Made by a program: the position numbers and the translations under genes. A model generated the notes under the pieces. It was not told the origin of the DNA. It was given only the letters and a program-made list of their open reading frames with translations, and ran no database searches. A stretch of DNA of 64,000 nt from Kineosporia sp. NBRC 101731 (GTDB lineage: Bacteria; Actinomycetota; Actinomycetes; Actinomycetales; Kineosporiaceae), in the NCBI RefSeq assembly GCF_030269305.1, contig NZ_BSTC01000017.1, forward strand, positions 62,001 through 126,000, in the 5' to 3' direction. Shown here one piece after another: positions 1-64,000 of this stretch (its first letter is position 1; every line of letters begins with the position of its first letter).

Positions 1-2
1 AC

Positions 3-200
3 GTGGAAGGCCTCTTCGAGCGCCTGGCCCAGTCCCGCTCCGACATCGAGGCCGAGCACGAGGAAGCCCAGAACATGGGTCAGGGCGAGGGCGACGAGAC
101 CCAGCGCGACCAGAAGCCGGACCAGGACCGCGACCGGGACGGCAGAGACGGCAGGGACCAGGACGACGACCAGAACGAAGGACGCGCACCGGGAAACTGA
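3..200 (+). CDS. 3' end of a gene cut by the window edge; hydrophilic charged tail
   Basis: Only the last 65 codons are visible. The codon use is typical of real genes here (nearly all third positions G or C). The segment starts with an amphipathic stretch (GLFERLAQSRSDIEAEHEEA) and ends in a run of Asp, Arg, Gln and Gly that looks like a disordered linker. The frame stops at TGA 198-200, directly after the heptamer GGGAAAC. The downstream toxin domain lies in the -1 frame, which stays open across this stop. I infer that this is the body of a polymorphic toxin whose C-terminal domain follows, but the N-terminal part is outside the window and the product cannot be named. Confidence 0.6.
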   Translation: MEGLFERLAQSRSDIEAEHEEAQNMGQGEGDETQRDQKPDQDRDRDGRDGRDQDDDQNEGRAPGN

Positions 201-233
201 GCGCGGGTGCTCCCCAGGGAGGGGGAGCGCCCG
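191..233 (+). promoter_or_regulatory. Candidate programmed -1 ribosomal frameshift signal
   Basis: GGGAAAC at 191-197 is placed in the upstream frame as G GGA AAC, the X XXY YYZ form of a -1 slippery site. The zero-frame stop TGA is immediately next (198-200). After a 6-nt spacer, bases 204-215 pair with 222-233 in a 12-bp GC-rich stem with one G-U pair and a 6-nt loop. A -1 slip would continue as K-L-S-A-G-A-P-Q into the frame that encodes the toxin domain. Heptamer, spacing and stem are seen directly. That they act together is inference. A plain frameshift mutation or separate initiation at GTG 263 remain alternatives. Confidence 0.5.
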
Positions 234-262
234 GCCCGGGATACCCGTGGCCCAAGGCGCCG

Positions 263-622
263 GTGCCGGGAACGTGGGAGCACAGCCTCGGCCTCGATCC
301 ACAGATCAAGAAGTTCCGCAACGGTGAGTACCGCACGGCAATCCGGGTCATGGAGGAACGGGACGTGCGACTCGTCCGGGCGGGCCGCGACGACAGCTGG
401 GACTGGGTCGACGTCGACGGTCGCACGTACGACGCCGTCGGCGGTTTCCCCGGGCAGTACCTGGACGGGCAGTGGGACCATTTCTGCGGGCAGATCCGGC
501 GTCACCTGGGTAAGGCCGAGCTGGTGCCGGTCGATGTGTCGCAGTTTCGGGCAGACCAAATAGAACGGGTTCAGAGGTTCATCGCACCGCTGGGCCCCCG
601 AGTCTTCATGGTGGGTAGGTAG
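263..622 (+). CDS. Nuclease-like C-terminal toxin domain (polymorphic/CdiA-type), possibly translated by frameshift
   Basis: The 119-residue product from GTG 263 resembles the C-terminal nuclease domains of polymorphic and CdiA-type toxins. It has a core of the form VDGRTYDAVGG, a helix around WDHFCGQIRRHL and a strand AELVPVDVS followed by DQIERVQRFIAPLG, as in tRNase/restriction-fold toxin domains. No signal peptide is present, so it would need a carrier. The reading frame is open upstream to the window start. Between 198 and 262 it encodes a Gly/Pro/Ala linker (SAGAPQGGGAPGPGYPWPK) with plausible codon use, suggesting translation enters from the gene ending at 200. Its stop TAG overlaps the GTG of the next gene by one base. 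The exact toxin family is uncertain. Confidence 0.55.
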   Translation: MPGTWEHSLGLDPQIKKFRNGEYRTAIRVMEERDVRLVRAGRDDSWDWVDVDGRTYDAVGGFPGQYLDGQWDHFCGQIRRHLGKAELVPVDVSQFRADQIERVQRFIAPLGPRVFMVGR

Positions 623-924
623 TGGCTGGAACAATTTTTCTGCCCGACGGCCGTGACTGGGATGTGCGGTCCGGGATCTTCTTCTGGGCTCTCGACACCC
701 TCGCCGAGCAGGTCCAGGACCAGGACCTGGCGTCCTGGCTCCGTGAGCTGTCTGAGAACAATGTCGGCCTTCTCGACGTGAAACAGCTCTCCAAGGCGCA
801 GCAGCAGGATTTCGCGATCTCTGCTCAGCGACTCCCCAGCCTGGCCAGAACAGCGCTCCCCGAGGCCGGTGAATCCTTCTACGACCGAATGGAAGAACTG
901 GCCGCGCTGGTCGCGGAATCCTGA
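622..924 (+). CDS. Small acidic protein, probable cognate immunity protein
   Basis: This 100-residue soluble protein starts at GTG 622, whose first base is the last base of the preceding TAG stop, so translation is likely coupled. It is acidic and mostly helical in appearance, with no signal peptide or membrane segment. Its position directly after a toxin-like domain, the tight coupling and its small acidic nature fit an immunity protein that binds and blocks the toxin. I do not recognise a named immunity family. The function is inferred from context only. Confidence 0.5.
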   Translation: MAGTIFLPDGRDWDVRSGIFFWALDTLAEQVQDQDLASWLRELSENNVGLLDVKQLSKAQQQDFAISAQRLPSLARTALPEAGESFYDRMEELAALVAES

Positions 925-970
925 TCGTGTGCAGAAAGTGCGCCTGGGCCGCAACACCTGCACACATTCT

Positions 971-991
971 CCGCTGAGCCCGGTTCAGCGG
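971..991 (+). terminator. Short hairpin after the toxin/immunity unit
   Basis: CCGCTGA (971-977) and TCAGCGG (985-991) form a 7-bp perfect stem with a 7-nt loop, 47 bases after the stop at 924. There is no T-run, so termination is plausible but weakly supported. Confidence 0.3.
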
Positions 992-1070
992 CACGATCTG
1001 CCCCCAACGGCCGGGCTCGCGTTCACCCACCCTGGTTCCACCCTGAACTTCTGCCCCTATTTTCCTGGCC

Positions 1071-2096
1071 GTGAGCACGCTGTGCGAAGGTGTGAGCGTG
1101 TCGTCCGTTCCCGAAACACCCGCCGCGCAGCCTCTACCTGCGCCGGGGCAGTCGCCGGCGCCTCGCTGGCGCACTCTGGCGGGGCGGGCCCTGCTCGTCG
1201 TGGCCTCGGTCCTGGCCGTGTACGTGCTCTCGCAGCAGGTCGATTTCGCCGATCTCTGGCAGCGCCTGCGCAGCGCCGACCCGCTCTGGCTGCTGCTGGC
1301 CGCCCTGGCCGCGGTGCTGCCGGTCGTCGGTAGCGCCCTCAGTTTTCTCGCCTTCGCGCCCGGGCGCGTCCCGTTCGGGCAGATGACGCTGGTCCAGCTG
1401 GCTACATCCTTCGTGAACCTGATCACCCCGGCGAGCGCCGGGGGCCTGGCCCTGAACGTGCGTTACCTGACCCGGCGGGACATCCCGCTGGCCGTCGCCG
1501 TGACGGTGGTGGGGCTGGTGCAGACCATGTCGATCGTGGTCACCGCGGTGCTGGTCGTGGTGCTGCTGGGGGCTTCGGGGCGGTCGTTCAGCGATGCCCC
1601 GCACGTTCCCTGGCTGACCGTGCTGATCGCGGCCGGCATCTTTCTGATCGCGGTGGGGCTGCTGCGTTTCTGGCCGTGGGGCCGGGCCCTGGCCGTGCGG
1701 TACGTGGTGAAGCCGTTCCGCGACGCCGGGCCCCAGCTGCGTGACATCGTCACGAACCGCAAGCGCCTGGCCCTGGCCACGCTCGGGCATCTGACCGTGA
1801 CGCTGGGGTTCGTCGGGGTGCTGGGTGCCGCGCTCCATGCTTTCAACGAAGGTGTTCCCCTGGTGCTGCTGGCCATCGTGGTGATCGCGGGTTCGGCGAT
1901 CGCGGGTTCAGTGCCAGTGCCAGGTGGGATCGGTGCGGCCGAGGCCGCTCTTGCCGGTGGGTTGAAAGTCGCCGGTGTGGAGGATTACGAAGTCGCCGTG
2001 TCGGCCGCCGTGCTGTTCCGCGTGTTCACCTTCTGGCTGAGAGTGCCGATCGGGTGGCTGGCCCTGGTGGCGCTGAGGCGTCAGGCAGCGGTGTAA
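1071..2096 (+). CDS. Flippase-like integral membrane protein (LPG_synthase_TM / YbhN family)
   Basis: The 341-residue protein has a short Pro-rich cytoplasmic N-terminus and then about eight hydrophobic segments. The first is near residues 37-57 (ALLVVASVLAVYVLSQQVDF) and the last near 320-335. The arrangement and phrases such as TSFVNLITPASAGGLALNVRYL and the late GSVPVPGGIGAAEAALAGGL match the lysylphosphatidylglycerol synthase TM/flippase-like family (PF03706). Members without the catalytic synthase domain are thought to flip lipids, and no such domain is present here. Start GTG 1071 was chosen because the frame opens there and no better ribosome site is seen. The gene stands alone, convergent with ettA. 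The substrate cannot be told from sequence. Confidence 0.8.
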   Translation: MSTLCEGVSVSSVPETPAAQPLPAPGQSPAPRWRTLAGRALLVVASVLAVYVLSQQVDFADLWQRLRSADPLWLLLAALAAVLPVVGSALSFLAFAPGRVPFGQMTLVQLATSFVNLITPASAGGLALNVRYLTRRDIPLAVAVTVVGLVQTMSIVVTAVLVVVLLGASGRSFSDAPHVPWLTVLIAAGIFLIAVGLLRFWPWGRALAVRYVVKPFRDAGPQLRDIVTNRKRLALATLGHLTVTLGFVGVLGAALHAFNEGVPLVLLAIVVIAGSAIAGSVPVPGGIGAAEAALAGGLKVAGVEDYEVAVSAAVLFRVFTFWLRVPIGWLALVALRRQAAV

Positions 2097-2104
2097 AACC
2101 AACA

Positions 2105-2188
2105 AGATGGAGGTCCCCCAGCCCTAGCGGGCCGGGAGGTGCCCCCAGAGGTTGCGCACCCATGGGTGCGCAACCTCGTCCTCCATCT
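2105..2188. terminator. Nested palindrome, likely bidirectional terminator
   Basis: A 28-base perfect palindrome at 2149-2176 (arms GGTTGCGCACCCA) lies between two convergent genes. It is nested in a second 9-bp pair, AGATGGAGG at 2105-2113 with CCTCCATCT at 2180-2188. The convergent position suggests that it ends transcription from both sides. Confidence 0.6.
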
Positions 2189-2197
2189 GTGTTCGGG

Positions 2198-3880
<1,683 letters not shown>

Positions 3881-4034
3881 GGCCGACAGGCTATCCCAGT
3901 GACAGCCGTCCGCCGCTCGCATCAACCGGTGACTGGCGGTTCCATGACCGTAACTGTGCAGGCCTTGGCCATGCCCTGTTGTCCCACACCTGGCGATCAT
4001 GTCCTAGAGTCCGCGTCAAGGAGGACACTCAGCC

Positions 4035-4550
4035 ATGTCAGCGCAGTTCGAACTGGGCTGGGTCTACGGCGTCTCACCAGTGGTGACGTTCCGGATGATG
4101 ACCCGGCTCGAGCACCTCGCCGAGAAGGCGAGACAGCTCAACTACGAAGACTTCCACGTTCTCGAACTCAGGGAACGCGCGGGAGAGTTCCGTCAGGTCT
4201 CCGAACGCCAGGCGGCGGACATCGTGCCCGCCCGGCGCTTCTTCGGCGGCAAGTCGATGCTGACCGAGTCCCTGATCTGGCAGCAGCCGGAATGGAGCGG
4301 GGCACGCTCGGGCGAGTACTCCGTCCAGCTGGCCTCAGCGCCCCAGGTGACGATCGTGGGCCAGCTGGCCCTCGAGCCGGCGGGCACGGTGGGCACGCGG
4401 TTCTCCATCGCCGTCCAGCTGGAGACGCACGGCCGGCTGGGTCGCAAGGGCGGGCCCGAGGTGGCCGAGTCGCTGAGCCAGCGTCTGCAACAGGAACACG
4501 AGTTCCGGCTGCAGTGGCTCGACCGGCAGGTTCCCTACGGCAGCATCTGA
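4035..4550 (+). CDS. DUF2505 family protein (SRPBCC-like)
   Basis: This 171-residue soluble protein starts at ATG 4035 behind a good ribosome site (GGAGG at 4020-4024). The order of a long N-terminal helix (VVTFRMMTRLEHLAEKARQL), a central beta-rich part and a C-terminal helix ending in LQWLDRQVPYGSI matches the actinobacterial DUF2505 family. That family is expected to adopt a START/Bet v1-like lipid- or ligand-binding fold. No catalytic motif is evident and the cellular role is unknown. It is divergent from ettA across about 150 bp and stands alone. Confidence 0.7.
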   Translation: MSAQFELGWVYGVSPVVTFRMMTRLEHLAEKARQLNYEDFHVLELRERAGEFRQVSERQAADIVPARRFFGGKSMLTESLIWQQPEWSGARSGEYSVQLASAPQVTIVGQLALEPAGTVGTRFSIAVQLETHGRLGRKGGPEVAESLSQRLQQEHEFRLQWLDRQVPYGSI

Positions 4551-4648
4551 CTACTCCGATCGGGTAGATATCGGGGTGGACCCGGTAGATCTGCCGTCCG
4601 GTTCGATCTGCGGTGGTCCTGTCGGTGGGCGCCGGTAGCGTCCCTGAC

Positions 4649-6280
4649 GTGACTAGCGCAGAGCCCACCGACTGGTACCGATCCGCCGTCACCTACCAGC
4701 TCTACATCAGGTCGTTCGCGGATTCCGACGGCGACGGCCTGGGAGACATCGGGGGTATCCGCTCCCGCCTGCCCTACCTGGCCGCGCTCGGCGCCGACGC
4801 GGTCTGGATCAATCCCTGGTACCCGTCCCCCCAGGCCGACGGCGGCTACGACGTCGCCGACTACCGCAACGTGTACGCCCCGTTCGGCGACCTCACTCAG
4901 GCCACGGCCCTCATCGACGAGGCGCACGCGGCCGGGCTGAAGGTCCTGCTCGACATCGTGCCCAACCACACCTCCGACGAGCACCCGTGGTTCGTCGCCG
5001 CGCTCGCCGACGAGCCCGGGGCACGCGAACGCTTCGTCTTCCGGCCGGGCCAGGGCGAGAAGGGTGAGCTGCCGCCCAACGACTGGCAGTCCGTGTTCGG
5101 CGGCAGTGCCTGGCAGCAGGTCGCCGACGGCAGCTGGTACCTGCACCTGTTCGATGTCCGCCAGCCCGACCTCAACTGGGAGAACCCCGAGGTCAGGGCC
5201 GAGTTCGAGAGCGTTCTGCGGTTCTGGTTCGACCTCGGCGCCGACGGCTTCCGCATCGATGTGGCGCACGGCCTGATCAAAGACCCGGCGCTGCCCGACC
5301 TGAACCTCGACCAGGCGCAGATGCTCGACCGGGTGAAGGCGACCGGGCACCCGTACTGGGACCGGCCCGGCGTGCTCGAGATCTGGGAGCAGTGGCGGCA
5401 CGTGGGCGACTCCTACGACCCGCCCAAGGTGTTCGTCGCCGAGGCCTGGGTGGAGAGCTCGACCCGGCTGGCCGAGTACCTGCGGCCGCACCGTCTGCAC
5501 ACGGCGTTCGACTTCGAGCTGATGCGGGCCCGGTGGAACGCGCATGAGCTGCGCGAGACCGCCCGGCGGTCGCTGGAGGCCCACGACTCGGTCGGTGCGC
5601 CGGTGACCTGGACGATGTCGAACCACGACGTCACCCGGCACGTCACCCGGCTGGGGCGGCCCCAGCAGCGCACGCCCGGCGCCGATCCGCACGCCTGGCC
5701 GGAGGGTGAGAGCGACCTGGAGCTCGGCACCCGCCGGGCCCGGGCGGTGATTCTCTACGTGCTGGCCTTGCCCGGCGGCGTGTACCTCTATCAGGGCGAG
5801 GAACTCGGGCTGCCCGAGGTGGAAGATCTGCCCGACGAGCTGCTGCAGGACCCGACCTGGAAACGGTCCGGCCACACCCAGCGGGGGCGCGACGGGTGCC
5901 GGGTGCCACTGCCCTGGCGCCGTACCGGGCCGTCCCTGGGTTTCGGCGCCGTGGAGGGCTGGTTGCCCCAGCCGTCCGGCTTCGCCGGGCTCTCGGTCGA
6001 GGCCCAGCAGGCCGACCCGGGCTCGATGCTCTCGCTGTACCGCGAGGCCCTGCGCCTGCGCCACGAGCTGCCGCAGCTGGGGGCCGGCGGTGGGCCGCTG
6101 GTCTGGACGGGCGAGGAGAACCAGGTGCTCGGGCTGACCCGCGGCACCGGATTCATCTGCCTGCTGAACACGGGTGAGGTTGCGATCCCGCTGCCGCCCG
6201 GCAGGGTGGTCCTGTCGAGCTCACCGGTCGAGGGTGGGCTGCTGCCGCCCGACGCGGCGGCGTGGATCGTGACGGACTGA
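4649..6280 (+). CDS. GH13 alpha-glucosidase / oligo-alpha-glucosidase
   Basis: The 543-residue cytoplasmic enzyme has no signal peptide. It shows all GH13 conserved regions: DIVPNHTSDEHPWF, the nucleophile Asp in DGFRIDVAHG (about residue 203), the acid/base Glu in FVAEAW (about 264) and the stabilising Asp in MSNHDVTRH (about 325). The opening WYRSAVTYQLYIRSFADSDGDGLGD is typical of alpha-glucosidases and oligo-1,6-glucosidases, which release glucose from maltose- or isomaltose-type oligosaccharides. GTG 4649 was taken as start because the homologous region begins right after it. GTG 4613 is possible, and neither has a clear ribosome site. No sugar transporter adjoins, so substrate preference is open. 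Confidence 0.88.
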   Translation: MTSAEPTDWYRSAVTYQLYIRSFADSDGDGLGDIGGIRSRLPYLAALGADAVWINPWYPSPQADGGYDVADYRNVYAPFGDLTQATALIDEAHAAGLKVLLDIVPNHTSDEHPWFVAALADEPGARERFVFRPGQGEKGELPPNDWQSVFGGSAWQQVADGSWYLHLFDVRQPDLNWENPEVRAEFESVLRFWFDLGADGFRIDVAHGLIKDPALPDLNLDQAQMLDRVKATGHPYWDRPGVLEIWEQWRHVGDSYDPPKVFVAEAWVESSTRLAEYLRPHRLHTAFDFELMRARWNAHELRETARRSLEAHDSVGAPVTWTMSNHDVTRHVTRLGRPQQRTPGADPHAWPEGESDLELGTRRARAVILYVLALPGGVYLYQGEELGLPEVEDLPDELLQDPTWKRSGHTQRGRDGCRVPLPWRRTGPSLGFGAVEGWLPQPSGFAGLSVEAQQADPGSMLSLYREALRLRHELPQLGAGGGPLVWTGEENQVLGLTRGTGFICLLNTGEVAIPLPPGRVVLSSSPVEGGLLPPDAAAWIVTD

Positions 6281-6316
6281 GCGTTCCCACCGGCTTCGCA
6301 CCAACGAAAGGGGGAA

Positions 6317-6550
6317 ATGAAAATGACCGTTCCGAACGACGGGATCACCCTGCCCCCGGACGACACCGTCCTGCCGCGGCCCGGGCTGGCCCCGGGCGAC
6401 AGCACCCTGCCGCCCGCTGAGCCGGAACCGCCGCTGGAACCGCCCCGTCCGGGGCCGGTTCCAGGGCCGCCGAGCCCCACGCCCCCGATTCCGGGGCCGG
6501 GCACGGATCCGGCTCCGGCGCCTCCGGGCAGACCGGAACCGATGTTCTGA
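6317..6550 (+). CDS. Small proline-rich protein of unknown function
   Basis: This 77-residue protein begins at ATG 6317 behind a purine-rich ribosome site (AAAGGGGG at 6307-6314). About 45% of residues are proline. The second half is nearly all P, G, E, A and R, with runs such as EPPLEPPRPGPVPGPPSP, so it should be extended and disordered. There is no signal peptide or membrane segment. The ribosome site and following terminator argue that it is expressed. ATG 6323 is a second candidate start. No family was recognised. Confidence 0.5.
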   Translation: MKMTVPNDGITLPPDDTVLPRPGLAPGDSTLPPAEPEPPLEPPRPGPVPGPPSPTPPIPGPGTDPAPAPPGRPEPMF

Positions 6551-6640
6551 CAGCTCGAACAGGTGGCTACGGGGCCACGCCGCGGCACGGAAGTGCCCGC
6601 AGCTGAGCGCCGTGAACCGTAGGACAGCACCGTAGGCACG

Positions 6641-6674
6641 GGGCCCCTGACGCCGTAGGCGTCGGGGGCCCTTT
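6641..6674 (+). terminator. Strong GC hairpin terminator with TTT
   Basis: GGGCCCCTGACGCC (6641-6654) pairs with GGCGTCGGGGGCCC (6658-6671) around the triloop GTA, with one mismatch, and is followed by TTT. It lies about 90 bp after the proline-rich gene and before the cobalamin genes. Confidence 0.75.
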
Positions 6675-6685
6675 CGGCGTGCCCA

Positions 6686-6717
6686 GGTAGCCGGTTACGC
6701 GGGTAGCTGGTTGCCCG
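6686..6717. repeat. Two imperfect 16-bp tandem copies
   Basis: GGTAGCCGGTTACGCG (6686-6701) is followed directly by GGTAGCTGGTTGCCCG (6702-6717), with three differences. It lies in the leader region of cobL. No cobalamin riboswitch consensus is seen in the 150 bp before cobL. Confidence 0.4.
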
Positions 6718-6742
6718 GGTGTCCGAAGGCGCGCCTCCCCCT

Positions 6743-6755
6743 CTTTCGTGATCAC
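6743..6755. repeat. Fragment of the GTGATCA hairpin repeat family
   Basis: CTTTCGTGATCAC resembles the outer end of the palindromic elements found elsewhere in the window (TTCCGTGATCA). The second arm is missing here. It lies between a terminator and cobL. Confidence 0.3.
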
Positions 6756-6823
6756 GGAGGTTGGGATGGAGGGACCTCGTCCCGGGTCGGGGCCATCGGG
6801 AGTGGTTCAAATAGGGTGACGGG

Positions 6824-8086
6824 GTGTCCACCGCTCCGCCGCCCGCCCCCGCACGTCTCGTCGTCGTCGGGATCGGGGCCGACGGGTGGCCCGGTCTTTC
6901 GCCCGCGGCCCAGGAAGTACTGCGACAGGCGGACGTGGTGTTCGGCGGGGATCGTCAGCTCGCGTTGCTGCCGGGTGAGGTCGCCGGGCGGCAGGTCGCG
7001 TGGCCCCCGGGGCTGGTCCGGGCGCTGCCGCTGTTGCTGGTGAAGACTCCCGGTGCACGCAAGGTGGTGCTGGCCAGCGGCGATCCGACGTTCTTCGGCA
7101 TCGCGACGACCATTGCCCGGGTGGTGCCCGGCTTCGAGCTCGACGTACTGCCGCATCCTTCGAGCGTGTCCCTGGCCTGCGCGTGGATGGGCTGGGCACA
7201 GCAGGACACCGAGGTGATCAGCCTGGTCGGCCGGCCTGTCGCGACCCTGCAGCCCGCGGTCTCCCCCGGCCGGCGGCTGCTCGTGCTGGTGCCCGGCGAG
7301 GATTCACCGGCCCAGGTCGCGGCGCTGCTGCGGGAGCGTGGGTTCGGTCCCAGCGAGTTGACGGCGCTGAGCAATCTGGGAGCACAGGACGCGTCTCGGG
7401 TATCGGCTTCCGCCGACGAATGGCCCGCCGCGGGGTATCCGTCGCACGCCCCCGAAGGGTCGAAGGCGCTGACCGTTCTCGCGGTGGTGTGCCGACCCGG
7501 CCCTGCGGCGAAACGACTTTCGCGGGTGCCCGGGTTGCCCGACGATGCGTACGAGAACGACGGACAGCTGACGAAACGCCATGTGCGTGCGGTCACACTG
7601 TCGGCCCTCGCCCCCGAGCCCGGAGAGTTGCTGTGGGACGTCGGTGGTGGCGCGGGGAGCGTCGGTATCGAATGGTTGCGGTCCCATCCGTCGTGCCGGG
7701 CCGTCAGTATCGAGCGCGACGGGGAACGATCGGCCCGGATCGCCCGCAATGCCGAGCTTCTGGGCGTCCCTCATTTAGAGGTGCGCACCGGTGAGGCCCC
7801 CGCCGAGCTGAACGGACTACCCACTCCGGACGCGATTTTCGTGGGCGGCGGGCTGACCGCACCGGGCCTGGTGGACCTCTGCTGGGAGGCGCTGGCGCCG
7901 GGTGGGCGGATGGTGGTGAACGTGACCACGCTGGAGTCTGAAATGGTTCTGGCCCAGGCCCGCTCGAACTACGGCGGAACCCTGACGAAGATCGACATCA
8001 CGAGAGCCACGGCGATCGGGCGGTTCACCGGCTGGCGCCCCGCCATGCCGGTCACCCAGTGGGTCTCCTGGAAGGTTGCGACATGA
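6824..8086 (+). CDS. cobL: Precorrin-6Y C5,15-methyltransferase (decarboxylating), CbiE-CbiT fusion
   Basis: The 420-residue bifunctional enzyme of aerobic cobalamin synthesis methylates precorrin-6Y at C5 and C15 and decarboxylates it to precorrin-8. Residues about 10-210 are the CbiE-type tetrapyrrole methylase (VVVGIGADGWPGLSPAA, then VVLASGDPTFFG). Residues about 230-420 are the CbiT-type Rossmann methyltransferase, with the SAM motif LLWDVGGGAGSVGIEW and IFVGGGL. The length fits the fused CobL family. Start GTG 6824 precedes the first strand closely. It is first of four cob genes and overlaps cobM by ATGA. Confidence 0.9.
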   Translation: MSTAPPPAPARLVVVGIGADGWPGLSPAAQEVLRQADVVFGGDRQLALLPGEVAGRQVAWPPGLVRALPLLLVKTPGARKVVLASGDPTFFGIATTIARVVPGFELDVLPHPSSVSLACAWMGWAQQDTEVISLVGRPVATLQPAVSPGRRLLVLVPGEDSPAQVAALLRERGFGPSELTALSNLGAQDASRVSASADEWPAAGYPSHAPEGSKALTVLAVVCRPGPAAKRLSRVPGLPDDAYENDGQLTKRHVRAVTLSALAPEPGELLWDVGGGAGSVGIEWLRSHPSCRAVSIERDGERSARIARNAELLGVPHLEVRTGEAPAELNGLPTPDAIFVGGGLTAPGLVDLCWEALAPGGRMVVNVTTLESEMVLAQARSNYGGTLTKIDITRATAIGRFTGWRPAMPVTQWVSWKVAT

Positions 8087-8826
8087 CAGTTCATTTCATC
8101 GGAGCCGGGCCGGGAGCCGCCGATCTGCTGACCGTTCGCGGGCTGCGGATCCTGCAGAAGAGCCCGGTCTGCCTCTACGCCGGATCACTGGTACCGGTCG
8201 AGTTGCTGAACGAATGCCCTCCCGGGGCCCGGCTGATCGACACGGCGAACCTCGACCTCGACCAGATCGTCGCCGAACTGCATCAGGCCCACCGGCGGGG
8301 GGACGACGTGGCCCGGCTGCACTCCGGCGACCCGTCGGTGTTCAGTGCGGTGGCCGAGCAGATGCGACGCCTCGACGAGCTGGGAGTTCCGTACGAGATC
8401 GTGCCCGGCGTACCCGCTTTCGCCGCCGCAGCCGCTGCTTTGAAGCGCGAGTTCACGGTGCCCGGGGTGGGACAGTCGGTCATTCTCACCCGGATCTCCC
8501 GCCGCGCCACCGCGATGCCGGCGGGCCAGGACCTGGCGTCGCTGGCGGCCAGCCGATCCACCCTGGTGCTGCACCTGGCCGTCCAGGAGATCGACGACGT
8601 GGTGACCACCCTCGTGCCGTTCTACGGCCCCGAGGGTCCGGTCGCGGTGGTCGCCAAGGCCAGCCGTGACGACGAGGAGATCCTGCGCGGCACCCTGGCC
8701 ACCATCGCCGCCCAGGTGCACGAGGCCGGGATCCGGCGCACGGCGGTCATTGTCGTCGGGCCGGTGCTGACCGCGAGCGAATTTCCCGACAGCCATCTCT
8801 ACTCGACCGAAAGGTGCCGGCACTGA
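8083..8826 (+). CDS. cobM: Precorrin-4 C11-methyltransferase
   Basis: The 247-residue SAM-dependent tetrapyrrole methylase opens with VHFIGAGPGAADLLTVRG and has ARLHSGDPSVFSAVAEQM and YEIVPGVPAFAAAAAAL, all hallmarks of the precorrin-4 C11-methyltransferase branch (CobM/CbiF). It converts precorrin-4 to precorrin-5. ATG 8083 overlaps the cobL stop by four bases. An upstream in-frame start at 8059 would lie inside cobL and adds no homologous sequence. The stop TGA shares its A with the ATG of cobF. Confidence 0.92.
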   Translation: MTVHFIGAGPGAADLLTVRGLRILQKSPVCLYAGSLVPVELLNECPPGARLIDTANLDLDQIVAELHQAHRRGDDVARLHSGDPSVFSAVAEQMRRLDELGVPYEIVPGVPAFAAAAAALKREFTVPGVGQSVILTRISRRATAMPAGQDLASLAASRSTLVLHLAVQEIDDVVTTLVPFYGPEGPVAVVAKASRDDEEILRGTLATIAAQVHEAGIRRTAVIVVGPVLTASEFPDSHLYSTERCRH

Positions 8827-9587
8827 TGCGGAAAGTACTGATCATCGGGGTGGGTGCCGGTGACCCGGACTACGTCACCGTGCAGGCGGTCAAGGCTCTG
8901 AACACCGTGGACGTCTTCTTCCTCATCGACAAGGGCAGCGCCAAGGACGATCTGGTGCAGCTGCGCCGGGACATCTGCGGGCAGCACATCACCGGGCACC
9001 CGTACCGGTTCGTGCAGGCCGCCGACCCGGAGCGGGACCGCGCGGCCGACGCCTACGGTGATGCGGTGAAGGACTGGCACCACCGCCGGGCCGAGATCTT
9101 CGAGCGGATGATCGCGGACGAGCTCACGGACGACGGGGTGGGCGCCATCCTGGTCTGGGGCGACCCCTCGCTGTACGACGGCACGATCCGCATCGTCGAG
9201 GAGCTGCTCGACCGCGGCAACGTGGCCTTCGAGTACGACGTGATCCCGGGGGTGAGCAGCCTGCACTCCCTCACGGCGCGGCACCGGATCCCACTCAACC
9301 GCATCGGTGAGCCCATCCACATCACGCCCGGCCGGCTGCTGGCCGACGGTATGCCCGCCGGCCAGGACAACGTGGTGGTGATGCTCGACGGCGACTGCGC
9401 CTTCCGGCACGTGAACGATCCGGACGTGGATATCTACTGGGGCGCCTACCTCGGGACGAAGGACGAGATCCTCTTCAGCGGGCCGGTGGTGGAGGTCGGG
9501 CCGCAGATCGAGAAGGCCCGGGCGCAGGCCCGTGAACGCAAGGGCTGGGTGATGGACACCTACCTGCTGCGCCGTCGCCGGGCGTGA
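8826..9587 (+). CDS. cobF: Precorrin-6A synthase (deacetylating)
   Basis: This 253-residue tetrapyrrole methylase has the N-terminal loop VLIIGVGAGDPDYVTVQAV and the family-typical segments FFLIDKGSAKDDLVQLRRDIC, ILVWGDPSLYDGTIRIVEEL and YDVIPGVSSLHSLTARH. CobF methylates C1 of precorrin-5 and removes the extruded acetyl unit, a step specific to the oxygen-dependent pathway. Start ATG 8826 overlaps the cobM stop as TGATG; the in-frame GTG at 8814 lies inside cobM. It shows that cobalamin is made by the aerobic route in this organism. Confidence 0.92.
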   Translation: MRKVLIIGVGAGDPDYVTVQAVKALNTVDVFFLIDKGSAKDDLVQLRRDICGQHITGHPYRFVQAADPERDRAADAYGDAVKDWHHRRAEIFERMIADELTDDGVGAILVWGDPSLYDGTIRIVEELLDRGNVAFEYDVIPGVSSLHSLTARHRIPLNRIGEPIHITPGRLLADGMPAGQDNVVVMLDGDCAFRHVNDPDVDIYWGAYLGTKDEILFSGPVVEVGPQIEKARAQARERKGWVMDTYLLRRRRA

Positions 9588-9609
9588 GGGTCGCGACGAA
9601 AGATCGCGG

Positions 9610-9640
9610 GCATTCGTTGCGGGTGGAGCGCAATGAATGC
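9610..9640 (+). promoter_or_regulatory. Inverted repeat over the cobK ribosome site and start (TTGC-N9-GCAA core)
   Basis: GCATTCGTTGC (9610-9620) and GCAATGAATGC (9630-9640) are 11-bp arms with one mismatch and a 9-nt loop that holds the purine-rich GGTGGAG. The right arm contains ATG 9637. As RNA, the hairpin would present or hide the ribosome site. As DNA, its core TTGC-N9-GCAA has the same layout as the site before cbiM and the known Nur box (TTGCAA-N5-TTGCAA type). Which role it has is not known. Confidence 0.4.
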
Positions 9641-10533
9641 ACACGGGTGGAGCGGTCGGCACCATGACGGGGTCGGGTGCAACCCACCGGGTTCTCCTTC
9701 TGGGCGGGACCGGCGAGGCGCGGGAGCTGGCCGCCGTGCTCGTTGCCCGTGGAGTCCCGGTGATCTCGTCCTTGGCGGGCCGGGTCTCCTCACCACGACT
9801 ACCGATGGGGGAGGTGCACGTCGGTGGGTTCGGCGGGGCCGCGGGCCTGGCCGAATACCTCCGGTCCGAAAGCATTTCCGCGGTCGTCGACGCCACTCAT
9901 CCGTTTGCGGCGCGCATCACGGCCCATGCTGTCGTCGCAACCCGAGCGACCAACCCGGCCCCATGCCCCGCCCGACCTTCCCCCGGGGAGGCTTGGCCCG
10001 ATCACAGCGGGGTCGGGGAGAAGGCCCACATCCCGGACGGGGAAGGTTTGCCTGATCACGGCGGGGTTCCGCTTCTCGTGCTGCGGCGGCCCCAATGGCG
10101 GGCCCAGGCCGGTGACCGGTGGGTTCGGGTCGCCGACATCTTCTCTGCTGCAGTACATCTTGCCCGCTACCCGGCCGGCGCCCGGGTGCTCCTGACCACC
10201 GGCCGCCAGGAGACAGCGGCCTTCGCCGAACTCCCCCAGCGGTTCTGGTTGCGGGCTGTCGAAGCGCCCGACGGGCCCCTTCCAGAACACTGCGACATCA
10301 TCCTCGACCGGGGGCCCTTCACCCTCGACGCCGAGCGGGAGCTCATGCGGCACATGGACGTTCTCGTCACCAAGAACAGCGGGGGCCCGATGACGGCGGC
10401 CAAGCTGACCGCGGCGCGCGAGCAGGGCACCGAGGTGATCATGATCGAGCGCCCGCCCCTTCCCGATGGAGTTCCGGTCGTGCAGCAGGTGGCCGAGGCG
10501 GTCGACTGGCTCGAAGAGCGCCTGCGAGCGTAA
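9637..10533 (+). CDS. cobK: Precorrin-6A reductase, with an unusual internal insertion
   Basis: The 298-residue NADPH-dependent reductase converts precorrin-6A to precorrin-6Y. Motifs: VLLLGGTGEARELAAVL near the start, VDATHPFAARITAHAV, GARVLLTTGRQ, and the C-terminal VLVTKNSGGPMTAAKL. Family members run directly from the ATHPFA helix into a strand of the type GVPLLRLERP. Here about 40 residues rich in Pro, Gly, Asp and His (roughly 107-148) intervene, and they are encoded by sequence resembling the hairpin repeat family. The frame is kept and the motifs are intact, so the enzyme may still work. Start ATG 9637 or ATG 9664; both precede the Rossmann strand. It follows cobF by 49 bp. Confidence 0.87.
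   Translation: MHTGGAVGTMTGSGATHRVLLLGGTGEARELAAVLVARGVPVISSLAGRVSSPRLPMGEVHVGGFGGAAGLAEYLRSESISAVVDATHPFAARITAHAVVATRATNPAPCPARPSPGEAWPDHSGVGEKAHIPDGEGLPDHGGVPLLVLRRPQWRAQAGDRWVRVADIFSAAVHLARYPAGARVLLTTGRQETAAFAELPQRFWLRAVEAPDGPLPEHCDIILDRGPFTLDAERELMRHMDVLVTKNSGGPMTAAKLTAAREQGTEVIMIERPPLPDGVPVVQQVAEAVDWLEERLRA
9985..10067 (+). repeat. Two repeat-family arms inside cobK
   Basis: Two 29-base imperfect copies begin at 9985 (GGGGAGGCTTGGCCCGATCA) and 10039 (GGGGAAGGTTTGCCTGATCA), each followed by CAGC or CGGC and GGGGT. They are 54 bases apart, exactly 18 codons. The second copy closely matches the right arms of the intergenic hairpins at 17848 and 35937. They encode the extra Pro-Asp-His-containing residues of CobK. 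Confidence 0.6.
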
Positions 10534-10540
10534 GGACCTC

Positions 10541-10590
10541 CCGGTCAGGACCGGTCAGGACCGGTCAGGACCGGTCAGGACGGGTCAGGA
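10541..10590. repeat. Five tandem copies of a 10-bp unit
   Basis: CCGGTCAGGA is repeated five times without gaps, with one change in the last copy (CGGGTCAGGA), starting 8 bases after the cobK stop codon. Role unknown; length variation between strains would be expected. Confidence 0.85.
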
Positions 10591-10897
10591 CGGACTGATC
10601 ACCCCGGAGGGCCGGTGGCCCTTCATCAACGCAGGCCCGCCCCCGCACTGCATCCCCCGTAGCGCGAAGGGTGGTTGACCTCGAACAACGCCGATCCGTC
10701 CCGGGCCCGGCCGCGGAAAGGCCCCCCGCGCTGCGGAAGAACCCGCAGCCAGTGGATCCACCGGCGCCGACCCCCTCGCCGCTAGCGAAAAGTACTGAGA
10801 CGCAGCACCAATCGGTCATAGCCAACCACCTCGACAACGTGCGACAAGACGCCGGGGACTGACAACGTCCCCCAATTATTACAAGTAAGTAACACCA
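10591..10897. other. Non-coding stretch before the ceb operon
   Basis: No reading frame with native codon use was found. A small hairpin GGGCC-GGT-GGCCC lies at 10609-10621. Just before the operators there is an unusually AT-rich patch (10874-10895), which probably belongs to the cebE promoter, though no clear -35/-10 pair could be fixed. Confidence 0.4.
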
Positions 10898-10911
10898 TGG
10901 GAGCGTTCCCA
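10898..10911. promoter_or_regulatory. LacI-family (CebR-type) operator 1
   Basis: TGGGAGCGTTCCCA differs from the perfect 14-bp palindrome by one base. The TGGGAGCGCTCCCA form is the established CebR operator of Streptomyces. It lies about 93 bp before the cebE start. Confidence 0.88.
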
Positions 10912-10949
10912 CGGACCTCTTGACGCCACTCATGCCCGGGGCGCACCTT

Positions 10950-10963
10950 TGGGAGCGCTCCCA
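10950..10963. promoter_or_regulatory. LacI-family (CebR-type) operator 2, perfect palindrome
   Basis: TGGGAGCGCTCCCA is a perfect 14-bp palindrome, 41 bp before the cebE start and 52 bp (centre to centre) from operator 1, close to five helical turns. The spacing would allow two repressor dimers on one DNA face. Confidence 0.92.
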
Positions 10964-11003
10964 TAACCACCTCGGGTCGAAGAGGCCCCGAAAGGAGAAA
11001 GCC

Positions 11004-12320
11004 ATGAGCCCCTCCATGCGCGGCACCCGGCGGATGATCGCCATCGCCGCAGTCGCAGGAGTCGCGCTGACGATGGCCGCGTGCGGCTCGGACGACGAAG
11101 GTGGATCCGGCTCGAACGAGCAGATCACCCTGAAGGTCTCCACGTTCGGGCTGTTCGGGTACGACGAGCTCTACAAGCAGTACCAGGCAGATCACCCGAA
11201 CATCAAGATCGTTGAGTCCAACGAGGGCGACCTGGGCAAGTACACGAACGCTCTGACCCAGCGGATCGCGGCAGGCAGTGGTGCCGGTGACGTGGTCGCG
11301 ATCGAAGAGGGCGCGATCATCCAGTTCCTCCAGGCGCCCGACAAGTTCGTCAACTTCCAGGACTTCGGTTCGGAGGCGGACAAGGCGAACTGGCTGGACT
11401 GGAAGTACAAGCAGGGCACCACGGCCGACGGCAAGACCACGATCGGTCTCGGTACCGACGTGGGCGGTCTGGCCATGTGCTACCGCAGCGACCTCTTCAA
11501 GGAGGCCGGCCTGCCGACGGACCGCGAAGAGGTCTCGAAGCTGTGGCCCACCTGGGACGAGTACATCGCGACCGGCAAGAAGTTCCTGGCCGGCACCAAG
11601 GGTGACGCGAAGTTCGTCGACTCGGCCACGAACACCTACAACTCCATCCTCATGCAGGAAGCCGGAAAGGCCCCCGGCTACACGTACTTCGACCAGAGCA
11701 ACAACTTCGCGATGGAGAGCAACCCGGCCATCAAGAAGGCCTGGGACACCACCAACCTGCTGCTGGACTCGAAGCTCTCGTCGAACCTGAAGTCGTTCAC
11801 GAACGAGTGGAACGCCGGCTTCAAGAACGGCGCCTTCGCCACCATCGCCTGCCCCGCCTGGATGACGGGCTACATCAAGGGTCAGGCCGGCGATGCCGGT
11901 GAGGGCAAGTGGGACATCGCCACGGTGCCCGGCGGCAGCGGCAGCTGGGGCGGCTCGTTCCTGGGTGTGCCCACCCAGAGCAAGCACCAGAAGGAGGCCG
12001 TCGAGCTGGCCAAGTTCCTGAGCAGCCCGGCCGGTCAGCTGGAGTCGTTCAAGGCCGAGGGCAACCTGCCGTCGTCCCCGCAGGACCACGCCGACCCGGC
12101 TCTGAAGGACTTCAAGAACGAGTACTTCAGCAACGCCCCGGTGGCAGAGATCTTCGTCGAGGGTGCGGTCAACCTGAAGCCGGTCTACCTGGGTGCCAAG
12201 AACCAGGCCGTCCGGGACGCGATCGAGAACGACCTGCGCTCCGTCGAGCAGGGCCAGCGCACCTCGGAAGAGGGCTGGCAGAACGCGATCAAGAGCGCCA
12301 AGGCCGCGGCGGGTGTCTGA
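11004..12320 (+). CDS. cebE: Cello-oligosaccharide ABC transporter substrate-binding lipoprotein
   Basis: The 438-residue extracytoplasmic binding protein has an Arg-containing n-region (MRGTRRM), a hydrophobic core and the lipobox TMAAC, so Cys at about residue 28 would be lipidated. The mature part is a cluster-B type sugar-binding fold (ITLKVSTFGLFGYDELYKQY, later GKWDIATVPGGSGSWGGSFL and AVELAKFLSSPAGQ). Start ATG 11004 follows the ribosome site AAAGGAG. Cellobiose/cellotriose specificity is inferred from the gene order (two permeases, a beta-glucosidase and a LacI regulator) and the CebR-type operators. Expression is probably repressed by CebR until cello-oligosaccharides bind it. Confidence 0.87.
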   Translation: MSPSMRGTRRMIAIAAVAGVALTMAACGSDDEGGSGSNEQITLKVSTFGLFGYDELYKQYQADHPNIKIVESNEGDLGKYTNALTQRIAAGSGAGDVVAIEEGAIIQFLQAPDKFVNFQDFGSEADKANWLDWKYKQGTTADGKTTIGLGTDVGGLAMCYRSDLFKEAGLPTDREEVSKLWPTWDEYIATGKKFLAGTKGDAKFVDSATNTYNSILMQEAGKAPGYTYFDQSNNFAMESNPAIKKAWDTTNLLLDSKLSSNLKSFTNEWNAGFKNGAFATIACPAWMTGYIKGQAGDAGEGKWDIATVPGGSGSWGGSFLGVPTQSKHQKEAVELAKFLSSPAGQLESFKAEGNLPSSPQDHADPALKDFKNEYFSNAPVAEIFVEGAVNLKPVYLGAKNQAVRDAIENDLRSVEQGQRTSEEGWQNAIKSAKAAAGV

Positions 12321-13263
12321 CATCACCGCCCCGGTGACACCGGCTCGGGCGCGCTCCCCCTGGCGGAGCCGCCTGAGCCGGTGGGACCAGAAGGGGTCGC
12401 CCTACGCCTTCGTCTCGCCGTTCTTCATCCTCTTCGGGATCTTCGGGGCCTTCCCGCTGCTCTACACCTTCTGGGTGTCGCTGCACGCCTGGCCCCTCCT
12501 GGGTGAACACACGTTCACCGGCCTGGACAACTACCAGAAGCTCCTGCAGGACCCGCAGTTCTGGAACGCCGCCAAGAACACGCTCGGCCTGTTCGTGGTC
12601 TCCACCGTTCCGCAGTACGTGCTGGCGCTCTGGCTGGCCGTCACGCTGAACCGGAAGATCCGCGCCCGCACCCTGTTCCGGGTCGGCGTGGTGATCCCGA
12701 ACATCACCTCGGTCGCGGCGGTCACCCTGATCTTCGGGATGATCTTCGCCAAGGGCTTCGGCCTGGCCAACTGGATCATCGGCTGGTTCGGCCTGGACGC
12801 CGTGGACTGGACCGCCCACACCTGGTCGTCGTGGCTGGCCATCTCGGTGATGGTCGACTGGCGCTGGACCGGCTACAACGCGCTGATCTTCCTGGCCGCG
12901 ATGCAGGCCATCTCGGCCGAGCTCTACGAGGCCTCGGCCATCGACGGGGCCTCCCGCACCCGTCAGTTCTGGTCGATCACCATGCCGCTGCTGCGGCCGA
13001 CCATCCTGTTCACCACGATCACCTCGATCATCGGTGGCGTGCAGCTGTTCGCCGAGCCGCTGCTGTTCGCACCGGGGGCCGGCGCGATCCAGGGCGGATC
13101 GCTGCGGCAGTTCCAGACGCTCACCATGTACCTGATCGAGAACGGGTTCACCCGCTTCGAGTTCGGGTACGCCGGGGCCGTCGCCTGGATGATCTTCGTC
13201 CTGGTGCTGATCATCTCGCTCATCAACATCCTGCTCGTCCGCCGGATCAGCGGCGCCGACTGA
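12313..13263 (+). CDS. cebF: Cello-oligosaccharide ABC transporter permease
   Basis: The 316-residue inner-membrane permease has six predicted helices, the first at SPYAFVSPFFILFGIFGAFP. The EAA loop that contacts the ATPase is YEASAIDGASRTRQFWSITM. GTG 12313 overlaps the cebE stop by eight bases and is the likely start; the upstream frame is an artefact inside cebE. GTG 12334 is an alternative. It pairs with cebG as a MalF/MalG-type heterodimer. No ATPase gene is in the cluster. In Streptomyces the shared MsiK ATPase serves this transporter, and the same is likely here. Confidence 0.88.
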   Translation: MSDITAPVTPARARSPWRSRLSRWDQKGSPYAFVSPFFILFGIFGAFPLLYTFWVSLHAWPLLGEHTFTGLDNYQKLLQDPQFWNAAKNTLGLFVVSTVPQYVLALWLAVTLNRKIRARTLFRVGVVIPNITSVAAVTLIFGMIFAKGFGLANWIIGWFGLDAVDWTAHTWSSWLAISVMVDWRWTGYNALIFLAAMQAISAELYEASAIDGASRTRQFWSITMPLLRPTILFTTITSIIGGVQLFAEPLLFAPGAGAIQGGSLRQFQTLTMYLIENGFTRFEFGYAGAVAWMIFVLVLIISLINILLVRRISGAD

Positions 13264-13281
13264 GGACAGGGAGAAACCACC

Positions 13282-14184
13282 ATGACCGCAGTCATCGCTG
13301 ATCCGGAGCCCGAAGCGCCCCGGAAACCACTCCGCACCAAGGTCGTCGAGAGCAACAACCAGCTGTTCCGGGCCAGCCCGCTGAACTACCTGGTCCTCGT
13401 CGTCACGTTCTTCCTCTCGGTCTTCCCGCTGTACTGGATGCTCGTGATGGCATCCCGCACCAACGACGAGATCGTGCAGATCCCGCCGGTCCTCACCCCC
13501 GGCGGGAACCTCGGGAAGAACTTCACCTCCCTGTTCGACAACCCCGACGTGATGTTCGCGCAGGCCCTGCTGAACTCGTTCATCGTGGCGGGCAGCATCA
13601 CGGTCGTCGTGGTGATCTTCTCGTCGCTGGCCGGATTCGCCTTCGCCAAGCTGCGGTTCCGCGGCAGCGGGGTGCTGCTCGGGCTGGTCGTGCTGACCAT
13701 GATGGTCCCGATCCAGCTGGGCACCGTGCCGCTGTACATGATGATGGACTGGCTGGGCATCCAGGGCACTCTGCTCACCGTCATCCTGCCCTACCTGGCC
13801 AGTGGTTTCGGTGTCTTCCTGATGCGGCAGTACGCCTCCCAGGCGGTGCCGGACGAACTGATCGAGGCGGCCCGGGTGGACGGTGCCTCGACGATCCGGA
13901 TCTTCTGGTCGGTGGTCCTCCCGGCCCTGCGCCCAGCCGCGGCGATCTTGGGCCTGTTCACCTTCATGACGTACTGGAATGATTTCCTCTGGCCGTACGT
14001 CGCCCTCAGCCCGGAGAACCCGACCGTGCAGGTCGCGCTGTCCCGGCTGTCGAGCGGTTACTACACCGACCAGTCCCTGGTCATGGCGGGCACCCTGATG
14101 GCCACGCTCCCGCTGCTCGTCGTCGTCGTGCTCTTCGGGCGGCAGCTGATCAGCGGAATCATGGATGGAGCAGTCAAGTCATGA
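13282..14184 (+). CDS. cebG: Cello-oligosaccharide ABC transporter permease (MalG type)
   Basis: The 300-residue permease has six helices beginning with LNYLVLVVTFFLSVFPLYWM and the EAA loop IEAARVDGASTIRIFWSVVL. The short C-terminus ends GIMDGAVKS, as in MalG-type partners. Start ATG 13282 follows a GGGAG ribosome site 18 bp after the cebF stop. The stop overlaps the next ATG as ATGA. It completes the membrane channel for CebE-delivered cello-oligosaccharides. Confidence 0.88.
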   Translation: MTAVIADPEPEAPRKPLRTKVVESNNQLFRASPLNYLVLVVTFFLSVFPLYWMLVMASRTNDEIVQIPPVLTPGGNLGKNFTSLFDNPDVMFAQALLNSFIVAGSITVVVVIFSSLAGFAFAKLRFRGSGVLLGLVVLTMMVPIQLGTVPLYMMMDWLGIQGTLLTVILPYLASGFGVFLMRQYASQAVPDELIEAARVDGASTIRIFWSVVLPALRPAAAILGLFTFMTYWNDFLWPYVALSPENPTVQVALSRLSSGYYTDQSLVMAGTLMATLPLLVVVVLFGRQLISGIMDGAVKS

Positions 14185-15566
14185 GTTTCAACGAGGATTT
14201 CGTCTTCGGCGGGGCCACCGCGGCCTACCAGATCGAGGGCGCGGCCGCCGCCGACGGCCGTGGTCTGTCGATCTGGGACGTCTTCTCCCACACCCCGGGC
14301 CGCACGGTGAACGGCGACTCCGGCGACGTCGCGATCGACCACTACCACCGTTACAAGGACGACGTGGCGATCATGGCCTCGCTCGGCCTGGAGGCCTACC
14401 GGTTCTCCGTCTCCTGGCCGCGGATCCAGCCCGACGGCCGCGGCCGGGGTCTGGAGGCCGGCCTGGACTTCTACTCCCGGCTGACCGACGAACTGCTCAC
14501 CGCCGGTATCGACCCGTGGATCACGCTCTACCACTGGGACCTGCCGCAGGCTCTGCAGGAGGCCGGGGGCTGGCCGAACCGCGACACCGCTTACCGTTTC
14601 GCCGACTACTCAGCCATCGTGCACGAGCATCTCGGCGACCGGGTGAAGCACTGGATCACGCTGAACGAGCCGTTCTGCTCCAGTCTGATCGGACACGCCT
14701 CGGGCCGGCACGCACCCGGTCTGGAAGACCCGTCGGCGGCACTGCAGTCGGTGCACCACCTGCTGCTGGGCCACGGCCTGGCAGTGGACGCACTGCGGGC
14801 GCAGAACGTCGAGAACATCGGCATCACACTCAACCTGTACGCGGTGGAACCGGCCTCGGACGAGCCCGTGGACACCGATGCCGCCCGTCGCGTGGACGGC
14901 TTCCACAACCGGCTGTTCCTCGACCCGGTGCTGAAAGGCCGCTACCCGCAGGACATCCTGCACGATGTGGCGGAGTTCGGCGGCATGGGCGACGTGCAGG
15001 ACGGCGACCTGAAGATCATCAGCCGGCCGCTCGACCTGCTGGGTGTCAACTACTACACCCGGTACGTCATCACCGGCCGTGACGACCACCCCGACCTGGT
15101 CGGTGAGCGCACCGGCCAGCTCCACTCGCCCTACCCGGGCGCGGCCAACGCCCGCGAGGTGCGGCACGGCATGCCGCTGACCGACCTGGGCTGGGAGATC
15201 GATCCGGATGGCCTGGTCGACGTGCTCACCCGGCTGAAGCGGGAGTACCCCGCCGTACCGATCGTGATCACCGAGAACGGTGCGGCGTTCGCCGACCCGA
15301 TCGGTGAGGACGGTGTGGTGCACGACGCCGACCGCATCGACTTCGTCTGGGGTCACCTCGCCGCCTGTGAGCGGGCGATCGCCGCGGGAGTGCCGCTGAC
15401 GGGGTACTTCCTCTGGTCGATCTTCGACAACTACGAGTGGGCCGAGGGCTATGCCAAGCGCTTCGGTGCGGTGCACGTGGACTACGAGACCCAGGTCCGC
15501 ACGCTGAAGGACAGCGCGCACTGGTATTCGTCGGTGATACGGACCCGTTCACTGGAACAGCAGTAA
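14181..15566 (+). CDS. bglC: GH1 beta-glucosidase (intracellular cellobiase)
   Basis: The 461-residue enzyme lacks a signal peptide, matching intracellular hydrolysis of imported cellobiose to glucose. The GH1 acid/base Glu is in TLNEPF (about residue 165) and the nucleophile Glu in VITENGAAF (about 366). The entry FNEDFVFGGATAAYQIEGAA and exit GYFLWSIFDNYEWAEGYAKRFG are classical GH1 motifs. ATG 14181 overlaps the cebG stop. Placement inside the transport operon supports cello-oligosaccharides as substrate. Confidence 0.92.
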   Translation: MSFNEDFVFGGATAAYQIEGAAAADGRGLSIWDVFSHTPGRTVNGDSGDVAIDHYHRYKDDVAIMASLGLEAYRFSVSWPRIQPDGRGRGLEAGLDFYSRLTDELLTAGIDPWITLYHWDLPQALQEAGGWPNRDTAYRFADYSAIVHEHLGDRVKHWITLNEPFCSSLIGHASGRHAPGLEDPSAALQSVHHLLLGHGLAVDALRAQNVENIGITLNLYAVEPASDEPVDTDAARRVDGFHNRLFLDPVLKGRYPQDILHDVAEFGGMGDVQDGDLKIISRPLDLLGVNYYTRYVITGRDDHPDLVGERTGQLHSPYPGAANAREVRHGMPLTDLGWEIDPDGLVDVLTRLKREYPAVPIVITENGAAFADPIGEDGVVHDADRIDFVWGHLAACERAIAAGVPLTGYFLWSIFDNYEWAEGYAKRFGAVHVDYETQVRTLKDSAHWYSSVIRTRSLEQQ

Positions 15567-15577
15567 TAATTCTCCAG

Positions 15578-16594
15578 ATGAACAGGCGAAGCCCGAACCG
15601 GCCCCCGACGCTGGAAGAAGTGGCGGAGCGGGCCGGGGTCGGGCGGGGCACGGCCTCCCGGGTGATCAACGGCTCGGTGCAGGTGAGCGATGCCGCCCGG
15701 AATGCCGTGCTGCAGGCTGTGGAAGAGCTCGGCTACGTGCCCAACCGGGCGGCCCGCTCCCTGGTCACCCAGCACACCGACGTGGTGGCGCTGGTGGTCT
15801 CGGAGTCGGAAGACCGGCTGTTCGGCGAACCGTTCTTCGCGCAGGTGGTGCGAGGGGTCACCAACGCGATGGCGCGCACGCCACGGCAGCTGCTGCTGAC
15901 CATGACCCACCGGGAGGCCGACCGGGGCCGGCTCAACGACTACCTGAGCCGGCAGCACGTCGACGGCGTGCTGCTGCTCTCGCTGCACGACGACGACCCG
16001 CTGCCGGGTCAGCTCACGGCCCGCGGGGTGCCCGCGGTGCTCGGGGGCCGGCCGCACTCCGAGGTCACGCTGCCCTTCGTGGACATGGACAACGAGGGCG
16101 GCGCGGCTCTCGCGGTGGATCACCTGATCAGCAGGGGACGACGCCGGGTCGCCTCGATCACAGGTCCGGTGGACATGAGCGCCGGCCGCCAGCGGCTGGA
16201 GGGGTACCACCAGGCGCTGGTGGGCCACGACTTCCAGCCGCTGGTCGAGTCCGGGGATTTCAGCGAGAACAGTGGACGACGATCAGCCCGGGCCCTGCTG
16301 GAACGAGCTCCCGACCTGGACGCGATCTTCTGCGCCTCCGACCAGATGGCGATCGGCGCGATGGCGGAACTGGCCGCCACCGGGCGCCGGGTGCCGGACG
16401 ACGTCGCCGTGATCGGCTTCGACGACTCCCCCATCAGCCGCCACACCGTGCCGAGCCTGACCACGGTGCACCAGCCGGTCGAGGACATGGGCATCCGGAT
16501 GGTGGAGATGCTCGGGCAATTGATCGAGAAGCCGGCCGAAGCGGTACCCGACGTGATCCTCCCGACCCACCTCGTCGTCCGTCATTCGGCTTAG
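15578..16594 (+). CDS. cebR: LacI-family repressor of the cellobiose operon
   Basis: The 338-residue regulator has a LacI helix-turn-helix (TLEEVAERAGVGRGTASRVI, residues about 11-30), a hinge (VPNRAARSLVTQHTDVVALV) and a periplasmic-binding-like core ending in GFDDSPISRHTVPSLTTV. Start ATG 15578 lies 12 bp after bglC, so it is probably cotranscribed and under its own control. The two TGGGAGCG(C/T)TCCCA sites upstream of cebE are its expected targets, with cellobiose as inducer by analogy with Streptomyces. In Streptomyces cebR stands upstream of cebE; here it is the last gene. Confidence 0.87.
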   Translation: MNRRSPNRPPTLEEVAERAGVGRGTASRVINGSVQVSDAARNAVLQAVEELGYVPNRAARSLVTQHTDVVALVVSESEDRLFGEPFFAQVVRGVTNAMARTPRQLLLTMTHREADRGRLNDYLSRQHVDGVLLLSLHDDDPLPGQLTARGVPAVLGGRPHSEVTLPFVDMDNEGGAALAVDHLISRGRRRVASITGPVDMSAGRQRLEGYHQALVGHDFQPLVESGDFSENSGRRSARALLERAPDLDAIFCASDQMAIGAMAELAATGRRVPDDVAVIGFDDSPISRHTVPSLTTVHQPVEDMGIRMVEMLGQLIEKPAEAVPDVILPTHLVVRHSA

Positions 16595-16610
16595 CCCTGG
16601 TTAGCCCTGG
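16591..16610. repeat. 10-bp tandem duplication between convergent stops
   Basis: TTAGCCCTGG occurs twice in a row. The first copy contains the TAG stop of cebR and the second the reverse-strand TAA stop of the SDR gene, so the duplication forms the whole gap between them. Confidence 0.7.
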
Positions 16611-17473
16611 AAAGGCAGCCCGGCGTCGAGGTCTTCGATCAGGCCGGGCTGTACCGGCGTCCAGCCGGTCAGCTCGCGAGTGGTGGCCGACGAGGCCGGA
16701 ACGTCCAGCGACATCAGCTGCCCCAACCAGCCGAAGTGTTCCGGCGCAACGGATCCCACGGGCAGGCCGGTGCCCCTCCCGACCGCCTCGGCGATCTGCC
16801 GAACGGTCACCCCCTCGTCCTGCACAGCGTGCAGAACGCTTCCGGCCGGGGCCTTCTCGAGCGCCAGGCGGTAGAGCACCGCGGCATCCAGCACGTGCAC
16901 GGCCGGCCAGCGGCTCGACCCGTCGCCGGGATATCCCGACATACCCTTCTCCCGGGCCAGGCCGATGAGGATCGAGACGAAACCCGCGTTGCCGAAACCG
17001 TGCACCACGGTCGAGGGCCGCACCGACACCGCGCGCACGTCCTTCTCGGCCAGCTGCCGGGTGTGGGCCTCGACGATCCCCCGGGCCTGGGGCGGAGTCG
17101 GGAGGAAGTCCTCGGTGAGCAGGTGCCCGGGGTTCAGCGCCGTGGTGCCGTAGGTGGTGACGAACGGCTTGCCGGCCAGTTCCTCGCCCAGCGCCTGCAC
17201 CACGGCCAGGTCCTTGACGGCCGCGGCGGGCAGGTCGGCCAGGTTGCTGTGGTCGAAGGCGGTGTGGATGACGCCGTCGCTCTGAAGGGCGCCCTCCCGC
17301 AGACCGTCCGGGTCGTCGATGGTGCCGCGATAGGGCTCGATGCCGGCGGCCTCGAGCTTCGCCGCCCCGGCGTCGGATCGGGTCAGACCGAGCACCTGGT
17401 GACCGTGGGCCAGCAGTTCACGGGCGACGTGGCTGCCGATGAAACCGGTGGCCCCGGTGACGAAGACGCGCAT
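16601..17473 (-). CDS. Extended/atypical SDR NAD(P)-binding protein
   Basis: The 290-residue cytosolic protein starts with MRVFVTGATGFIGSHVAREL, the TGxxGxxG dinucleotide motif of extended and atypical SDRs (epimerase, dihydroflavonol reductase and NmrA relatives). The C-terminal half (AEAVGRGTGLPVGSV, then TRELTGWTPVQPGLIEDLD) is typical of the NAD-dependent epimerase/dehydratase group found beside LysR regulators. The substrate is unknown. A LysR gene once lay divergently upstream but is now a remnant (17628-17791), so any former control by it is lost. Convergent with cebR. Confidence 0.82.
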   Translation of the reverse strand: MRVFVTGATGFIGSHVARELLAHGHQVLGLTRSDAGAAKLEAAGIEPYRGTIDDPDGLREGALQSDGVIHTAFDHSNLADLPAAAVKDLAVVQALGEELAGKPFVTTYGTTALNPGHLLTEDFLPTPPQARGIVEAHTRQLAEKDVRAVSVRPSTVVHGFGNAGFVSILIGLAREKGMSGYPGDGSSRWPAVHVLDAAVLYRLALEKAPAGSVLHAVQDEGVTVRQIAEAVGRGTGLPVGSVAPEHFGWLGQLMSLDVPASSATTRELTGWTPVQPGLIEDLDAGLPFQG

Positions 17474-17627
17474 GATGCTCCTTCTGGTTAGGTGCCTTCA
17501 CTGTGGGTTCGGCGTCGGCCCGGGGTCCAAGGCCGGTTTCTCATGGCGACATGTAGATCAGGCATCACTGCAGGCCAGCAGGCCCATCTTGGCTGTTCGG
17601 CCACCACCTGGAGTTACTCTTCCGGAC

Positions 17628-17791
17628 ATGACCGATCTCGACCTGCGCCTCGTGCGGTACTTCGTGGCGCCCTGAGCGACGCCCCGCCCAGCCACGTGGT
17701 CCTCGCCACCCGCGCCGGCGACAACAGCCGTCTGGTGACGGCCTTCCGCAAGCACGCCCAGGCCACCCCGAAACCCCCAAACCTTCCGTGA
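17628..17791 (+). pseudogene. Remnant of a LysR-family regulator (internal deletion)
   Basis: ATG 17628 opens MTDLDLRLVRYFVA, the standard first residues of a LysR helix-turn-helix, but the frame stops after 15 codons (TGA 17673-17675). The following bases in another frame read SHVVLATRAGDNSRLVTAFRKHAQA, the typical C-terminal end of a LysR effector domain. The middle (roughly 250 residues) is missing and the junction is out of frame. It is divergent from the SDR gene, the usual LysR arrangement. The second frame stops at a TGA inside the adjoining hairpin repeat. Confidence 0.75.
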
Positions 17792-17868
17792 TCATGCAAA
17801 ACCTCCCCGGAGTTCTAGAACTGTGCACCCGGGAGTTCTAGAACGCTGGGGAGGTTTTGCATGATCAC
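17788..17868. repeat. Hairpin repeat element, copy A
   Basis: Arms of 21 perfect bases (17788-17808 and 17848-17868) begin GTGATCATGC and end TCCCC/GGGGA. The loop region holds two direct copies of GGAGTTCTAGAAC (17809-17821, 17832-17844), each containing the palindrome GTTCTAGAAC. It lies between the LysR remnant and cbiM. Confidence 0.93.
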
Positions 17869-17894
17869 GAACAGGGGGTTGCGCCCGGCTGTTA

Positions 17895-17911
17895 TTGCCA
17901 AGAGTCTGCAA
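17895..17911. promoter_or_regulatory. Putative metal-regulator (Nur-like) box before cbiM
   Basis: TTGCCAAGAGTCTGCAA reads TTGC-N9-GCAA, extending to ATTGC...GCAAT. The established Streptomyces Nur (nickel Fur-family) box is TTGCAA-N5-TTGCAA, the same geometry. It lies 20 bp before the start of a cobalt/nickel transporter operon. No cobalamin riboswitch is visible. The regulator assignment is inference. Confidence 0.45.
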
Positions 17912-17930
17912 TTGAGCGAACCTGTCCTTC

Positions 17931-18647
17931 ATGCATGCACCTGACGGCTTCATCGATGCCCCGGTCTCCGTCGCGGCCGGTGTCGTCGCGGCCGGCGGTC
18001 TGGCCCTGTGCCTGCGGGGCGCCCGCCGCGAGCTCGACGACCGCACCGCCCCGCTGGCCGGGCTCGTCGCGGTCTACGTGTTCGCCGTGCAGATGCTGAA
18101 TTTCCCCGTCGCCGCCGGTACCAGCGGCCACCTGCTCGGTGGCACCCTGGCCGCGGTGCTGGTCGGGCCCTATACCGGGGCGTTATGCGTAGCGGTGGTG
18201 CTCCTCGTCCAAGGTCTGCTGTTCGCCGACGGTGGGCTGACCGCCCTGGGTGTGAACATCTCGACCATGGCGCTGGCCACCGTGCTCGTCGGATATCCCC
18301 TGGCCCGGCTCCTGCTGCGGCTGCTGAACCGGTCCCGTCTGGCCACCCCGATCGCGGCGGGGGTCGCGGCCGGGATCTCGGTGGTGACCGCGTCGCTGGC
18401 CTTCGTCGGTTTCTACGCCCTGGGCGGCACCACCGACGTCGCGCTCGGCACGGTGGCGGCGGCCATGGTCGGCACGCACGCGCTGATCGGCATCGGTGAA
18501 GGGCTGATCACCGGGATGACGGTCGCGGCGATCGCCTCGGCCCGGCCGGACCTGGTGTATCTCAACCGCTTCCGCAAGCGGAAGACCCCTTCGGCCGCCC
18601 TGGCGCCGGAAGTGCCACAGCCCGTCTCGATGATCCGGGAGCTCTGA
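17931..18647 (+). CDS. cbiM: Cobalt/nickel ECF transporter substrate-binding subunit CbiM
   Basis: The 238-residue protein has about seven hydrophobic segments. Its N-terminus MHAPDGFID matches the invariant M-H-x-P-D-G of CbiM/NikM, where the first residues bind the metal, so ATG 17931 is the start with high certainty. GTSGHLLGGTLAAVLVGP and ALGVNISTMALATVLVGYP are also family hallmarks. It is the S-component of a group I energy-coupling-factor transporter with the three genes that follow. Cobalt or nickel cannot be told apart from sequence. The nearby cob genes favour cobalt, while the upstream Nur-like box favours nickel. Confidence 0.92.
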   Translation: MHAPDGFIDAPVSVAAGVVAAGGLALCLRGARRELDDRTAPLAGLVAVYVFAVQMLNFPVAAGTSGHLLGGTLAAVLVGPYTGALCVAVVLLVQGLLFADGGLTALGVNISTMALATVLVGYPLARLLLRLLNRSRLATPIAAGVAAGISVVTASLAFVGFYALGGTTDVALGTVAAAMVGTHALIGIGEGLITGMTVAAIASARPDLVYLNRFRKRKTPSAALAPEVPQPVSMIREL

Positions 18648-18652
18648 CCGGT

Positions 18653-19051
18653 ATGCGCACCCGGAACCTCTTGATCGGCCTGTTCGTGGTCAGCCTGCTC
18701 TTCGCCGGCGTGGTCAGCTACTACGCCAGCAGTTCTCCCGACGGCCTGGAGAAGGTCACCCAGGACCACGGCATCGCGGACAACGCCCAGGACCACGACC
18801 TCGACGATTCGCCCCTGGCCGGTTACGGGGTCAGCGGCGTGGACAACGCCCGGCTGTCCGGTGGCCTGGCGGGTGTGATCGGTGTCGCCGTGGTGTTCGT
18901 GGCCGCCTCCTCGCTCGTGCTCGTGACCCGTCGCCGCGCGTCCCTCGACCTCACCGCACCGAAAGCCGATACCGAGCCCGGTACCGAGCCTGAACCCGAG
19001 ACGAGCGACCACACCGACACGACCGTGTCGTCCTCTGCTCCCCGCCCGTGA
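18653..19051 (+). CDS. PDGLE-domain protein (CbiN/NikN-type subunit)
   Basis: This 132-residue protein has two membrane helices (about residues 5-24 and 75-97). Between them is an extracytoplasmic loop beginning SSPDGLEKVTQDHGI, the PDGLE signature. The C-terminal tail is acidic and disordered (PGTEPEPETSDHTDT). PDGLE proteins take the place of CbiN/NikN beside CbiM and are needed for metal capture. ATG 18653 lies 5 bp after cbiM. The stop overlaps the cbiQ start as GTGA. Confidence 0.88.
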   Translation: MRTRNLLIGLFVVSLLFAGVVSYYASSSPDGLEKVTQDHGIADNAQDHDLDDSPLAGYGVSGVDNARLSGGLAGVIGVAVVFVAASSLVLVTRRRASLDLTAPKADTEPGTEPEPETSDHTDTTVSSSAPRP

Positions 19052-19824
19052 GTGGCGGGCACACACACCACACGCTCTACCTGCCGGGGACGTCGGTCCT
19101 GCATCGTCTTCCGGCTCAGGTGAAACTCGTGGCCGCAGTGCTGGCGGTGCTGGCGATCGTCGCCGCTCCCCGTGAGCAATTCTGGGCCTTCGGGGTTTTC
19201 GCGGTCGTCATCGTGATTCTGGCGGTGACTGCGGGCATTCCCTTGCTCGTGATGGCCCGGCGCCTCCTGATCGAGATCCCCTTCATTGGTTTCGCCCTCC
19301 TGCTGCCCTTCGTGGCGCGGGGTGAGCGCACCGACGTGCTCGGGCTGCAGCTGAGCACCGACGGCCTCTGGGGCGCCTGGGAACTGCTGGCCACGGCCAC
19401 ACTCGGCGTCTCGGTCTCGATCCTGCTGGCCTCCACCACTCCCCTGCGCGAGGTACTGACCGGCCTGGAACGGCTGCGGATGCCCACCCTGATCGTGCAG
19501 ATCATGAGCTTCATGATTCGCTATGCCGACGTCGTCGCCGACGAGCTACGACGGATGCGGATCGCCCGGGAATCAAGAGGTTTCGTGGCGAGCAACATCC
19601 GTCACTGGCCGGTGCTGGGCCGCAGCGCCGGCGCCTTGTTCGTACGCTGCTTCGAGCGTGGCGAGCGGGTGCACCTGGCCATGCTGTCGCGCGGGTACAC
19701 CGGCCGGATGCCCCAGCCCGAGGGCGACGGCGCCACGATGGCCACCTGGAGCCTGGCACTCAGCCTGCCGGTACTCTTCGCTGCTGTGAGCCTGACCGCA
19801 GCCCTGACAGCAGCCCGGACATGA
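19048..19824 (+). CDS. cbiQ: ECF transporter transmembrane T-component CbiQ
   Basis: The 258-residue protein has about five helices. The long cytoplasmic region carries the coupling motifs of T-components: MRIARESRGF (A-R-x-x-x-x-G type) and MLSRGYTGRMP, which contact the ATPase. Start GTG 19048 overlaps the previous stop by four bases, and its stop overlaps cbiO as ATGA, so the four genes form one tightly coupled operon. Confidence 0.92.
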   Translation: MSGGHTHHTLYLPGTSVLHRLPAQVKLVAAVLAVLAIVAAPREQFWAFGVFAVVIVILAVTAGIPLLVMARRLLIEIPFIGFALLLPFVARGERTDVLGLQLSTDGLWGAWELLATATLGVSVSILLASTTPLREVLTGLERLRMPTLIVQIMSFMIRYADVVADELRRMRIARESRGFVASNIRHWPVLGRSAGALFVRCFERGERVHLAMLSRGYTGRMPQPEGDGATMATWSLALSLPVLFAAVSLTAALTAART

Positions 19825-20558
19825 GCGACGCCTTACGGCTGCAAGGCCTGAGCTTCAGCTACCCCGACGGCCACCTGGCCCTGGACGGCGTGAACCTGAC
19901 CGTGAGGGCGGGTGAGCGAGTGGCCCTGCTCGGCCCGAACGGCGCCGGCAAGACCACCCTGGCCCTGCATCTGAACGGCATCCACACCGCCACCTCCGGA
20001 TCCGTCGAGATCAGCGGAATGCCCGTGGAAAAGCGCAATCTCGCGGAGATCCGGCGCCGGGTCGGGATCGTGTTCCAGGATCCTGACGACCAGCTGTTCA
20101 TGCCTACCGTGCGCGACGACGTGGCCTTCGGACCCCGCAATCTCGGCCTGGGCAAGACCGAGGTCGCGCGGCGGGTCGACCAGGCCCTCGCCCAGGTGCG
20201 TCTGCACGACGTCGCGGACCGCCCGCCGCACCACCTGTCGTTCGGGCAGCGCCGCCGGGCCGCGGTGGCGACCGTGCTGGCGATGGACCCCGACATCCTG
20301 GTGCTCGACGAGCCCTCCAGCAACCTCGACCCGGCCGCCCGCCGCGAGCTCGCCGAGGTGCTGCTGAGCCTGGACGTGACCATCCTGATGATCACCCACG
20401 ACCTGCCCTACGCGCTGCAGCTGTGCCCACGCTCGGTGGTGCTGGCCGACCACCGCATCCAGGCCGACGCACCGACCGCGCAGCTGCTCGCAGACGCGGA
20501 CCAGCTGGCGAAATACCGGCTGGAGCTACCTTTCGGGTTCTGCGTGCCCACGCCCTGA
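19821..20558 (+). CDS. cbiO: ECF transporter ATPase CbiO
   Basis: The 245-residue ABC ATPase has Walker A GPNGAGKTT (about residues 39-47), Q-loop VFQDPDDQLF, signature LSFGQRRRAAVA, Walker B ILVLDEPSSNLD and H-loop ITHDL. The signature has Phe where most ABC proteins have Gly (LSGGQ), a common variation in CbiO-type ATPases. The QDPDDQLF sequence is typical of cobalt/nickel ECF ATPases. It powers CbiM/PDGLE/CbiQ. It is last in the operon, 13 bp from a convergent small gene, with no obvious terminator. Confidence 0.92.
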   Translation: MSDALRLQGLSFSYPDGHLALDGVNLTVRAGERVALLGPNGAGKTTLALHLNGIHTATSGSVEISGMPVEKRNLAEIRRRVGIVFQDPDDQLFMPTVRDDVAFGPRNLGLGKTEVARRVDQALAQVRLHDVADRPPHHLSFGQRRRAAVATVLAMDPDILVLDEPSSNLDPAARRELAEVLLSLDVTILMITHDLPYALQLCPRSVVLADHRIQADAPTAQLLADADQLAKYRLELPFGFCVPTP

Positions 20559-20571
20559 CCTGCTGGAACGA

Positions 20572-20769
20572 TCAGTCGGCCGGGCACACCCAGCCGCCGA
20601 CGCGTTCTTCGATCGGCAGTGCGCACTGGTCCGACTGCTGGTCGAAGTCGACGGCCCCGGTTCTGGCCCGGTGCGACGTCACCAGCATGGTCGAGCCGAT
20701 CACGATGGCCATGGCAGCGATCAGCGCGATCTTCACCCATCGACCTTCGGACACCATCAGAGCACCCAC
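20572..20769 (-). CDS. Small single-helix membrane protein, unknown function
   Basis: The 65-residue protein has one hydrophobic helix (VKIALIAAMAIVIGSTMLV) and a soluble C-terminus with two Cys (SDQCALPIEERVGGWVCPAD) that could form a disulfide outside the cell. Start GTG 20769 is preferred over an upstream in-frame TTG (20784) because GGAGGGA lies six bases before it. No family was recognised. It is convergent with cbiO. Confidence 0.55.
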   Translation of the reverse strand: MGALMVSEGRWVKIALIAAMAIVIGSTMLVTSHRARTGAVDFDQQSDQCALPIEERVGGWVCPAD

Positions 20770-20850
20770 GACAAGTCCCTCCAACTTGGCAGGCCGCCCA
20801 CCCTACGCGCTGATCCGGTTACGGAAGGAAAACGCCAGGAAAATTAGCTG

Positions 20851-21225
20851 CTACCTAGAGACCGGCCCGTCGCCCCCGCAGGCGCGGCACGAGTCGCCGG
20901 AACCCCAGTCGTACTGACGATGGCAGGACGGGCAGAACACCCGGGCATCCTCCTGGTCGCGAGCCACCTGCCAGCCGAGCAGGATCTGCAGGACGTCGTC
21001 ACTGCTCAGACCCCAGGCGGAATTCTGGGCGGCCGCGCGCTCCTGGGCGTCGGCCAGGGTCGGACCCCAGACCTCGTCGGTCCCGTCGACGACGAGGCGC
21101 GAGTACCGCACCTGCCCCTCGACGATGACCCGCGGGAAGTACCCACCGTCCGTCGAGGACGGAGTCATGATCATCCCGTTGGGACGCTCGATGACCGGGA
21201 TGACGACGCACTGTCGTGCCCCCAT
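20851..21225 (-). CDS. Zinc-ribbon protein of unknown function
   Basis: The 124-residue protein starts at ATG 21225 behind the ribosome site GAGGGGTGAGGA. The upstream part of the open frame lacks good codon use. The C-terminus has CPSCHRQYDWGSGDSCRACG, two CxxC pairs of a zinc ribbon. The N-terminal half is beta-rich (GGYFPRVIVEGQVRYSRLVV) and is followed by a helix with DDVLQILLGWQVARDQEDAR. No catalytic motif was seen. Zinc binding is inferred from the four Cys. Confidence 0.65.
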   Translation of the reverse strand: MGARQCVVIPVIERPNGMIMTPSSTDGGYFPRVIVEGQVRYSRLVVDGTDEVWGPTLADAQERAAAQNSAWGLSSDDVLQILLGWQVARDQEDARVFCPSCHRQYDWGSGDSCRACGGDGPVSR

Positions 21226-21391
21226 CGAAGTCCTCACCCCTCTTGCCGTCGTCGTGCTGTCCGGCCAAGGTTCACCCGGCGACCCCCGGGCGGGCGACCG
21301 CCGTTCGGGTGAAGGGTGACGCGCCGTGCTCAAGTTCGCTCATCACCCGGCCGATGGGGAGCGGCTCGAAGTGAGGACGCGTCCACGCACC

Positions 21392-22849
21392 TCAGGCGGT
21401 CGCGAACCCGGCCTGCTCGGCGTGGCGAGTCTGCTGAGGCACCTGGGCCGCCGACGGAACCACCGCCCGGGAGGCCGTGCCGAGCAGCACGTCGGTGACG
21501 GTCCGGGCCACCAGCGCCGTACCGACCCCGGTGATGCAGTGCGCGACGTCCGAGACACATGTGTCCTGACACCCCGACGCCGGCCGGGCCGGTCCCACGA
21601 CCCGGGAATCGGCCGACCACGGGCCGATCCGGTTCGGGGCGTCGTCGTCCGCCGGGTTGCCGCCGGCCGGATGACAGGTCACGGCCACGCACGGGGTCGC
21701 CACCGCGCAGGCCAGGTGCATCGCGTCGCAGACGCCCCCGAGATAGAGGTCGCTGGTGGCCAGCAGGGCCAGGGTGGTTCGCAATGGAGCCCGGCCGACG
21801 GCACTCACGATCGGCACCGACGGATTCAGGGTGCGCACGAAGTCGTCGGCGAGGAGCTCGTCGTCCGGACCGCCCAGCAGCACCACGCGAATCCCGAGAC
21901 GCTGGTGCACCTGGTTGACGGCCTCGGCATAGCCGGGCCAGGCTCCCCGGGCGTGCGGGCTGTTCAGCATCACCGCAACCAGCGGAGCGGGCACCGAGGT
22001 CAGAGGGTTCAGAGTGGCCAGAGCGTTCAAGGGCGAGAGCAGCGTGCGGGCCGCCGCATGGTCGGCCGGGCCGATCAGGGCCAGACCGGGAGCGTCGTAG
22101 GCATCCGGCGTGATCGTCACCCCCAGCGCCGCGGCGAGCCGTTCCCCCTGCCGCAGAACATGAGTCAGCGGTTCGCCGGCACAGACCAGGTCGGAGACGA
22201 GATCGCGTTCACTCTCCTGATCGATCGGCCCGATCGGGCCCAGCCGGTCGGCGGGGTCGAAGGCGATCACCCGGTCGGCGGCCGCGGCGGCGACGTACCG
22301 GGAGCCGAAGTGCTCGGCGTCGCGGCGCGGCAGCACGGCCAGGTCGTACCGGCCCTGGGCAGGACGTGACCGGCGCAGCAGCCGACGGGCGAACCGCCAG
22401 CACCGCAACTGCCCGGCCAGCGACTCCCGCCAGGGTTTCGCGGGCCAGGTGACCACGTCGTCCACCATTGACCCACCCCGCATGACCTCTCCCCGCAGAC
22501 CCCGGGTGACCAGGGTGACGCGGGCCTGCGGCCAGGCCACGCGCATCGCTGTCAGCAACGGCAGGGTCATCATCAGGTCGCCGACCTCGTCGGTGCGAAT
22601 CATCAGCACCGTGCGCGGGGGTACCTCGCGAAGATCGGGCCGGGCTTCCACCACCGGCCGCAGGGAATCGGTCAGACGCCGGAACAGCCTGGGCGACAAT
22701 CGGATACGGGAAGAGAGCCGGGCCGGCCCGCGTTCGTCGATCACGCGGACCGGCCACAGGTTCTCGACCCCCAGCGCCCGGCGGGCCCGGTCTTGAACGG
22801 TCGCCTCCCCGGCCGTCAGTGACGTGCCCTGAACGGCCGGTCCGGTCAC
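21392..22849 (-). CDS. Glycosyltransferase family 9 protein
   Basis: The 485-residue protein resembles ADP-heptose/GT9 transferases. It has [21 protein letters not shown] near residue 80-100, the GT-B middle section [15 protein letters not shown], and the C-terminal donor site [16 protein letters not shown] plus [22 protein letters not shown]. No membrane segment. It likely transfers a sugar to a cell-surface polymer or glycolipid; the donor is unknown. GTG 22849 overlaps the gmd stop (GTGA), so it is cotranscribed with gmd. A GDP-sugar donor context is possible, although most GT9 enzymes use ADP-heptose. Confidence 0.8.
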
Positions 22850-23856
22850 AGTTGCGCGGGCAGCTTCGTGCGCAGGTCGATGGTGCTCATGTCGGCGTCC
22901 ACCATCAGCTTCGCCAGCTCCGGGGGCAGCACCTTCGGGGTCCAGCCGAGCACGTCACGGGCCTTGGAGGCGTCACCGATCAGCGAGTCCACCTCGGTCG
23001 GGCGCAGGTACCGCTCGTCGAAGCGAACGTACTTCTCCCAGTCCAGATTCACGTGCTCGAAGGCGAACTGCAGGAAATCCTTCACCGTGTAAGCGGTTCC
23101 GGTCGCCACGACGAAGTCCTCGGCCTGGTCGGCCTGGAGCATCATCCACATCGCCTCGACGTAGTCCTTGGCGTACCCCCAGTCGCGCACCGCGTCGAGG
23201 TTGCCCATGTAGAGGTAGTCCTGCTTGCCCGCCACGATGTTCGCGACCGCCATCGAGATCTTCCGGGTCACGAACGTCTCACCCCGGCGCGGACTCTCAT
23301 GGTTGAACAGGATGCCGTTGGTGGCGAACATCCCGTACGCCTCACGATAGTTACGCGTCATCCAGTACGCATACACCTTCGCGGCGCCGTACGGGCTGCG
23401 CGGCCAGAACGGCGTGGCCTCGTTCTGCGGCGGCGGGGTCGCACCGAACATCTCCGAACTGGAGGCCTGGTAATAGCGGCACTCCAGGCCGATCATCCGG
23501 ATCGCCTCGAGCAGACGCGTACTACCCACCCCCGTCGAGAGACCGGTGAACTCCGGCTCGTCGAACGAGACCCGCACGTGCGACTGCGCGGCCAGGTTGT
23601 ACACCTCGGCCGGCTGCACCTTCTCCAGCAACGTGACCAGACGCGAACCGTCGGTCAGGTCGCCGTAGTGCAGGAACAGACGCGCCCGCGGGTCGTGGGA
23701 ATCGACGTAGAGATGGTCGATCCGGCCGGTGTTGAACTGGGACGACCGGCGCACGATGCCGTGCACCTCGTAGCCCTTCTCCAGCAGGAGCTCGGCCAGG
23801 TACGAACCGTCCTGACCGGTGATCCCGGTGATCAGGGCCTTCTTAGGTGTCTGCAA
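22846..23856 (-). CDS. gmd: GDP-mannose 4,6-dehydratase
   Basis: The 336-residue extended SDR converts GDP-mannose to GDP-4-dehydro-6-deoxymannose. NAD site [20 protein letters not shown], then [10 protein letters not shown], the catalytic [11 protein letters not shown] (YxxxK) and the Gmd-specific [16 protein letters not shown]. The start is TTG 23856 in front of the usual family beginning, with GGGGGCGG upstream. It is divergent from fcl, with a 250-bp shared promoter region, so the two enzymes of the GDP-fucose-type pathway are probably coregulated. Confidence 0.93.
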
Positions 23857-24106
23857 CGTGCCGCCCCCAGAGATGGTGGACGCAAGACCGCCCCTACCGT
23901 CGTCACTGACGGCAATGCGCCGGACTCGCTCAGTAGCCGATTCAGTCCGTACCGTAGCGTGATGGGACGATCACGGAGGGGCATTGCCGACAGGTTCCGG
24001 CAACCTCCGGCGTTTGCCCGATGCGAGGCGATCCGCAAGGACGAGATGCACCGTTAGTGATCGAACGGGCACGCAAGGTGCTCGTTCTGCAGTACCGTTC
24101 CGCGTC

Positions 24107-25138
24107 ATGACCACGCTTCCGTCCTCCCCCACCTCGGCGGACCTCTCGGTCGAGCACGCCCCCGCGCGCCTCACCCCCGATCTGAGCGTCTATGTCGCCG
24201 GCCACCGCGGCCTGGCCGGCTCCGCCGTCTGGCGCGCGCTGAGCAAGCGTGGATTCACCGGCCTGATCGGCGCCGCCTCCTCCGAGGTGGACCTGCGCGA
24301 CCGGGCCGCGACGATGGACTTCGTCTCCGCGAACCGGCCCGACGTGATGGTCGTCGCCGCGGCCCGGGTCGGCGGAATCCTGGCCAACGACACCTACCCG
24401 GCCGATTTCCTCAGCGACAACCTGCGGATCCAGGTCAACCTGATGGACGCCGCCCGGCAGTTCGGCGTGCAGCGTCTGCTGTTCCTCGGTTCCTCGTGCA
24501 TCTACCCCAAGTTCGCCGAGCAGCCGATCAAGGAGTCGTCGCTGCTCACCGGCGCCCTGGAGCCGACGAACGACGCCTACGCCATCGCCAAGATCGCCGG
24601 CATCCTGCAGGTGCAGTCGATCCGCAAGCAATTCGGCCTGCCCTACATCAGCGCCATGCCGACCAACCTCTACGGCCAGGGCGACAACTTCGACGCCACC
24701 AACTCGCACGTGATGCCGGCCCTGATCCGCCGTTTCCACGAGGCGAAACTGACCGGCGCACAAGAGGTCACCATCTGGGGATCGGGCACGCCCCGGCGCG
24801 AGTTCCTACACGTCGACGACCTGGCCTCGGCCCTGGTCTTCCTGCTGGAGAACTACGACTCGCCCGACACCGTCAACGTGGGCACCGGCACCGACGTCAC
24901 CATCCGCGAACTGGCCGAGACCATCGCCGATGTCGTGGGCTGGCAGGGCAACCTGAGGTTCGACACCTCCAAGCCCGACGGCACCCCGCGCAAGCTGCTC
25001 GACGTGTCGCGTCTGCGCGGCATGGGCTGGGCGCCGGAGGTCTCGCTGCGCGACGGCGTGGAGAGCACCTACCGCTGGTTCACGAGCAACCTGAACAGCA
25101 TTCGCATCGAGGACGGCCTGGTCGGCCTCCCGCGCTGA
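24107..25138 (+). CDS. fcl: GDP-L-fucose synthase
   Basis: The 343-residue bifunctional epimerase/reductase makes GDP-L-fucose from the Gmd product. Motifs: YVAGHRGLAGSAVWRAL (NADPH site), LFLGSSCIYP with the catalytic Ser, AYAIAKIAGILQ (YxxxK) and MPTNLYGQGDNFD. Start ATG 24107; the N-terminal 26 residues before the first strand are longer than in E. coli. A TACCGT hexamer lies at 24093-24098, eight bases before ATG, and there is no ribosome site, suggesting a leaderless transcript. The pair supplies an L-fucose-type deoxyhexose for surface glycans. Confidence 0.93.
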   Translation: MTTLPSSPTSADLSVEHAPARLTPDLSVYVAGHRGLAGSAVWRALSKRGFTGLIGAASSEVDLRDRAATMDFVSANRPDVMVVAAARVGGILANDTYPADFLSDNLRIQVNLMDAARQFGVQRLLFLGSSCIYPKFAEQPIKESSLLTGALEPTNDAYAIAKIAGILQVQSIRKQFGLPYISAMPTNLYGQGDNFDATNSHVMPALIRRFHEAKLTGAQEVTIWGSGTPRREFLHVDDLASALVFLLENYDSPDTVNVGTGTDVTIRELAETIADVVGWQGNLRFDTSKPDGTPRKLLDVSRLRGMGWAPEVSLRDGVESTYRWFTSNLNSIRIEDGLVGLPR

Positions 25139-25155
25139 CCCCCGCAAACCTTTCC

Positions 25156-25214
25156 GTGATCATGCGGAGTGTCCCCGGAGTTCTCTCACTCCCGGGGACA
25201 CTCCGCATGATCAC
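25156..25214. repeat. Hairpin repeat element, copy B (perfect 23-bp arms)
   Basis: Bases 25156-25178 and 25192-25214 are perfect reverse complements (GTGATCATGC... and ...GCATGATCAC), with a 13-nt loop. It lies 17 bp after the fcl stop and may also act as its terminator, although no T-run follows. Confidence 0.95.
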
Positions 25215-25265
25215 GAACGAATAATGGGGTGCTCGCACCCCGGTCGGCTGCCAGGATCGTCCTCC

Positions 25266-25991
25266 ATGGAGACTTCCGAGCTACGGCGCCATCTCGACGC
25301 CGAGTACGCCCGCCTGCGGTCGGTGATCCCGGACGCCCCGGACCTGACCGGGATCACCGTGCCGTCCTGCCCGGAGTGGTCGCTCGCCGACCTGGTGCAG
25401 CACGTCGGCGAGGTGTATCTGCACAAGGTGGACTGCATCCGCCTGAACGCCCGCCCCACCCAGGAGCCGGACCTGGCGGGCCTGGGCCCCCTCGACGTGC
25501 TCGAGCGTGGGTTCGCGCTGCTGAACCAGACTTTCGACGAGCATCAGCCGCAGGACGCCGCCTGGACCTGGTTCGCTCCCGACCAGAGCGTCGGCTTCTG
25601 GATCCGGCGCATGGCCCACGAGACCGCCGTGCACCGCGTCGACGCCGAGCTGGCCGTGAACGACGCGAGTGAGATCGGGGCCGAACTCGCCGAGGACGGC
25701 CTGGACGAGTTGCTCGCGGTCATGCTGGTGGCCGACATCGAGCCGCACGAGTACCAGATCGGCCGCCCCGACATCGAGTTGCGCTCCCCCACCCGCTCCT
25801 GGTTCGTCCACTTCGAGCCCGGGAGTCTGCGGGTCAGCGACGAGGGCCGGGCCGCCACCGTGATCCAGGGACCGGCACCAGACCTGGAGCTGTGGCTCTA
25901 CAACCGCGCGGCGGGAGCGAACCTGAAATACACCGGCGACCTGATGGGTGTGGGAGTGATCAAAGACCTGCTGACCGAGGCCACCCAGTAG
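25266..25991 (+). CDS. Maleylpyruvate isomerase-type (DinB-like) mycothiol-dependent family protein
   Basis: The 241-residue soluble protein has the N-terminal four-helix metal-binding domain of the mycothiol-dependent maleylpyruvate isomerase group. It opens LRRHLDAEYARLRSVI and has VPSCPEWSLADLVQHVGEVY and FWIRRMAHETAVHRVDAE. The two His positions (QHVGE, AHETAVHR) fit the metal ligands. The C-terminal part (FVHFEPGSLRVSDEGRAATV...LWLYNRAAG) is the sterol-carrier-like partner domain common in these proteins. The substrate is unknown and mycothiol use is inferred from the family. Monocistronic, from ATG 25266. Confidence 0.75.
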   Translation: METSELRRHLDAEYARLRSVIPDAPDLTGITVPSCPEWSLADLVQHVGEVYLHKVDCIRLNARPTQEPDLAGLGPLDVLERGFALLNQTFDEHQPQDAAWTWFAPDQSVGFWIRRMAHETAVHRVDAELAVNDASEIGAELAEDGLDELLAVMLVADIEPHEYQIGRPDIELRSPTRSWFVHFEPGSLRVSDEGRAATVIQGPAPDLELWLYNRAAGANLKYTGDLMGVGVIKDLLTEATQ

Positions 25992-26108
25992 CCCGTGACG
26001 TGACCGCCGTCACAAACAGCCTGGGGACGACAAACCCCTCCAACTCGTTTCACCCTTCGATCCGTCGTGCACCCACGACGGGACGACGATCGGGAGTGAG
26101 GACGAGCG

Positions 26109-26708
26109 GTGGCGACTGGCCAGGGACTACGCGAGCGGAAGCGTGCGGCCTCCCGGGCGTTCACCGTGGAGGCGGCCCTGCGGTTGTTCGCCGAGCACGG
26201 CTACGAGAACGTCACGGTGGCCGATATCTGCACCGCCGCCGACATCGCGCCCCGCACGTTCTTCCGGTACTTCGCCACCAAGGAAGAGCTGCTGGCCGAG
26301 CCGGCGCGGGTGATGGCCGCGCGCATCCGGGAGATCTTCGCCGTCGCGCCGCTGGAGCTCGACGACGCCGCGGTACTCTCCCTGGCGCTGCGCGACCTCG
26401 GTGACTACGTGCTCGAGCACCGCGAGCAGCTCGTCGTGCTGCAGGACGCCGCGGTCCAGGCCTCCCGGGTCAGTCCGCACCTGCGGCTGGCCGACCGCGA
26501 GCGCCGGCTGGCGACCGACCTGGTCAACCGGGCGATGTCACCGGGCGGTCAGATGCGGGAGCCGGACTGGCGCACCCGCCTGCTCGTCGCCCAGGGGCTG
26601 GCGGCCCTGCGGATCTGGATGCAAGACGTGCTGGATCCCGCGGAGGCGAGCTCTCCCCGCCCGGCCGATGATCCGATGGCCCATCTGGGCGAGATCCTGG
26701 CGAGCTGA
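26109..26708 (+). CDS. TetR-family transcriptional regulator
   Basis: The 199-residue protein has a TetR helix-turn-helix (ALRLFAEHGYENVTVADICT followed by ADIAPRTFFRYFATKEELL, about residues 23-62). The C-terminal helical ligand-binding part fits the MftR-like/TetR C-terminal 17 group. GTG 26109 follows GAGG with good spacing. No operator or target can be assigned. Neighbours are the isomerase-type gene upstream in the same direction and a convergent response regulator. Confidence 0.85.
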   Translation: MATGQGLRERKRAASRAFTVEAALRLFAEHGYENVTVADICTAADIAPRTFFRYFATKEELLAEPARVMAARIREIFAVAPLELDDAAVLSLALRDLGDYVLEHREQLVVLQDAAVQASRVSPHLRLADRERRLATDLVNRAMSPGGQMREPDWRTRLLVAQGLAALRIWMQDVLDPAEASSPRPADDPMAHLGEILAS

Positions 26709-26721
26709 TCACGCCCGCAGC

Positions 26722-27093
26722 TCACCGCGCCAGAGCCAGCGCCCGGTCGACCACCCGGTTGAGGTCGGCCGTGACCACCGGCTTGAGCAGGTATGCAGCG
26801 TTGAGCTCCTGTGCGGTCTCCTGATCGCCCGCCATCTGCCGGGCGGTGAGCATGATCGCCGGCATCCGCACGGTGATCGGCATCCGGCGCAGGATCGTCA
26901 GCAGATCCAGACCGTCGATGCCTTCCATGACGATGTCGAGCAGCGCCAGGTCGGGCACGCCGTGCATCCCGATCAGGGCCAGGGCCTCACCCGCGGTGGC
27001 CACGCTCTGCACGTCGTGACCCATGCGCTGCAGCCTCAGCTCGAGGAGCAGTCTGTTGTCCGGGTCGTCCTCGACAACGAGCACCCGTGCCAT
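26722..27093 (-). CDS. Single-domain response regulator (CheY-like receiver)
   Basis: The 123-residue receiver domain has no output domain. Acidic pair VVEDD at positions 8-9, phospho-acceptor Asp in LALLDIVME (about 52), Thr in IMLTARQ and the conserved Lys in YLLKPV are all present, so it should be phosphorylatable. ATG 27093 begins MARVLVVEDD; the in-frame TTG two codons upstream is less likely. No kinase is adjacent. Partner and output are unknown. Confidence 0.85.
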   Translation of the reverse strand: MARVLVVEDDPDNRLLLELRLQRMGHDVQSVATAGEALALIGMHGVPDLALLDIVMEGIDGLDLLTILRRMPITVRMPAIMLTARQMAGDQETAQELNAAYLLKPVVTADLNRVVDRALALAR

Positions 27094-27225
27094 CCGCAAA
27101 CCCTCAGTTCTGCCGTGGAGCGATGTAGCTGACAGTGAGGTTCATCGCCGGACCGGACGCCCAGTTGAGTGGTCCGGGCCCGGCGACCACCGTTCGGCGC
27201 AATGCCCGATCGACGCAGAGCGACG

Positions 27226-29238
27226 TCACCCGCGATGGCTGAGAACCTGGCCTGCGGCTTCCTTGAGGTCGGAGGTCAGGGCCTGCGAACCGATGCGGTT
27301 CAGATGGTTGAAGTCCCAGTAAGCCAGCTGACCGTCGATCAGCGGGCTGCAGGTGTTGCCGGTGCAGAAGCGGTCCCAGGGGTCGTAGATCGTGACGCCC
27401 GGCACGCTGCTGACCACGTCGTACTCGGCCTGCCGGGAGTCCGCCTGGTAGTCGAGGATGTCCTTCTCGCTCTTGTCGCAGACGAAGTTCAGGAATCCGC
27501 CGCTGCACGCGGTCTGGCGGTTCATGTCCTGCGTGGCGTAGTTGGGCACGTCCATGGCGTAGATGACCGGGATCCCGGCGTCGGTGAGTTCCTTGAGCGC
27601 GGGCTTCAGCTGCGCGGGCCACTGGCCGTCGGTGTCGTACCGGGGCAGGGCCCACTCGGCGATCACCACGAGCGAGGGCGGGTCGTCACCGCTGGTCGCG
27701 CGGTCGAGCAGGGCCGAGGCCAGCGGACCGCAGTTGGAGACCTCCCGGCTGGCCGCGGCGGTGCGCATGAACGGGCAGCTGGCTCCGGTCAGGGCCATCG
27801 TGCTGTAGCCGAGCTCCTTGTCGGCCTCGATCAGGCCGGTCGAGAGGGCCTCGGCGTGTGAGTCACCGGCGAGCATCACCCAGCCCTTGGCGTCGGGCAC
27901 CGTGACAGTGCACTTGGCCAGGTCGGACTCGTCGAACGCGCGGTTGCGCACCAGGCAGCCGTTCTCCCGGCCGTAGGTGAGCTCACCCCGCTGACCGGCG
28001 TACGCGGCGGCGTTCGGAATCGCCCACGGACCGGCCACCTGCAGGGTCACCGCCAGCAGCACGACCACCGCGGCCGAGACCGCACCGCCCAGGTAGACCC
28101 GGGGCAGGCGCACCGTGCCGTGGCGCAGCGGCTGCTCCACGTAGCGGTAGCTCAGGTAGGCCGGGACCAACGAGAACAGCGCGGCGAGAACCGGTGTCCA
28201 GGTGCCGGGCCACAGCAGGGTGGCCATCACGATGAGCGGCCAGTGCCACAGGTAGATGCTGTACGACAGATCTCCCGTCACCACGAAGGGTTTCGAGGAG
28301 AGCAGCCGCTGAATCGGCCCGCTGCCCAGGCTTCCGGCCAGGATGAGCAGTGTCGTGGCGGCCACCGGGATCAGTGCGGCGGCGCCGGGCCAGATGGTGG
28401 TGCTGTCCACGGTCAGATTGAGGACGACGAGGAGGCTCAGTCCCGCGGCCCCCAGTGCGGTGGGAAGCCAGGTGGAAGAGGTGTTTTCACGCTTCGCGCG
28501 GGAAGCGACCCAGATCGCGAGCAGCGCCCCGGCGCCGAATTCCCAAGCCCGGGTCGGCGAGGAGTAGAACGCCACGTCGGCGGAGGGATAGCTGTGGACG
28601 CGGAACAGGCCGAACGACAACCACATCGACGCCGCGAAGCTGGCCGCGGTGAGCAGGCCCAGCCCGATCGCCGGGGCCCGGCCGCCGAATTTCCAGGCCA
28701 GGGCGATCAGCAGGGGGAAGACCAGGTAGAACTGCTCCTCGACGCTCAGCGACCAGACGTGCAGCAGCGGATTCATCACCGCGCCGGCCGCGAAGTAGTC
28801 GCCCGAGGTGCTGAGGATGTCGACGTTCCCGACCAGCAGGATCGCGGCGCGGGCCGTGCCGGCCGTGGAGGACTGCGCGCCGATCGGTGACTGGAGAAGG
28901 AAAGCCAGGAGCAGGACGACCAGCAGCATGACGACCATGGCCGGCAGCAGGCGCCGGATGCGGCGCGCGTAGAAGCCGGCGAACGAGAAGGTGCCGGTCT
29001 CACGCAACCGCCCGAGCTGCCCGGTGATCACGAATCCGGAGATCACGAAGAACACGTCGACACCGGCAAAGCCCGCCGGCAACGGCAAATTCGCGTGGTA
29101 GACGACAACGAGCACCACGGCGACCGCCCGCAGCCCCTGAATGTCCGCCCGCTGGCCCGATCCGGGCCGGGAGGGTGCGGACGTGCGGCCACGAACGCCG
29201 CCCTCGGTACGAGTGGTCCACCCGGCAGTGCTCGTCAT
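27226..29238 (-). CDS. OafA/YrhL-type acyltransferase with C-terminal SGNH domain
   Basis: The 670-residue membrane enzyme has an acyltransferase-3 domain (about residues 28-380, roughly ten helices). It contains RADIQGLRAVAVVLVVVYH with the essential His, and FVISGFVITGQL, FYARRIRRLLPAMV and WSLSVEEQFYLVFPL. A soluble SGNH hydrolase-like domain (about 430-670) follows, with MLAGDSHAEAL and the C-terminal DFNHLNRIGS carrying the Asp/His of the catalytic triad. Such fusions O-acetylate cell-wall or surface polysaccharides outside the cell. Start ATG 29238. It may act on polymers that also use the GDP-fucose made nearby, but that is speculation. Confidence 0.88.
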   Translation of the reverse strand: MTSTAGWTTRTEGGVRGRTSAPSRPGSGQRADIQGLRAVAVVLVVVYHANLPLPAGFAGVDVFFVISGFVITGQLGRLRETGTFSFAGFYARRIRRLLPAMVVMLLVVLLLAFLLQSPIGAQSSTAGTARAAILLVGNVDILSTSGDYFAAGAVMNPLLHVWSLSVEEQFYLVFPLLIALAWKFGGRAPAIGLGLLTAASFAASMWLSFGLFRVHSYPSADVAFYSSPTRAWEFGAGALLAIWVASRAKRENTSSTWLPTALGAAGLSLLVVLNLTVDSTTIWPGAAALIPVAATTLLILAGSLGSGPIQRLLSSKPFVVTGDLSYSIYLWHWPLIVMATLLWPGTWTPVLAALFSLVPAYLSYRYVEQPLRHGTVRLPRVYLGGAVSAAVVVLLAVTLQVAGPWAIPNAAAYAGQRGELTYGRENGCLVRNRAFDESDLAKCTVTVPDAKGWVMLAGDSHAEALSTGLIEADKELGYSTMALTGASCPFMRTAAASREVSNCGPLASALLDRATSGDDPPSLVVIAEWALPRYDTDGQWPAQLKPALKELTDAGIPVIYAMDVPNYATQDMNRQTACSGGFLNFVCDKSEKDILDYQADSRQAEYDVVSSVPGVTIYDPWDRFCTGNTCSPLIDGQLAYWDFNHLNRIGSQALTSDLKEAAGQVLSHRG

Positions 29239-29317
29239 GATCCCCCATGGTGCCGAAGGACCCTATGCACCGCCTTTCGACGTGCGCGACGGTGAGCGCA
29301 CGAAGCATCGCTCCGGG

Positions 29318-30031
29318 TCAGAAGAGCGAGGTCAGTCGCACCACGCCGTTCCGGCAAGCGGCTTCGAGATCATCGTCCAGCCAGGCCACTTCGTGCCCGG
29401 CGCGTTCCAGCAGGCCGGCCGCCACCGATGCCCGGGTGCCATCCGCGCAGTGCACCCAGAGCCGGACCCCGGCGGTGGGCGGCGGCAAGGTCTTCCTGAG
29501 CGGACGGCGAATTCTGCCCGGAAGACCTTCTCTGATCATGGATGCCTCGATCGGCAGCGATCCGTGGACGGCTCCGCGCAGATGACCGCGGGCGTACTCG
29601 GCCGGGTCCCGGACGTCGACCACCACGGCGCGCCGGACCGGCTCGTCGTCCCATCCCCGGCCGGCCGGATCCGGACGGTTCGTCTCACGGCGGGCCCGGA
29701 CCAGATCACGGAACGTCACCCGGGGGTAGGTGGCCAGTGCCGGGCCGAGGTCGGCGGGCCGGCCGACGGCGGTCTCCCGGGGTGCCCGCCCGAGCACCGC
29801 CAGCCGGTCCAGCGCCTCGTCCAGCTCGGGCACGGTGCCGCCGATCACCGAGAACGTCGCGCCCGCGGGGAGCACCCCGACCAGATGGGTCAGCTGTGGC
29901 ACGGTGACGTTCACCGTTCCGTACAGATGCTCCTCGGCGAAGGACCGCGGGTCACGGACGTCGAAGACCCACTCCCCCGCATCCAGCCGCCGTCCCAGCT
30001 CCGCCGGGCGCATCGGCGTGATCGTCGGCAT
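29318..30031 (-). CDS. Two-domain rhodanese-like sulfurtransferase
   Basis: The 237-residue protein has two rhodanese domains. The N-terminal one (residues 1-90; WVFDVRDPRSFAEEHLYGTVNV) lacks a catalytic Cys (FSVIGGTVPE). The C-terminal one (VVVDVRDPAEYARGHLRGAVHG, then LWVHCADGTRAS) has the Cys at the active-site loop, so only the second is likely active. This arrangement resembles the rhodanese parts of MBL-fold/rhodanese fusion proteins. It lies 4 bp after the next sulfurtransferase gene in the same operon. Confidence 0.8.
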   Translation of the reverse strand: MPTITPMRPAELGRRLDAGEWVFDVRDPRSFAEEHLYGTVNVTVPQLTHLVGVLPAGATFSVIGGTVPELDEALDRLAVLGRAPRETAVGRPADLGPALATYPRVTFRDLVRARRETNRPDPAGRGWDDEPVRRAVVVDVRDPAEYARGHLRGAVHGSLPIEASMIREGLPGRIRRPLRKTLPPPTAGVRLWVHCADGTRASVAAGLLERAGHEVAWLDDDLEAACRNGVVRLTSLF

Positions 30032-30035
30032 CTCG

Positions 30036-30383
30036 CTACCGGTCCAGCTCGTGCCAGGCCGGTGCCCCGCCCTCGACGTGGACCACGTCGGTGAAACCGC
30101 GCGCGATCAGGTTCGCCGCGACCGGGCCGGACCCGGCGATCGAACCGCAGATCACCACGATCGGCGTGTCCAGCGACGTCACCTCGGCATGCCGCCCCGG
30201 CGAGTCGAAACCGAACTCGGCGTCGAGGTTGTCGCGGTCGACGATGATCGCGCCGTCGATCGGCCCGCTCTTCTCCCGGCCACCCGGGCTGCGGGTGTCC
30301 AGCAGCACCGCCCCCGCCGCCACGCGCTCACGTGCCTGCGCCGCGTCCACCAGGGGGGCACCGGGCCCGGTCTCACTCATCAT
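30036..30383 (-). CDS. Single-domain rhodanese-like protein
   Basis: The 115-residue protein has VLLDTRSPGGREKSGPIDGA and the active-site loop VVICGSIAGSGPVAANLI with Cys at about residue 79. It ends with HVEGGAPAWHELDR, a complete single rhodanese fold. Two ATG codons are adjacent (30383 and 30380); the second is better spaced from GGAGAG. It is between two other rhodanese genes on the same strand, suggesting a sulfur-transfer relay. Confidence 0.8.
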   Translation of the reverse strand: MMSETGPGAPLVDAAQARERVAAGAVLLDTRSPGGREKSGPIDGAIIVDRDNLDAEFGFDSPGRHAEVTSLDTPIVVICGSIAGSGPVAANLIARGFTDVVHVEGGAPAWHELDR

Positions 30384-30416
30384 CTCTCCTTGTGGGTTCG
30401 TGAAACTTTTTACTGG

Positions 30417-31262
30417 TCAGCCTGGTTCGCTGCCCGCGACGACCGGGGTGCCCGACCGGGACGCCCACTGCGAGTACGAACCGGGATACAGGACCACCCG
30501 GTCGGGGTCGATGCCCGCGACCGCCAGGGCCAGCAGATCGTGGGTGGCCGTGACCCCCGACCCGCAGTAGACGCCCAGTGGCCTGGCGCCGTCCGCGCCC
30601 AGACTCCCGAACTTCTCGGCCAGCTCGGCCGCCGGGGCGAAACGCCCATCCTCACCGAGGTTTCCGGGTGCCGGGGCGCTCACCGCACCGGGAATGTGCC
30701 CGGGTCGCGGGTCGACCGACGCCACCTCGCCGGTGTACCGGCCGGCCGGGCGGGCATCGAGCAGCAGTCCGCCGTCGGCCACGAACGTCAGCACGTCGTC
30801 CACGTCGATCGTCGGCAGATGTCCCTCGCCGAGCGCCACGTTCCCCGGGGTCGGGGCCGGCGCGTCACCCTCGTCCAGCGGCCGCCCGGATTCCTTCCAG
30901 GCCCGCAGGCCACCGTCCAGCAGCTTCACCTCGCCGTCGAACCCGGCCCAGCGCAGCAGCCACCACACCCGGGCGGCCGACAGCAGCCCGGAGTCGTCGT
31001 AGGCCACGACCGTGTCACCGTCGTTCAGGCCCCAGCCACGGGCGTCCTGCTGGAACTTCGTGGCGTCCGGCAACGGGTGCCGCCCGAGCTCCGGCCCGCC
31101 GGGGGCGGCGAGCTGCTCGTCCAGGTCGACATACACGGCGCCGGGCAGGTGCCCGGCCCGGAACTCCTGGGCCCCGGGCGGGCCGCCCAGCTTCCAGCGC
31201 ACGTCGAGCAGGCGGGGGTTCTCCAGGGCGAGCAGCTCGTCGACGGTGATCAGGGGATGCAT
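30417..31262 (-). CDS. Thiosulfate/3-mercaptopyruvate sulfurtransferase
   Basis: The 281-residue protein has two full rhodanese domains. The C-terminal active loop is GVYCGSGVTATHDLLAL; the CGSGVTA form is typical of thiosulfate/mercaptopyruvate sulfurtransferases (SseA/TST). The N-terminal domain (RLLDVRWKLGGPPG, AGHLPGAVYVDLDEQLA, VVAYDDSG) is the inactive partner domain, as usual. It transfers sulfane sulfur to cyanide or other thiophiles. It is first gene of a three-gene sulfurtransferase run, 33 bp before the single-domain gene. An AT-rich imperfect palindrome lies about 110 bp upstream. Confidence 0.88.
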   Translation of the reverse strand: MHPLITVDELLALENPRLLDVRWKLGGPPGAQEFRAGHLPGAVYVDLDEQLAAPGGPELGRHPLPDATKFQQDARGWGLNDGDTVVAYDDSGLLSAARVWWLLRWAGFDGEVKLLDGGLRAWKESGRPLDEGDAPAPTPGNVALGEGHLPTIDVDDVLTFVADGGLLLDARPAGRYTGEVASVDPRPGHIPGAVSAPAPGNLGEDGRFAPAAELAEKFGSLGADGARPLGVYCGSGVTATHDLLALAVAGIDPDRVVLYPGSYSQWASRSGTPVVAGSEPG

Positions 31263-31317
31263 CGAATTTCCTCACGGGTGGGCCGGTAACGGTGCGGCAC
31301 TACCCTTCACCCTGTCC

Positions 31318-31340
31318 GTGATCAGGCCAAGCTTCCCCGG
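31318..31340. repeat. Left arm of the hairpin repeat family (degraded)
   Basis: GTGATCAGGCCAAGCTTCCC and the following CGG match the left arm of the complete copies; no matching right arm follows. It lies upstream of the sulfurtransferase operon. Confidence 0.6.
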
Positions 31341-31368
31341 CCCCGCCGACGCGACCCACCGTTCCATG

Positions 31369-31398
31369 GCAATTACTCTACCTATTCGATAGAGATTG
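31369..31398. promoter_or_regulatory. AT-rich imperfect palindrome upstream of the sulfurtransferase operon
   Basis: CTCTACC (31377-31383) faces GATAGAG (31388-31394), with outer CAAT and ATTG halves. The patch is markedly AT-rich compared with the rest of the window. It could be a promoter and operator for the operon starting at 31262, but the factor is unknown. Confidence 0.3.
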
Positions 31399-31434
31399 TC
31401 CATAGCTGGTTCGCCGCACCCCGGCCAACCTGCC

Positions 31435-31481
31435 GTGATCATGCAAACCCTCCCCGAGGCGGGGGCACGACCGGACCACGA
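31435..31481. repeat. Degraded hairpin repeat element
   Basis: A good left arm (GTGATCATGCAAACCCTCCC, 31435-31454) is followed by a weak right side (GGGGGC...GGACCACGAA). It is between the sulfurtransferase operon and the 3' end of the GGDEF-EAL gene. Confidence 0.5.
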
Positions 31482-31498
31482 AGGTCGCGGGACGACAC

Positions 31499-33904
31499 TC
31501 AGGCGGGTTCGGGGACGACCTCGTCGTCCTTACGCATCTCGTTGGCCAGCGGACCGGGCAGGCTCAGGTGGTATCCCTGGCCGAACTCGACCTTGAGGCC
31601 CCGCAGCACACTCAGCTCGGCCGCGGTCTCGATGCCCTCGGCGATGACGCTGCTGCCGATCTTCTGGGCGAAGGCCGCGAGGGCTCCGGCCAGGGCACGC
31701 TTGGCCGGATCGGTGTCGACGCCGCGCACCAGCGAGATGTCGAGCTTGATGAAGTCCGGCACCAGGGTGAGCACGTGCCGCATACTGGCAAAACCGGCGC
31801 CGGCGTCGTCCACCGCGATCCGCATGCCCCGCTCGCGCCAGGGCCGCAGCACCTCGTTGAGCGCGTCGTAGTCGTCGACGGCCTCGTGCTCGGTGACCTC
31901 GATGACGATGCTCTTGAGCGGCAGGGAGGTGACCAGGCGGCCGAACGCGGGCGAGACCAGCGTGCGCGGCGAGACGTTGATGCCGAGGAAACCACGCAGC
32001 GCGGGCAGGATGGTGAGGGCGTTGCGCACCGCGGCCAGCTCCAGCTCCAGGCCGACACCGGCCCGGGTGGCGGAGGTGAACCACTCGTCGGGGCGGCCGC
32101 TGCCGACGGGGAAGCGACTCAGCGCCTCGACCCCGACCGTGGCCAGGCCGTCCAGCGAGTGCACGGCCTGGAACACCACGCCCGGCCCGCCGTTGGCCAT
32201 CAGCCGGTCCATCCGGTCGAGCATCTTGTGCCGGTCACGCTCGGTGCGGTCCTCCATGTCGACGAGGTCCATCACCACGTTGCCGATGGCGCGCAACACG
32301 TCGGCGTCGCGGTCCCGCAGGGCCTCGTCGGCGCCGGGCGACCAGGTGCAGAGGGTGCCGTAGAGGCGCCCGTCCCGGCGGTGCAGCGGGACCCCCACGT
32401 GCGAGCCGATGTTCAGGTCGCGGGTGACCTGCATGGCCCGGGCGTGCGGGTCCTTGGTGGTGTCGGGGATGACAGCCGGCATGCGTCCGTCGGTGATGGC
32501 CTTGCCGTAGGTGTCGTCGACGGACTGCAGCTGGCCCACGGTGAGGGGCACGGAGATCGAGGCGATCAGGTTGCGTACCCGTTGCTGGCCGGTGGTGCCC
32601 TCGAACGTGCTGAGGAAGGCGACCTGCATGCCGAGCTGGTCCTTGGCCAGTTGCAGCAGGGCGTCGACGCTGGTGAGCCGGCGGCCGAGCACGGCCGCCG
32701 CGGCGACCACGGCCTCCTTGCCCTCCTTCTCGTCCTGCGCCTCGACGTTGACGGTCTTGGCCTGCGGGTCGAGGAACTCGGCCTCCGCGTCGGTCAGCTC
32801 GGTGACCGCGGCCTCGATCTCCTCGGGTCCCATCAGGTCCCCGTCGCGACGGGGACGGCCCTTGCGCCGCTCGGGACCGTTGTACGGCTCCCGGTCCTTC
32901 TGGTCGGCCGGGGCCGGACGTTCCTCGCCGTCCACCGGAACCGAGGTCTGACGCGGGATCCGGCGGCCCGCGGCCTGCAGTTTGTCCGCGTACATCTCGA
33001 CGTCCGCGGCCCGCCAGGCAGCCGGCAGCCCGGTGTTGCTGCGGCGCTGGCCGATGCCGAACGAGGCCGAGATGCCCGCCGAGGTGAGTTGCTTGCGCAG
33101 GTCGCCCATGACGGTGCCGGCCTCCTCGGCGGTGGTCTCGGGCATCAGCACCCCGAACTCGTCCCCGCCGATCCGGGCGATGAAGTCCACCGAGCGCATC
33201 CGGCCGGAGAGCACGGCCGCGGTGGTGATCAGCAGGTCGTCGCCGATGGTGTGCCCGGCCCCGGCGTTGACCCGGCGCAGGCCGTCGATGTCGAGCACCA
33301 GCACGGCGGCCGAGCTGGCGTAGCGGGCGGCCCGGGCGTCCTCCGAGCGCAGCGCGTCGTCCCAGGCGCGACGGTTGGCCAGGCCGGTGAGCACGTCGGT
33401 GAACTCGGCCTCCGGGGTCTGTTCGCGGCGGTCGTCCCGCTGGACGGACAGTTCGTGGCCGAGCAGGGCACCGAGCAGGGCGGCCTGACGGCGGATCGCG
33501 GGCAGATGACGTTCCAGGTCGGGCACCGGTTCGGAGTGCACCCCGGTGAGCGCGCCGAGGTGCTTCTTCCCGTCCGGTGACCGCAGCGGCACCATGATCA
33601 CGGCGCGCACCCCGGAGATCAGGCTCTCGGCACCGCGCGTCAGCATGAAGGAGTCCTTGGAGTCGGAGACCACTTCCGGGCGGCCCCACTCCACCACCTG
33701 GGAACAGTACGAGTCCGCCCAGGGGAGCGTCAGACCGTCGTGCATGCCGAATGTCTCGTCGTTCGTGAGCATGACGACCAGTTCCTCGTCGTCCTTGCGC
33801 AGGATCGCCCACGACTCCAGTCCGATCCAGCCCTGAAGGTCCGCAAGAACGCCTCGGGCAGCGGTGACGAAGTCTGCTTCTCCGTCTCGTCGCGAATCCA
33901 CCAC
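31499..33904 (-). CDS. GAF-GGDEF-GAF-EAL cyclic di-GMP enzyme
   Basis: The 801-residue soluble protein has GAF (about 15-150), GGDEF (about 175-335), a linker, a second GAF (about 400-550) and EAL (about 560-790) domains. The cyclase site RIGGDEFGVL is intact, and RSVD five residues before it is a product-inhibition I-site. The EAL part has VEALSRF, INVSPRTL, VIEVTEHE, VDDAGAGFASM, IKLDISLVRG and AEGIET, so catalytic metal ligands appear present. It may make and degrade c-di-GMP under control of two GAF sensors. Start GTG 33904 follows AAAGG; the longer upstream frame has poor codon use. Confidence 0.87.
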   Translation of the reverse strand: MVDSRRDGEADFVTAARGVLADLQGWIGLESWAILRKDDEELVVMLTNDETFGMHDGLTLPWADSYCSQVVEWGRPEVVSDSKDSFMLTRGAESLISGVRAVIMVPLRSPDGKKHLGALTGVHSEPVPDLERHLPAIRRQAALLGALLGHELSVQRDDRREQTPEAEFTDVLTGLANRRAWDDALRSEDARAARYASSAAVLVLDIDGLRRVNAGAGHTIGDDLLITTAAVLSGRMRSVDFIARIGGDEFGVLMPETTAEEAGTVMGDLRKQLTSAGISASFGIGQRRSNTGLPAAWRAADVEMYADKLQAAGRRIPRQTSVPVDGEERPAPADQKDREPYNGPERRKGRPRRDGDLMGPEEIEAAVTELTDAEAEFLDPQAKTVNVEAQDEKEGKEAVVAAAAVLGRRLTSVDALLQLAKDQLGMQVAFLSTFEGTTGQQRVRNLIASISVPLTVGQLQSVDDTYGKAITDGRMPAVIPDTTKDPHARAMQVTRDLNIGSHVGVPLHRRDGRLYGTLCTWSPGADEALRDRDADVLRAIGNVVMDLVDMEDRTERDRHKMLDRMDRLMANGGPGVVFQAVHSLDGLATVGVEALSRFPVGSGRPDEWFTSATRAGVGLELELAAVRNALTILPALRGFLGINVSPRTLVSPAFGRLVTSLPLKSIVIEVTEHEAVDDYDALNEVLRPWRERGMRIAVDDAGAGFASMRHVLTLVPDFIKLDISLVRGVDTDPAKRALAGALAAFAQKIGSSVIAEGIETAAELSVLRGLKVEFGQGYHLSLPGPLANEMRKDDEVVPEPA

Positions 33905-34097
33905 CTGAGTTGCCTTTCGCTCACTCGCCGCACACCGCCGCCGGCCCGACCCGTGTACAGGAGCGCACCGGAGCTGCCAGAGGTTTTCATCGGCCGGAAC
34001 CGGTGCGGTCCTGAGGGATCCGGGCACGCTCGGTGGACCGACCTGTTCAGCGTCACCCCGGTCGGTGAGCCCGGCTGGGCCGTACGGGTGGCCCCGA

Positions 34098-34976
34098 CTA
34101 CGTTCGGGCGCCGATCGCCGTCCGGCTCGTCGTGACCACGTTGGCCGCGATCACCATCACCACCCCCAGCCATTCGCGGGCCTCGAGCACCTCCCCGAGC
34201 ACCACGATGCCCACGAGTGACGCCAGCACCGGATTGACACTCATGAAGACCCCGAAGAACTGTGCCGGCACGCGCCGGAGCATCATCACGTCGCAGGCGT
34301 AGGGCACCACCGACGAGCAGATGCCCGCACCGATCGCGGCCGCGAGTGCGGTGGTGGAGAACCGGCCCTGCACGCCCAGCGCGATCAGCACCGGCAGACA
34401 GAGCACGACCGAGACGGTGGACGCGGCGGCCGGCGCCTGGAGTCCGGGGATCCGGGCGCCCACCTCGGCGTTGAGCAGGATGTACGCGGCCCAGCAGGCT
34501 GCCCCGACCAGCCCCGCCGCGATCCCGGGCCAGTCGGTGCTCGGTCCCGGGGCCATCAGCACCACCACCCCGGCCCCGGCGAACACCGCGCAGACCGCGT
34601 CCAGCCGGGTGCGCGAGCGCACCAGCGCCACGCCCAGAGGCCCGAGGAACTCCAGGGTGACGGCCAGGGCCAGCCCGAGCCGGTCGACGGCCGTGTAGAG
34701 CCCGAGGTTCATCACCGCGAACACCAGGCCGAGCAGCAGCGTGGGCCACCACTGCCGCCAGGTGAAGCGGTGCATCGGCGGCCGGGCCACGGGCAGCAGC
34801 ACGCAGGCCGCCACCAGCTGACGCACCGCGACCACCCCGACCGGCCCGATCGTCCCGAACGCGTGAGCGCCCACCGCCGCGCCCACCTGGGTGCTCGTAC
34901 CGCTGAAGAGCATGGTGGCGATCGAGGCCGGGAACCCGGTCGGGCGGGCCTGCGGACGTGCCTCGAGCGTCGTCAT
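34098..34976 (-). CDS. EamA-family (DMT) transporter, RhtA-like
   Basis: The 292-residue protein has ten predicted helices in two EamA repeats (FPASIATMLFSGTSTQVGAA at the start; LGLALAVTLEFLGPLGVAL and FFGVFMSVNPVLASLVGIVV in the conserved sites). EFLGPLGVAL and SVNPVLASLVG are typical of the RhtA/threonine-homoserine exporter branch. Start ATG 34976. Divergent from a LysR gene across 70 bp, so LysR control is likely. Substrate is unknown; amino-acid or metabolite export is inferred from family. Confidence 0.85.
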   Translation of the reverse strand: MTTLEARPQARPTGFPASIATMLFSGTSTQVGAAVGAHAFGTIGPVGVVAVRQLVAACVLLPVARPPMHRFTWRQWWPTLLLGLVFAVMNLGLYTAVDRLGLALAVTLEFLGPLGVALVRSRTRLDAVCAVFAGAGVVVLMAPGPSTDWPGIAAGLVGAACWAAYILLNAEVGARIPGLQAPAAASTVSVVLCLPVLIALGVQGRFSTTALAAAIGAGICSSVVPYACDVMMLRRVPAQFFGVFMSVNPVLASLVGIVVLGEVLEAREWLGVVMVIAANVVTTSRTAIGART

Positions 34977-34987
34977 ACGGGTCAATG

Positions 34988-35040
34988 TGCGACGCCGATC
35001 GGTGATCCGGGAAATGCGACGCCCGGAGGATTCATACGAT
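34988..35040. promoter_or_regulatory. Divergent EamA/lysR promoter region with direct repeats and a leaderless -10
   Basis: TGCGACGCC occurs at 34988-34996 and 35015-35023. GATCGGTGATC lies between them. TACGAT at 35035-35040 fits a -10 hexamer only six bases before the lysR ATG, which would give a leaderless message. The repeats are candidate LysR contacts. Confidence 0.35.
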
Positions 35041-35046
35041 CTGCTC

Positions 35047-35904
35047 ATGAGTCTGGAGCTGCGTCAGCTGCGCTGCCTGGTCGCCGTGGCCGATGGCGGC
35101 ACGTTCACCGACGCCGCGATCGAGCTGGGGGTGTCACAGGCCGCCGTGTCCCGCTCCGTCGCCGCCCTGGAGGCCGAGCTCGGGGTCACGCTGCTGCGGC
35201 GCACCACCCGCCGGGTCGACGTGTCCCCGGCCGGGGCCGCGGTGATCACCCGCGCGCGGCGGATCCTGGCCGAGGTGGCGGAGCTGCGCCGGGCCGTCGA
35301 CGAGACCCGCTCGGAACTGCGCCTGGGCTATGCCTGGTCGGCCCTGGGCCGGCACACCACCGCCCTGCAGCGCACCTGGGCCCGTGACCATCCCACCACC
35401 CGCCTGCTGCTGATCCAGTCCAACACCCCGACGGCCGGGCTCAGCGAGGGCGCCGCCGACCTCGCCGTGGTGCGGCGTCCTCTGCACGACACCCGGTTCG
35501 CCACCGAGCAGATCGCCACCGAGGCCCGCTACGCCGCGGTGCCCGCCGACGACCCCTGGGCCCGCCGCCGTTTCGTGCGCCTGGCGGACTTCGCCGGGCG
35601 CACCGTCTCGATCGATCACCGCACCGGCACCACCACGCCCGGCCTCTGGCCGGCCGGCACCGGGCCGGAGAGGTTCGTCGACTCGAACTCGGTGGACGAC
35701 TGGCTCACGATGATCGCCGCGGGTCAGGCGATCGGCATGACCGCCGAGGCCACGGTCGCCCAGTACCCCCGGCCCGGAGTCGTCTACCGCCCGGTGCGCG
35801 ACGCTCCCCGGCTACCGGTGTGGCTGGCCTGGTGGAAGGACGAGGCTCCCGCACTGACGCGGGCCCTGACCACCCTCGCCAAGGACCTCTACAACCTTCC
35901 GTGA
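35047..35904 (+). CDS. LysR-family transcriptional regulator
   Basis: The 285-residue protein has the LysR helix-turn-helix (LRQLRCLVAVADGGTFTDAA, ELGVSQAAVSRSVAALEAEL) and a substrate-binding effector domain (LRLGYAWSALGRHTTALQR...). Start ATG 35047. The C-terminus ends DLYNLP and its TGA (35902-35904) lies inside the hairpin repeat that follows. It probably controls the divergent EamA transporter. Confidence 0.88.
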   Translation: MSLELRQLRCLVAVADGGTFTDAAIELGVSQAAVSRSVAALEAELGVTLLRRTTRRVDVSPAGAAVITRARRILAEVAELRRAVDETRSELRLGYAWSALGRHTTALQRTWARDHPTTRLLLIQSNTPTAGLSEGAADLAVVRRPLHDTRFATEQIATEARYAAVPADDPWARRRFVRLADFAGRTVSIDHRTGTTTPGLWPAGTGPERFVDSNSVDDWLTMIAAGQAIGMTAEATVAQYPRPGVVYRPVRDAPRLPVWLAWWKDEAPALTRALTTLAKDLYNLP

Positions 35905-35958
35905 TCAGGCGAAGTGTCCCCGTCGTTCTAGAACACCGGGGACATTTTGCCTGATCAT
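35901..35958. repeat. Hairpin repeat element, copy C
   Basis: Arms 35901-35922 (GTGATCAGGCGAAGTGTCCC..) and 35937-35958 (..ACATTTTGCCTGATCAT) pair with a few mismatches. The loop contains GTTCTAGAAC, the same decamer as copy A. It supplies the stop codon of the LysR gene. Confidence 0.9.
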
Positions 35959-36000
35959 GAAGAAGGGATGGGGAGGCCAGGGAGCCGGGCGCTGCTCGGC

Positions 36001-36855
36001 TCAGTGGGTTGAGGTCTCGGGGACCGCCGCCCGCCCCGGGAGGGGCTCACCGACGTCCACCATCGACCGCGAGGCCCACCACCGCCCCACCAGCCACTGA
36101 CCACCGATGACGACCAGCATGATCGCCGTCGCCACGATGCCGTCGAGCCACCAGTGGTTGGCGGTCGCCGCGACCACGAGCACCGTGAGCACCAGGTGCA
36201 CGGCGCCGATCACGCGCAGCGGACCGCGCCCGAGCTTCGTGACGTACCAGCCGACGATCGCCGCCCAGGCCACGTGCACGGAGGGCATGGCCGTGAGCTG
36301 CGACGCGACCCCGGTGGCGTATTCGCCGTAGACCGACTGGCCGTAGAGCAGGGCGGTGTCGACGTAACCGGAGTTCGGCAGCAGACGTGGCGGGGCGACC
36401 GGGACGCTCTGCACCAGGAGGCAGATCAGGGTGGTGCCGACGACCGTGTTGCGCACGGAGCGGAACGAGGAGCGGCGCCGCCACCAGACCCAGATCAGGA
36501 ACAGCGCCATGCCGTTGAGGTGGGCGAAGGCGTAGTAGGAATTCATCGAGCGCACCAGCCACTCGTGCGGCAGGACGAGGTGCTGCAGTTCCAGCTCGTC
36601 CGGCAGGTGCAGCCAGGCCTGGGCGTTCTGCACCCGGACCGCGTGCGAGTAGGCACCCTCGACGTGGGTGCGCACGAACCGGCCGACGTACTGCCAGACC
36701 CCCAGCAGCGTCATCACCACGGCGAACTCACGGGCGAACGACCGCACCAGCTCGACCAGGCCGGCCCGCGGGGCCAGCGACAGGGCGCCCCAGAGCAGGG
36801 CCAGGAGCACGGCGCAGGTCGCAGACAACTCCCAGCTGGGGTGCAGGTAGGTCAT
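36001..36855 (-). CDS. PAP2-superfamily membrane phosphatase/transferase (inositol phosphorylceramide synthase-like)
   Basis: The 284-residue protein has about six membrane helices. The phosphatase motifs are APPRLLPNSGYVDTAL, AMPSVHVAWAAIVGWYV and ANHWWLDGIVAT, the spaced Arg/Ser-His/His set of the PAP2/Aur1-like family. The catalytic side faces outside. Members hydrolyse or transfer lipid phosphates. Actinobacterial homologues are related to phosphatidylinositol-type head-group transfer, but specificity cannot be read here. ATG 36855 gives MTYLHPSWEL; the upstream frame is not supported. Confidence 0.78.
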   Translation of the reverse strand: MTYLHPSWELSATCAVLLALLWGALSLAPRAGLVELVRSFAREFAVVMTLLGVWQYVGRFVRTHVEGAYSHAVRVQNAQAWLHLPDELELQHLVLPHEWLVRSMNSYYAFAHLNGMALFLIWVWWRRRSSFRSVRNTVVGTTLICLLVQSVPVAPPRLLPNSGYVDTALLYGQSVYGEYATGVASQLTAMPSVHVAWAAIVGWYVTKLGRGPLRVIGAVHLVLTVLVVAATANHWWLDGIVATAIMLVVIGGQWLVGRWWASRSMVDVGEPLPGRAAVPETSTH

Positions 36856-37077
36856 CGGGGACTCACGGGCATGACCGAAGACTACGACGCGGTGTCCCGG
36901 GGGCGACCAACCGGCCAATTCGTCCGATGAATCTGCCGGTTCAGTGGCCCGCGGCCGGCACCGGGAACGTGCCGGTACCCGTCCTCGCGGGAATGATCGC
37001 GCTGACGGCGATCGGGGGCGCGAATCGGGCACTCCGACGGGGCACCGAGCGTCGTAGACCCGTGAGGGTGCAGGATG

Positions 37078-37096
37078 CTGGGGTCCAGCACCCCAG
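37078..37096 (+). other. Small hairpin in the leader of the DUF6394 gene
   Basis: CTGGGGT (37078-37084) and ACCCCAG (37090-37096) form a 7-bp stem with loop CCAGC, 39 bp before ATG 37135. The rest of the gap 36856-37134 shows no gene-like frame. Confidence 0.3.
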
Positions 37097-37134
37097 AGCA
37101 GTACTCAGAGCAGTGCCACCGACCGGAGGGGTCG

Positions 37135-37521
37135 ATGAACCTCGAGAAAGTGATCTTCGGCTTCTTCGTCCTGCTGGCCGCCACGATGAACTTCGGGTTC
37201 TTCATCGGTGACATCTCCGACGCCAACCTGCACAGCGAGTACGAGCTCTACGCGGCCGTGGTGGTCAGCCTGATCACCACCGTGCTCAAGTTCGGCGACC
37301 GCACCCAGATCGGCGCCGTGCACCTGGCCACCAGCCTGGTCGCCGACCTGCAGCTGATCGCGGCCACGATCGTCTGGGTCTACGCCGACTACGTGTCCAG
37401 CTCCGGTCTGGACGAGCACGCGATGTCGAGCATCGTGTCGCTGTCCGGTGGAGCCCTGCTGGCCAACCTGGTCTCGGTGGTGCTCCTCGTGATCGAGACC
37501 GTGTCCTTCCACCGCCGCTGA
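37135..37521 (+). CDS. DUF6394 four-helix membrane protein
   Basis: The 128-residue protein is almost entirely four membrane helices (KVIFGFFVLLAATMNFGFFI, YELYAAVVVSLITTVLKF, LVADLQLIAATIVWVYADYV, ALLANLVSVVLLVIETVSF). ATG 37135 follows CGGAGGGG. The family is recognised as DUF6394. Its stop TGA shares the A of the next ATG, so it is translationally coupled to the K+ channel gene. A role as channel partner or regulator is an inference from this coupling. Confidence 0.75.
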   Translation: MNLEKVIFGFFVLLAATMNFGFFIGDISDANLHSEYELYAAVVVSLITTVLKFGDRTQIGAVHLATSLVADLQLIAATIVWVYADYVSSSGLDEHAMSSIVSLSGGALLANLVSVVLLVIETVSFHRR

Positions 37522-39575
37522 TGCATCCGCCCGAGCGATCCCGCTCCGACCAGGAGCAGTGGCACGAACGGCATCCGGGGCGGCGGCACGGCCAGGGCCG
37601 GGCCGCCACCCGCATCCGCAAGCCCGGTGAACCGCTCGACCCCCAGCTCACCGGGCAGGACCCGGCCGCCACGAACGCGCTCATCACCGGTGAGCACCGC
37701 TGGGCCGCGGTCTCCCGGTTCCGGCAGGCCGGCGACGTGCCCGGCCCGGAGGGCGGCCCCCTCAGCTCCCGCGGGGCGGACACCGGCTCGGCCCCGATCT
37801 TCCTGATCATGCGGCGCATGCGCACGCCGCTGATCGTGCTCATCATCATCTTCGCGATCACCACGCTCGGGCTGGCGCTGGCCCCCGGCGAGACGCCCGA
37901 GGGCGAACCGCACCGGATGGGCCTGTTCAACGCCTTCTACGTGATGAGCTACACCGCCAGCACCATCGGTTTCGGCGAGATCCCGTTCCCGTTCACCGCC
38001 GCACAGCGGATGTGGATGACGGTCAGCATCTACCTGACCGTCATCGGCTGGGCGTACGCGCTCGGTACGTTGCTCTCGCTGCTGCAGGACCGCGGCTTCC
38101 GCAACGCCCTGGACATGCGCCGCTTCACCCGCCGGGTGGAGCGGCTGCGCGACCCGTTCCTGCTGATCGCCGGCTACGGGCACACCGGCCAGCGCCTCGG
38201 CCGGGCCTGGGACCACCTGGGCCGCAACTTCGTGGCCCTCGACATCGAGCCCTCCCAGATCGAGTCGCTCGAGGTGGACCAGTACTTCGCCGACCCGCCG
38301 GGCCTGACCGCCGACGCGTCCAACCCGTTCAACCTCAAGCTCGCCGGGCTGAAGAACCCGCACTGCCAGGCCGTGCTGGCGCTGACGGACGACGACGACG
38401 TGAACCTGGCCATCACGATGTCCGCGGCCCTGTTGCGGCCCGACCTGCCGGTGATCGCCCGCACCATCTCGGCACCGGTGGAAGACCTGATGCTGGCCTG
38501 GGGCACGCCGACCGTGATCAACCCGTTCGACCGGTTCGGCGACCACCTGCGCATGGCCCTGCGCTCCCCCGCCTCGTTCCGGCTCTACTCCTGGCTGGAG
38601 GCCGGGCCGGGCTCGGAGCAGCCGCCGCCCGGCTCGCCCCCGGCCAAAGGGCTGTGGGTGGTCTGCGGGTACGGCCGGTTCGGGCAGGAGGTGGTGGGTG
38701 ACCTGCTCGCCGAAGGGCTCGACGTGGTGGTGATCGAGCCGGACCCGCCCTCGGACGCATTCCTCGCCGCCGAACTGGGCCTGCCGGTCGAGCAGCTCCC
38801 CCGGGTGATCCACGGTGAGGGGTCCGAACCGGAGGTGCTCGACGAGGCCCGCATCGAGCAGGCCGTCGGCTTCGTGGCCGGCACCGACAACGACACCACC
38901 AACCTGTCGCTGATCGCCGCCGCCCGGCGTCGCAACCCCGACCTCTACGCAGCCGGGCGCCAGAACCTGCCCACCAATCGCTCGCTGTTCGCCGCGATGC
39001 ACCTGGACATGCTGCTCGTACCCGCCGACATCGTGGCCCGGGAGGCCTACGCCCGGCTCTCCACGCCGCTGCTCTGGCGCTTCCTCGAGGAGATGCCCCA
39101 GCGCGGCGAGGAAGAGGCCATCGCCCTCGTCCACCGCATCCAGGACCGATGCGGCCAGTACATGAAAGACGTCTGGAACGTCGAGCTGACGGCCTGGCAG
39201 GCCCCGGCGCTGGCCGGCTACCTGGATCCCGGGTCGGTGTCGCCACGGCAACGTCAGCGCCGCCACGCCGGGCAGACCGGCCGGGTGCCCCTCACCATCG
39301 GCAACCTGTTCCGCGATCCCGACGACCGTGACGAGCGCCTGCCGGTGGTGCCCCTGATGCTGCTGCGCGACGGGGCGGCGACGATCGCCCCGCCCGACGA
39401 CACCGAGCTGCACCTCGACGACGAGCTCCTGGTCGCCGGTACCCGGGTGGCCCAGCGTGAGCTGCAGACCATCCTGCTCAGCGAGGGCACCGCGCAGTAC
39501 GTGGTGACCGGCATCCGGATGCCCGAGAGCTGGGTCTGGCAGCACCTGGTGGGCCGCCGTCTTCCGAATACGTAG
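37521..39575 (+). CDS. Two-TM potassium channel with tandem RCK/TrkA-N domains
   Basis: The 684-residue protein has a charged N-terminus of about 95 residues, TM1 (LIVLIIIFAITTLGLALA), a pore loop with the filter-like TASTIGFGEIPF (about 142-153), TM2 (WMTVSIYLTVIGWAYALGTL) and two cytosolic Rossmann RCK_N units (LLIAGYGHTGQRLG about 214; LWVVCGYGRFGQEV about 378). C-terminal TrkA-C-like segments follow. The filter reads T-I-G-F-G-E rather than TVGYG, a variant of K+ channel filters. NAD(H) or nucleotide probably gates it. Coupled to the DUF6394 gene. Confidence 0.85.
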   Translation: MHPPERSRSDQEQWHERHPGRRHGQGRAATRIRKPGEPLDPQLTGQDPAATNALITGEHRWAAVSRFRQAGDVPGPEGGPLSSRGADTGSAPIFLIMRRMRTPLIVLIIIFAITTLGLALAPGETPEGEPHRMGLFNAFYVMSYTASTIGFGEIPFPFTAAQRMWMTVSIYLTVIGWAYALGTLLSLLQDRGFRNALDMRRFTRRVERLRDPFLLIAGYGHTGQRLGRAWDHLGRNFVALDIEPSQIESLEVDQYFADPPGLTADASNPFNLKLAGLKNPHCQAVLALTDDDDVNLAITMSAALLRPDLPVIARTISAPVEDLMLAWGTPTVINPFDRFGDHLRMALRSPASFRLYSWLEAGPGSEQPPPGSPPAKGLWVVCGYGRFGQEVVGDLLAEGLDVVVIEPDPPSDAFLAAELGLPVEQLPRVIHGEGSEPEVLDEARIEQAVGFVAGTDNDTTNLSLIAAARRRNPDLYAAGRQNLPTNRSLFAAMHLDMLLVPADIVAREAYARLSTPLLWRFLEEMPQRGEEEAIALVHRIQDRCGQYMKDVWNVELTAWQAPALAGYLDPGSVSPRQRQRRHAGQTGRVPLTIGNLFRDPDDRDERLPVVPLMLLRDGAATIAPPDDTELHLDDELLVAGTRVAQRELQTILLSEGTAQYVVTGIRMPESWVWQHLVGRRLPNT

Positions 39576-39633
39576 ACCGAGACGGTGGACGTCGTCCTCG
39601 CCCGGTCCTGAGGGTTCAGTTCGTGGGCACAGA

Positions 39634-39673
39634 CTCGGGCGGTGCTCCGGGAGGGGTCGGAGCACCGCCCGAG
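39634..39673 (+). terminator. 15-bp perfect hairpin after the channel gene
   Basis: CTCGGGCGGTGCTCC (39634-39648) and its exact reverse complement (39659-39673) flank a 10-nt loop, 58 bp after the channel stop. There is no long T-run, but stem strength and position suit a terminator. Confidence 0.75.
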
Positions 39674-39870
39674 GGCTTGTAGGAACCAGGCTGGATGAAG
39701 CCGAATCAGCCCTCGCCACGCCCACGGAGAAACCCGTCGAACAGCGCTGACGCCCGGCCACAACCCCCTGTACACGCCCCCGCGCCGCGCCTTTTCGCTG
39801 TCCCTGAAATCTACGCCCGGCCCCCACCGGCGTCCACCTCAACGGCTATAAATACGTCGCAAACGAGAAA
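39674..39870. other. Non-coding stretch between two terminators
   Basis: No reading frame with native codon use, no repeat and no clear RNA structure is seen between the terminators of the convergent transcription units. Confidence 0.5.
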
Positions 39871-39909
39871 ATCGGGCACGGAGTGGCTGGCCCACACTCC
39901 GTGCCCGAT
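39871..39909 (-). terminator. Rho-independent terminator of the cytidylyltransferase gene
   Basis: ATCGGGCACGGAGTG (39871-39885) is the perfect reverse complement of 39895-39909, with a 9-nt loop. On the minus strand the stem is followed by TTTCTCGTTT, a T-rich tail, making this the clearest intrinsic terminator of the window. Confidence 0.88.
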
Positions 39910-39920
39910 GCCGGCCGATC

Positions 39921-39950
39921 AGGTTCGAGCTGGTTCGAGCCGGTTCGATG
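39921..39950. repeat. Three tandem copies of a 10-bp unit
   Basis: (A/T/C)GGTTCGA(G/T)(C/G) is repeated three times, at 39921, 39931 and 39941, just after the minus-strand stop at 39963. GGTTCGA resembles a tRNA T-loop but no tRNA fold surrounds it. Confidence 0.75.
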
Positions 39951-39962
39951 CGGCTGAACTCG

Positions 39963-40364
39963 TCAGGCCGAGGGCAGCTTGGAGATCTTCTCGATGACCG
40001 CAGTGGTGGAGATGGAGGGCGTGCGGGGCAGGTAGACGACCTCGCAGTGCTCCTTGATCCAGTCGAAGCGACCGGTCCAGTCGTCGCCCATCACCAGGAT
40101 GTCGGCACCGAACTTCTTCACGTAGTCGGCCTTCAGCTCCAGCGATTCCTCGATGAAGACCTCGTCCACGACCTCGAGCGCCTGGATCAGGGCGGTGCGC
40201 TCGTTCTCACTGAAGATCGGGTTACGGCCCTTCTTGCTCATGTTCAGCGCGTCCGACGACACCCCGACGACCAGCCGGTCGCCGTGCGCCTTCGCCCGCT
40301 CGAGGATGCGCAGGTGACCGATGTGCAGGACATCGAAGGTGCCGAAGGTGATCACTGTCGTCAT
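39963..40364 (-). CDS. Glycerol-3-phosphate cytidylyltransferase-like nucleotidyltransferase
   Basis: The 133-residue enzyme has the nucleotidyltransferase motif FGTFDVLHIGHLRILERA (HIGH type), VVGVSSDALN, GDDWTGRFDWI and the late RTPSISTT, which corresponds to the RTxGISTT motif of TagD. It would form CDP-glycerol from CTP and glycerol-3-phosphate for teichoic-acid-like polymers. Pro-Ser replaces the usual x-Gly in that motif, so a related substrate is possible. ATG 40364 is the start because the family begins right there. Monocistronic with its own terminator. Confidence 0.8.
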   Translation of the reverse strand: MTTVITFGTFDVLHIGHLRILERAKAHGDRLVVGVSSDALNMSKKGRNPIFSENERTALIQALEVVDEVFIEESLELKADYVKKFGADILVMGDDWTGRFDWIKEHCEVVYLPRTPSISTTAVIEKISKLPSA

Positions 40365-40600
40365 TGAACTGAGCTCCGTAAGAGGGCAGGGGCAGCATCG
40401 GGCCAGGTCACGCCTCATGTTCAACGCAAACACCATCCGTGGCGGCACGGTGAACGAGGTATGTCCGGTGAGCGAACTATTGTGCCTCACAGCCCGCACC
40501 AAGCTCACCAGTCTTTGTGGTTCCGGGACCTTTCGGGTCAACGGCGGACGAGGTGGGAACCCCGGCTGGCGCCTGCGCCCAACCCGGCGACACTGGGACC

Positions 40601-41548
40601 ATGGCGAGAACAGTCCTGGTCACAGGCGCTTCCGGTTTCATCGGTTCCCATCTCGCGCAGCGTCTGGTGCGCCAGGGGCACACCGTCAGAGCGATGACTC
40701 GGCACCCGGAACGTTATGCGGGAGCGGGCGAACCGGTCTTCGGTGACGTCTCGGACGTCGAGAGTCTGGCCACCGCGATGGCCGGCTGCGACGCCGCGTA
40801 CTACCTCGTGCACTCGCTGGAGTCGGACGACTTCGAGGAGAAGGACGCCGAGGCCGCCCTGAACTTCGGGGAGGCGGCGCACCGGGCCGGCCTCGAGCGC
40901 ATCATCTATCTGGGTGGCCTGGGCGAGGATGTCGAGAGCCTCTCTCCCCACCTGCGCTCCCGGCGCCAGGTCGAGCAGCTGCTGCCACTGGCCGGGGTGC
41001 CGGTGACCGTGCTGCGCGCGGCCGTGGTGATCGGCCACGGCGGCATCAGCTGGGAGATCACCCGCCAGCTCGTCGACCATTTGCCGGCCATGGTGACGCC
41101 GCACTGGGTCAGCACCCGCACGCAGCCGATCGCCCTGCCCGACGTGATCCGCTACCTCGAGGGCGTGCTGGAGCCCGAGGCCGCCCGAGGCCGGGTGTTC
41201 GAAATCGGCGGGCCCGAGGTGCTGCGCTACAAGGACATGCTGGCCCGGGCGGCCGCGGTGATGGGCAAGCGACTGCCGAACTTCACCGTCCCGCTGCTCA
41301 CCCCCGGCCTGTCGTCCCACTGGCTGGCCCTGGTCACCGACGTGGACACCGCCACCGCCCGCAACCTGGTGGACTCGATGATCAACGAGGTGGTCGTGCA
41401 CGACCACTCGATCGAGGAGGTCGTGCCCGGCCCGACGATCGGGTACGACGACTCGGTGCGTCTGGCCCTGGCCGATCGGGAACGGGCCGAGGAGGAGAGT
41501 GCCGCGCAAGCGGTGGCTCCCGACGCCGGCGAGCACCCCGTCCACTGA
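40601..41548 (+). CDS. NAD(P)H-binding SDR-like protein (NmrA-like)
   Basis: The 315-residue protein begins MARTVLVTGASGFIGSHLAQ, with the TGxxGxxG site, then AAYYLVHSL, IIYLGGLGED and LRAAVVIGHGGISWEITRQL. These match the group of atypical SDRs often annotated as NAD(P)H-binding or complex-I-subunit-like. No catalytic YxxxK is evident. ATG 40601 is preferred; the longer upstream frame lacks homology. It is followed 4 bp later by a CPBP protease gene on the same strand. Confidence 0.8.
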   Translation: MARTVLVTGASGFIGSHLAQRLVRQGHTVRAMTRHPERYAGAGEPVFGDVSDVESLATAMAGCDAAYYLVHSLESDDFEEKDAEAALNFGEAAHRAGLERIIYLGGLGEDVESLSPHLRSRRQVEQLLPLAGVPVTVLRAAVVIGHGGISWEITRQLVDHLPAMVTPHWVSTRTQPIALPDVIRYLEGVLEPEAARGRVFEIGGPEVLRYKDMLARAAAVMGKRLPNFTVPLLTPGLSSHWLALVTDVDTATARNLVDSMINEVVVHDHSIEEVVPGPTIGYDDSVRLALADRERAEEESAAQAVAPDAGEHPVH

Positions 41549-41552
41549 TCCG

Positions 41553-42347
41553 ATGACCGAACGCCCCACCAGGACCGCTCTCGAGGCCCGGGCCAGCCGA
41601 CGGCTGGAACGCTTCGCCGCGTCGACCCTGCGCCGCACCGCGACCGGACGGGCGGTGGAGGACCTGCTGCGCTCGACGCTGATCGAACAGGTGCCACGCG
41701 ACCACACCGAGTCCGACGACCGGTTCCGGCGTCGTCGCGTGGTCACCGCTGTCACGCTGGTGCTCGGCGCCGCGCTGCTCGGCATCTCGCTGTCGGTCGA
41801 ACCGGGTGCCACCGTGTTCTATCCGCTCACGCTGCTCGTGGCGGCGGTCTGGATTGCCGGTGGCCTCGCCTCCGGCCCTCTCCACCTGGGCTGGACGTCG
41901 TACCGGGGAGCTCTGCGACGCCCTCTGCTGCACGGGGTCGCGCTCGGGCTGGTCGCCGGGGCGATCTTCGTGGCCGGGGCACTGATCGTGCGCGAGATCC
42001 CCCCGCTGCGCGACTTCGTGACGCATGTGCTGGCCCACCAGACGGAGGGGTCGGCCTGGCTCATCGCTGTGGTGACCTTGCTGAACGGCCTGGCCGAGGA
42101 AGTGTTCTTCCGCGGCGCCCTGTACGCGGCCATCGGCCGGCGGCACCCGGTGCTGATCTCGACGGTCGTCTACGCCGTGGCCACGATCGCCACCCGCAAC
42201 CCGATGCTGGTGTTCGCGGCCTTCCTGCTCGGCGCCGCGCTGGGGCTGGAACGCCGGGCCAGCGGCGGCATCCTGGCCCCGATCGCGACGCACGTGACCT
42301 GGTCGGCCATCATGATGCTGACCCTGCCCCCGCTGTTCGCCGTCTGA
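41553..42347 (+). CDS. CPBP-family intramembrane metalloprotease
   Basis: The 264-residue protein has a basic N-terminus and about seven helices. The conserved motif EEVFFRGALYAAIG (EExxxR) and a later H-bearing helix (APIATHVTWSAIMML) are the CAAX-protease/bacteriocin-processing (Abi) active-site pattern. It may cleave membrane proteins or prenylated peptides, or confer immunity; no bacteriocin gene is nearby. Start ATG 41553, 4 bp after the previous stop. Confidence 0.85.
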   Translation: MTERPTRTALEARASRRLERFAASTLRRTATGRAVEDLLRSTLIEQVPRDHTESDDRFRRRRVVTAVTLVLGAALLGISLSVEPGATVFYPLTLLVAAVWIAGGLASGPLHLGWTSYRGALRRPLLHGVALGLVAGAIFVAGALIVREIPPLRDFVTHVLAHQTEGSAWLIAVVTLLNGLAEEVFFRGALYAAIGRRHPVLISTVVYAVATIATRNPMLVFAAFLLGAALGLERRASGGILAPIATHVTWSAIMMLTLPPLFAV

Positions 42348-42385
42348 CCCCGGGTGCGGCGCTCGTCGTCCCCCCTCCTTCGTTC

Positions 42386-42440
42386 GTGATCAGGCAGACC
42401 TTCCCCGGGAAGCGGGGAGGCTGGGGAACTGCATGATCAC
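42386..42440. repeat. Hairpin repeat element, copy D (imperfect)
   Basis: GTGATCAGGCAGACCTTCCC (42386-42405) faces GGGGAACTGCATGATCAC (42423-42440). Arms are imperfect in the middle but the ends match the family. It lies between convergent genes, where it may also stop transcription. Confidence 0.85.
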
Positions 42441-42476
42441 GGACGGACGAGGGGGCCGGCCCGCATGGTCATCGCA

Positions 42477-44738
42477 TCAGCCGACCCGGGGCGCCGGGAC
42501 AGCCGGCTCCTGGGCCCCCTGGACGATCGTCCTCAGGTGCCTGGTCGCGAACTCGTCGTGGGCCACGGCCTTTCCCCACAACCAGCCCTGGCAACGGGTG
42601 ACGTCGAGACCGGCCAGGACGTCACGCTGCTGCTCGGTCTCCACGCCCTCGGCGATCACGTTCAGGTGCAGCGCGGTCGACATCGCGACGATGGCCCGCA
42701 CGATCGCCTCGTCACCCGGGTCCACGCCGAGCCCGGTGACGAAGGCCCGGTCCACCTTCACCGTGGTCACCGGGAAGCGGCTGAGGTAGCTCAACGACGA
42801 GTACCCGGTGCCGAAGTCGTCGACCGACAGGCCGATGCCCAGGCCGCGCAGGCCGGTGAGCACCTCGATGACCTGCTGGTGATCGCCCATCAGGATCGAC
42901 TCGGTGATCTCCATCGTGAGCCGGTCGCCACCCAGGCGGTACACCCGCAGACCGTCCGAGATCGTGCGGCGCAGGCTGTGGTCGCGCAGTTGCCGGGCCG
43001 AGGCGTTCACCGACATGTAGAAGCTCTCGGGCAGCAGGCCCTCGTCCCGCCAGAGGGCCATCTGCCGCAGCGCCTCCTCGAGCACGAAGGTGCCGATCTG
43101 CTCGATCAGGCCGGTCTCCTCGGCGACCGGGATGAACTCGACCGGCGAGATCGGCCCCCGCACCGGGTGCGTCCAGCGCACCAGCGCCTCGGCGCCCATC
43201 GCCCGGCCGGTGCAGGTGTCGACGATCGGCTGGTAAGAGACCCAGAGTTCGTTGCGCTGCACGGCCTGACGCAGGGCGAGCTCGATCTCGACCCGCTCGT
43301 TCACGGTCTGGCGCATTCCGGAGTCGAACACCCGGACCCGGCCCTCGGCCTTGGCCCGGTACATCGCCAGATCGGCGTCACGTAGCAGGGATTCGGCGTC
43401 ACGCTGATCGGTGAGCGGGGCGATACCGATGGAGGCGACGGTCATCAGCTCGATGCCGGGCAGTTCGATCGGCCGGCTCAACTCCGCCTGGATGCGCTCG
43501 GCCAGGGCCGAGGCGTGAATGGCCTGCCCGCTGTCGGCCACCGCGAACTCGTCACCGGAGATCCGGGCGAACATCGCGCTGTCCCGGGTCAGCCGGCCCA
43601 GCCGCTTGGCCACCTCGACCAGCAACAGGTCGCCGGCCTCGTGCCCCCAGTGGTCGTTGACCAGCTTGAAGCCGTCCAGGTCGAGGTAGACCACCCAGAC
43701 GCCGTCCGCCCGCCGGGACGACATCATCTCGGCCATGTGCTGGGTGAGCGCATCGCGGTTGGGCAGACCGGTGAGCGGGTCGTGGGTGGCGCGGTAGAGC
43801 AGGCCACGCTGGATCTCGGCGTTGCTGCGCACGGCCGAGACCGAGCGGAACACCAGCGACCCGATCAGGCCGGCGGTGGTGAGGGCGAGCGGGACGTTGT
43901 TGTGGGCGGTGCCGCCGGTGGCGAGCAGGACCGCGACGGGGGTGGCCAGGGCGGGCACGATCAGGCTGAGACGCGTCGCCGACCAGGACTGCACCGGGCG
44001 GGGCCGCACCGAGCTCATCTCGGTCATCGACGGGTGCAGGGCGGCGGCCGCGAGCGCGGTGAAACCGAGCAGGAACGGCAGATCGAGCAGGGTTGGGCCG
44101 ACCAGGTCGCCCTGGGCGCCGATGATCGCGTAGCCGATGTCGCCGACCAGCAGGCCGGTCATCGACAGGGCGATGAACCGGAAGCTCGCCAGACCCGACG
44201 CGGTGGAGAAGCCCAGATTGAGCACGAGCAGCAGGAGAACGATGTCCCACAGCGGGTAGAGGCCGGCCAGCAGCGAGACCAGCTGGGGGCGGTCGCCGAT
44301 CCGGACGGCCGGCAGCGCGAAGAACTCGGTGGCGACCAGTCCGGCCCCGAGCGCGACGATGATGCCGTCGACCACGGCGTGCCGCTGCGCGCCCACCCGC
44401 CGGCGCAGGATGACGCTGATCCCCAGACCGGCCAGCAGGTACCCGCCGATCGAGAAGATGTCGCCGGTGAAGGTGGCCAGGCCGCTCTGCCGGGTGGCCC
44501 AGCCGCGCACGCCCATTCCGGTGCAGAAGCTGAGACTGGACAGGATGAGGCAGATCCAGGGCAGCCGGTCGGAGGGGCGGTTGCGCCACACCCCCACGAT
44601 CTGCGCGGCGACCGTGCCGAAGCCCATCACGCCGCTGATCCGGCTGTTCACGCCGGAACCCAGGTCCAGCGCATAGATACCCGTGAGAACGACGCCGACC
44701 ACGACGACGAGATACGAGGCACGACGGCCGGCCAGCAC
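42477..44738 (-). CDS. Membrane-anchored GGDEF-EAL cyclic di-GMP protein
   Basis: The 753-residue protein has an N-terminal membrane part of about nine helices (residues 1-305), a GGDEF domain (about 335-490) with the variant active site RISGDEFAV, and an EAL domain (about 505-740). The EAL domain has GAEALVRWTHP, SVNASARQL, MEITESIL, VDDFGTGYSSLSYL, VKVDRAFVTG and AEGVETEQQ, a complete phosphodiesterase set. No I-site RxxD is present. Start GTG 44738 is set by GGAGG seven bases upstream; the much longer open frame is a shadow of the opposite-strand gene. Likely a phosphodiesterase, possibly bifunctional. Confidence 0.87.
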   Translation of the reverse strand: MLAGRRASYLVVVVGVVLTGIYALDLGSGVNSRISGVMGFGTVAAQIVGVWRNRPSDRLPWICLILSSLSFCTGMGVRGWATRQSGLATFTGDIFSIGGYLLAGLGISVILRRRVGAQRHAVVDGIIVALGAGLVATEFFALPAVRIGDRPQLVSLLAGLYPLWDIVLLLLVLNLGFSTASGLASFRFIALSMTGLLVGDIGYAIIGAQGDLVGPTLLDLPFLLGFTALAAAALHPSMTEMSSVRPRPVQSWSATRLSLIVPALATPVAVLLATGGTAHNNVPLALTTAGLIGSLVFRSVSAVRSNAEIQRGLLYRATHDPLTGLPNRDALTQHMAEMMSSRRADGVWVVYLDLDGFKLVNDHWGHEAGDLLLVEVAKRLGRLTRDSAMFARISGDEFAVADSGQAIHASALAERIQAELSRPIELPGIELMTVASIGIAPLTDQRDAESLLRDADLAMYRAKAEGRVRVFDSGMRQTVNERVEIELALRQAVQRNELWVSYQPIVDTCTGRAMGAEALVRWTHPVRGPISPVEFIPVAEETGLIEQIGTFVLEEALRQMALWRDEGLLPESFYMSVNASARQLRDHSLRRTISDGLRVYRLGGDRLTMEITESILMGDHQQVIEVLTGLRGLGIGLSVDDFGTGYSSLSYLSRFPVTTVKVDRAFVTGLGVDPGDEAIVRAIVAMSTALHLNVIAEGVETEQQRDVLAGLDVTRCQGWLWGKAVAHDEFATRHLRTIVQGAQEPAVPAPRVG

Positions 44739-44858
44739 CGAATGTCCTCCCGTGAGCGTCGAGTAGTACCGGCCTTTTCGACGGGTGCACAGAAAACCTG
44801 TAGCTGTGTCGCGAACACACAACGCCACGATTGAAATACCCAGAGCTATAGTCGCGGC

Positions 44859-46244
44859 GTGTCGGAGTACCCCGCGCCCGCTTCGGGTCCGCCCTATCAG
44901 CGCCGCCGGGACCGTCGTGCCCTTCGTCGTCCGGAGCCGGCGCCCGGGACGGACGGTGTTGTCGCCTCCGGCGCGGGAATTGAGGACGCGTACGGGCACC
45001 ACGTCGACCCGGTCGCCGACGATCAGGTCACCTTCAATCAGGTCGCCTTCCACCCGGTCGCCTTCGACCCGGTCGCCTTCGACCCGGCCCCGGGCGCCTA
45101 CGGTGCCGCCCCGGCCGAGGTGCTGGACCAGGGATACGCCCAGCAGTACGGGACGTACGAGGATCCTCAGCCGCAGTACGCCTATCCGTGGCCCACCGTG
45201 GAACCCGACGCCCACACCGGGTACGCACCCACCGGGAACGCCCAGACCGGCGACGAAGAGGTGCTGTACGACGCCTACGGCTCGTACAGCTTGCGCGAGG
45301 ACGAGCGGGCGGCGTACCAGGCCGACTTCCGGCGCACGGTGCAGCGTGGCCAGAACGGGCCGGATCAACCGGGTCAGCCGGACCGGGCGGACAGTCCGGT
45401 GGCCGGCGCCGGGTACGAGGAGGATCCGGGGGACTTCGAGGATTTCGACGAGGACGACTTCGGCGAAGACTTCGGGGACGGCGAGTTCGAGGAGTTCGAC
45501 GCCCTCGACGACGAACCCGAGGACGATCTGGAGGACGACCTGCAGGACGAGCCGGACCCGGTCCGGGCCACCGGTTACGACCCCGGTCTGCAGACCGGGC
45601 GGCGCAGTACCGCCCAGCAGGCTTATGCCCTGAACGGGATGAGTGACGACATCGCCCGGTCGGCCCCGGCCGCATCGCTCCAGCCGGTCCGGTCCTCCCG
45701 GTCTTCTTCGCCCGACCACCGGTTCCAGCCGACGCAGACAGCCGCGCCGGTTGCGTCGTCCCCGGCTGGAAACCCCGGCGAGATCCCGGCCACCACCGCG
45801 AAGCGCCCCCGCGCCTGGACTCCCCCACCGGCGAACCGCCCGACGTTCTCGGCGACCCAGACGCCGTTCACCGGGCCGATCCCGACGCAGCGCCAGGCAC
45901 CTCGTCCCTCATTGACGCCCCCGCCGACCCCCGCCCGTAAGGCGGCCCCGAAACCCGGGCGGACACCGTTCGGGGGAACCCAGTTGCGCCGTCAGGCGCA
46001 GCGTCGGCCCATGGTCGCGGCCCGGGGTTTCGTGCCCAGCCAGGACCGGGTGGACACGGCCCGCGAGGTGATGACCTATCTGGCCCGCCGTCCCTGGCTG
46101 CAGCTGGACGTCGTCGACATCATCCTGGGCACCCAGTTCGACCGCGATGACGTGGCGCACGCGCTGATCGTGCTGCAGCAGGCCGGCCGGATCCGGAGCC
46201 ACCTGCGCGGCGACCGGGTCTGCTACTCCTATGTGGCGACCTGA
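44859..46244 (+). CDS. Large disordered acidic protein with C-terminal winged-helix-like domain
   Basis: The 461-residue protein was not recognised. Residues 55-77 hold a five-residue repeat (QVTF, QVAF, PVAF, PVAF) encoded by 15-base units at about 45025-45094. Residues 185-232 are extremely acidic (FEDFDEDDFGEDFGDGEFEE). Residues 270-390 are Pro/Ser/Thr-rich and basic. Only the last 75 residues look folded: DRVDTAREVMTYLARRPWLQ, then DVVDIILGTQFDRDDVAHAL and LQQAGRIRSHLRGDRVCYSY, which suggest a winged helix. GTG 44859 is the start. It is 2 bp before the next gene, so the two are coupled. Confidence 0.7.
   Translation: MSEYPAPASGPPYQRRRDRRALRRPEPAPGTDGVVASGAGIEDAYGHHVDPVADDQVTFNQVAFHPVAFDPVAFDPAPGAYGAAPAEVLDQGYAQQYGTYEDPQPQYAYPWPTVEPDAHTGYAPTGNAQTGDEEVLYDAYGSYSLREDERAAYQADFRRTVQRGQNGPDQPGQPDRADSPVAGAGYEEDPGDFEDFDEDDFGEDFGDGEFEEFDALDDEPEDDLEDDLQDEPDPVRATGYDPGLQTGRRSTAQQAYALNGMSDDIARSAPAASLQPVRSSRSSSPDHRFQPTQTAAPVASSPAGNPGEIPATTAKRPRAWTPPPANRPTFSATQTPFTGPIPTQRQAPRPSLTPPPTPARKAAPKPGRTPFGGTQLRRQAQRRPMVAARGFVPSQDRVDTAREVMTYLARRPWLQLDVVDIILGTQFDRDDVAHALIVLQQAGRIRSHLRGDRVCYSYVAT
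45025..45094. repeat. In-frame 15-bp repeats coding for xPVAF units
   Basis: About four to five imperfect copies of a 15-base unit (CCGGTCGCCTTCGAC type) encode NQVAF-HPVAF-DPVAF-DPAPG. The last two full copies are nearly identical. Confidence 0.7.
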
Positions 46245-46246
46245 CG

Positions 46247-47371
46247 ATGCCCACCCAGCTCACCATGCCCACCCAGCTCACCGGCCTGGCGAATCTCCTC
46301 AGCGACCTGGCTGGGCACCTGACGGCCGGCGGAACGATCTGGCTGGGGCTCGTGCCCGCCTGTGCCCTGCCGGTCTTCGCGGTGTGCACCTTCGGGATCG
46401 GGCGGCTGTGCCGGGCCCTGGCCGCCGACGCGGTCGGGACCGTGATCCGGCCCTACCGGCTGGCCGACCTCGACCCCGGGGCCGCCCTGGCCGGTGAGGT
46501 GATCAGCGAGCGTCACGTGCGACGCGGCCGCCGCGGCTATGCGGTCATCGTGCTCGACCTGCTCGCCTGGATCGCCGTCCTGGCCGTGCTGACCAGCACC
46601 GCGCTGTGGTGGCTGCGCTCCTCACGGGGTACCGGGCCGGGAGCTCTCGCCCCGCTGGGCTGGCTTCCCTACGCGCCGGCCGCGGCCGTGGTCGGGGGTT
46701 TCGGGCTGTTGCTGTACCTGCTCGCCCACGACCCCGGGCGCCGCCCGCGACTGCTGGTGGCCCGGCTGGCCCGACGGCTGCTGCCGTTGTCCTCGTACGC
46801 CTTTCTCGATCCGGACTGTCCTTCGGAGTTCGAGATCCTGAACCGGGCGCTGCTGATGCGTTCGCACGCCGGCCAGCAGGACGCGCGCGACCAGGTCGCG
46901 GATCTCGCGCACGCGCTGCTGCCGCAGGCCCGCCGGATGACGGACGACGAATTGAGGACGAGGATCGAGAGTGCGGTGGCGTTCCTGCCGCGGCAGCACG
47001 GTCAGGGTCTCGACACCGACCGGTTCGCCGAGCTGCTGGCACTTTTCGATGCCCTCTTCGGCCGGCTGCGCGACGACACCGGACATCAGGACATCTGGCG
47101 CATCGCGATCCTGCGGCAGCTGATCCGCTACACCGGGCCGGGCGTGCTGCCGCAGATCTTCAGCAACCTGCGCCGGGGGCCGAACGGGGTGGGTACCGAC
47201 GGGCTGAGCGTGTCCCGGCGGGCGGGCGAGGGCGACCCGGGGTCGGTGCTGCACACGGCGTTCGGCCGGAGCGCGGCCCCGGATCAGGCCCAGGGGCTGG
47301 GCCTGATCGTCGACCTCACCCGGGCCCAGCGCGAAAGCGCCTTCGAGCGCCGCGAACCCGACGAGTACTGA
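46247..47371 (+). CDS. Membrane protein of unknown function, coupled to the acidic protein gene
   Basis: The 374-residue protein has three or four hydrophobic segments (about 28-52, 99-120, 138-160) and a soluble C-terminal half of helices (DQVADLAHALLPQARRMTDD, TDRFAELLALFDALFGRLRD). It ends in a charged tail. No family was recognised. The first 12 residues MPTQLTMPTQLT come from an 18-base tandem duplication that includes the start codon, so ATG 46265 is an equal candidate. It follows the preceding gene by 2 bp. The pair may form a membrane-anchored complex, judging only by coupling. Confidence 0.7.
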   Translation: MPTQLTMPTQLTGLANLLSDLAGHLTAGGTIWLGLVPACALPVFAVCTFGIGRLCRALAADAVGTVIRPYRLADLDPGAALAGEVISERHVRRGRRGYAVIVLDLLAWIAVLAVLTSTALWWLRSSRGTGPGALAPLGWLPYAPAAAVVGGFGLLLYLLAHDPGRRPRLLVARLARRLLPLSSYAFLDPDCPSEFEILNRALLMRSHAGQQDARDQVADLAHALLPQARRMTDDELRTRIESAVAFLPRQHGQGLDTDRFAELLALFDALFGRLRDDTGHQDIWRIAILRQLIRYTGPGVLPQIFSNLRRGPNGVGTDGLSVSRRAGEGDPGSVLHTAFGRSAAPDQAQGLGLIVDLTRAQRESAFERREPDEY

Positions 47372-47619
47372 AGACGAGTACTGAACCGGCCGGGACGTCG
47401 TGGTGATGCCGGCGACGCCTCCCGCACACGAGACGGTCAGGGTCGTCGCGCGGACCGGGCCACGCCGCCGGCATCGTGAGTCGCGATGAAACCGGCCGGA
47501 AACAGTGGAATTCCGAGGCTGCGGAACCCACTGATCGACCGCTTACCAGCGGACCCGGTGCTCATGTAATACCGCCCGACCGCCGCGGTCAATTCATATG
47601 GAGACTTTATATATGCCGC
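47372..47619. other. Non-coding stretch with a long-range inverted repeat
   Basis: GATGCCGGCG (47405-47414) and CGCCGGCATC (47466-47475) are perfect 10-bp arms 51 bases apart. Otherwise nothing was identified. A 66-codon minus-strand frame here (47437-47637) lacks a ribosome site and was not accepted. Confidence 0.35.
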
Positions 47620-47648
47620 CTGACGGGCTCTTAACACTCGCCCGTCAG
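47620..47648 (-). terminator. Hairpin after the GAF-protein gene
   Basis: CTGACGGGC (47620-47628) pairs with GCCCGTCAG (47640-47648) around an 11-nt loop. On the minus strand this lies 23 bases after the GAF gene stop and leads into an AT-rich stretch, so it likely terminates that gene. Confidence 0.65.
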
Positions 47649-47671
47649 ACGGCCCCGAAATTCGGGTGATT

Positions 47672-48232
47672 TCAGACCTGGACGACCTTGCGTTCCTTCA
47701 TCGCGGTGAGGGCGACCAGGCGGATCTCCATCAGCTGCGCCACGGTGGCGGCGAGGTCGACGAGAAGGCTGATCTGCATCGGGTCGAGCTGCGGACGGCT
47801 GACCTGATCGATCACGTTGACCGTGCCCAGCGCGTGCCCTTCCACCTCGATCGGGGCCGCGGCGTAGAAACGCAGTCCGAGATCGCCCGTCACCAGGGGA
47901 TGATCCGCGGTGCGCGGGTCGTTCTCGGCGTCCTGCACGACGTACGGCCCCGCCTGGTGCACGACCGACGCGCAGAGCCCGGGCTCGGTGCCGACCTGAC
48001 GCACACCGTCCAGCCCCTGCGTGGCGGCGAACCAGACCCGGTCGTCGTCCACGATGCTCACGGTCGCGATCGGCGTGCCGAAGATCTTGGCCGCCATCTG
48101 CGCGATGCGGTCGAAGGCACCGTCTTCCGGGGCGCCGAGCTCATCGGTGTACTTGTGCACGGCCTCGAGCCGGGCATCGGCGCTCGTAGTGTCGACGGTC
48201 AGGTCCGGTCCCACGGTCGAATCTGCGCTCAT
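47672..48232 (-). CDS. Stand-alone GAF-domain protein
   Basis: The 186-residue soluble protein is one GAF domain (about 25-170), with ALDRIAQMAA-like entry, TPIATVSIVDDDRVWFAATQGLDG, PGLCASVVHQAGPYVVQDAENDPRTADHP and LRFYAAAPIEVEGHALGTVNVID. These phrases are typical of GAF modules attached to c-di-GMP or kinase enzymes; here no output domain follows. ATG 48232 has a strong ribosome site (GGGGGAGAG). It may sense a small molecule or act through a partner. Confidence 0.82.
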   Translation of the reverse strand: MSADSTVGPDLTVDTTSADARLEAVHKYTDELGAPEDGAFDRIAQMAAKIFGTPIATVSIVDDDRVWFAATQGLDGVRQVGTEPGLCASVVHQAGPYVVQDAENDPRTADHPLVTGDLGLRFYAAAPIEVEGHALGTVNVIDQVSRPQLDPMQISLLVDLAATVAQLMEIRLVALTAMKERKVVQV

Positions 48233-48339
48233 GACGGTTGCTCTCCCCCTGGACAGCGTCCGGTATGCGGTTTATCGGGCTGGTCACCCGTTACGCGGCG
48301 ATCCTAAACCACCGGGCGTGACCGATGCCGTACCCAGGG

Positions 48340-49110
48340 TCAGTTTTCTTCCGGATCGGGCCCCCGGACCGCCCGCCCCCCGTCGACCGGGAGCACGGCG
48401 CCGGTGACGAACGACGCGGCGTCGGAGAGCAGGTACACCACGGCGTCGGCGACCTCGGCGGTCAGCCCGACGCGTCCCAGCGGGTGCAGTTCGGCCATCT
48501 GCTGCGTCACCGCCGCCACTTCCTGGGTGTCCCGCCCGGCCAGGAACGCCGCGTAGCGCTCGGTGTTGATCGAGCCCAGGGCCACCGCGTTGACCCGGAT
48601 CCCGGCCGGGCCGTGGTCGACGGCCGCGGCCCGCGTCAGACCCTCGATCGCGGCCTTGGCCGTGGCGTAGGGCAGTGCGCCCCGCACCGGACGCTGGGCC
48701 TGGTGGCTCGAGACATTGACGATCGCCCCGCCGCGGCCGGTCGCGAGATAGTGCTTGACCGCCACCGCACAGCCGGTCACCGCGGCCGCGACGTTCGACG
48801 TGATCAGATCGAGAATGGTTGCCGCGTCGTCGGTGTCGAGCGAGGCGTCACGGAAGAGCGCGGCGTTGTTGACCCAGCCGCTCAGTGGTGCGATCGCGGC
48901 GGCCAGCTTCGCGGCGTGCTCGGCGACGTCTTCCAGGGCGGCGTCGCCACGCACCGCCACGACCCGCGCCCCCGCCGGATGACCGGCGACCCAGGCCAGG
49001 GCCCGGGCATCCAGTTCGATCGCGACCACCGCCTGACCGTCCGCCAGCAGTCGCTCGACAACCGCCCGCCCGACACCTCGTCCACCGCCGGTGACCACGA
49101 AACTCCGCAT
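48340..49110 (-). CDS. SDR-family oxidoreductase
   Basis: The 256-residue classical SDR has the NAD(P) motif VVTGGGRGVGRAVVERL, NNAALF (NNAG-type), VNVSSHQAQ with the catalytic Ser, YATAKAAIEGL (YxxxK), and the closing SDAASFVTGAVLPVDGGRA. The substrate is unknown. ATG 49110 is the start; the longer frame upstream is unsupported. The next gene on the same strand (FAD-linked oxidase) ends 44 bp upstream, so the two may be cotranscribed. Confidence 0.87.
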   Translation of the reverse strand: MRSFVVTGGGRGVGRAVVERLLADGQAVVAIELDARALAWVAGHPAGARVVAVRGDAALEDVAEHAAKLAAAIAPLSGWVNNAALFRDASLDTDDAATILDLITSNVAAAVTGCAVAVKHYLATGRGGAIVNVSSHQAQRPVRGALPYATAKAAIEGLTRAAAVDHGPAGIRVNAVALGSINTERYAAFLAGRDTQEVAAVTQQMAELHPLGRVGLTAEVADAVVYLLSDAASFVTGAVLPVDGGRAVRGPDPEEN

Positions 49111-49153
49111 GTCCCTCAGTGTCACGCGGGTGACGTGGGTCACGGAAGAGTTC

Positions 49154-50491
49154 TCAGACGGCTTTGCCCGGGTTGAAGAGATGGAGCGGGTCGAGAGTCT
49201 GTTTGATCGCGGCCTGCATGGCCTGCACCGGCGCCGGGAGTTCCTTGCGCAGGCCCTCCCGCTTCAGCAGCCCGATGCCGTGCTCCCCGCTGACCGTGCC
49301 GCCCATCCCGATCGCCGCGTCGAGGATCTCCTCGAAGGCGGCCTGGGCCGCGACCCTGGCCGCGTCGTCGCCGGCCGGCACCAGGATCAGCGGATGCAGG
49401 TTGCCGTCGCCTGCATGGGCGATCGTGGCGATGGAGACACCATGCCGCTGGGCGATCCCGACGACCGCACCGAGCATGTCCGGCACCTTCGAGCGGGGCA
49501 CGCAGACGTCTTCGGTCAGCACCGGGCCGAGCCGCTCCAGCGCGGGATAGGCCAGGCGACGGGCGGCGAACAGGGCCTCGGCCTCCTGCTCGTCGGTGGA
49601 GACGGCCGCCCACAGCGCGCCGGCCTTCTCGAACACCTCGGCCATCGTCGCGGCCTCGACCTGCCCGGACTCCCCCGGGGTGTCGATCTGGGCCAGCAGC
49701 AGCGCCTCGGCGTCGGCCTCCAGACCCAGGTGCTTCCAGTCCTCGACGGCCTGCAGACAGGCGCGGTCGAGCAGTTCCAGGGCGGTCGGCAGCAGGCCGG
49801 CCCGTGTCACCGCGGCGACCGCGTCACCCGCGGCGACCAGGCTCGGGAAGGCGCCGACCACGGTCCGCGGGGCCTCCCGGCGGGCCGGGCGCAGTCGCAG
49901 CGTGACCTCGGTGACCACGCCGAACGTGCCCTCCGAACCGACGAACAGCCCGGTCAGGTCGTACCCGGCCACCCCCTTGGTGGTGCGCCGGCCCAGCCGC
50001 GTGACCGTGCCGTACTCCCCGGCCGGGCCGCCCACCACGACCTCCAGACCGAGCACGTAGTCGCGGGTGACGCCGTACTTCAGGCAACACAGACCACCCG
50101 CGTTGGTGCTGACGTTGCCGCCGATCGTCGACCACGGGGCGCTGGCCGGGTCCGGCGGGTACCAGAGCCCGTGCTCGGCCACCGCGGCCTTCAGGTCGTC
50201 GTTGATCACGCCCGGCTGCACCACGCAGATCATGTTGTCCACGTCGATCTCGAGCACCTTGTTCATCTGTGACAGGTCGATCACCAGGCAGCCGTCGACC
50301 GCGTTCGCGCCGCCCGACAGCCCGGTGCCCGCGCCCCGGCTCACCACGGGCACGTTCAGCTCGGCGCAGACCGCGACCGCCCGGCTGACCTCATCCGTCG
50401 ACTGCGCGCGCAGGGCCGCGAGCGGCATCCCCACCGGAGCCCATTCCGCGTCGTCATGACTCAGGCCGGCGAGCACATCGACGTCCACCAC
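49154..50491 (-). CDS. FAD-linked oxidase of the GlcD (glycolate/D-lactate dehydrogenase) family
   Basis: The 445-residue flavoprotein from GTG 50491 has the FAD-binding PCMH segment PVVSRGAGTGLSGGANAVDG, GWST-like APWSTIGGNVSTNAGGLCCL, and the C-terminal cap with IATIAHAGDGNLHPLIL and GTVSGEHGIGLLKREGL. These are GlcD signatures; it oxidises 2-hydroxy acids such as glycolate or D-lactate. The homologous region appears to begin earlier: in-frame codons from ATC 50554 (ISTSPADRLAALERALPGAK) resemble the usual N-terminus and follow AGGAGG by five bases, but no ATG/GTG/TTG exists there. See findings for the possible AUC start. Confidence 0.88.
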   Translation of the reverse strand: MVDVDVLAGLSHDDAEWAPVGMPLAALRAQSTDEVSRAVAVCAELNVPVVSRGAGTGLSGGANAVDGCLVIDLSQMNKVLEIDVDNMICVVQPGVINDDLKAAVAEHGLWYPPDPASAPWSTIGGNVSTNAGGLCCLKYGVTRDYVLGLEVVVGGPAGEYGTVTRLGRRTTKGVAGYDLTGLFVGSEGTFGVVTEVTLRLRPARREAPRTVVGAFPSLVAAGDAVAAVTRAGLLPTALELLDRACLQAVEDWKHLGLEADAEALLLAQIDTPGESGQVEAATMAEVFEKAGALWAAVSTDEQEAEALFAARRLAYPALERLGPVLTEDVCVPRSKVPDMLGAVVGIAQRHGVSIATIAHAGDGNLHPLILVPAGDDAARVAAQAAFEEILDAAIGMGGTVSGEHGIGLLKREGLRKELPAPVQAMQAAIKQTLDPLHLFNPGKAV

Positions 50492-50750
50492 CAGCTTGGC
50501 CCCGGGCAGTGCGCGTTCCAGTGCTGCGAGTCGGTCGGCGGGTGACGTACTGATGACTGCCTCCTGGTAGCGATGGTTCCGTCACCAGCATAGAAACCCG
50601 TTCGTGGGGCCTCCCGACCGCATTCGCAGCGCCCCTGCCAGCCGGTGCGGCGTCACGGCAGTGGCAGCAGTCACTTCCTGGGAATAACGAGACAAGACTT
50701 TCCCGAGTTGAAGCCCGACAATTGCTCGCCGCTCGCCTAGAGTGGTCCGC

Positions 50751-51347
50751 ATGGTGGGGCATTCAGAACGTTTCGGCCCGGGTGTTCCGAAGGAACTGGA
50801 CCGTTACCTCATCCCGAGCGAGCAGATCATCTTCATGCTGCGCCGGCACTGGGTGGTGCTCGCCGAGCCGACCGCCACGGGCGTCCTCGGCCTGATCATC
50901 CTGGCCTGGGTGAGCAACCACACCAGCGGCCTCTTCGTCCAGATCCTCACGGTGCTCTGGCTGCTGCTGCTCGCACGGCTGCTGCTCAAGGCCTGGGAGT
51001 GGTACGACGAGCTGTTCATCGCCACCGACCGCCGGCTGATGCTGGTGCACGGCATCGTCACCCGCCAGGTCGACATCATGCCGATGTCCAAGGTCACCGA
51101 CATGCGGTACGACCGCACGGTGACGGGCCAGCTGTTCGGATACGGCAAGTTCGTGATGGAGTCCGCCGGTCAGGACCAGGCGTTGAGCACCATCAACTAC
51201 ATCCCCGACTCCGACCTGCACTACCAGCAGATCTCCCAGATCATCTTCGCGCCGTCCGAGCGCAAGCTCACGCAGAAGGCGACCGCGCCCGGTTCACGGG
51301 TGCCGATCTCCGAGCCCGAGCAGGCATGGTGGAGGCGCAAGAACTGA
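50751..51347 (+). CDS. PH-domain (bPH2/YdbS-like) membrane protein
   Basis: The 198-residue protein has two adjacent membrane helices (about residues 40-80, ATGVLGLIILAWVSNHTSGL and VQILTVLWLLLLARLLL). They are followed by a bacterial PH domain: ELFIATDRRLMLVHGIVTRQ, VDIMPMSKVTDMRYDRTVTG and GKFVMESAGQDQALSTINYI. The fold may bind lipids or proteins at the membrane. ATG 50751 lies seven bases after a TAGAGT -10-like hexamer, which may mean a leaderless transcript. The function is unknown. Confidence 0.82.
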   Translation: MVGHSERFGPGVPKELDRYLIPSEQIIFMLRRHWVVLAEPTATGVLGLIILAWVSNHTSGLFVQILTVLWLLLLARLLLKAWEWYDELFIATDRRLMLVHGIVTRQVDIMPMSKVTDMRYDRTVTGQLFGYGKFVMESAGQDQALSTINYIPDSDLHYQQISQIIFAPSERKLTQKATAPGSRVPISEPEQAWWRRKN

Positions 51348-51409
51348 ACGGATGAGATGGAATCGCTCGACCGCGTCCCGCAGGAGAACAACCGTGGTTG
51401 GGCTGAACG

Positions 51410-51453
51410 AACAGAAGCGGCCCGCGTCCTCGGACATCCGGGCCGTTTCTGTT
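51410..51453 (+). terminator. 15-bp hairpin after the PH-domain gene
   Basis: AACAGAAGCGGCCCG (51410-51424) pairs with CGGGCCGTTTCTGTT (51439-51453), with one G-U pair and a 14-nt loop. It lies 63 bp after the stop and the stem has a T-rich descending side. Confidence 0.8.
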
Positions 51454-51653
51454 GTGCCGCCCATCACCACAGATCGCTGACATCGTCCGGTTGCATACTC
51501 TGCAGCCTCTGCAGCGCGGATCGATGCCCGGGATCAGAGGCCCCTGACGACGTTCCTCGCCCACGCCGACGAGACGACCTCGAGCTCGGCGGCAGCTGTA
51601 TCTGCCGACCCTGAACCGCTTTCTTGCTCTGCAGAACTGGGCGTGATCTGCGC
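51454..51653. other. Non-coding gap between convergent genes
   Basis: No native-codon frame, repeat or RNA structure was found between the terminator and the stop of the GTPase gene at 51654. Confidence 0.45.
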
Positions 51654-52805
51654 CTACTTGTCCAAGGTCTTGAAACCGCCCGGCAGCTTCTTGCGCATGT
51701 TGCCGCGGAACTCGTCGAGGAAGAGCTCCCGGATCGCGTCGCTGTCGAGGGCACCGGACACACCGGTGAGCTTGCCCTGGGACAGGCGCGAGCAGACCGT
51801 GGTCCAGGCCTGACCGACGGCCCAGGTGACGCCGGAGGCGACCACGGCCGCAATGCCGCCGCCCACCAGGGTTCCGGCCCCCGGCACCGTCTTGATCAGG
51901 CTGGTGACCAGGGACCGGCCACCCGCCGTGGCGGCTGCCGTGGCTGCGAGGGCGGCGGCCGTGGCGCGGTCTACCCCGACACCGTAGATGTGCGAGATCG
52001 TGGCCATCATCGTGAGCTGGATGGGTACCAGCACCGCGGCGTCGGCGAACGGAATGGGGGTGGCTCCGGCCGCCGCGGCCGCTCCGACCGCGGCGCGGAT
52101 CGCCTTGTCCGCGAGCTCACGCTTGCGCTTCAGGTCGATCTTCTGCGCAGCCACGAGCGCTTCCTGAACTCCTGCCGGGGCAACGAGAAACGTGGCATCC
52201 AGCAGTTCCTGCAGCCCGTGGGCCTCGAGCCCGGCGAAGTCGTCGGACTTGGCGTTGGTCAGGAAGATCGGCTGCGCGGCCAGAGGCAGGTCGCGCTCGG
52301 CGATCACGTCGCGCAGGGCCAGGGCGTCGGGGTGGTGACGGCCGTCGCGCATCGGCACCTGGGTGAGTACCAGCATCACCGGCAGCCCGAGCCGGTCCAG
52401 CCCCCGGATGAAGGCCTCTTCCGTCTCCTCGAACCGCCGGTCGCCCGCCCTCACGCAGTACCAGGCCACGTGCACCTGCTCGGCCTGCGGCTGGCGGCGC
52501 ATCTGCCGGATGTACTGCTCCAGCTCGGACAGGATGGTCTCGTCGTCGGTGCCGATCTCCAGGCCGCGGGTGTCGAGCACGCCGAAGTGCCCGTCCGCGT
52601 GCATGTAGAGATGACTGCCCTGGGTCACCGGCTGACCGATGCCCGTCTCGGCCACATCCTCCCCGAAGATGGCGTTGACCAGCGTGCTCTTGCCCACGCC
52701 GGTCTTGCCGAAGATAGCCAGGTTGAACCGGCCGATCTCGCGGGCCTTCTCGTCGAACGTGTCGCCGAACTGCTTGCTGAACCAGTCCCGGGGCGCGGGT
52801 GCCAT
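51654..52805 (-). CDS. Era-like GTPase with C-terminal hydrophobic (DUF697-like) domain
   Basis: The 383-residue protein has a G domain (residues 25-210) with P-loop IFGKTGVGKSTLVNAIFG, switch II VLDTRGLEIG and the base-specificity region VMLVLTQVPM. That region departs from NKxD. The C-terminal half has long Ala/Gly-rich hydrophobic helices (AAVGAAAAAGATPIPFADAA, TAAALAATAAATAGGRSLV, GTLVGGGIAAVVASGVTWAV) typical of DUF697/YcjF-like membrane-associating domains. The role is unknown; stress-linked membrane GTPases are the nearest group. ATG 52805 is the start. Confidence 0.82.
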   Translation of the reverse strand: MAPAPRDWFSKQFGDTFDEKAREIGRFNLAIFGKTGVGKSTLVNAIFGEDVAETGIGQPVTQGSHLYMHADGHFGVLDTRGLEIGTDDETILSELEQYIRQMRRQPQAEQVHVAWYCVRAGDRRFEETEEAFIRGLDRLGLPVMLVLTQVPMRDGRHHPDALALRDVIAERDLPLAAQPIFLTNAKSDDFAGLEAHGLQELLDATFLVAPAGVQEALVAAQKIDLKRKRELADKAIRAAVGAAAAAGATPIPFADAAVLVPIQLTMMATISHIYGVGVDRATAAALAATAAATAGGRSLVTSLIKTVPGAGTLVGGGIAAVVASGVTWAVGQAWTTVCSRLSQGKLTGVSGALDSDAIRELFLDEFRGNMRKKLPGGFKTLDK

Positions 52806-53068
52806 GTCGTGATCCTCCCACCCGTTCCGTGGGCCGCCTCTTGGCAGCGCCGTGTGCTTCTGTGCCTTGCCTGGTGACGCGTCAAACCCTCAGAACGTTC
52901 CTTCTTCCCTGGTGTGATCCGGGCCCGGTTCCTTGGCGCTGCGTTGTTCGCGATCATGCCCGCTCCCGTCAGCGGCGCGACCGCACGCGTCCCGGAGGGC
53001 TCGGTGAGCCTGCGGGTCTCCAACCGGCTCGGGCGAGAGCGTGGGCATTCTCGCCCCCACACACACGA
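52806..53068. other. Non-coding stretch upstream of the GTPase gene
   Basis: This is the promoter side of the GTPase gene (minus strand) and the 3' side of the MFS gene. Apart from the terminator that follows, no gene, repeat or recognisable operator was seen. Confidence 0.4.
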
Positions 53069-53102
53069 AAGTCCCCGGCCCGCAGACGCGGACCGAGGAC
53101 TT
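53069..53102 (-). terminator. Hairpin terminator of the MFS gene
   Basis: AAGTCCCCGGCCCGC (53069-53083) pairs with GCGGACCGAGGACTT (53088-53102) around AGAC, with two mismatches. It lies 65 bp after the MFS stop on the minus strand; CTTTCG follows. Confidence 0.7.
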
Positions 53103-53166
53103 CACGTGCCTGACCGCTCCTACCGAGCGACCTGGCTTACTGATGCCGTGCCTTACTTGCCTCTGG

Positions 53167-54681
53167 TCAGTGCATGATCACTGGCTCGGCGTCTTCCGCG
53201 GCAGCACCGGTCGTGGCTGTGACCTGGGCGTTGGCGCTACGGGAGCGGTACATGAGAGCGGCGAGGATTCCGCCGGCCACGAAGAACCCCCCGACCCAGG
53301 CGTAGGCCGTGCTGTAGCTATGGATCTGTGCCTGCGCCAGAACCTGCTGCGTAGCGGGCTGGTGCGAGGCCAGGTAGGCGGTCCCGGCGGAGGCCGCGAA
53401 GGTGTTGATCAGCGCGGTGCCGAGCGAACCACCCACCTGCTGGCCGGTGTTGACCAGCGCCGAGGCCACCCCGGCGAAGCGCGGGTCGACGTTCAGCGTG
53501 GCGGTCTGGATCGCCGCGGGCATCATCTGGCCGAATCCCATACCCATGAGGACCAGCGGGATCACGATGCCGGGCCAGTACGAGCTGTTCAGGTCGAGCG
53601 CGGTCAGCCAGAACGCGGCGACCGCGGCGAAGATCATGCCTGAGGGCACCATGATGCGCGGGCCGAACCGCGGCAGCAGGAAGTTGCTGCCGATCTGCGC
53701 GGTGAACACCAGGGCCACGATCATCGGCAGGAACGCGAGCCCGGTCTTGATCGGCGTGTACCCGAGCGTGAGCTGCAGGTAGTAGGTGAGGAACAGGAAG
53801 ATGCCGAACATGCCGATACCGGCCAGCAGCACCGAGAGGTAGGACGCCGAGCGGTTGCGGTCGAGCACGATCGCCAACGGCATCAGCGGGTGCTCGGCGC
53901 GGGTCTGCCAGTACACGAAGGCGGTGCCGAGCACGACCGAGCCGACCAGCAGGCCGATGGTCACGGCGTTGGCCCAGCCGTTGTTCTCGGCGTGGGAGAA
54001 GCCGTAGACCAGACCGAACAGGGCGCCGGAGACCAGGACGGTGCCGGGCACGTCGAGTTTCGGACGCGGCCCGGTGCGGTGCACGTGCGGGAGGAAGAAG
54101 AGCGCCCCGATCACGGCGATGACCGCGATCACGCAGTTGACGTACAGGTTCCAGCGCCAGTTCAGGTTCTCGGTGAGGATGCCGCCGAGCAGCAGGCCGA
54201 TGGCACCACCCATACCGGCGATGGCACCGAAGATGCCGAAGGCCCGGCGACGCTCCACCGGGTCGGTGAAGGTGGTGGCCAGCACGGCCAGCGCGGTGGG
54301 CGCGAGCAGCGCACCGAAGACACCCTGCAGGGCGCGCGCCGCGACGAGCAGGCCGAATGTCGGCGCGGCACCACCCAGCGCGGACGCCGCGGCGAAGCCG
54401 ATGAGCGCGGTGATGAAGGTGCGGCGGCGACCGATCAGGTCGGACAGCCGGCCACCGAGCAGCAGCAGGCTGCCGAAGGTGAGCGAGTAGGCGGTGACGA
54501 TCCACTGCCGGTCGCCGTCGGAGAAACCGAGGTCGAGCTGCGCGGACGGCAGTGCGATGTTCACGACGGTCGTGTCCAGCACAACCATCAGCTGAGCGAA
54601 CGCGACCGTCGTCAGCGTCAGCCAGCGGGCTGAGGAGGCGGACGGCGTCGCCGGTGCGGTCTGGGACATGACGGCAACCAT
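53167..54681 (-). CDS. DHA2-type (EmrB/QacA) MFS drug-efflux transporter
   Basis: The 504-residue protein has 14 predicted helices. Motif C-like and A-like sites are FAQLMVVLDTTVVNIALPSA (helix 1 with the conserved Asp), GGRLSDLIGRRRTFITAL and GAIAGMGGAIGLLLGG, which are hallmarks of 14-TM proton-coupled multidrug exporters. Start ATG 54681; ATG 54669 is an alternative. Divergent from a TetR gene, with a repeated AGTTCCG array between, so repression by that TetR and induction by a drug-like ligand is likely. Confidence 0.9.
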   Translation of the reverse strand: MVAVMSQTAPATPSASSARWLTLTTVAFAQLMVVLDTTVVNIALPSAQLDLGFSDGDRQWIVTAYSLTFGSLLLLGGRLSDLIGRRRTFITALIGFAAASALGGAAPTFGLLVAARALQGVFGALLAPTALAVLATTFTDPVERRRAFGIFGAIAGMGGAIGLLLGGILTENLNWRWNLYVNCVIAVIAVIGALFFLPHVHRTGPRPKLDVPGTVLVSGALFGLVYGFSHAENNGWANAVTIGLLVGSVVLGTAFVYWQTRAEHPLMPLAIVLDRNRSASYLSVLLAGIGMFGIFLFLTYYLQLTLGYTPIKTGLAFLPMIVALVFTAQIGSNFLLPRFGPRIMVPSGMIFAAVAAFWLTALDLNSSYWPGIVIPLVLMGMGFGQMMPAAIQTATLNVDPRFAGVASALVNTGQQVGGSLGTALINTFAASAGTAYLASHQPATQQVLAQAQIHSYSTAYAWVGGFFVAGGILAALMYRSRSANAQVTATTGAAAEDAEPVIMH

Positions 54682-54695
54682 ATACGAGACTCTTC

Positions 54696-54750
54696 AGTTC
54701 CGAAACCAATAAGTTCCGGGAATAATCAGTTCCGGTACGTGTGAGTTCCG
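54696..54750. promoter_or_regulatory. Four AGTTCCG direct repeats at exact 16-bp spacing
   Basis: AGTTCCG starts at 54696, 54712, 54728 and 54744. The array fills the 178-bp gap between the divergent MFS and tetR starts and is close to the MFS start, so it is the likely operator. The 16-bp period is 1.5 helical turns, placing alternate copies on opposite DNA faces. Read on the minus strand the unit is CGGAACT. Confidence 0.7.
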
Positions 54751-54859
54751 TAACCAGGCGAATCCAGCACCACCCGGGTACGATTTGCCGCAGGGCGTCG
54801 TTGTCCTCACCGAGGGCGACAACGTCCTGGACCGACAACGAGACAGAGGTGCCACGGCC

Positions 54860-55513
54860 ATGACCACCGAGACCGCGAGAGATGCCGAACCTGCGCGGCT
54901 CGGTCGCAAGCGCGATCACTCCCGCGATCAGGACATCCTTGACGCGGCGCTCGACGTGCTCGCCGAGGTCGGTTACAACACCATGACCGTCGACATGGTG
55001 GCCACGCGGGCCAAGGCCGGTAAGGCCACGCTCTACCGCCGCTGGTCGTCCAAGGCCGAACTGGTGGTGGACGCCATCGCCTGCATGAAGCGGCCGCTGC
55101 CCCAGGAGCGGGACGGCACGTACGTCCCGCCGGACACCGGCACGCTACGCGGCGACCTGGTCGCGATGGTCAAGCCCAAGGCCGTGACCGACAGCAACCG
55201 CCACCTGAAGATCATGATCGGTGTGGCATCGATGATGTCGCAGGAACCCCAGCTGTTCGAGGCCCTCACCGACATCATGGTCAAGCCACGCGTCGAGTCC
55301 TACCGCGTCGTCATGCAGCGGGCGATCGACCGCTGCGAGATCCGCCCCGACGTCGATGTCGAGCTGCTGTCGTCGCTGGGCCCGGCGATGGCGATGTACC
55401 GGGCGATGTACGAGCAGCAGGCGCCGTCGCGGGAGTCGATCATCCACCTCATCGACACGGTGGTCCTGCCCGCCGTGGGGCTGTCAGCGCCGCTGGAGAG
55501 TACGGACGAGTGA
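54860..55513 (+). CDS. TetR-family regulator of the divergent MFS gene
   Basis: The 217-residue protein has a TetR helix-turn-helix (ILDAALDVLAEVGYNTMTVD, MVATRAKAGKATLYRRWSSK) and a C-terminal TetR_C-type ligand domain with VELLSSLGPAMAMYRAMYEQ. ATG 54860 is the start; upstream codons lie in the operator region. Its last 30 bases overlap the 3' end of the opposite-strand SPOR-like gene. Confidence 0.9.
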   Translation: MTTETARDAEPARLGRKRDHSRDQDILDAALDVLAEVGYNTMTVDMVATRAKAGKATLYRRWSSKAELVVDAIACMKRPLPQERDGTYVPPDTGTLRGDLVAMVKPKAVTDSNRHLKIMIGVASMMSQEPQLFEALTDIMVKPRVESYRVVMQRAIDRCEIRPDVDVELLSSLGPAMAMYRAMYEQQAPSRESIIHLIDTVVLPAVGLSAPLESTDE

Positions 55514-56068
55514 GTCCTTGATGCCGGGGGTGATCGCCTCGGCCTTGGCCCGGCCCTCGGCGGTGTCCGGGAACGGGCCCACGTAGACCACGTACCAGCC
55601 CTTGTTCATCGGGGCGTAGAGGTCCGACCTCAGCACCCCGGCGTCCAGCCCGGCGCGCCGCAGCTCCTGGGCCTCGGCCTGGGCCTGGGCCCGGGTGGGC
55701 CGGCTGGAGATCTGCACGACGACGAACGGGGCGTCGGCCGTCGGCGTCGGTGACGAGGTCCAGTCGGTGCGCGGGCTGCCCGCACCGACCGCGGCCATCG
55801 ACGAGTGCGCGACCGTCGACACGACGATCACGAACGTGGTCAGCACCACAGCGAGAATCGGCCAGAAGATGTCGATGCCCGGTGTCTGCAGCGACCAGCG
55901 GGACGAAAATCCCGCTTCCCGGGTGACGGTCTCGCCAGATTCGGGCGCCTCTACGGCCTCGTCCACTCCAGACACCTCAGGGGCTGGAGTGACCTGAGTG
56001 GCTGCGGTGGCCTCAGAGGGCTGCCGTCGGTCCGCCCTCACCTGAGGGCTGCTGCTCAACTCCGTCAC
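55484..56068 (-). CDS. SPOR-like single-pass membrane protein
   Basis: The 194-residue protein has a disordered N-terminus, one helix (DIFWPILAVVLTTFVIVVST, about residues 68-87) and an extracytoplasmic C-terminal domain. That domain (FVVVQISSRPTRAQAQAEAQ, LRRAGLDAGVLRSDLY, NKGWYVVYVGPFPDTAEGRA) matches the SPOR/peptidoglycan-binding repeat pattern. It probably binds denuded cell-wall glycan. GTG 56068 is the start. It is tail-to-tail with tetR, overlapping by 30 bases. Confidence 0.75.
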   Translation of the reverse strand: MTELSSSPQVRADRRQPSEATAATQVTPAPEVSGVDEAVEAPESGETVTREAGFSSRWSLQTPGIDIFWPILAVVLTTFVIVVSTVAHSSMAAVGAGSPRTDWTSSPTPTADAPFVVVQISSRPTRAQAQAEAQELRRAGLDAGVLRSDLYAPMNKGWYVVYVGPFPDTAEGRAKAEAITPGIKDSLVRTLQRR

Positions 56069-56461
56069 GATGCCCGCAGTCTAGGGCCTGTTGCCTCGGT
56101 TACCGCCGTAGCCAAGAGACACGTCACGGTCGTGCGGGGATCGGCACGGCACCGCCGGGTGACCTCCGGATGCGCCGCCACCAGCAGATACCGGCGAAAC
56201 AGCCAGGTCCTGTGACGACCGCGAAGGCCCGCCCCGTCCTCGTGCGTGATCATGCGAACCCTCCCGGCTCCGGTCTGGCGAACCGCTCGATCACGAACCA
56301 AGCGATCGACCACCTCCGGCCATCACCACCCGATCCGAACGCGTTCGGGCCTCGACGACATCACGAGGAGATGCCGGCCCGTCAGCACGGCCATTCACGG
56401 CGCACCCCGACCCCGCTCAGCCCGACCCCCCTCACCTCAACCCGGCCCACCCCGGGCCCGC
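56069..56461. other. Long intergenic region with a degraded hairpin repeat
   Basis: The 393-bp gap contains a repeat-family copy at 56246-56299. The remaining sequence has no frame with native codon use and no terminator-like hairpin beyond the repeat. Confidence 0.4.
56246..56299. repeat. Degraded hairpin repeat element
   Basis: A good left arm GTGATCATGCGAACCCTCCC (56246-56265) faces a decayed right arm ending CGATCACGAACC (56288-56299). Confidence 0.6.
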
Positions 56462-58648
56462 TCAGAACGGCGCCGCCAGAAGCTCACGCTGATAGGTACC
56501 GGCAGCCAGCCAGGCCCGGGCCAGGTCGCCCCCGGTCTCGGTGGCGAGCCGGCCGAACACGTCCCGCTCCGCGGGCTGTGCGGCATCGAGTAGCCGCTCC
56601 AGCAGGACAGCTGCCGTGGCCAGCTGGTCGCGGCGGAGCATCGCGGCCTCTGAGCGCACCTCGCGGGGAACACCGGGCACGGACAGCGTGCGCCGCCCTC
56701 CGGACACCACCCGTTCCAGACGCCTCCGGTAGGCCAGGAGCGGATCGGCCACCTCACCGGTCGCCGGGAACGGTGGTGGTGGGCCCGACGGACGCAGGAA
56801 ACGCGACGACAGACGGTCGAAGCCGAGATCGGCATGTCCGCCCAGACCGGCCGGCAGCCGCAGGTCACCGCCTCCGACCGCGATCAGTTCCAGGGTGCCC
56901 GGCAGCCCGAGAAAGCTCGCCGGAGCGGCGAAACCGTTGACGTCACCGGTCGGGGGCCGTGCGACCGCCAGCATCCGCAGGCCCGGTTTGCCGGCGAGCA
57001 GCCGCAGGTTGTCGCGGTGGATCCGGTGCCGGTCGCCCACCGGCCCGACGAGCCGCACCCCCTGACCCTCGTCGTCCACGGCCAGCAAGGCGTCTCGGTC
57101 GTCGCCGCACACCGTGAGCGCGAGCAGCCGCGGCCTGCGATCACCCGCGTTCGCCGGACCGGTACCCGTGTTCAGCGCACCGAACCGGCTCAGGAGCTGT
57201 GGTTCGGTCCATCCCACCCCGGCCGCACGCACGGCCCGCACCCCACTGCCACTGCCCAGGCGACCCTCCGGGTTCGCAGTGGCGGACGACATGATCATTC
57301 CCGCCCGCGACAGGTCCCGGTGCGACAACCCGGTCTCCCCGACTGCCACCGGCCCCGCGGCCGAGGACATGACACGTTCCGCGTCACCGGGTTTGACGTC
57401 GGAGACCGACCACATCCGGCCCTCGGCATCGGTCAGCCAGACGACCACCCCGGCATACCCGGCGGAGCTGATCACGGGTTCCAGGCACAACCCGGCCAGT
57501 CTCAGCCCACCCACCCCGCTGTAGACTGTGCGGGCCGTTCCCCGCCAGTCCGCTGGATCACCCGTACCGGTGGACACCGCGTACGCCACGGACAGCACCT
57601 CGAGCAGATCGGCTGTCAGCCCTGGCAAGGAGAACGAGGCGTCGTCCGCCCGGGCCGCCCGCACCGCGCTCACCACCCGGGTCGCCGACGAGGCCAGACG
57701 ATGCAGTGCCCGCAGTCGCGCCTGATGCACCCCGGCCAGCAACTGCCCCTGCAAAGCCGCACCGGCACCTGCGGTCCCGGCCTCGAGAAGGCGACCAGCA
57801 GCGTCCCAGATCATCTGGGCGGCAGCACGTTCCGATGGTTTCCAAGCAACGGACGCTGTGGTCACCGCGGTCTCGGCCGTGGATTTCGTGGGAGCAGAGG
57901 CCGCCGAGACGGCCCCTACAGGGGTGGAGACCGCGGGAGCGGACGCCATGAGGGACGGCGCAGTGGGGATCGAGGTGGACGCCGGCGTGAGCTGCCCGGC
58001 CGCGGTGACTCCGGTTCCGGCGGTGACTCCGGTTCCGGCCGTGACTCCAGTTCCGACCGTGACTCCAGTTCCGGCCGTGACCGAATCCGGTGCAACGGAT
58101 CCCGATCCGACGGGATCCGGCGCTGCGACTTTCGAGGACTTCGGCGGTTTCGAGGGAACCGGCTCCGTCGCCGCCGGACCAGACTCCCCCGTAGCACCGG
58201 CCGGTCTTGCTGCCACCGGCGCGGTCGCCGCAGATCCCGGTGCCGTGGTATCAACGGCTGCAGGACCGGAAGTTTCAGGAAGCGGTACGGCGGCGACCCC
58301 AGGAACTTCCGGATCGCCGGAGGCGGCCGACGACTCCCCTTCCACCAGATCCCTTTCCCCGAACGGCCCCTCCTGCGCCGGATCGGCCACGGGGGCAACG
58401 CTCAGAACCGCGGCGCGGTGGAGGCATACCGGCGCGAGAAGGCAATCACAGAAGACGTTCTCGGGCCTACGAAGCGCCCCGCCCTCGGGCTCCAGCGTGA
58501 CCCGGGCGCCACCGAGGTCGACGGCCCCGTCCGCGTATGTCCATTGAGAAGATCCTGAAACCGTTGCGTCGAGACGTTTCTGCAACCGTGCGGGCAGACC
58601 GGCGACGGTTGCCGCCACCAGTTCCGGATCGGCCGGGGGAAGGTTCAT
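56462..58648 (-). CDS. SWIM zinc-finger protein of the MoxR/vWA cluster (YehQ-like)
   Basis: The 728-residue protein has a SWIM-type finger at residues 67-77 (CDCLLAPVCLH, a CxCx5CxH set). A long low-complexity linker (about 90-290) follows, with six-residue GTGVTA repeats, and then a large C-terminal domain with no named motif. E. coli yehQ in the yehI-K-L-M-P-Q-R region also has a SWIM finger beside a MoxR ATPase and a vWA protein, which supports the assignment. SWIM fingers bind DNA or protein. ATG 58648 overlaps the stop of the upstream gene (ATGA). It is the last gene of the unit. Confidence 0.75.
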   Translation of the reverse strand: MNLPPADPELVAATVAGLPARLQKRLDATVSGSSQWTYADGAVDLGGARVTLEPEGGALRRPENVFCDCLLAPVCLHRAAVLSVAPVADPAQEGPFGERDLVEGESSAASGDPEVPGVAAVPLPETSGPAAVDTTAPGSAATAPVAARPAGATGESGPAATEPVPSKPPKSSKVAAPDPVGSGSVAPDSVTAGTGVTVGTGVTAGTGVTAGTGVTAAGQLTPASTSIPTAPSLMASAPAVSTPVGAVSAASAPTKSTAETAVTTASVAWKPSERAAAQMIWDAAGRLLEAGTAGAGAALQGQLLAGVHQARLRALHRLASSATRVVSAVRAARADDASFSLPGLTADLLEVLSVAYAVSTGTGDPADWRGTARTVYSGVGGLRLAGLCLEPVISSAGYAGVVVWLTDAEGRMWSVSDVKPGDAERVMSSAAGPVAVGETGLSHRDLSRAGMIMSSATANPEGRLGSGSGVRAVRAAGVGWTEPQLLSRFGALNTGTGPANAGDRRPRLLALTVCGDDRDALLAVDDEGQGVRLVGPVGDRHRIHRDNLRLLAGKPGLRMLAVARPPTGDVNGFAAPASFLGLPGTLELIAVGGGDLRLPAGLGGHADLGFDRLSSRFLRPSGPPPPFPATGEVADPLLAYRRRLERVVSGGRRTLSVPGVPREVRSEAAMLRRDQLATAAVLLERLLDAAQPAERDVFGRLATETGGDLARAWLAAGTYQRELLAAPF
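58005..58076. repeat. Four 18-bp tandem copies inside the SWIM gene
   Basis: GTGACTCCGGTTCCGGCC-type units start at 58005, 58023, 58041 and 58059, with a partial fifth at 58077. On the minus strand they encode GTGVTA repeats in the linker. Confidence 0.9.
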
Positions 58649-61600
58649 CGCACCTGCTCCCCCACCCAGCGGGCCAGTTCGAGCGGGCTGAGTGCGGCGA
58701 CCGGCATACCGGCACCGACCAGCTGGCTTGCCACCGAGACGCTGTACCTCGCCGCGCCGGTCTCGTCCAGGCCCGCACACCCGAGAACGTGCACACCGGC
58801 GTCGACCAGGAGCCGCACCTGGGCCAGCAGCGGGCCGATCGAGCCCCCCTCCTCGAAATCGCTGACCACCACGACCATCGTGCGGCTGGGCACGGTGACG
58901 AGTTCGCGGGCGGCGGCCAGGCCGGTCGCGATCGATGTGCCGCCCCCGACCGAGACCTCCAGCAGCAGCGACAGCGGGTCGCTGACCACGCCGGTGAAAT
59001 CGATGACGTCGGTGGAGAAGGCGAGCAGGTGCGTGGTCAGCGAGGGCACACCGGAGAGCACGGCGGCGGTGATGGCCGACCAGACGGTGGACGCCTCCAT
59101 CGAACCGGAGACGTCGACGAGCAGGATGATGCGCCAGTCGGTGGTGCGCTTGCTGCGGGTGCGGAACACCGGGTGCTCCGGGATGACGGTGGGGGTACCG
59201 TCCGGAAGATAGCGGGCCGTCTTCAGATTCGCCCGGATCGTGCGGTGCAGGTCGATCGGTCCCCCGGGACGACGGGTCGGCCGGGACGAGGTGAGGCCGG
59301 TGAGCGCGGGGGTGAGCGTGCGCGACAGTTCCTGCGTGAGATCGGAGACCACCTTGGCCACCAGTGGACGCAGCCGGGCCACGGTGCGCTCGGGCAGCGC
59401 ACCGGCTAGCGAGAGCACGCTGGTGAGCAGTTCGACCGAAGGCCTGGCCGAGGCCGGGTCGATGGCGAGCGCGGCGTCGACACGTCCGCCGGCCGCCGCG
59501 GCCGCGAGCACCTCCTCGCGCACCGTGGCCCCGAACAGCTGGGTCAGGTCTTCCGACCACTCCCGCACGCCGGGGTAGGACGGACCGTCGCCGGCGCCCG
59601 GTCCGCCCAGGTCACCGCCGGAGCCCTCGCCCCGTCCCTGCCCGTAGAGCTCGTCCAGGGCCTGGCCGTACCGCTTGGCCTGCCCCTGTAACTGGCCCTG
59701 TTTCTGGCCGAGCACCAGACGCCAGCGATCGGCCGGGGCCAGTGCGACGACGGAGGCCAGCCCCCGCTCACGCAGCGCTTCCAGGGCGTGGGCGTCGGCC
59801 TGGGCCCAGCGTCCGAGCAACACCGGATCGGTGGTCATGACCAGGTCGAGCCGGTCGTCCAGCCGGGCCTCCACCGCCGCCAGCAGACGGGTCCGCGCGG
59901 CCGGGGTGAGCACGTCGAAACCGCCCCGAACCGCCGGGAGACGACGCAGGAACAGGTCGTCCGGCATCACCTCGAGCCGGGCCAGCAGCGGGTCGATCAC
60001 GTCACCGCCGGCCTCCAGCAACGGCCCCGCGACGATGAGCAGCCCGGACAACCGGGCGGTCAGTTCGATCGGGGCGTCCAGGTCGAGCCAGGCCGCGGCC
60101 CGGTCGCCGAGTCCGGCGGCGTCGTCCAGCCCGAGCAGCACCCGCACTGCGGCCCCGGCGCCCCGCATCAGTGGACTGCCCTCGGTCGCAAGGCGTTTCA
60201 GCGCGGCATCCAGACGCATCCCGGTGCCGAGCCGGTCGTGGCGCACCACCAGGGCCAGGAGGGCGCGGGCGTCGGCCGGGTCGCTGGAACCGGCCAGGCC
60301 GTCGACCTGCCGGATCGCAGCCGTATGAACCTCTTCCACGACCACGGCGAGATCGGGCAGAGCGTGGCCGGCCACACCCGGCACGGTGTTCTGTTCCAGC
60401 CGGCTCAGCAGGTCGAGCCCGGCGAGCAGTTCGGGCAGGGTGGCCGTGGCGGGCAGTACCCGGGCCGTGTCGTCCAGCCGGTCGGCGGTCAGGCCCGGCA
60501 GTCCGCACCCGGCCGCGGCCAGGAGCCCGTCGAGCACCTGCTGGGCCGTGCTGCCGCCGTCGGCCCGTTCCCGCTCGCGCTGCCGGCGCAGCGTTCCCTC
60601 GGACGCCTGTTCCAGCGTCACCCCCAGCAGACCGGCGATCTCCGTCAGCGCGGCGGACGACGGGGTCCACTCAGCCAGCCACAGGGTGGTGAGCGCGGCC
60701 GCCGTCCCGACACCCTGCACGTCGGCCGGGAGGGCGTAGTAGATGCCGCAGGCCTGGGTGCGCTGGAGGGTGACCTCGCGACGCCGGTCCAGCGGGCTGC
60801 GCAGCGGATCGAGGCGAAGCTCCTTACGATGCGGCTGATCGGGATTCGGCAGCTTCAGCTCTTTGAGCAAAGCTTCCAGAGACGGCCCGAGACCCGACCT
60901 GGGGGTGCCCGGGGCCAGGCGTCCGCGGCGCTCCCCGACGAGCACCTTCTCCATCGCCTGGGCCACCACCCGGCCCCGGCCGAGCATCTCGCCCTGGGCC
61001 AGGACCGAGGTCAGCGCCTCCACGATCTCGCTGCGTCCGGGGGCGGGCAGGCCCCTCAGCCGCGCAAGGTCTTCGGTCAGGCGCACCACCTCGCGTGCCT
61101 CCCCCGGGCCGGCCGGGTGCCCGCCCTCGCGGACACCGGCGCACACCTCCACGGCGATCCGCACCGCCGCCGACGAGACCCGCGCGGGGTCGCCTCCCGC
61201 CTTCACCGTCTCGGCCTGCCACCGCGGGTCCCGGATGCCTGCCGGATAGCCGGAACGACTGTCCAGCAACGGATCTGCGTACGGAATCAGGCTGGTCGTC
61301 ACGTCGGGCACCGGACGCGGCCCATCGAGCGGCGCCGCCCGGTTCCGCCCCGCCGGGTCGATCCCGTCACCGTCCACCAGCGCCGGGGCGTGAAAAGCCC
61401 CGACCAGAAGCGCGATCCGCGCATCCGGCGTACGGCGCAGCTGATCGGCGACGACGGCTCGCATCTGGGCCTCGCGCCGCATGTCGACTCCGGCGACCCG
61501 GCCGTCCCGGGCCTCGTCGGCGCGCATCGCCCAGCCCACCGCGAGTGCCGCACGCCGCACCTGTTCGGGCGTCGCACCCGGAGCCGGCGCCTCGACGACC

Positions 61601-62202
61601 CGGTCCCACAGATCATCACCGTCGCGGCCTGTCTGGGACCGGCGCAACGCCCGTGAGAAGAGCTCCTCACGAGCAGGTTCCGGGGCCTGCGGACCGCCGT
61701 CGGCCATCGCGTTCTTCCGGGGTCCCCGGCTTCCCCGCTCACCCCAGCCGACGTCGGCCAGGGGCAGATCGCAGGGCACGATCTCCACCCCCTGCTCCAC
61801 CGCCCACCGCACGGCCACCAACTCCGGGGAGAAGTCGGCGAACGGGTAGAACGGCAAGGGCTCCCCCGAACCCGCCAGCGCGACCGGTGCCACCGTGCGG
61901 GGATGCCCCAGCCACGGCATCCACCGGGCGAACTGCGGCGGCATCTCGATCAGCAGGACCTGCGGCCGGAACTCTTCGAGCAGCGCCGGGATCACCGCGG
62001 ACAGAGCCGGCGAGTGGTGCCGCACCCCGATGAGATAGGGCCGCGCGGCGACCATCCCGGCCACCGCGGCCTGTGGTTCCGGCAGACCCGAACCGGACAG
62101 ATCCGCATCGGGCGGGGCCGAACCAGGACGGGACGAATCGGGACGGGACGAACCCGGTAAGGACGATCCCGGCTCCACCTGTGTCTGCCTCTGGCGGGCC
62201 AT
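58645..62202 (-). CDS. DUF5682 - vWA (CoxE-like) fusion protein
   Basis: The 1185-residue protein combines two parts that are separate genes in known relatives (E. coli yehM and yehP, and typical actinobacterial loci). After a repeat-rich linker, residues about 54-830 are DUF5682, opening YLIGVRHHSPALSAVIPALL and VLLIEMPPQFA, with IALLVGAFHAPAL, an EreA/ChaN-like fold. A Gly-rich linker (about 840-870, GQGRGEGSGGDLGGPGAGDG) leads to a vWA domain (about 990-1185) with an intact MIDAS: LLVDVSGSM, GGGTS and VSDFEEGG. The fusion would tie metal-dependent binding to the DUF5682 part. Start ATG 62202, 4 bp after the MoxR gene. Confidence 0.82.
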   Translation of the reverse strand: MARQRQTQVEPGSSLPGSSRPDSSRPGSAPPDADLSGSGLPEPQAAVAGMVAARPYLIGVRHHSPALSAVIPALLEEFRPQVLLIEMPPQFARWMPWLGHPRTVAPVALAGSGEPLPFYPFADFSPELVAVRWAVEQGVEIVPCDLPLADVGWGERGSRGPRKNAMADGGPQAPEPAREELFSRALRRSQTGRDGDDLWDRVVEAPAPGATPEQVRRAALAVGWAMRADEARDGRVAGVDMRREAQMRAVVADQLRRTPDARIALLVGAFHAPALVDGDGIDPAGRNRAAPLDGPRPVPDVTTSLIPYADPLLDSRSGYPAGIRDPRWQAETVKAGGDPARVSSAAVRIAVEVCAGVREGGHPAGPGEAREVVRLTEDLARLRGLPAPGRSEIVEALTSVLAQGEMLGRGRVVAQAMEKVLVGERRGRLAPGTPRSGLGPSLEALLKELKLPNPDQPHRKELRLDPLRSPLDRRREVTLQRTQACGIYYALPADVQGVGTAAALTTLWLAEWTPSSAALTEIAGLLGVTLEQASEGTLRRQRERERADGGSTAQQVLDGLLAAAGCGLPGLTADRLDDTARVLPATATLPELLAGLDLLSRLEQNTVPGVAGHALPDLAVVVEEVHTAAIRQVDGLAGSSDPADARALLALVVRHDRLGTGMRLDAALKRLATEGSPLMRGAGAAVRVLLGLDDAAGLGDRAAAWLDLDAPIELTARLSGLLIVAGPLLEAGGDVIDPLLARLEVMPDDLFLRRLPAVRGGFDVLTPAARTRLLAAVEARLDDRLDLVMTTDPVLLGRWAQADAHALEALRERGLASVVALAPADRWRLVLGQKQGQLQGQAKRYGQALDELYGQGRGEGSGGDLGGPGAGDGPSYPGVREWSEDLTQLFGATVREEVLAAAAAGGRVDAALAIDPASARPSVELLTSVLSLAGALPERTVARLRPLVAKVVSDLTQELSRTLTPALTGLTSSRPTRRPGGPIDLHRTIRANLKTARYLPDGTPTVIPEHPVFRTRSKRTTDWRIILLVDVSGSMEASTVWSAITAAVLSGVPSLTTHLLAFSTDVIDFTGVVSDPLSLLLEVSVGGGTSIATGLAAARELVTVPSRTMVVVVSDFEEGGSIGPLLAQVRLLVDAGVHVLGCAGLDETGAARYSVSVASQLVGAGMPVAALSPLELARWVGEQVR

Positions 62203-62206
62203 CAGC

Positions 62207-63508
62207 TCACCCTTCGAGCCGGTCGCGCAGTTCCCAGACCTGACGCCAGAGCCGTCCGCCGCGCTCGGCCCGCCGCCGCACCGCGCCGTCCCAGTAACCC
62301 AGGAGCCGGGCCGCATCGGCCGGGTCGTCCTTGCGCACCACCCCGAGCAGGTGGCCCGGCAGCAGGGAGAGCACGTCGCGCCCGGAGGGGAAGTAGGCCG
62401 CGGCCAGCCCCAGGGCGGCCGCGACCGACACTGCCTCGGCCGTACTCATGACGGTGGACGGGCGCTCCACCTCCCAGCCCTCGACGGTGCTGCCGTTACG
62501 CAGGTCACGGAAGGCGGTGACCAGCACCTCGAGCACCGAGTCGTCGACTGTGAACGGCGCCTGCACCCGCTCCAGCACCGCCGAGGCCTGACGGCGCACC
62601 AGGGCGGTCTCCATCTCGATGTCGGCGATCGGGTGCACCTGCTCGAAGTTGAAACGCCGTTTCAGGGCGGCCGACATCTCCGACACCCCACGGTCACGCA
62701 GGTTGGCCGTGGCGATCAGGCAGAACCCGGGTGCGGCGTGCACAGCCGCATCGGCACCGGACAGCTCCGGCACCGCGATCCGCCGGTCGGACAGGATGCT
62801 GACCAGCGAGTCCTGCACCTCTGGGAGACAGCGCGTGACCTCTTCGACGCGGGCCACAGCACCCGCCGACATCGCACTCATCACCGGGGACGGCACCAGG
62901 GCCGACCGGCTGGGCCCCTGCGACAGCAGCGCCGCATAGTTCCAGCCGTACCGCAGCTGGTCTTCCGTGGTGCCCGCCGTACCCTGCACCACCAGTCCGC
63001 TGGTGCCGCAGACGGCTGCCGAGAGCAGCTCGGAAACCATGGATTTCGCGGTTCCGGGCTCACCGACCAGCAACAGGCCACGTTCTCCCGCGAGCGTGAC
63101 CACGCAGCGCTCGACCAGGGCCCGTTCGCCGACGAACTTCTCCGAGATCGTCAGGCGCTGCGGCACCCCCTCCCGCTCACGGCCTTTCGGGAGCGACAGC
63201 GGACGCTCACTGCCGACCACGAACGTGACCACGGCGCGCGGCGTCAGCTTCCAGCCCGGTGGACGCGCACCGTCGTCGAACGCGGCCAGGAACTCCAGCT
63301 CGGCGGCGTACCGGTCTTCCGGCGGATCCACCTGCCGGGGAGCGCTGTTCCCGGCCTCCACAGCGTCGGCCCCGTCCTTGCCGACCGCAGCACCCTGACC
63401 GGCCACAGCACCCTGACCGGCCACAGCATCCCCCTTGACCTCGGCGTCCTTCGTGACCGCGGTGTCAACCGTCCTCGCCGTCCCGGCCGTTCCGGTCGTC
63501 TCGGTCAT
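62207..63508 (-). CDS. MoxR-type AAA+ ATPase (YehL-like)
   Basis: The 433-residue ATPase has a repeat-rich N-terminal tail (residues 1-60), then Walker A LLLVGEPGTAKSM (about 149-156), a Walker B region ARVEEVTRCLPEVQ with Glu where Asp is usual, sensor ATANLRDRGVSEMSAALKRR with the Arg finger, and a helical lid. The EEVTRC...QDSLVSILSDRR phrase is typical of the YehL branch of MoxR ATPases. MoxR proteins remodel partner complexes together with vWA proteins, which here is the next gene. ATG 63508 is the start; the upstream part of the frame has poor codon use. Confidence 0.85.
   Translation of the reverse strand: MTETTGTAGTARTVDTAVTKDAEVKGDAVAGQGAVAGQGAAVGKDGADAVEAGNSAPRQVDPPEDRYAAELEFLAAFDDGARPPGWKLTPRAVVTFVVGSERPLSLPKGREREGVPQRLTISEKFVGERALVERCVVTLAGERGLLLVGEPGTAKSMVSELLSAAVCGTSGLVVQGTAGTTEDQLRYGWNYAALLSQGPSRSALVPSPVMSAMSAGAVARVEEVTRCLPEVQDSLVSILSDRRIAVPELSGADAAVHAAPGFCLIATANLRDRGVSEMSAALKRRFNFEQVHPIADIEMETALVRRQASAVLERVQAPFTVDDSVLEVLVTAFRDLRNGSTVEGWEVERPSTVMSTAEAVSVAAALGLAAAYFPSGRDVLSLLPGHLLGVVRKDDPADAARLLGYWDGAVRRRAERGGRLWRQVWELRDRLEG
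63391..63426. repeat. Two 18-bp tandem copies in the MoxR N-terminal coding region
   Basis: CACCCTGACCGGCCACAG occurs at 63391-63408 and 63409-63426 and encodes the VAGQGA repeats of the N-terminal tail. Confidence 0.85.
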
Positions 63509-63696
63509 CGCCTTGCTCCTGCCCTGCTCGTCATCATTCGCCGTTGCCCGCACCCAGTGGGTGCCCGGCCAGTCTCCCGGGCTCCGCTCATCGCGCCGCA
63601 ACCGACATGCATCGGCGGCCGGACGGACGAACGGGCCACGGCCGCATCGACCGGGCCCAGCGCCTCACCACGCACACCGGCACCCCTTCCCCGATC
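63509..63696. other. Intergenic region before the MoxR gene
   Basis: About 190 bp between the stop of the edge gene and the MoxR start. No hairpin, operator or gene-like frame was recognised. Confidence 0.35.
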
Positions 63697-64000
63697 TCAT
63701 CGCCGCGCATCCCGTCCCGTGCGGAGCGCATCCATCCTCGGCCCGTCATCGGCGACCACCCGTTCCCACGCCGTGCCGTAGAGCTCTCGCACCGACGTGA
63801 CCGGCACCCCCAGGTCCAGCGGTGACGTACCGTCGGCCAGCAGCCCGAGCATGGGCACCTTCCATGCCTCCACCGGCAGTCCCGGCGCCTTCACCGGAAG
63901 CCAGGCCGAGGGCAGGAACACTCCACGGCCGGCCCGGGCCCGCTGCCCCTCGACCACCAGCCCGGCCCCGAGCAGCGCCGCTGTGGCCGCCTTCAGCACC
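63697..64000 (-). CDS. C-terminal end of a further cluster gene, possibly DUF4132 (YehI-like)
   Basis: Only the last 101 codons are visible; the start is outside the window. Codon use is native. The sequence has FLPSAWLPVKAPGLPVEAWKVP and ends ELYGTAWERVVADDGPRMDALR, a mix of short strands and a helix. In E. coli the WGR-DUF4132 gene yehI stands next to yehL, so a DUF4132 protein would fit here, but the visible piece is not enough to confirm it. Same strand and upstream of the MoxR gene, so it may belong to the operon. Confidence 0.5.
   Translation of the reverse strand, partial: VLKAATAALLGAGLVVEGQRARAGRGVFLPSAWLPVKAPGLPVEAWKVPMLGLLADGTSPLDLGVPVTSVRELYGTAWERVVADDGPRMDALRTGRDARR

Follow-up and report, generated by a model that had tools for sequence, protein, structure and literature searches.

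An in-frame segment of CobK in Kineosporia that is translated from a dispersed palindromic repeat, and a nuclease gene associated with the repeat

The stretch of DNA analyzed here (the window, 64,000 nucleotides, C17:62001-126000) belongs to the 8.26 Mb genome of a member of the genus Kineosporia, referred to as G000. Within it, cobK lies in a run of cobalamin genes, after cobL-like, cobM-like and cobF-like genes that were named by reading their translations (Table 1). Pfam family PF02571 matches the CobK open reading frame in two stretches (1.6e-66), and homology to solved CobK and to Pfam CbiJ spans both domains of the protein. Directly after cobK, ten-base CAGGACCGGT-like units form a short tandem repeat (window 10543-10592).

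Table 1. Positions of the cobalamin genes, the inserted segment, the repeat copies and the nuclease genes (window coordinates unless a genome and contig are given).
Feature	Position	Strand	Basis or remark
cobL-like gene, upstream of cobK	6824-8086		name from reading translation
cobM-like gene, upstream of cobK	8059-8826		name from reading translation
cobF-like gene, upstream of cobK	8814-9587		name from reading translation
cobK (precorrin-6A reductase, CbiJ/CobK family)	9637..10533	+	ORF; Pfam PF02571; PDB 4x7g/5c4r homologues
Inserted segment, 37 codons, NPAPCPARPSPGEAWPDHSGVGEKAHIPDGEGLPDHG	9952..10062	+	missing from 4 congeners and 6 outgroups
Possible left-arm remnant, CCTTCCCC, facing first right arm	9976..9983	+	tentative; reading of the sequence
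First repeat arm, right-arm sense, CGGGGAGGCTTGGCCCGATCACAGCGGGG	9984..10012	+	19.1 bits on family matrix
Second repeat arm, CGGGGAAGGTTTGCCTGATCACGGCGGGG	10038..10066	+	32.0 bits; exact family pattern
Intergenic full hairpin, 36-nt arms	17787..17869	.	arms 94% complementary
Intergenic hairpin, arm variant GCGGAGTGTCCCC / GGGGACACTCCGC	25153..25214	.	
Single left-sense arm	31315..31339	+	
Single left-sense arm	31432..31456	+	
Intergenic hairpin, variant arms	35898..35958	.	
Degenerate hairpin of the family	42383..42443	.	
Single arm, degenerate	56243..56267	+	
AbiEi_4 + Vsr-like REase gene inside repeat hairpin	G000:C1:1543642-1544830		L268
AbiEi_4 + Vsr-like REase gene inside repeat hairpin, K. 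mesophila	G002:C1:144962-146085		L269, L080

A preliminary description of this DNA had proposed that CobK carries an insert of about 40 residues containing two 29-base copies, 54 bases apart, that match the right arm of hairpins found between genes. Codon-level comparison of cobK with congeners, by which the ends of the segment were set, upheld the insert and put its size at 37 codons, and the two copies were found as described, identical at 24 of 29 positions with a start-to-start distance of 54 nt and both scoring on the position matrix of the repeat family. The last four bases of the second arm overlap native codons, and the likeness between the two copies is limited to the arm of approximately 28 nt; no similarity was detected between the left half of one 54-nt unit and that of the other. 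The insert consists of one right arm or two, plus at most a left-arm remnant, and is not a complete hairpin; its left 27 nt or so gave no clear match to the repeat family.

In the alignment, the insert site is empty in CobK from four further congeners, from two more genera of the same family and from four outgroups, and the solved CobK of R. capsulatus has a clean gap there, between its residues 90 and 91. The sister species K. mesophila JCM 16902 (G002, NZ_JAJOMA010000001), the closest relative of G000 in the collection, has a CobK of 84% identity in which 17 additional codons occupy this site, with one arm (CGGGGAGATTCTGCATGATCACGGCGGGG) that also matches the repeat family (G002:C1:297937). 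The left parts of this shorter insert and of the G000 insert align with each other (shuffling, p 0.005), and the presence of an insert at the same site in both indicates that it predates the split of the two species. Carriers are these two genomes only, such that the event itself is observed once. The preliminary description had also named an ancestral loop, conserved across distant CobK proteins, as the alternative to an insertion. Such a loop, lost in the other lineages and resembling the repeat by chance, would suit the fact that CobK loop lengths do differ between lineages in the alignment, but the residues are not conserved in any congener other than the sister, in any of the six distant CobKs aligned or in the solved structure, the arms score 19 and 32 bits, against no match at 14 bits or above on reversed sequence, and the one-arm version at the same site in the sister points to an inherited insert instead. 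We give the ancestral loop virtually no credence.

A second alternative is that a tandem duplication within cobK generated repeat-like sequence without any tie to a dispersed family. The occurrence of two copies exactly 18 codons apart in G000, and of one in K. mesophila, is what such a duplication might leave behind; both arms, however, match the genome-wide family, as does the single arm of K. mesophila, chance matches to the family are excluded by window shuffles and by the reversed-sequence control, and the left half of the second 54-nt unit is unrelated to that of the first (shuffle p 0.4), which together make this account highly improbable. The extra residues of CobK, approximately 37 in number, are encoded by DNA of a dispersed palindromic repeat that entered cobK in frame. 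The difference of one 54-nt unit between the species reflects either a gain in G000 or a deletion in K. mesophila through exchange between the direct arms.

In order to place the segment in the fold, the insert site was located by sequence on the solved CobK, an AlphaFold2 model of the single CobK sequence (mean pLDDT 35) being too poor for use. The site falls at the end of helix alpha3, before the next strand at the other edge of the sheet, and would correspond to the alpha3/beta5 loop, on the sheet edge that faces away from the pocket for coenzyme and substrate. The insert would thus be at the surface and disturb catalysis little, and CobK should still work. Outside the insert, comparison of cobK with K. 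mesophila gave a dN/dS of 0.22, pointing to purifying selection on the core of the enzyme, while the insert itself gave 0.62 from few sites and only 11 changes, on which it looks less constrained than the remainder of the gene.

The repeat to which these arms belong has the arm consensus YYCGTGATCAKGCAAAACCTCCCCGG and forms elements mostly of 44-116 nt. G000 contains 360 exact arms of pattern CGTGATCAKGCNNRNNNTCCCC and K. mesophila 372; the 11 further genomes of the family, the four congeners among them, contain none, and a reversed control was also zero. When exact 22-mers were matched against approximately 85,000 species genomes in a count that leaves out G000 itself, every match among those listed (80 of the 93 stretches) was to K. 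mesophila. Among the relatives searched, the repeat family is confined to these two genomes. The family position matrix yielded 193 matches at or above 14 bits in 2.4 Mb and none on reversed sequence, and the window alone contains 19 pattern sites, compared with 1.6 +/- 1.2 in shuffles. An 18-nt tandem repeat of another sequence (GCGGTGACTCCGGTTCCG), perhaps coding, is also seen in the window (58002-58073).

A survey of 2.14 Mb of G000 identified 118 elements, including 62 facing-arm hairpins, 48 single arms and a mixed remainder, with terminal inverted repeats present and hairpin lengths clustering at 87, 48 and 116 nt. The variable 7-mer of an arm matches that of its own partner at 5.8 of 7 positions, compared with 3.5 +/- 0.18 for shuffled partners, and variants such as AAAACC, AAGTGT and GAACCT, among others, recur as matching arms within one hairpin, so the arms of a hairpin covary. 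At orthologous sites, elements are mostly present in both G000 and K. mesophila, sometimes with a different arm type. Structure is thus retained as the sequence changes, whether by selection or by conversion. One clean presence/absence site was found between the two species, and no clear target duplication was seen at its empty side, with at most an ambiguous CG.

Elements are rare inside genes although approximately 82% of the sequence is coding. Among intergenic elements, 44/117 lie in convergent gaps, compared with 206/1345 gaps overall, and fewer than expected from that background lie in divergent gaps (17/117 vs 342/1345). Coding frames that end near an element stop no more than 40 nt before it in 73/102 cases, and five genes in the 2.14 Mb stop on the TGA of the element's own TGATCA, such that the repeat supplies the stop codon. 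This placement, along with the covariation of the arms, is what one would anticipate if the repeats were transcription terminators or 3'-end hairpins that do not move, the CobK copy being a chance capture. That reading fits less well with the flank consensus, which lacks a U-tract or T run (some single copies have one), with an expansion in this lineage alone to similar copies numbering in the hundreds, with the elements found within cobK, icmF and the OafA-like gene, and with the clean presence/absence site, and we consider it unlikely. A position at the ends of genes and mobility of the repeat are in any case compatible with each other.

Only about 3-4 of the 118 elements lie in well-supported genes. 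In icmF, encoding the fused isobutyryl-CoA mutase, a 48-nt hairpin is read in frame as SVIMQNLPGEVLHDHEH (G000:C1:825812-825860); it sits in a poorly conserved linker, is common to both species and is absent in seven relatives. An OafA-like acyltransferase carries the in-frame insert RDQAKTPPSSGTVGGEGLPDHE (G000 C1:758008-758076), which is likewise common to both species and missing in the two congeners aligned. A third case, one degenerate arm in the linker of an ABC ATPase, is seen in G000 only at a site of variable length anyway, and is no more than a probable in-frame repeat arm. Reading the arm in all frames, two of three are open on each strand and the third meets the TGA of TGATCA, and each of these three inserts occupies a loop or linker, which would fit a selection of surviving insertions by frame and fold. 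Weak single-arm matches inside genes, such as those at C17:80083 and C1:593524 (the latter in an ABC Walker motif), were taken as chance, and two others (C2:80108 and C1:540023-540202) that resemble degenerate arms in linkers were left out of the count.

Searches of G000 and K. mesophila for repeat arms facing each other at a distance of 0.3-4 kb yielded one clear case per species, in both instances around a single-copy gene for a 319-residue protein. This protein combines an AbiEi_4 winged helix (PF13338, above cut-off) with a Vsr-like restriction endonuclease (REase) domain whose match to REase_MTES_1575 (PF18741, E 7.5e-7) is below the cut-off of that family. The arms around the gene are perfect inverted repeats of 70 nt in G000 and 40 nt in K. 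mesophila, and the inner 1.1-kb segment with the gene has opposite orientations in the two species, whereas its flanks keep the same one. This gene is the only one between long matching arms across the 2.14 Mb of G000 searched, two other facing-arm stretches containing ordinary genes.

No close homologue of this gene was found in the other congeners; homologues in other families are 37-52% identical. Most of these (L322-L338) are also situated between inverted repeats, commonly arrays of two to four iterons with the same core, the motif GTGATCWTGC, spaced 16-42 nt apart; G016, for instance, has CCGTGATCATGCACGTTCGCCC and G027 has CCGTGATCTTGCACTTCTGCAG. An inverted repeat of at least 15 nt was found for 0/50 control genes and for 29/756 mismatched flanks of the same homologue loci. 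In genera related to Kineosporia, a similar arrangement involves quite different repeats: GTCACAAGAGCGCTCCA, with 9-14 copies per genome (L270/L290), and full hairpins on either side of the gene (L271). A second dispersed repeat (CCGTACC..CGTCACAAGAGCGCTCCAACGC..) was observed at L304-L321 in G009, G011 and G012, where copies flank AbiEi-REase genes; one G009 pair (L304) brackets other reading frames and no nuclease.

Across 198 genomes of the order, at least 20 copies of CGTGATCWTGCA were present in 8/13 genomes with a homologue at E <= 1e-50, compared with 2/185 others (Fisher p 1.1e-9; a rough table with one entry per genus gave about 5e-6). The homologue-bearing genomes concerned are G000 (372 copies), G002 (342), G013 (289), G027 (114), G034 (101), G151 (67), G081 (39) and G016 (29), and the two without a close nuclease homologue are G007 (139) and G075 (39). 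Several homologue genomes have few copies of the exact motif and often carry a variant around the gene, such as GTGATCATGG in G159. These genomes, together with G007 and G075, weigh against the link between nuclease and repeat. Co-occurrence and arrays of this kind are what a cognate pair of gene and repeat would look like, and suggest that the nuclease may mobilize the repeat.

In type IV toxin-antitoxin systems, the AbiEi protein binds repeats located within its own promoter, and the AbiEi-like protein considered here might therefore only bind the repeat as its own operator in autoregulation, with the dispersed copies arising from another source. The arrays of two to four iterons flanking the genes would be in keeping with an operator, but they are inverted and stand at both ends of the gene and not at the promoter alone, and genomes with close homologues hold tens to hundreds of dispersed copies; we regard autoregulation alone as possible but rather doubtful. 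The wider proposal that AbiEi-like proteins with a Vsr-like PD-(D/E)XK nuclease recognize and spread their own GTGATCWTGC palindromes in actinobacteria, as a REP-like system in which a restriction-type nuclease takes the role of the Y1 transposase and with inserts of the CobK type as by-products, is put forward tentatively, at somewhat less than an even chance.

Bringing these observations together, an arm entered cobK just after helix alpha3, before the two species split. Inserts in genes would survive only if they keep an open frame, add a multiple of three nucleotides and fall in a tolerant surface loop or linker, and the repeat may, with less certainty, be spread or maintained by the single-copy gene for the AbiEi-like and Vsr-like PD-(D/E)XK nuclease, much as REP elements are by RAYT transposases. 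Taken as a whole, this explanation of the CobK insert as translated repeat DNA, with survival probably governed by frame, length and loop and with a nuclease as the less certain agent of spread, appears to us very likely to be correct.

Discussion of in-frame palindromic inserts has centered on Rickettsia and Wolbachia, whose genomes are small, AT-rich and under weak selection. The Rickettsia palindromic elements (RPEs) are dispersed palindromes translated in frame in unrelated metabolic genes (Ogata et al. 2000, 2002, per PMC10969869), sometimes common to related species at the same site, and nearly half of those first reported lie in genes; the same review considers a similar mechanism conceivable in other prokaryotes (PMC10969869). 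The resemblance to Rickettsia suggested in the preliminary description is supported insofar as the Kineosporia repeat is palindromic, dispersed and in frame in cobK, icmF and the OafA-like gene while absent from orthologues. It does not extend to a large genic share, given the small number of elements in well-supported genes noted above, or to a complete hairpin in CobK, and the Kineosporia repeat further differs in its phylum, GC-rich genome, shorter elements, linked nuclease gene and, presumably, its sequence. In-frame palindromes are already known as a kind, to which the actinobacterial CobK insert adds a variant. As it occurs in a GC-rich, 8-Mb, free-living actinobacterium and in enzymes under purifying selection, the route from repeat to protein is more general.

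Like miniature inverted-repeat elements (MITEs), the Kineosporia elements are short, non-coding, bounded by inverted repeats and present in many copies, some of them in genes; unlike in MITEs, their long form carries a nuclease gene and not a transposase. The one clean empty site showed at most an ambiguous CG as target duplication, and a partner insertion sequence with the same ends did not emerge from the 2.14 Mb of G000 searched, where long matching arms enclosed only the AbiEi-REase gene. Like intrinsic terminators, the hairpins adjoin stop codons, yet the U-tract is lacking in the flank consensus. The linked nuclease domain is near the MTES_1575-type Vsr-like REases of PF18741, whose prototype belongs to a large HEPN conflict protein, and the source passages on MTES_1575 mention no dispersed palindrome, in contrast to the Kineosporia gene (PMC3710099). 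A literature search, with most subscription journals outside its range, found no report that connects either Kineosporia or AbiEi/MTES_1575 proteins with dispersed palindromes.

Finally, the arrangement resembles that of REP sequences and their RAYT (TnpA-REP) genes, together termed REPtrons (PMC3733652, PMC8266576). As in those systems, the Kineosporia repeat is high-copy, extragenic and mostly located just past stop codons, a single-copy gene is bordered by inverted copies or arrays, and gene and repeat co-occur across genomes. Unlike in those systems, the linked gene encodes AbiEi_4 and REase_MTES_1575-like domains and is not a RAYT gene, the repeat consensus YYCGTGATCAKGC lacks a GTAG or CGTC end tag, and no Y1 HuH transposase (PF01797) was detected in G000, G002 or G004 although control genomes were positive, which ruled out a Y1 transposase as the mobilizer in these genomes. 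The co-occurrence of repeat and nuclease across several families, along with the arrays, provides a concrete and testable candidate for the spreader, and the association of the two could represent a new kind of REP-like system.
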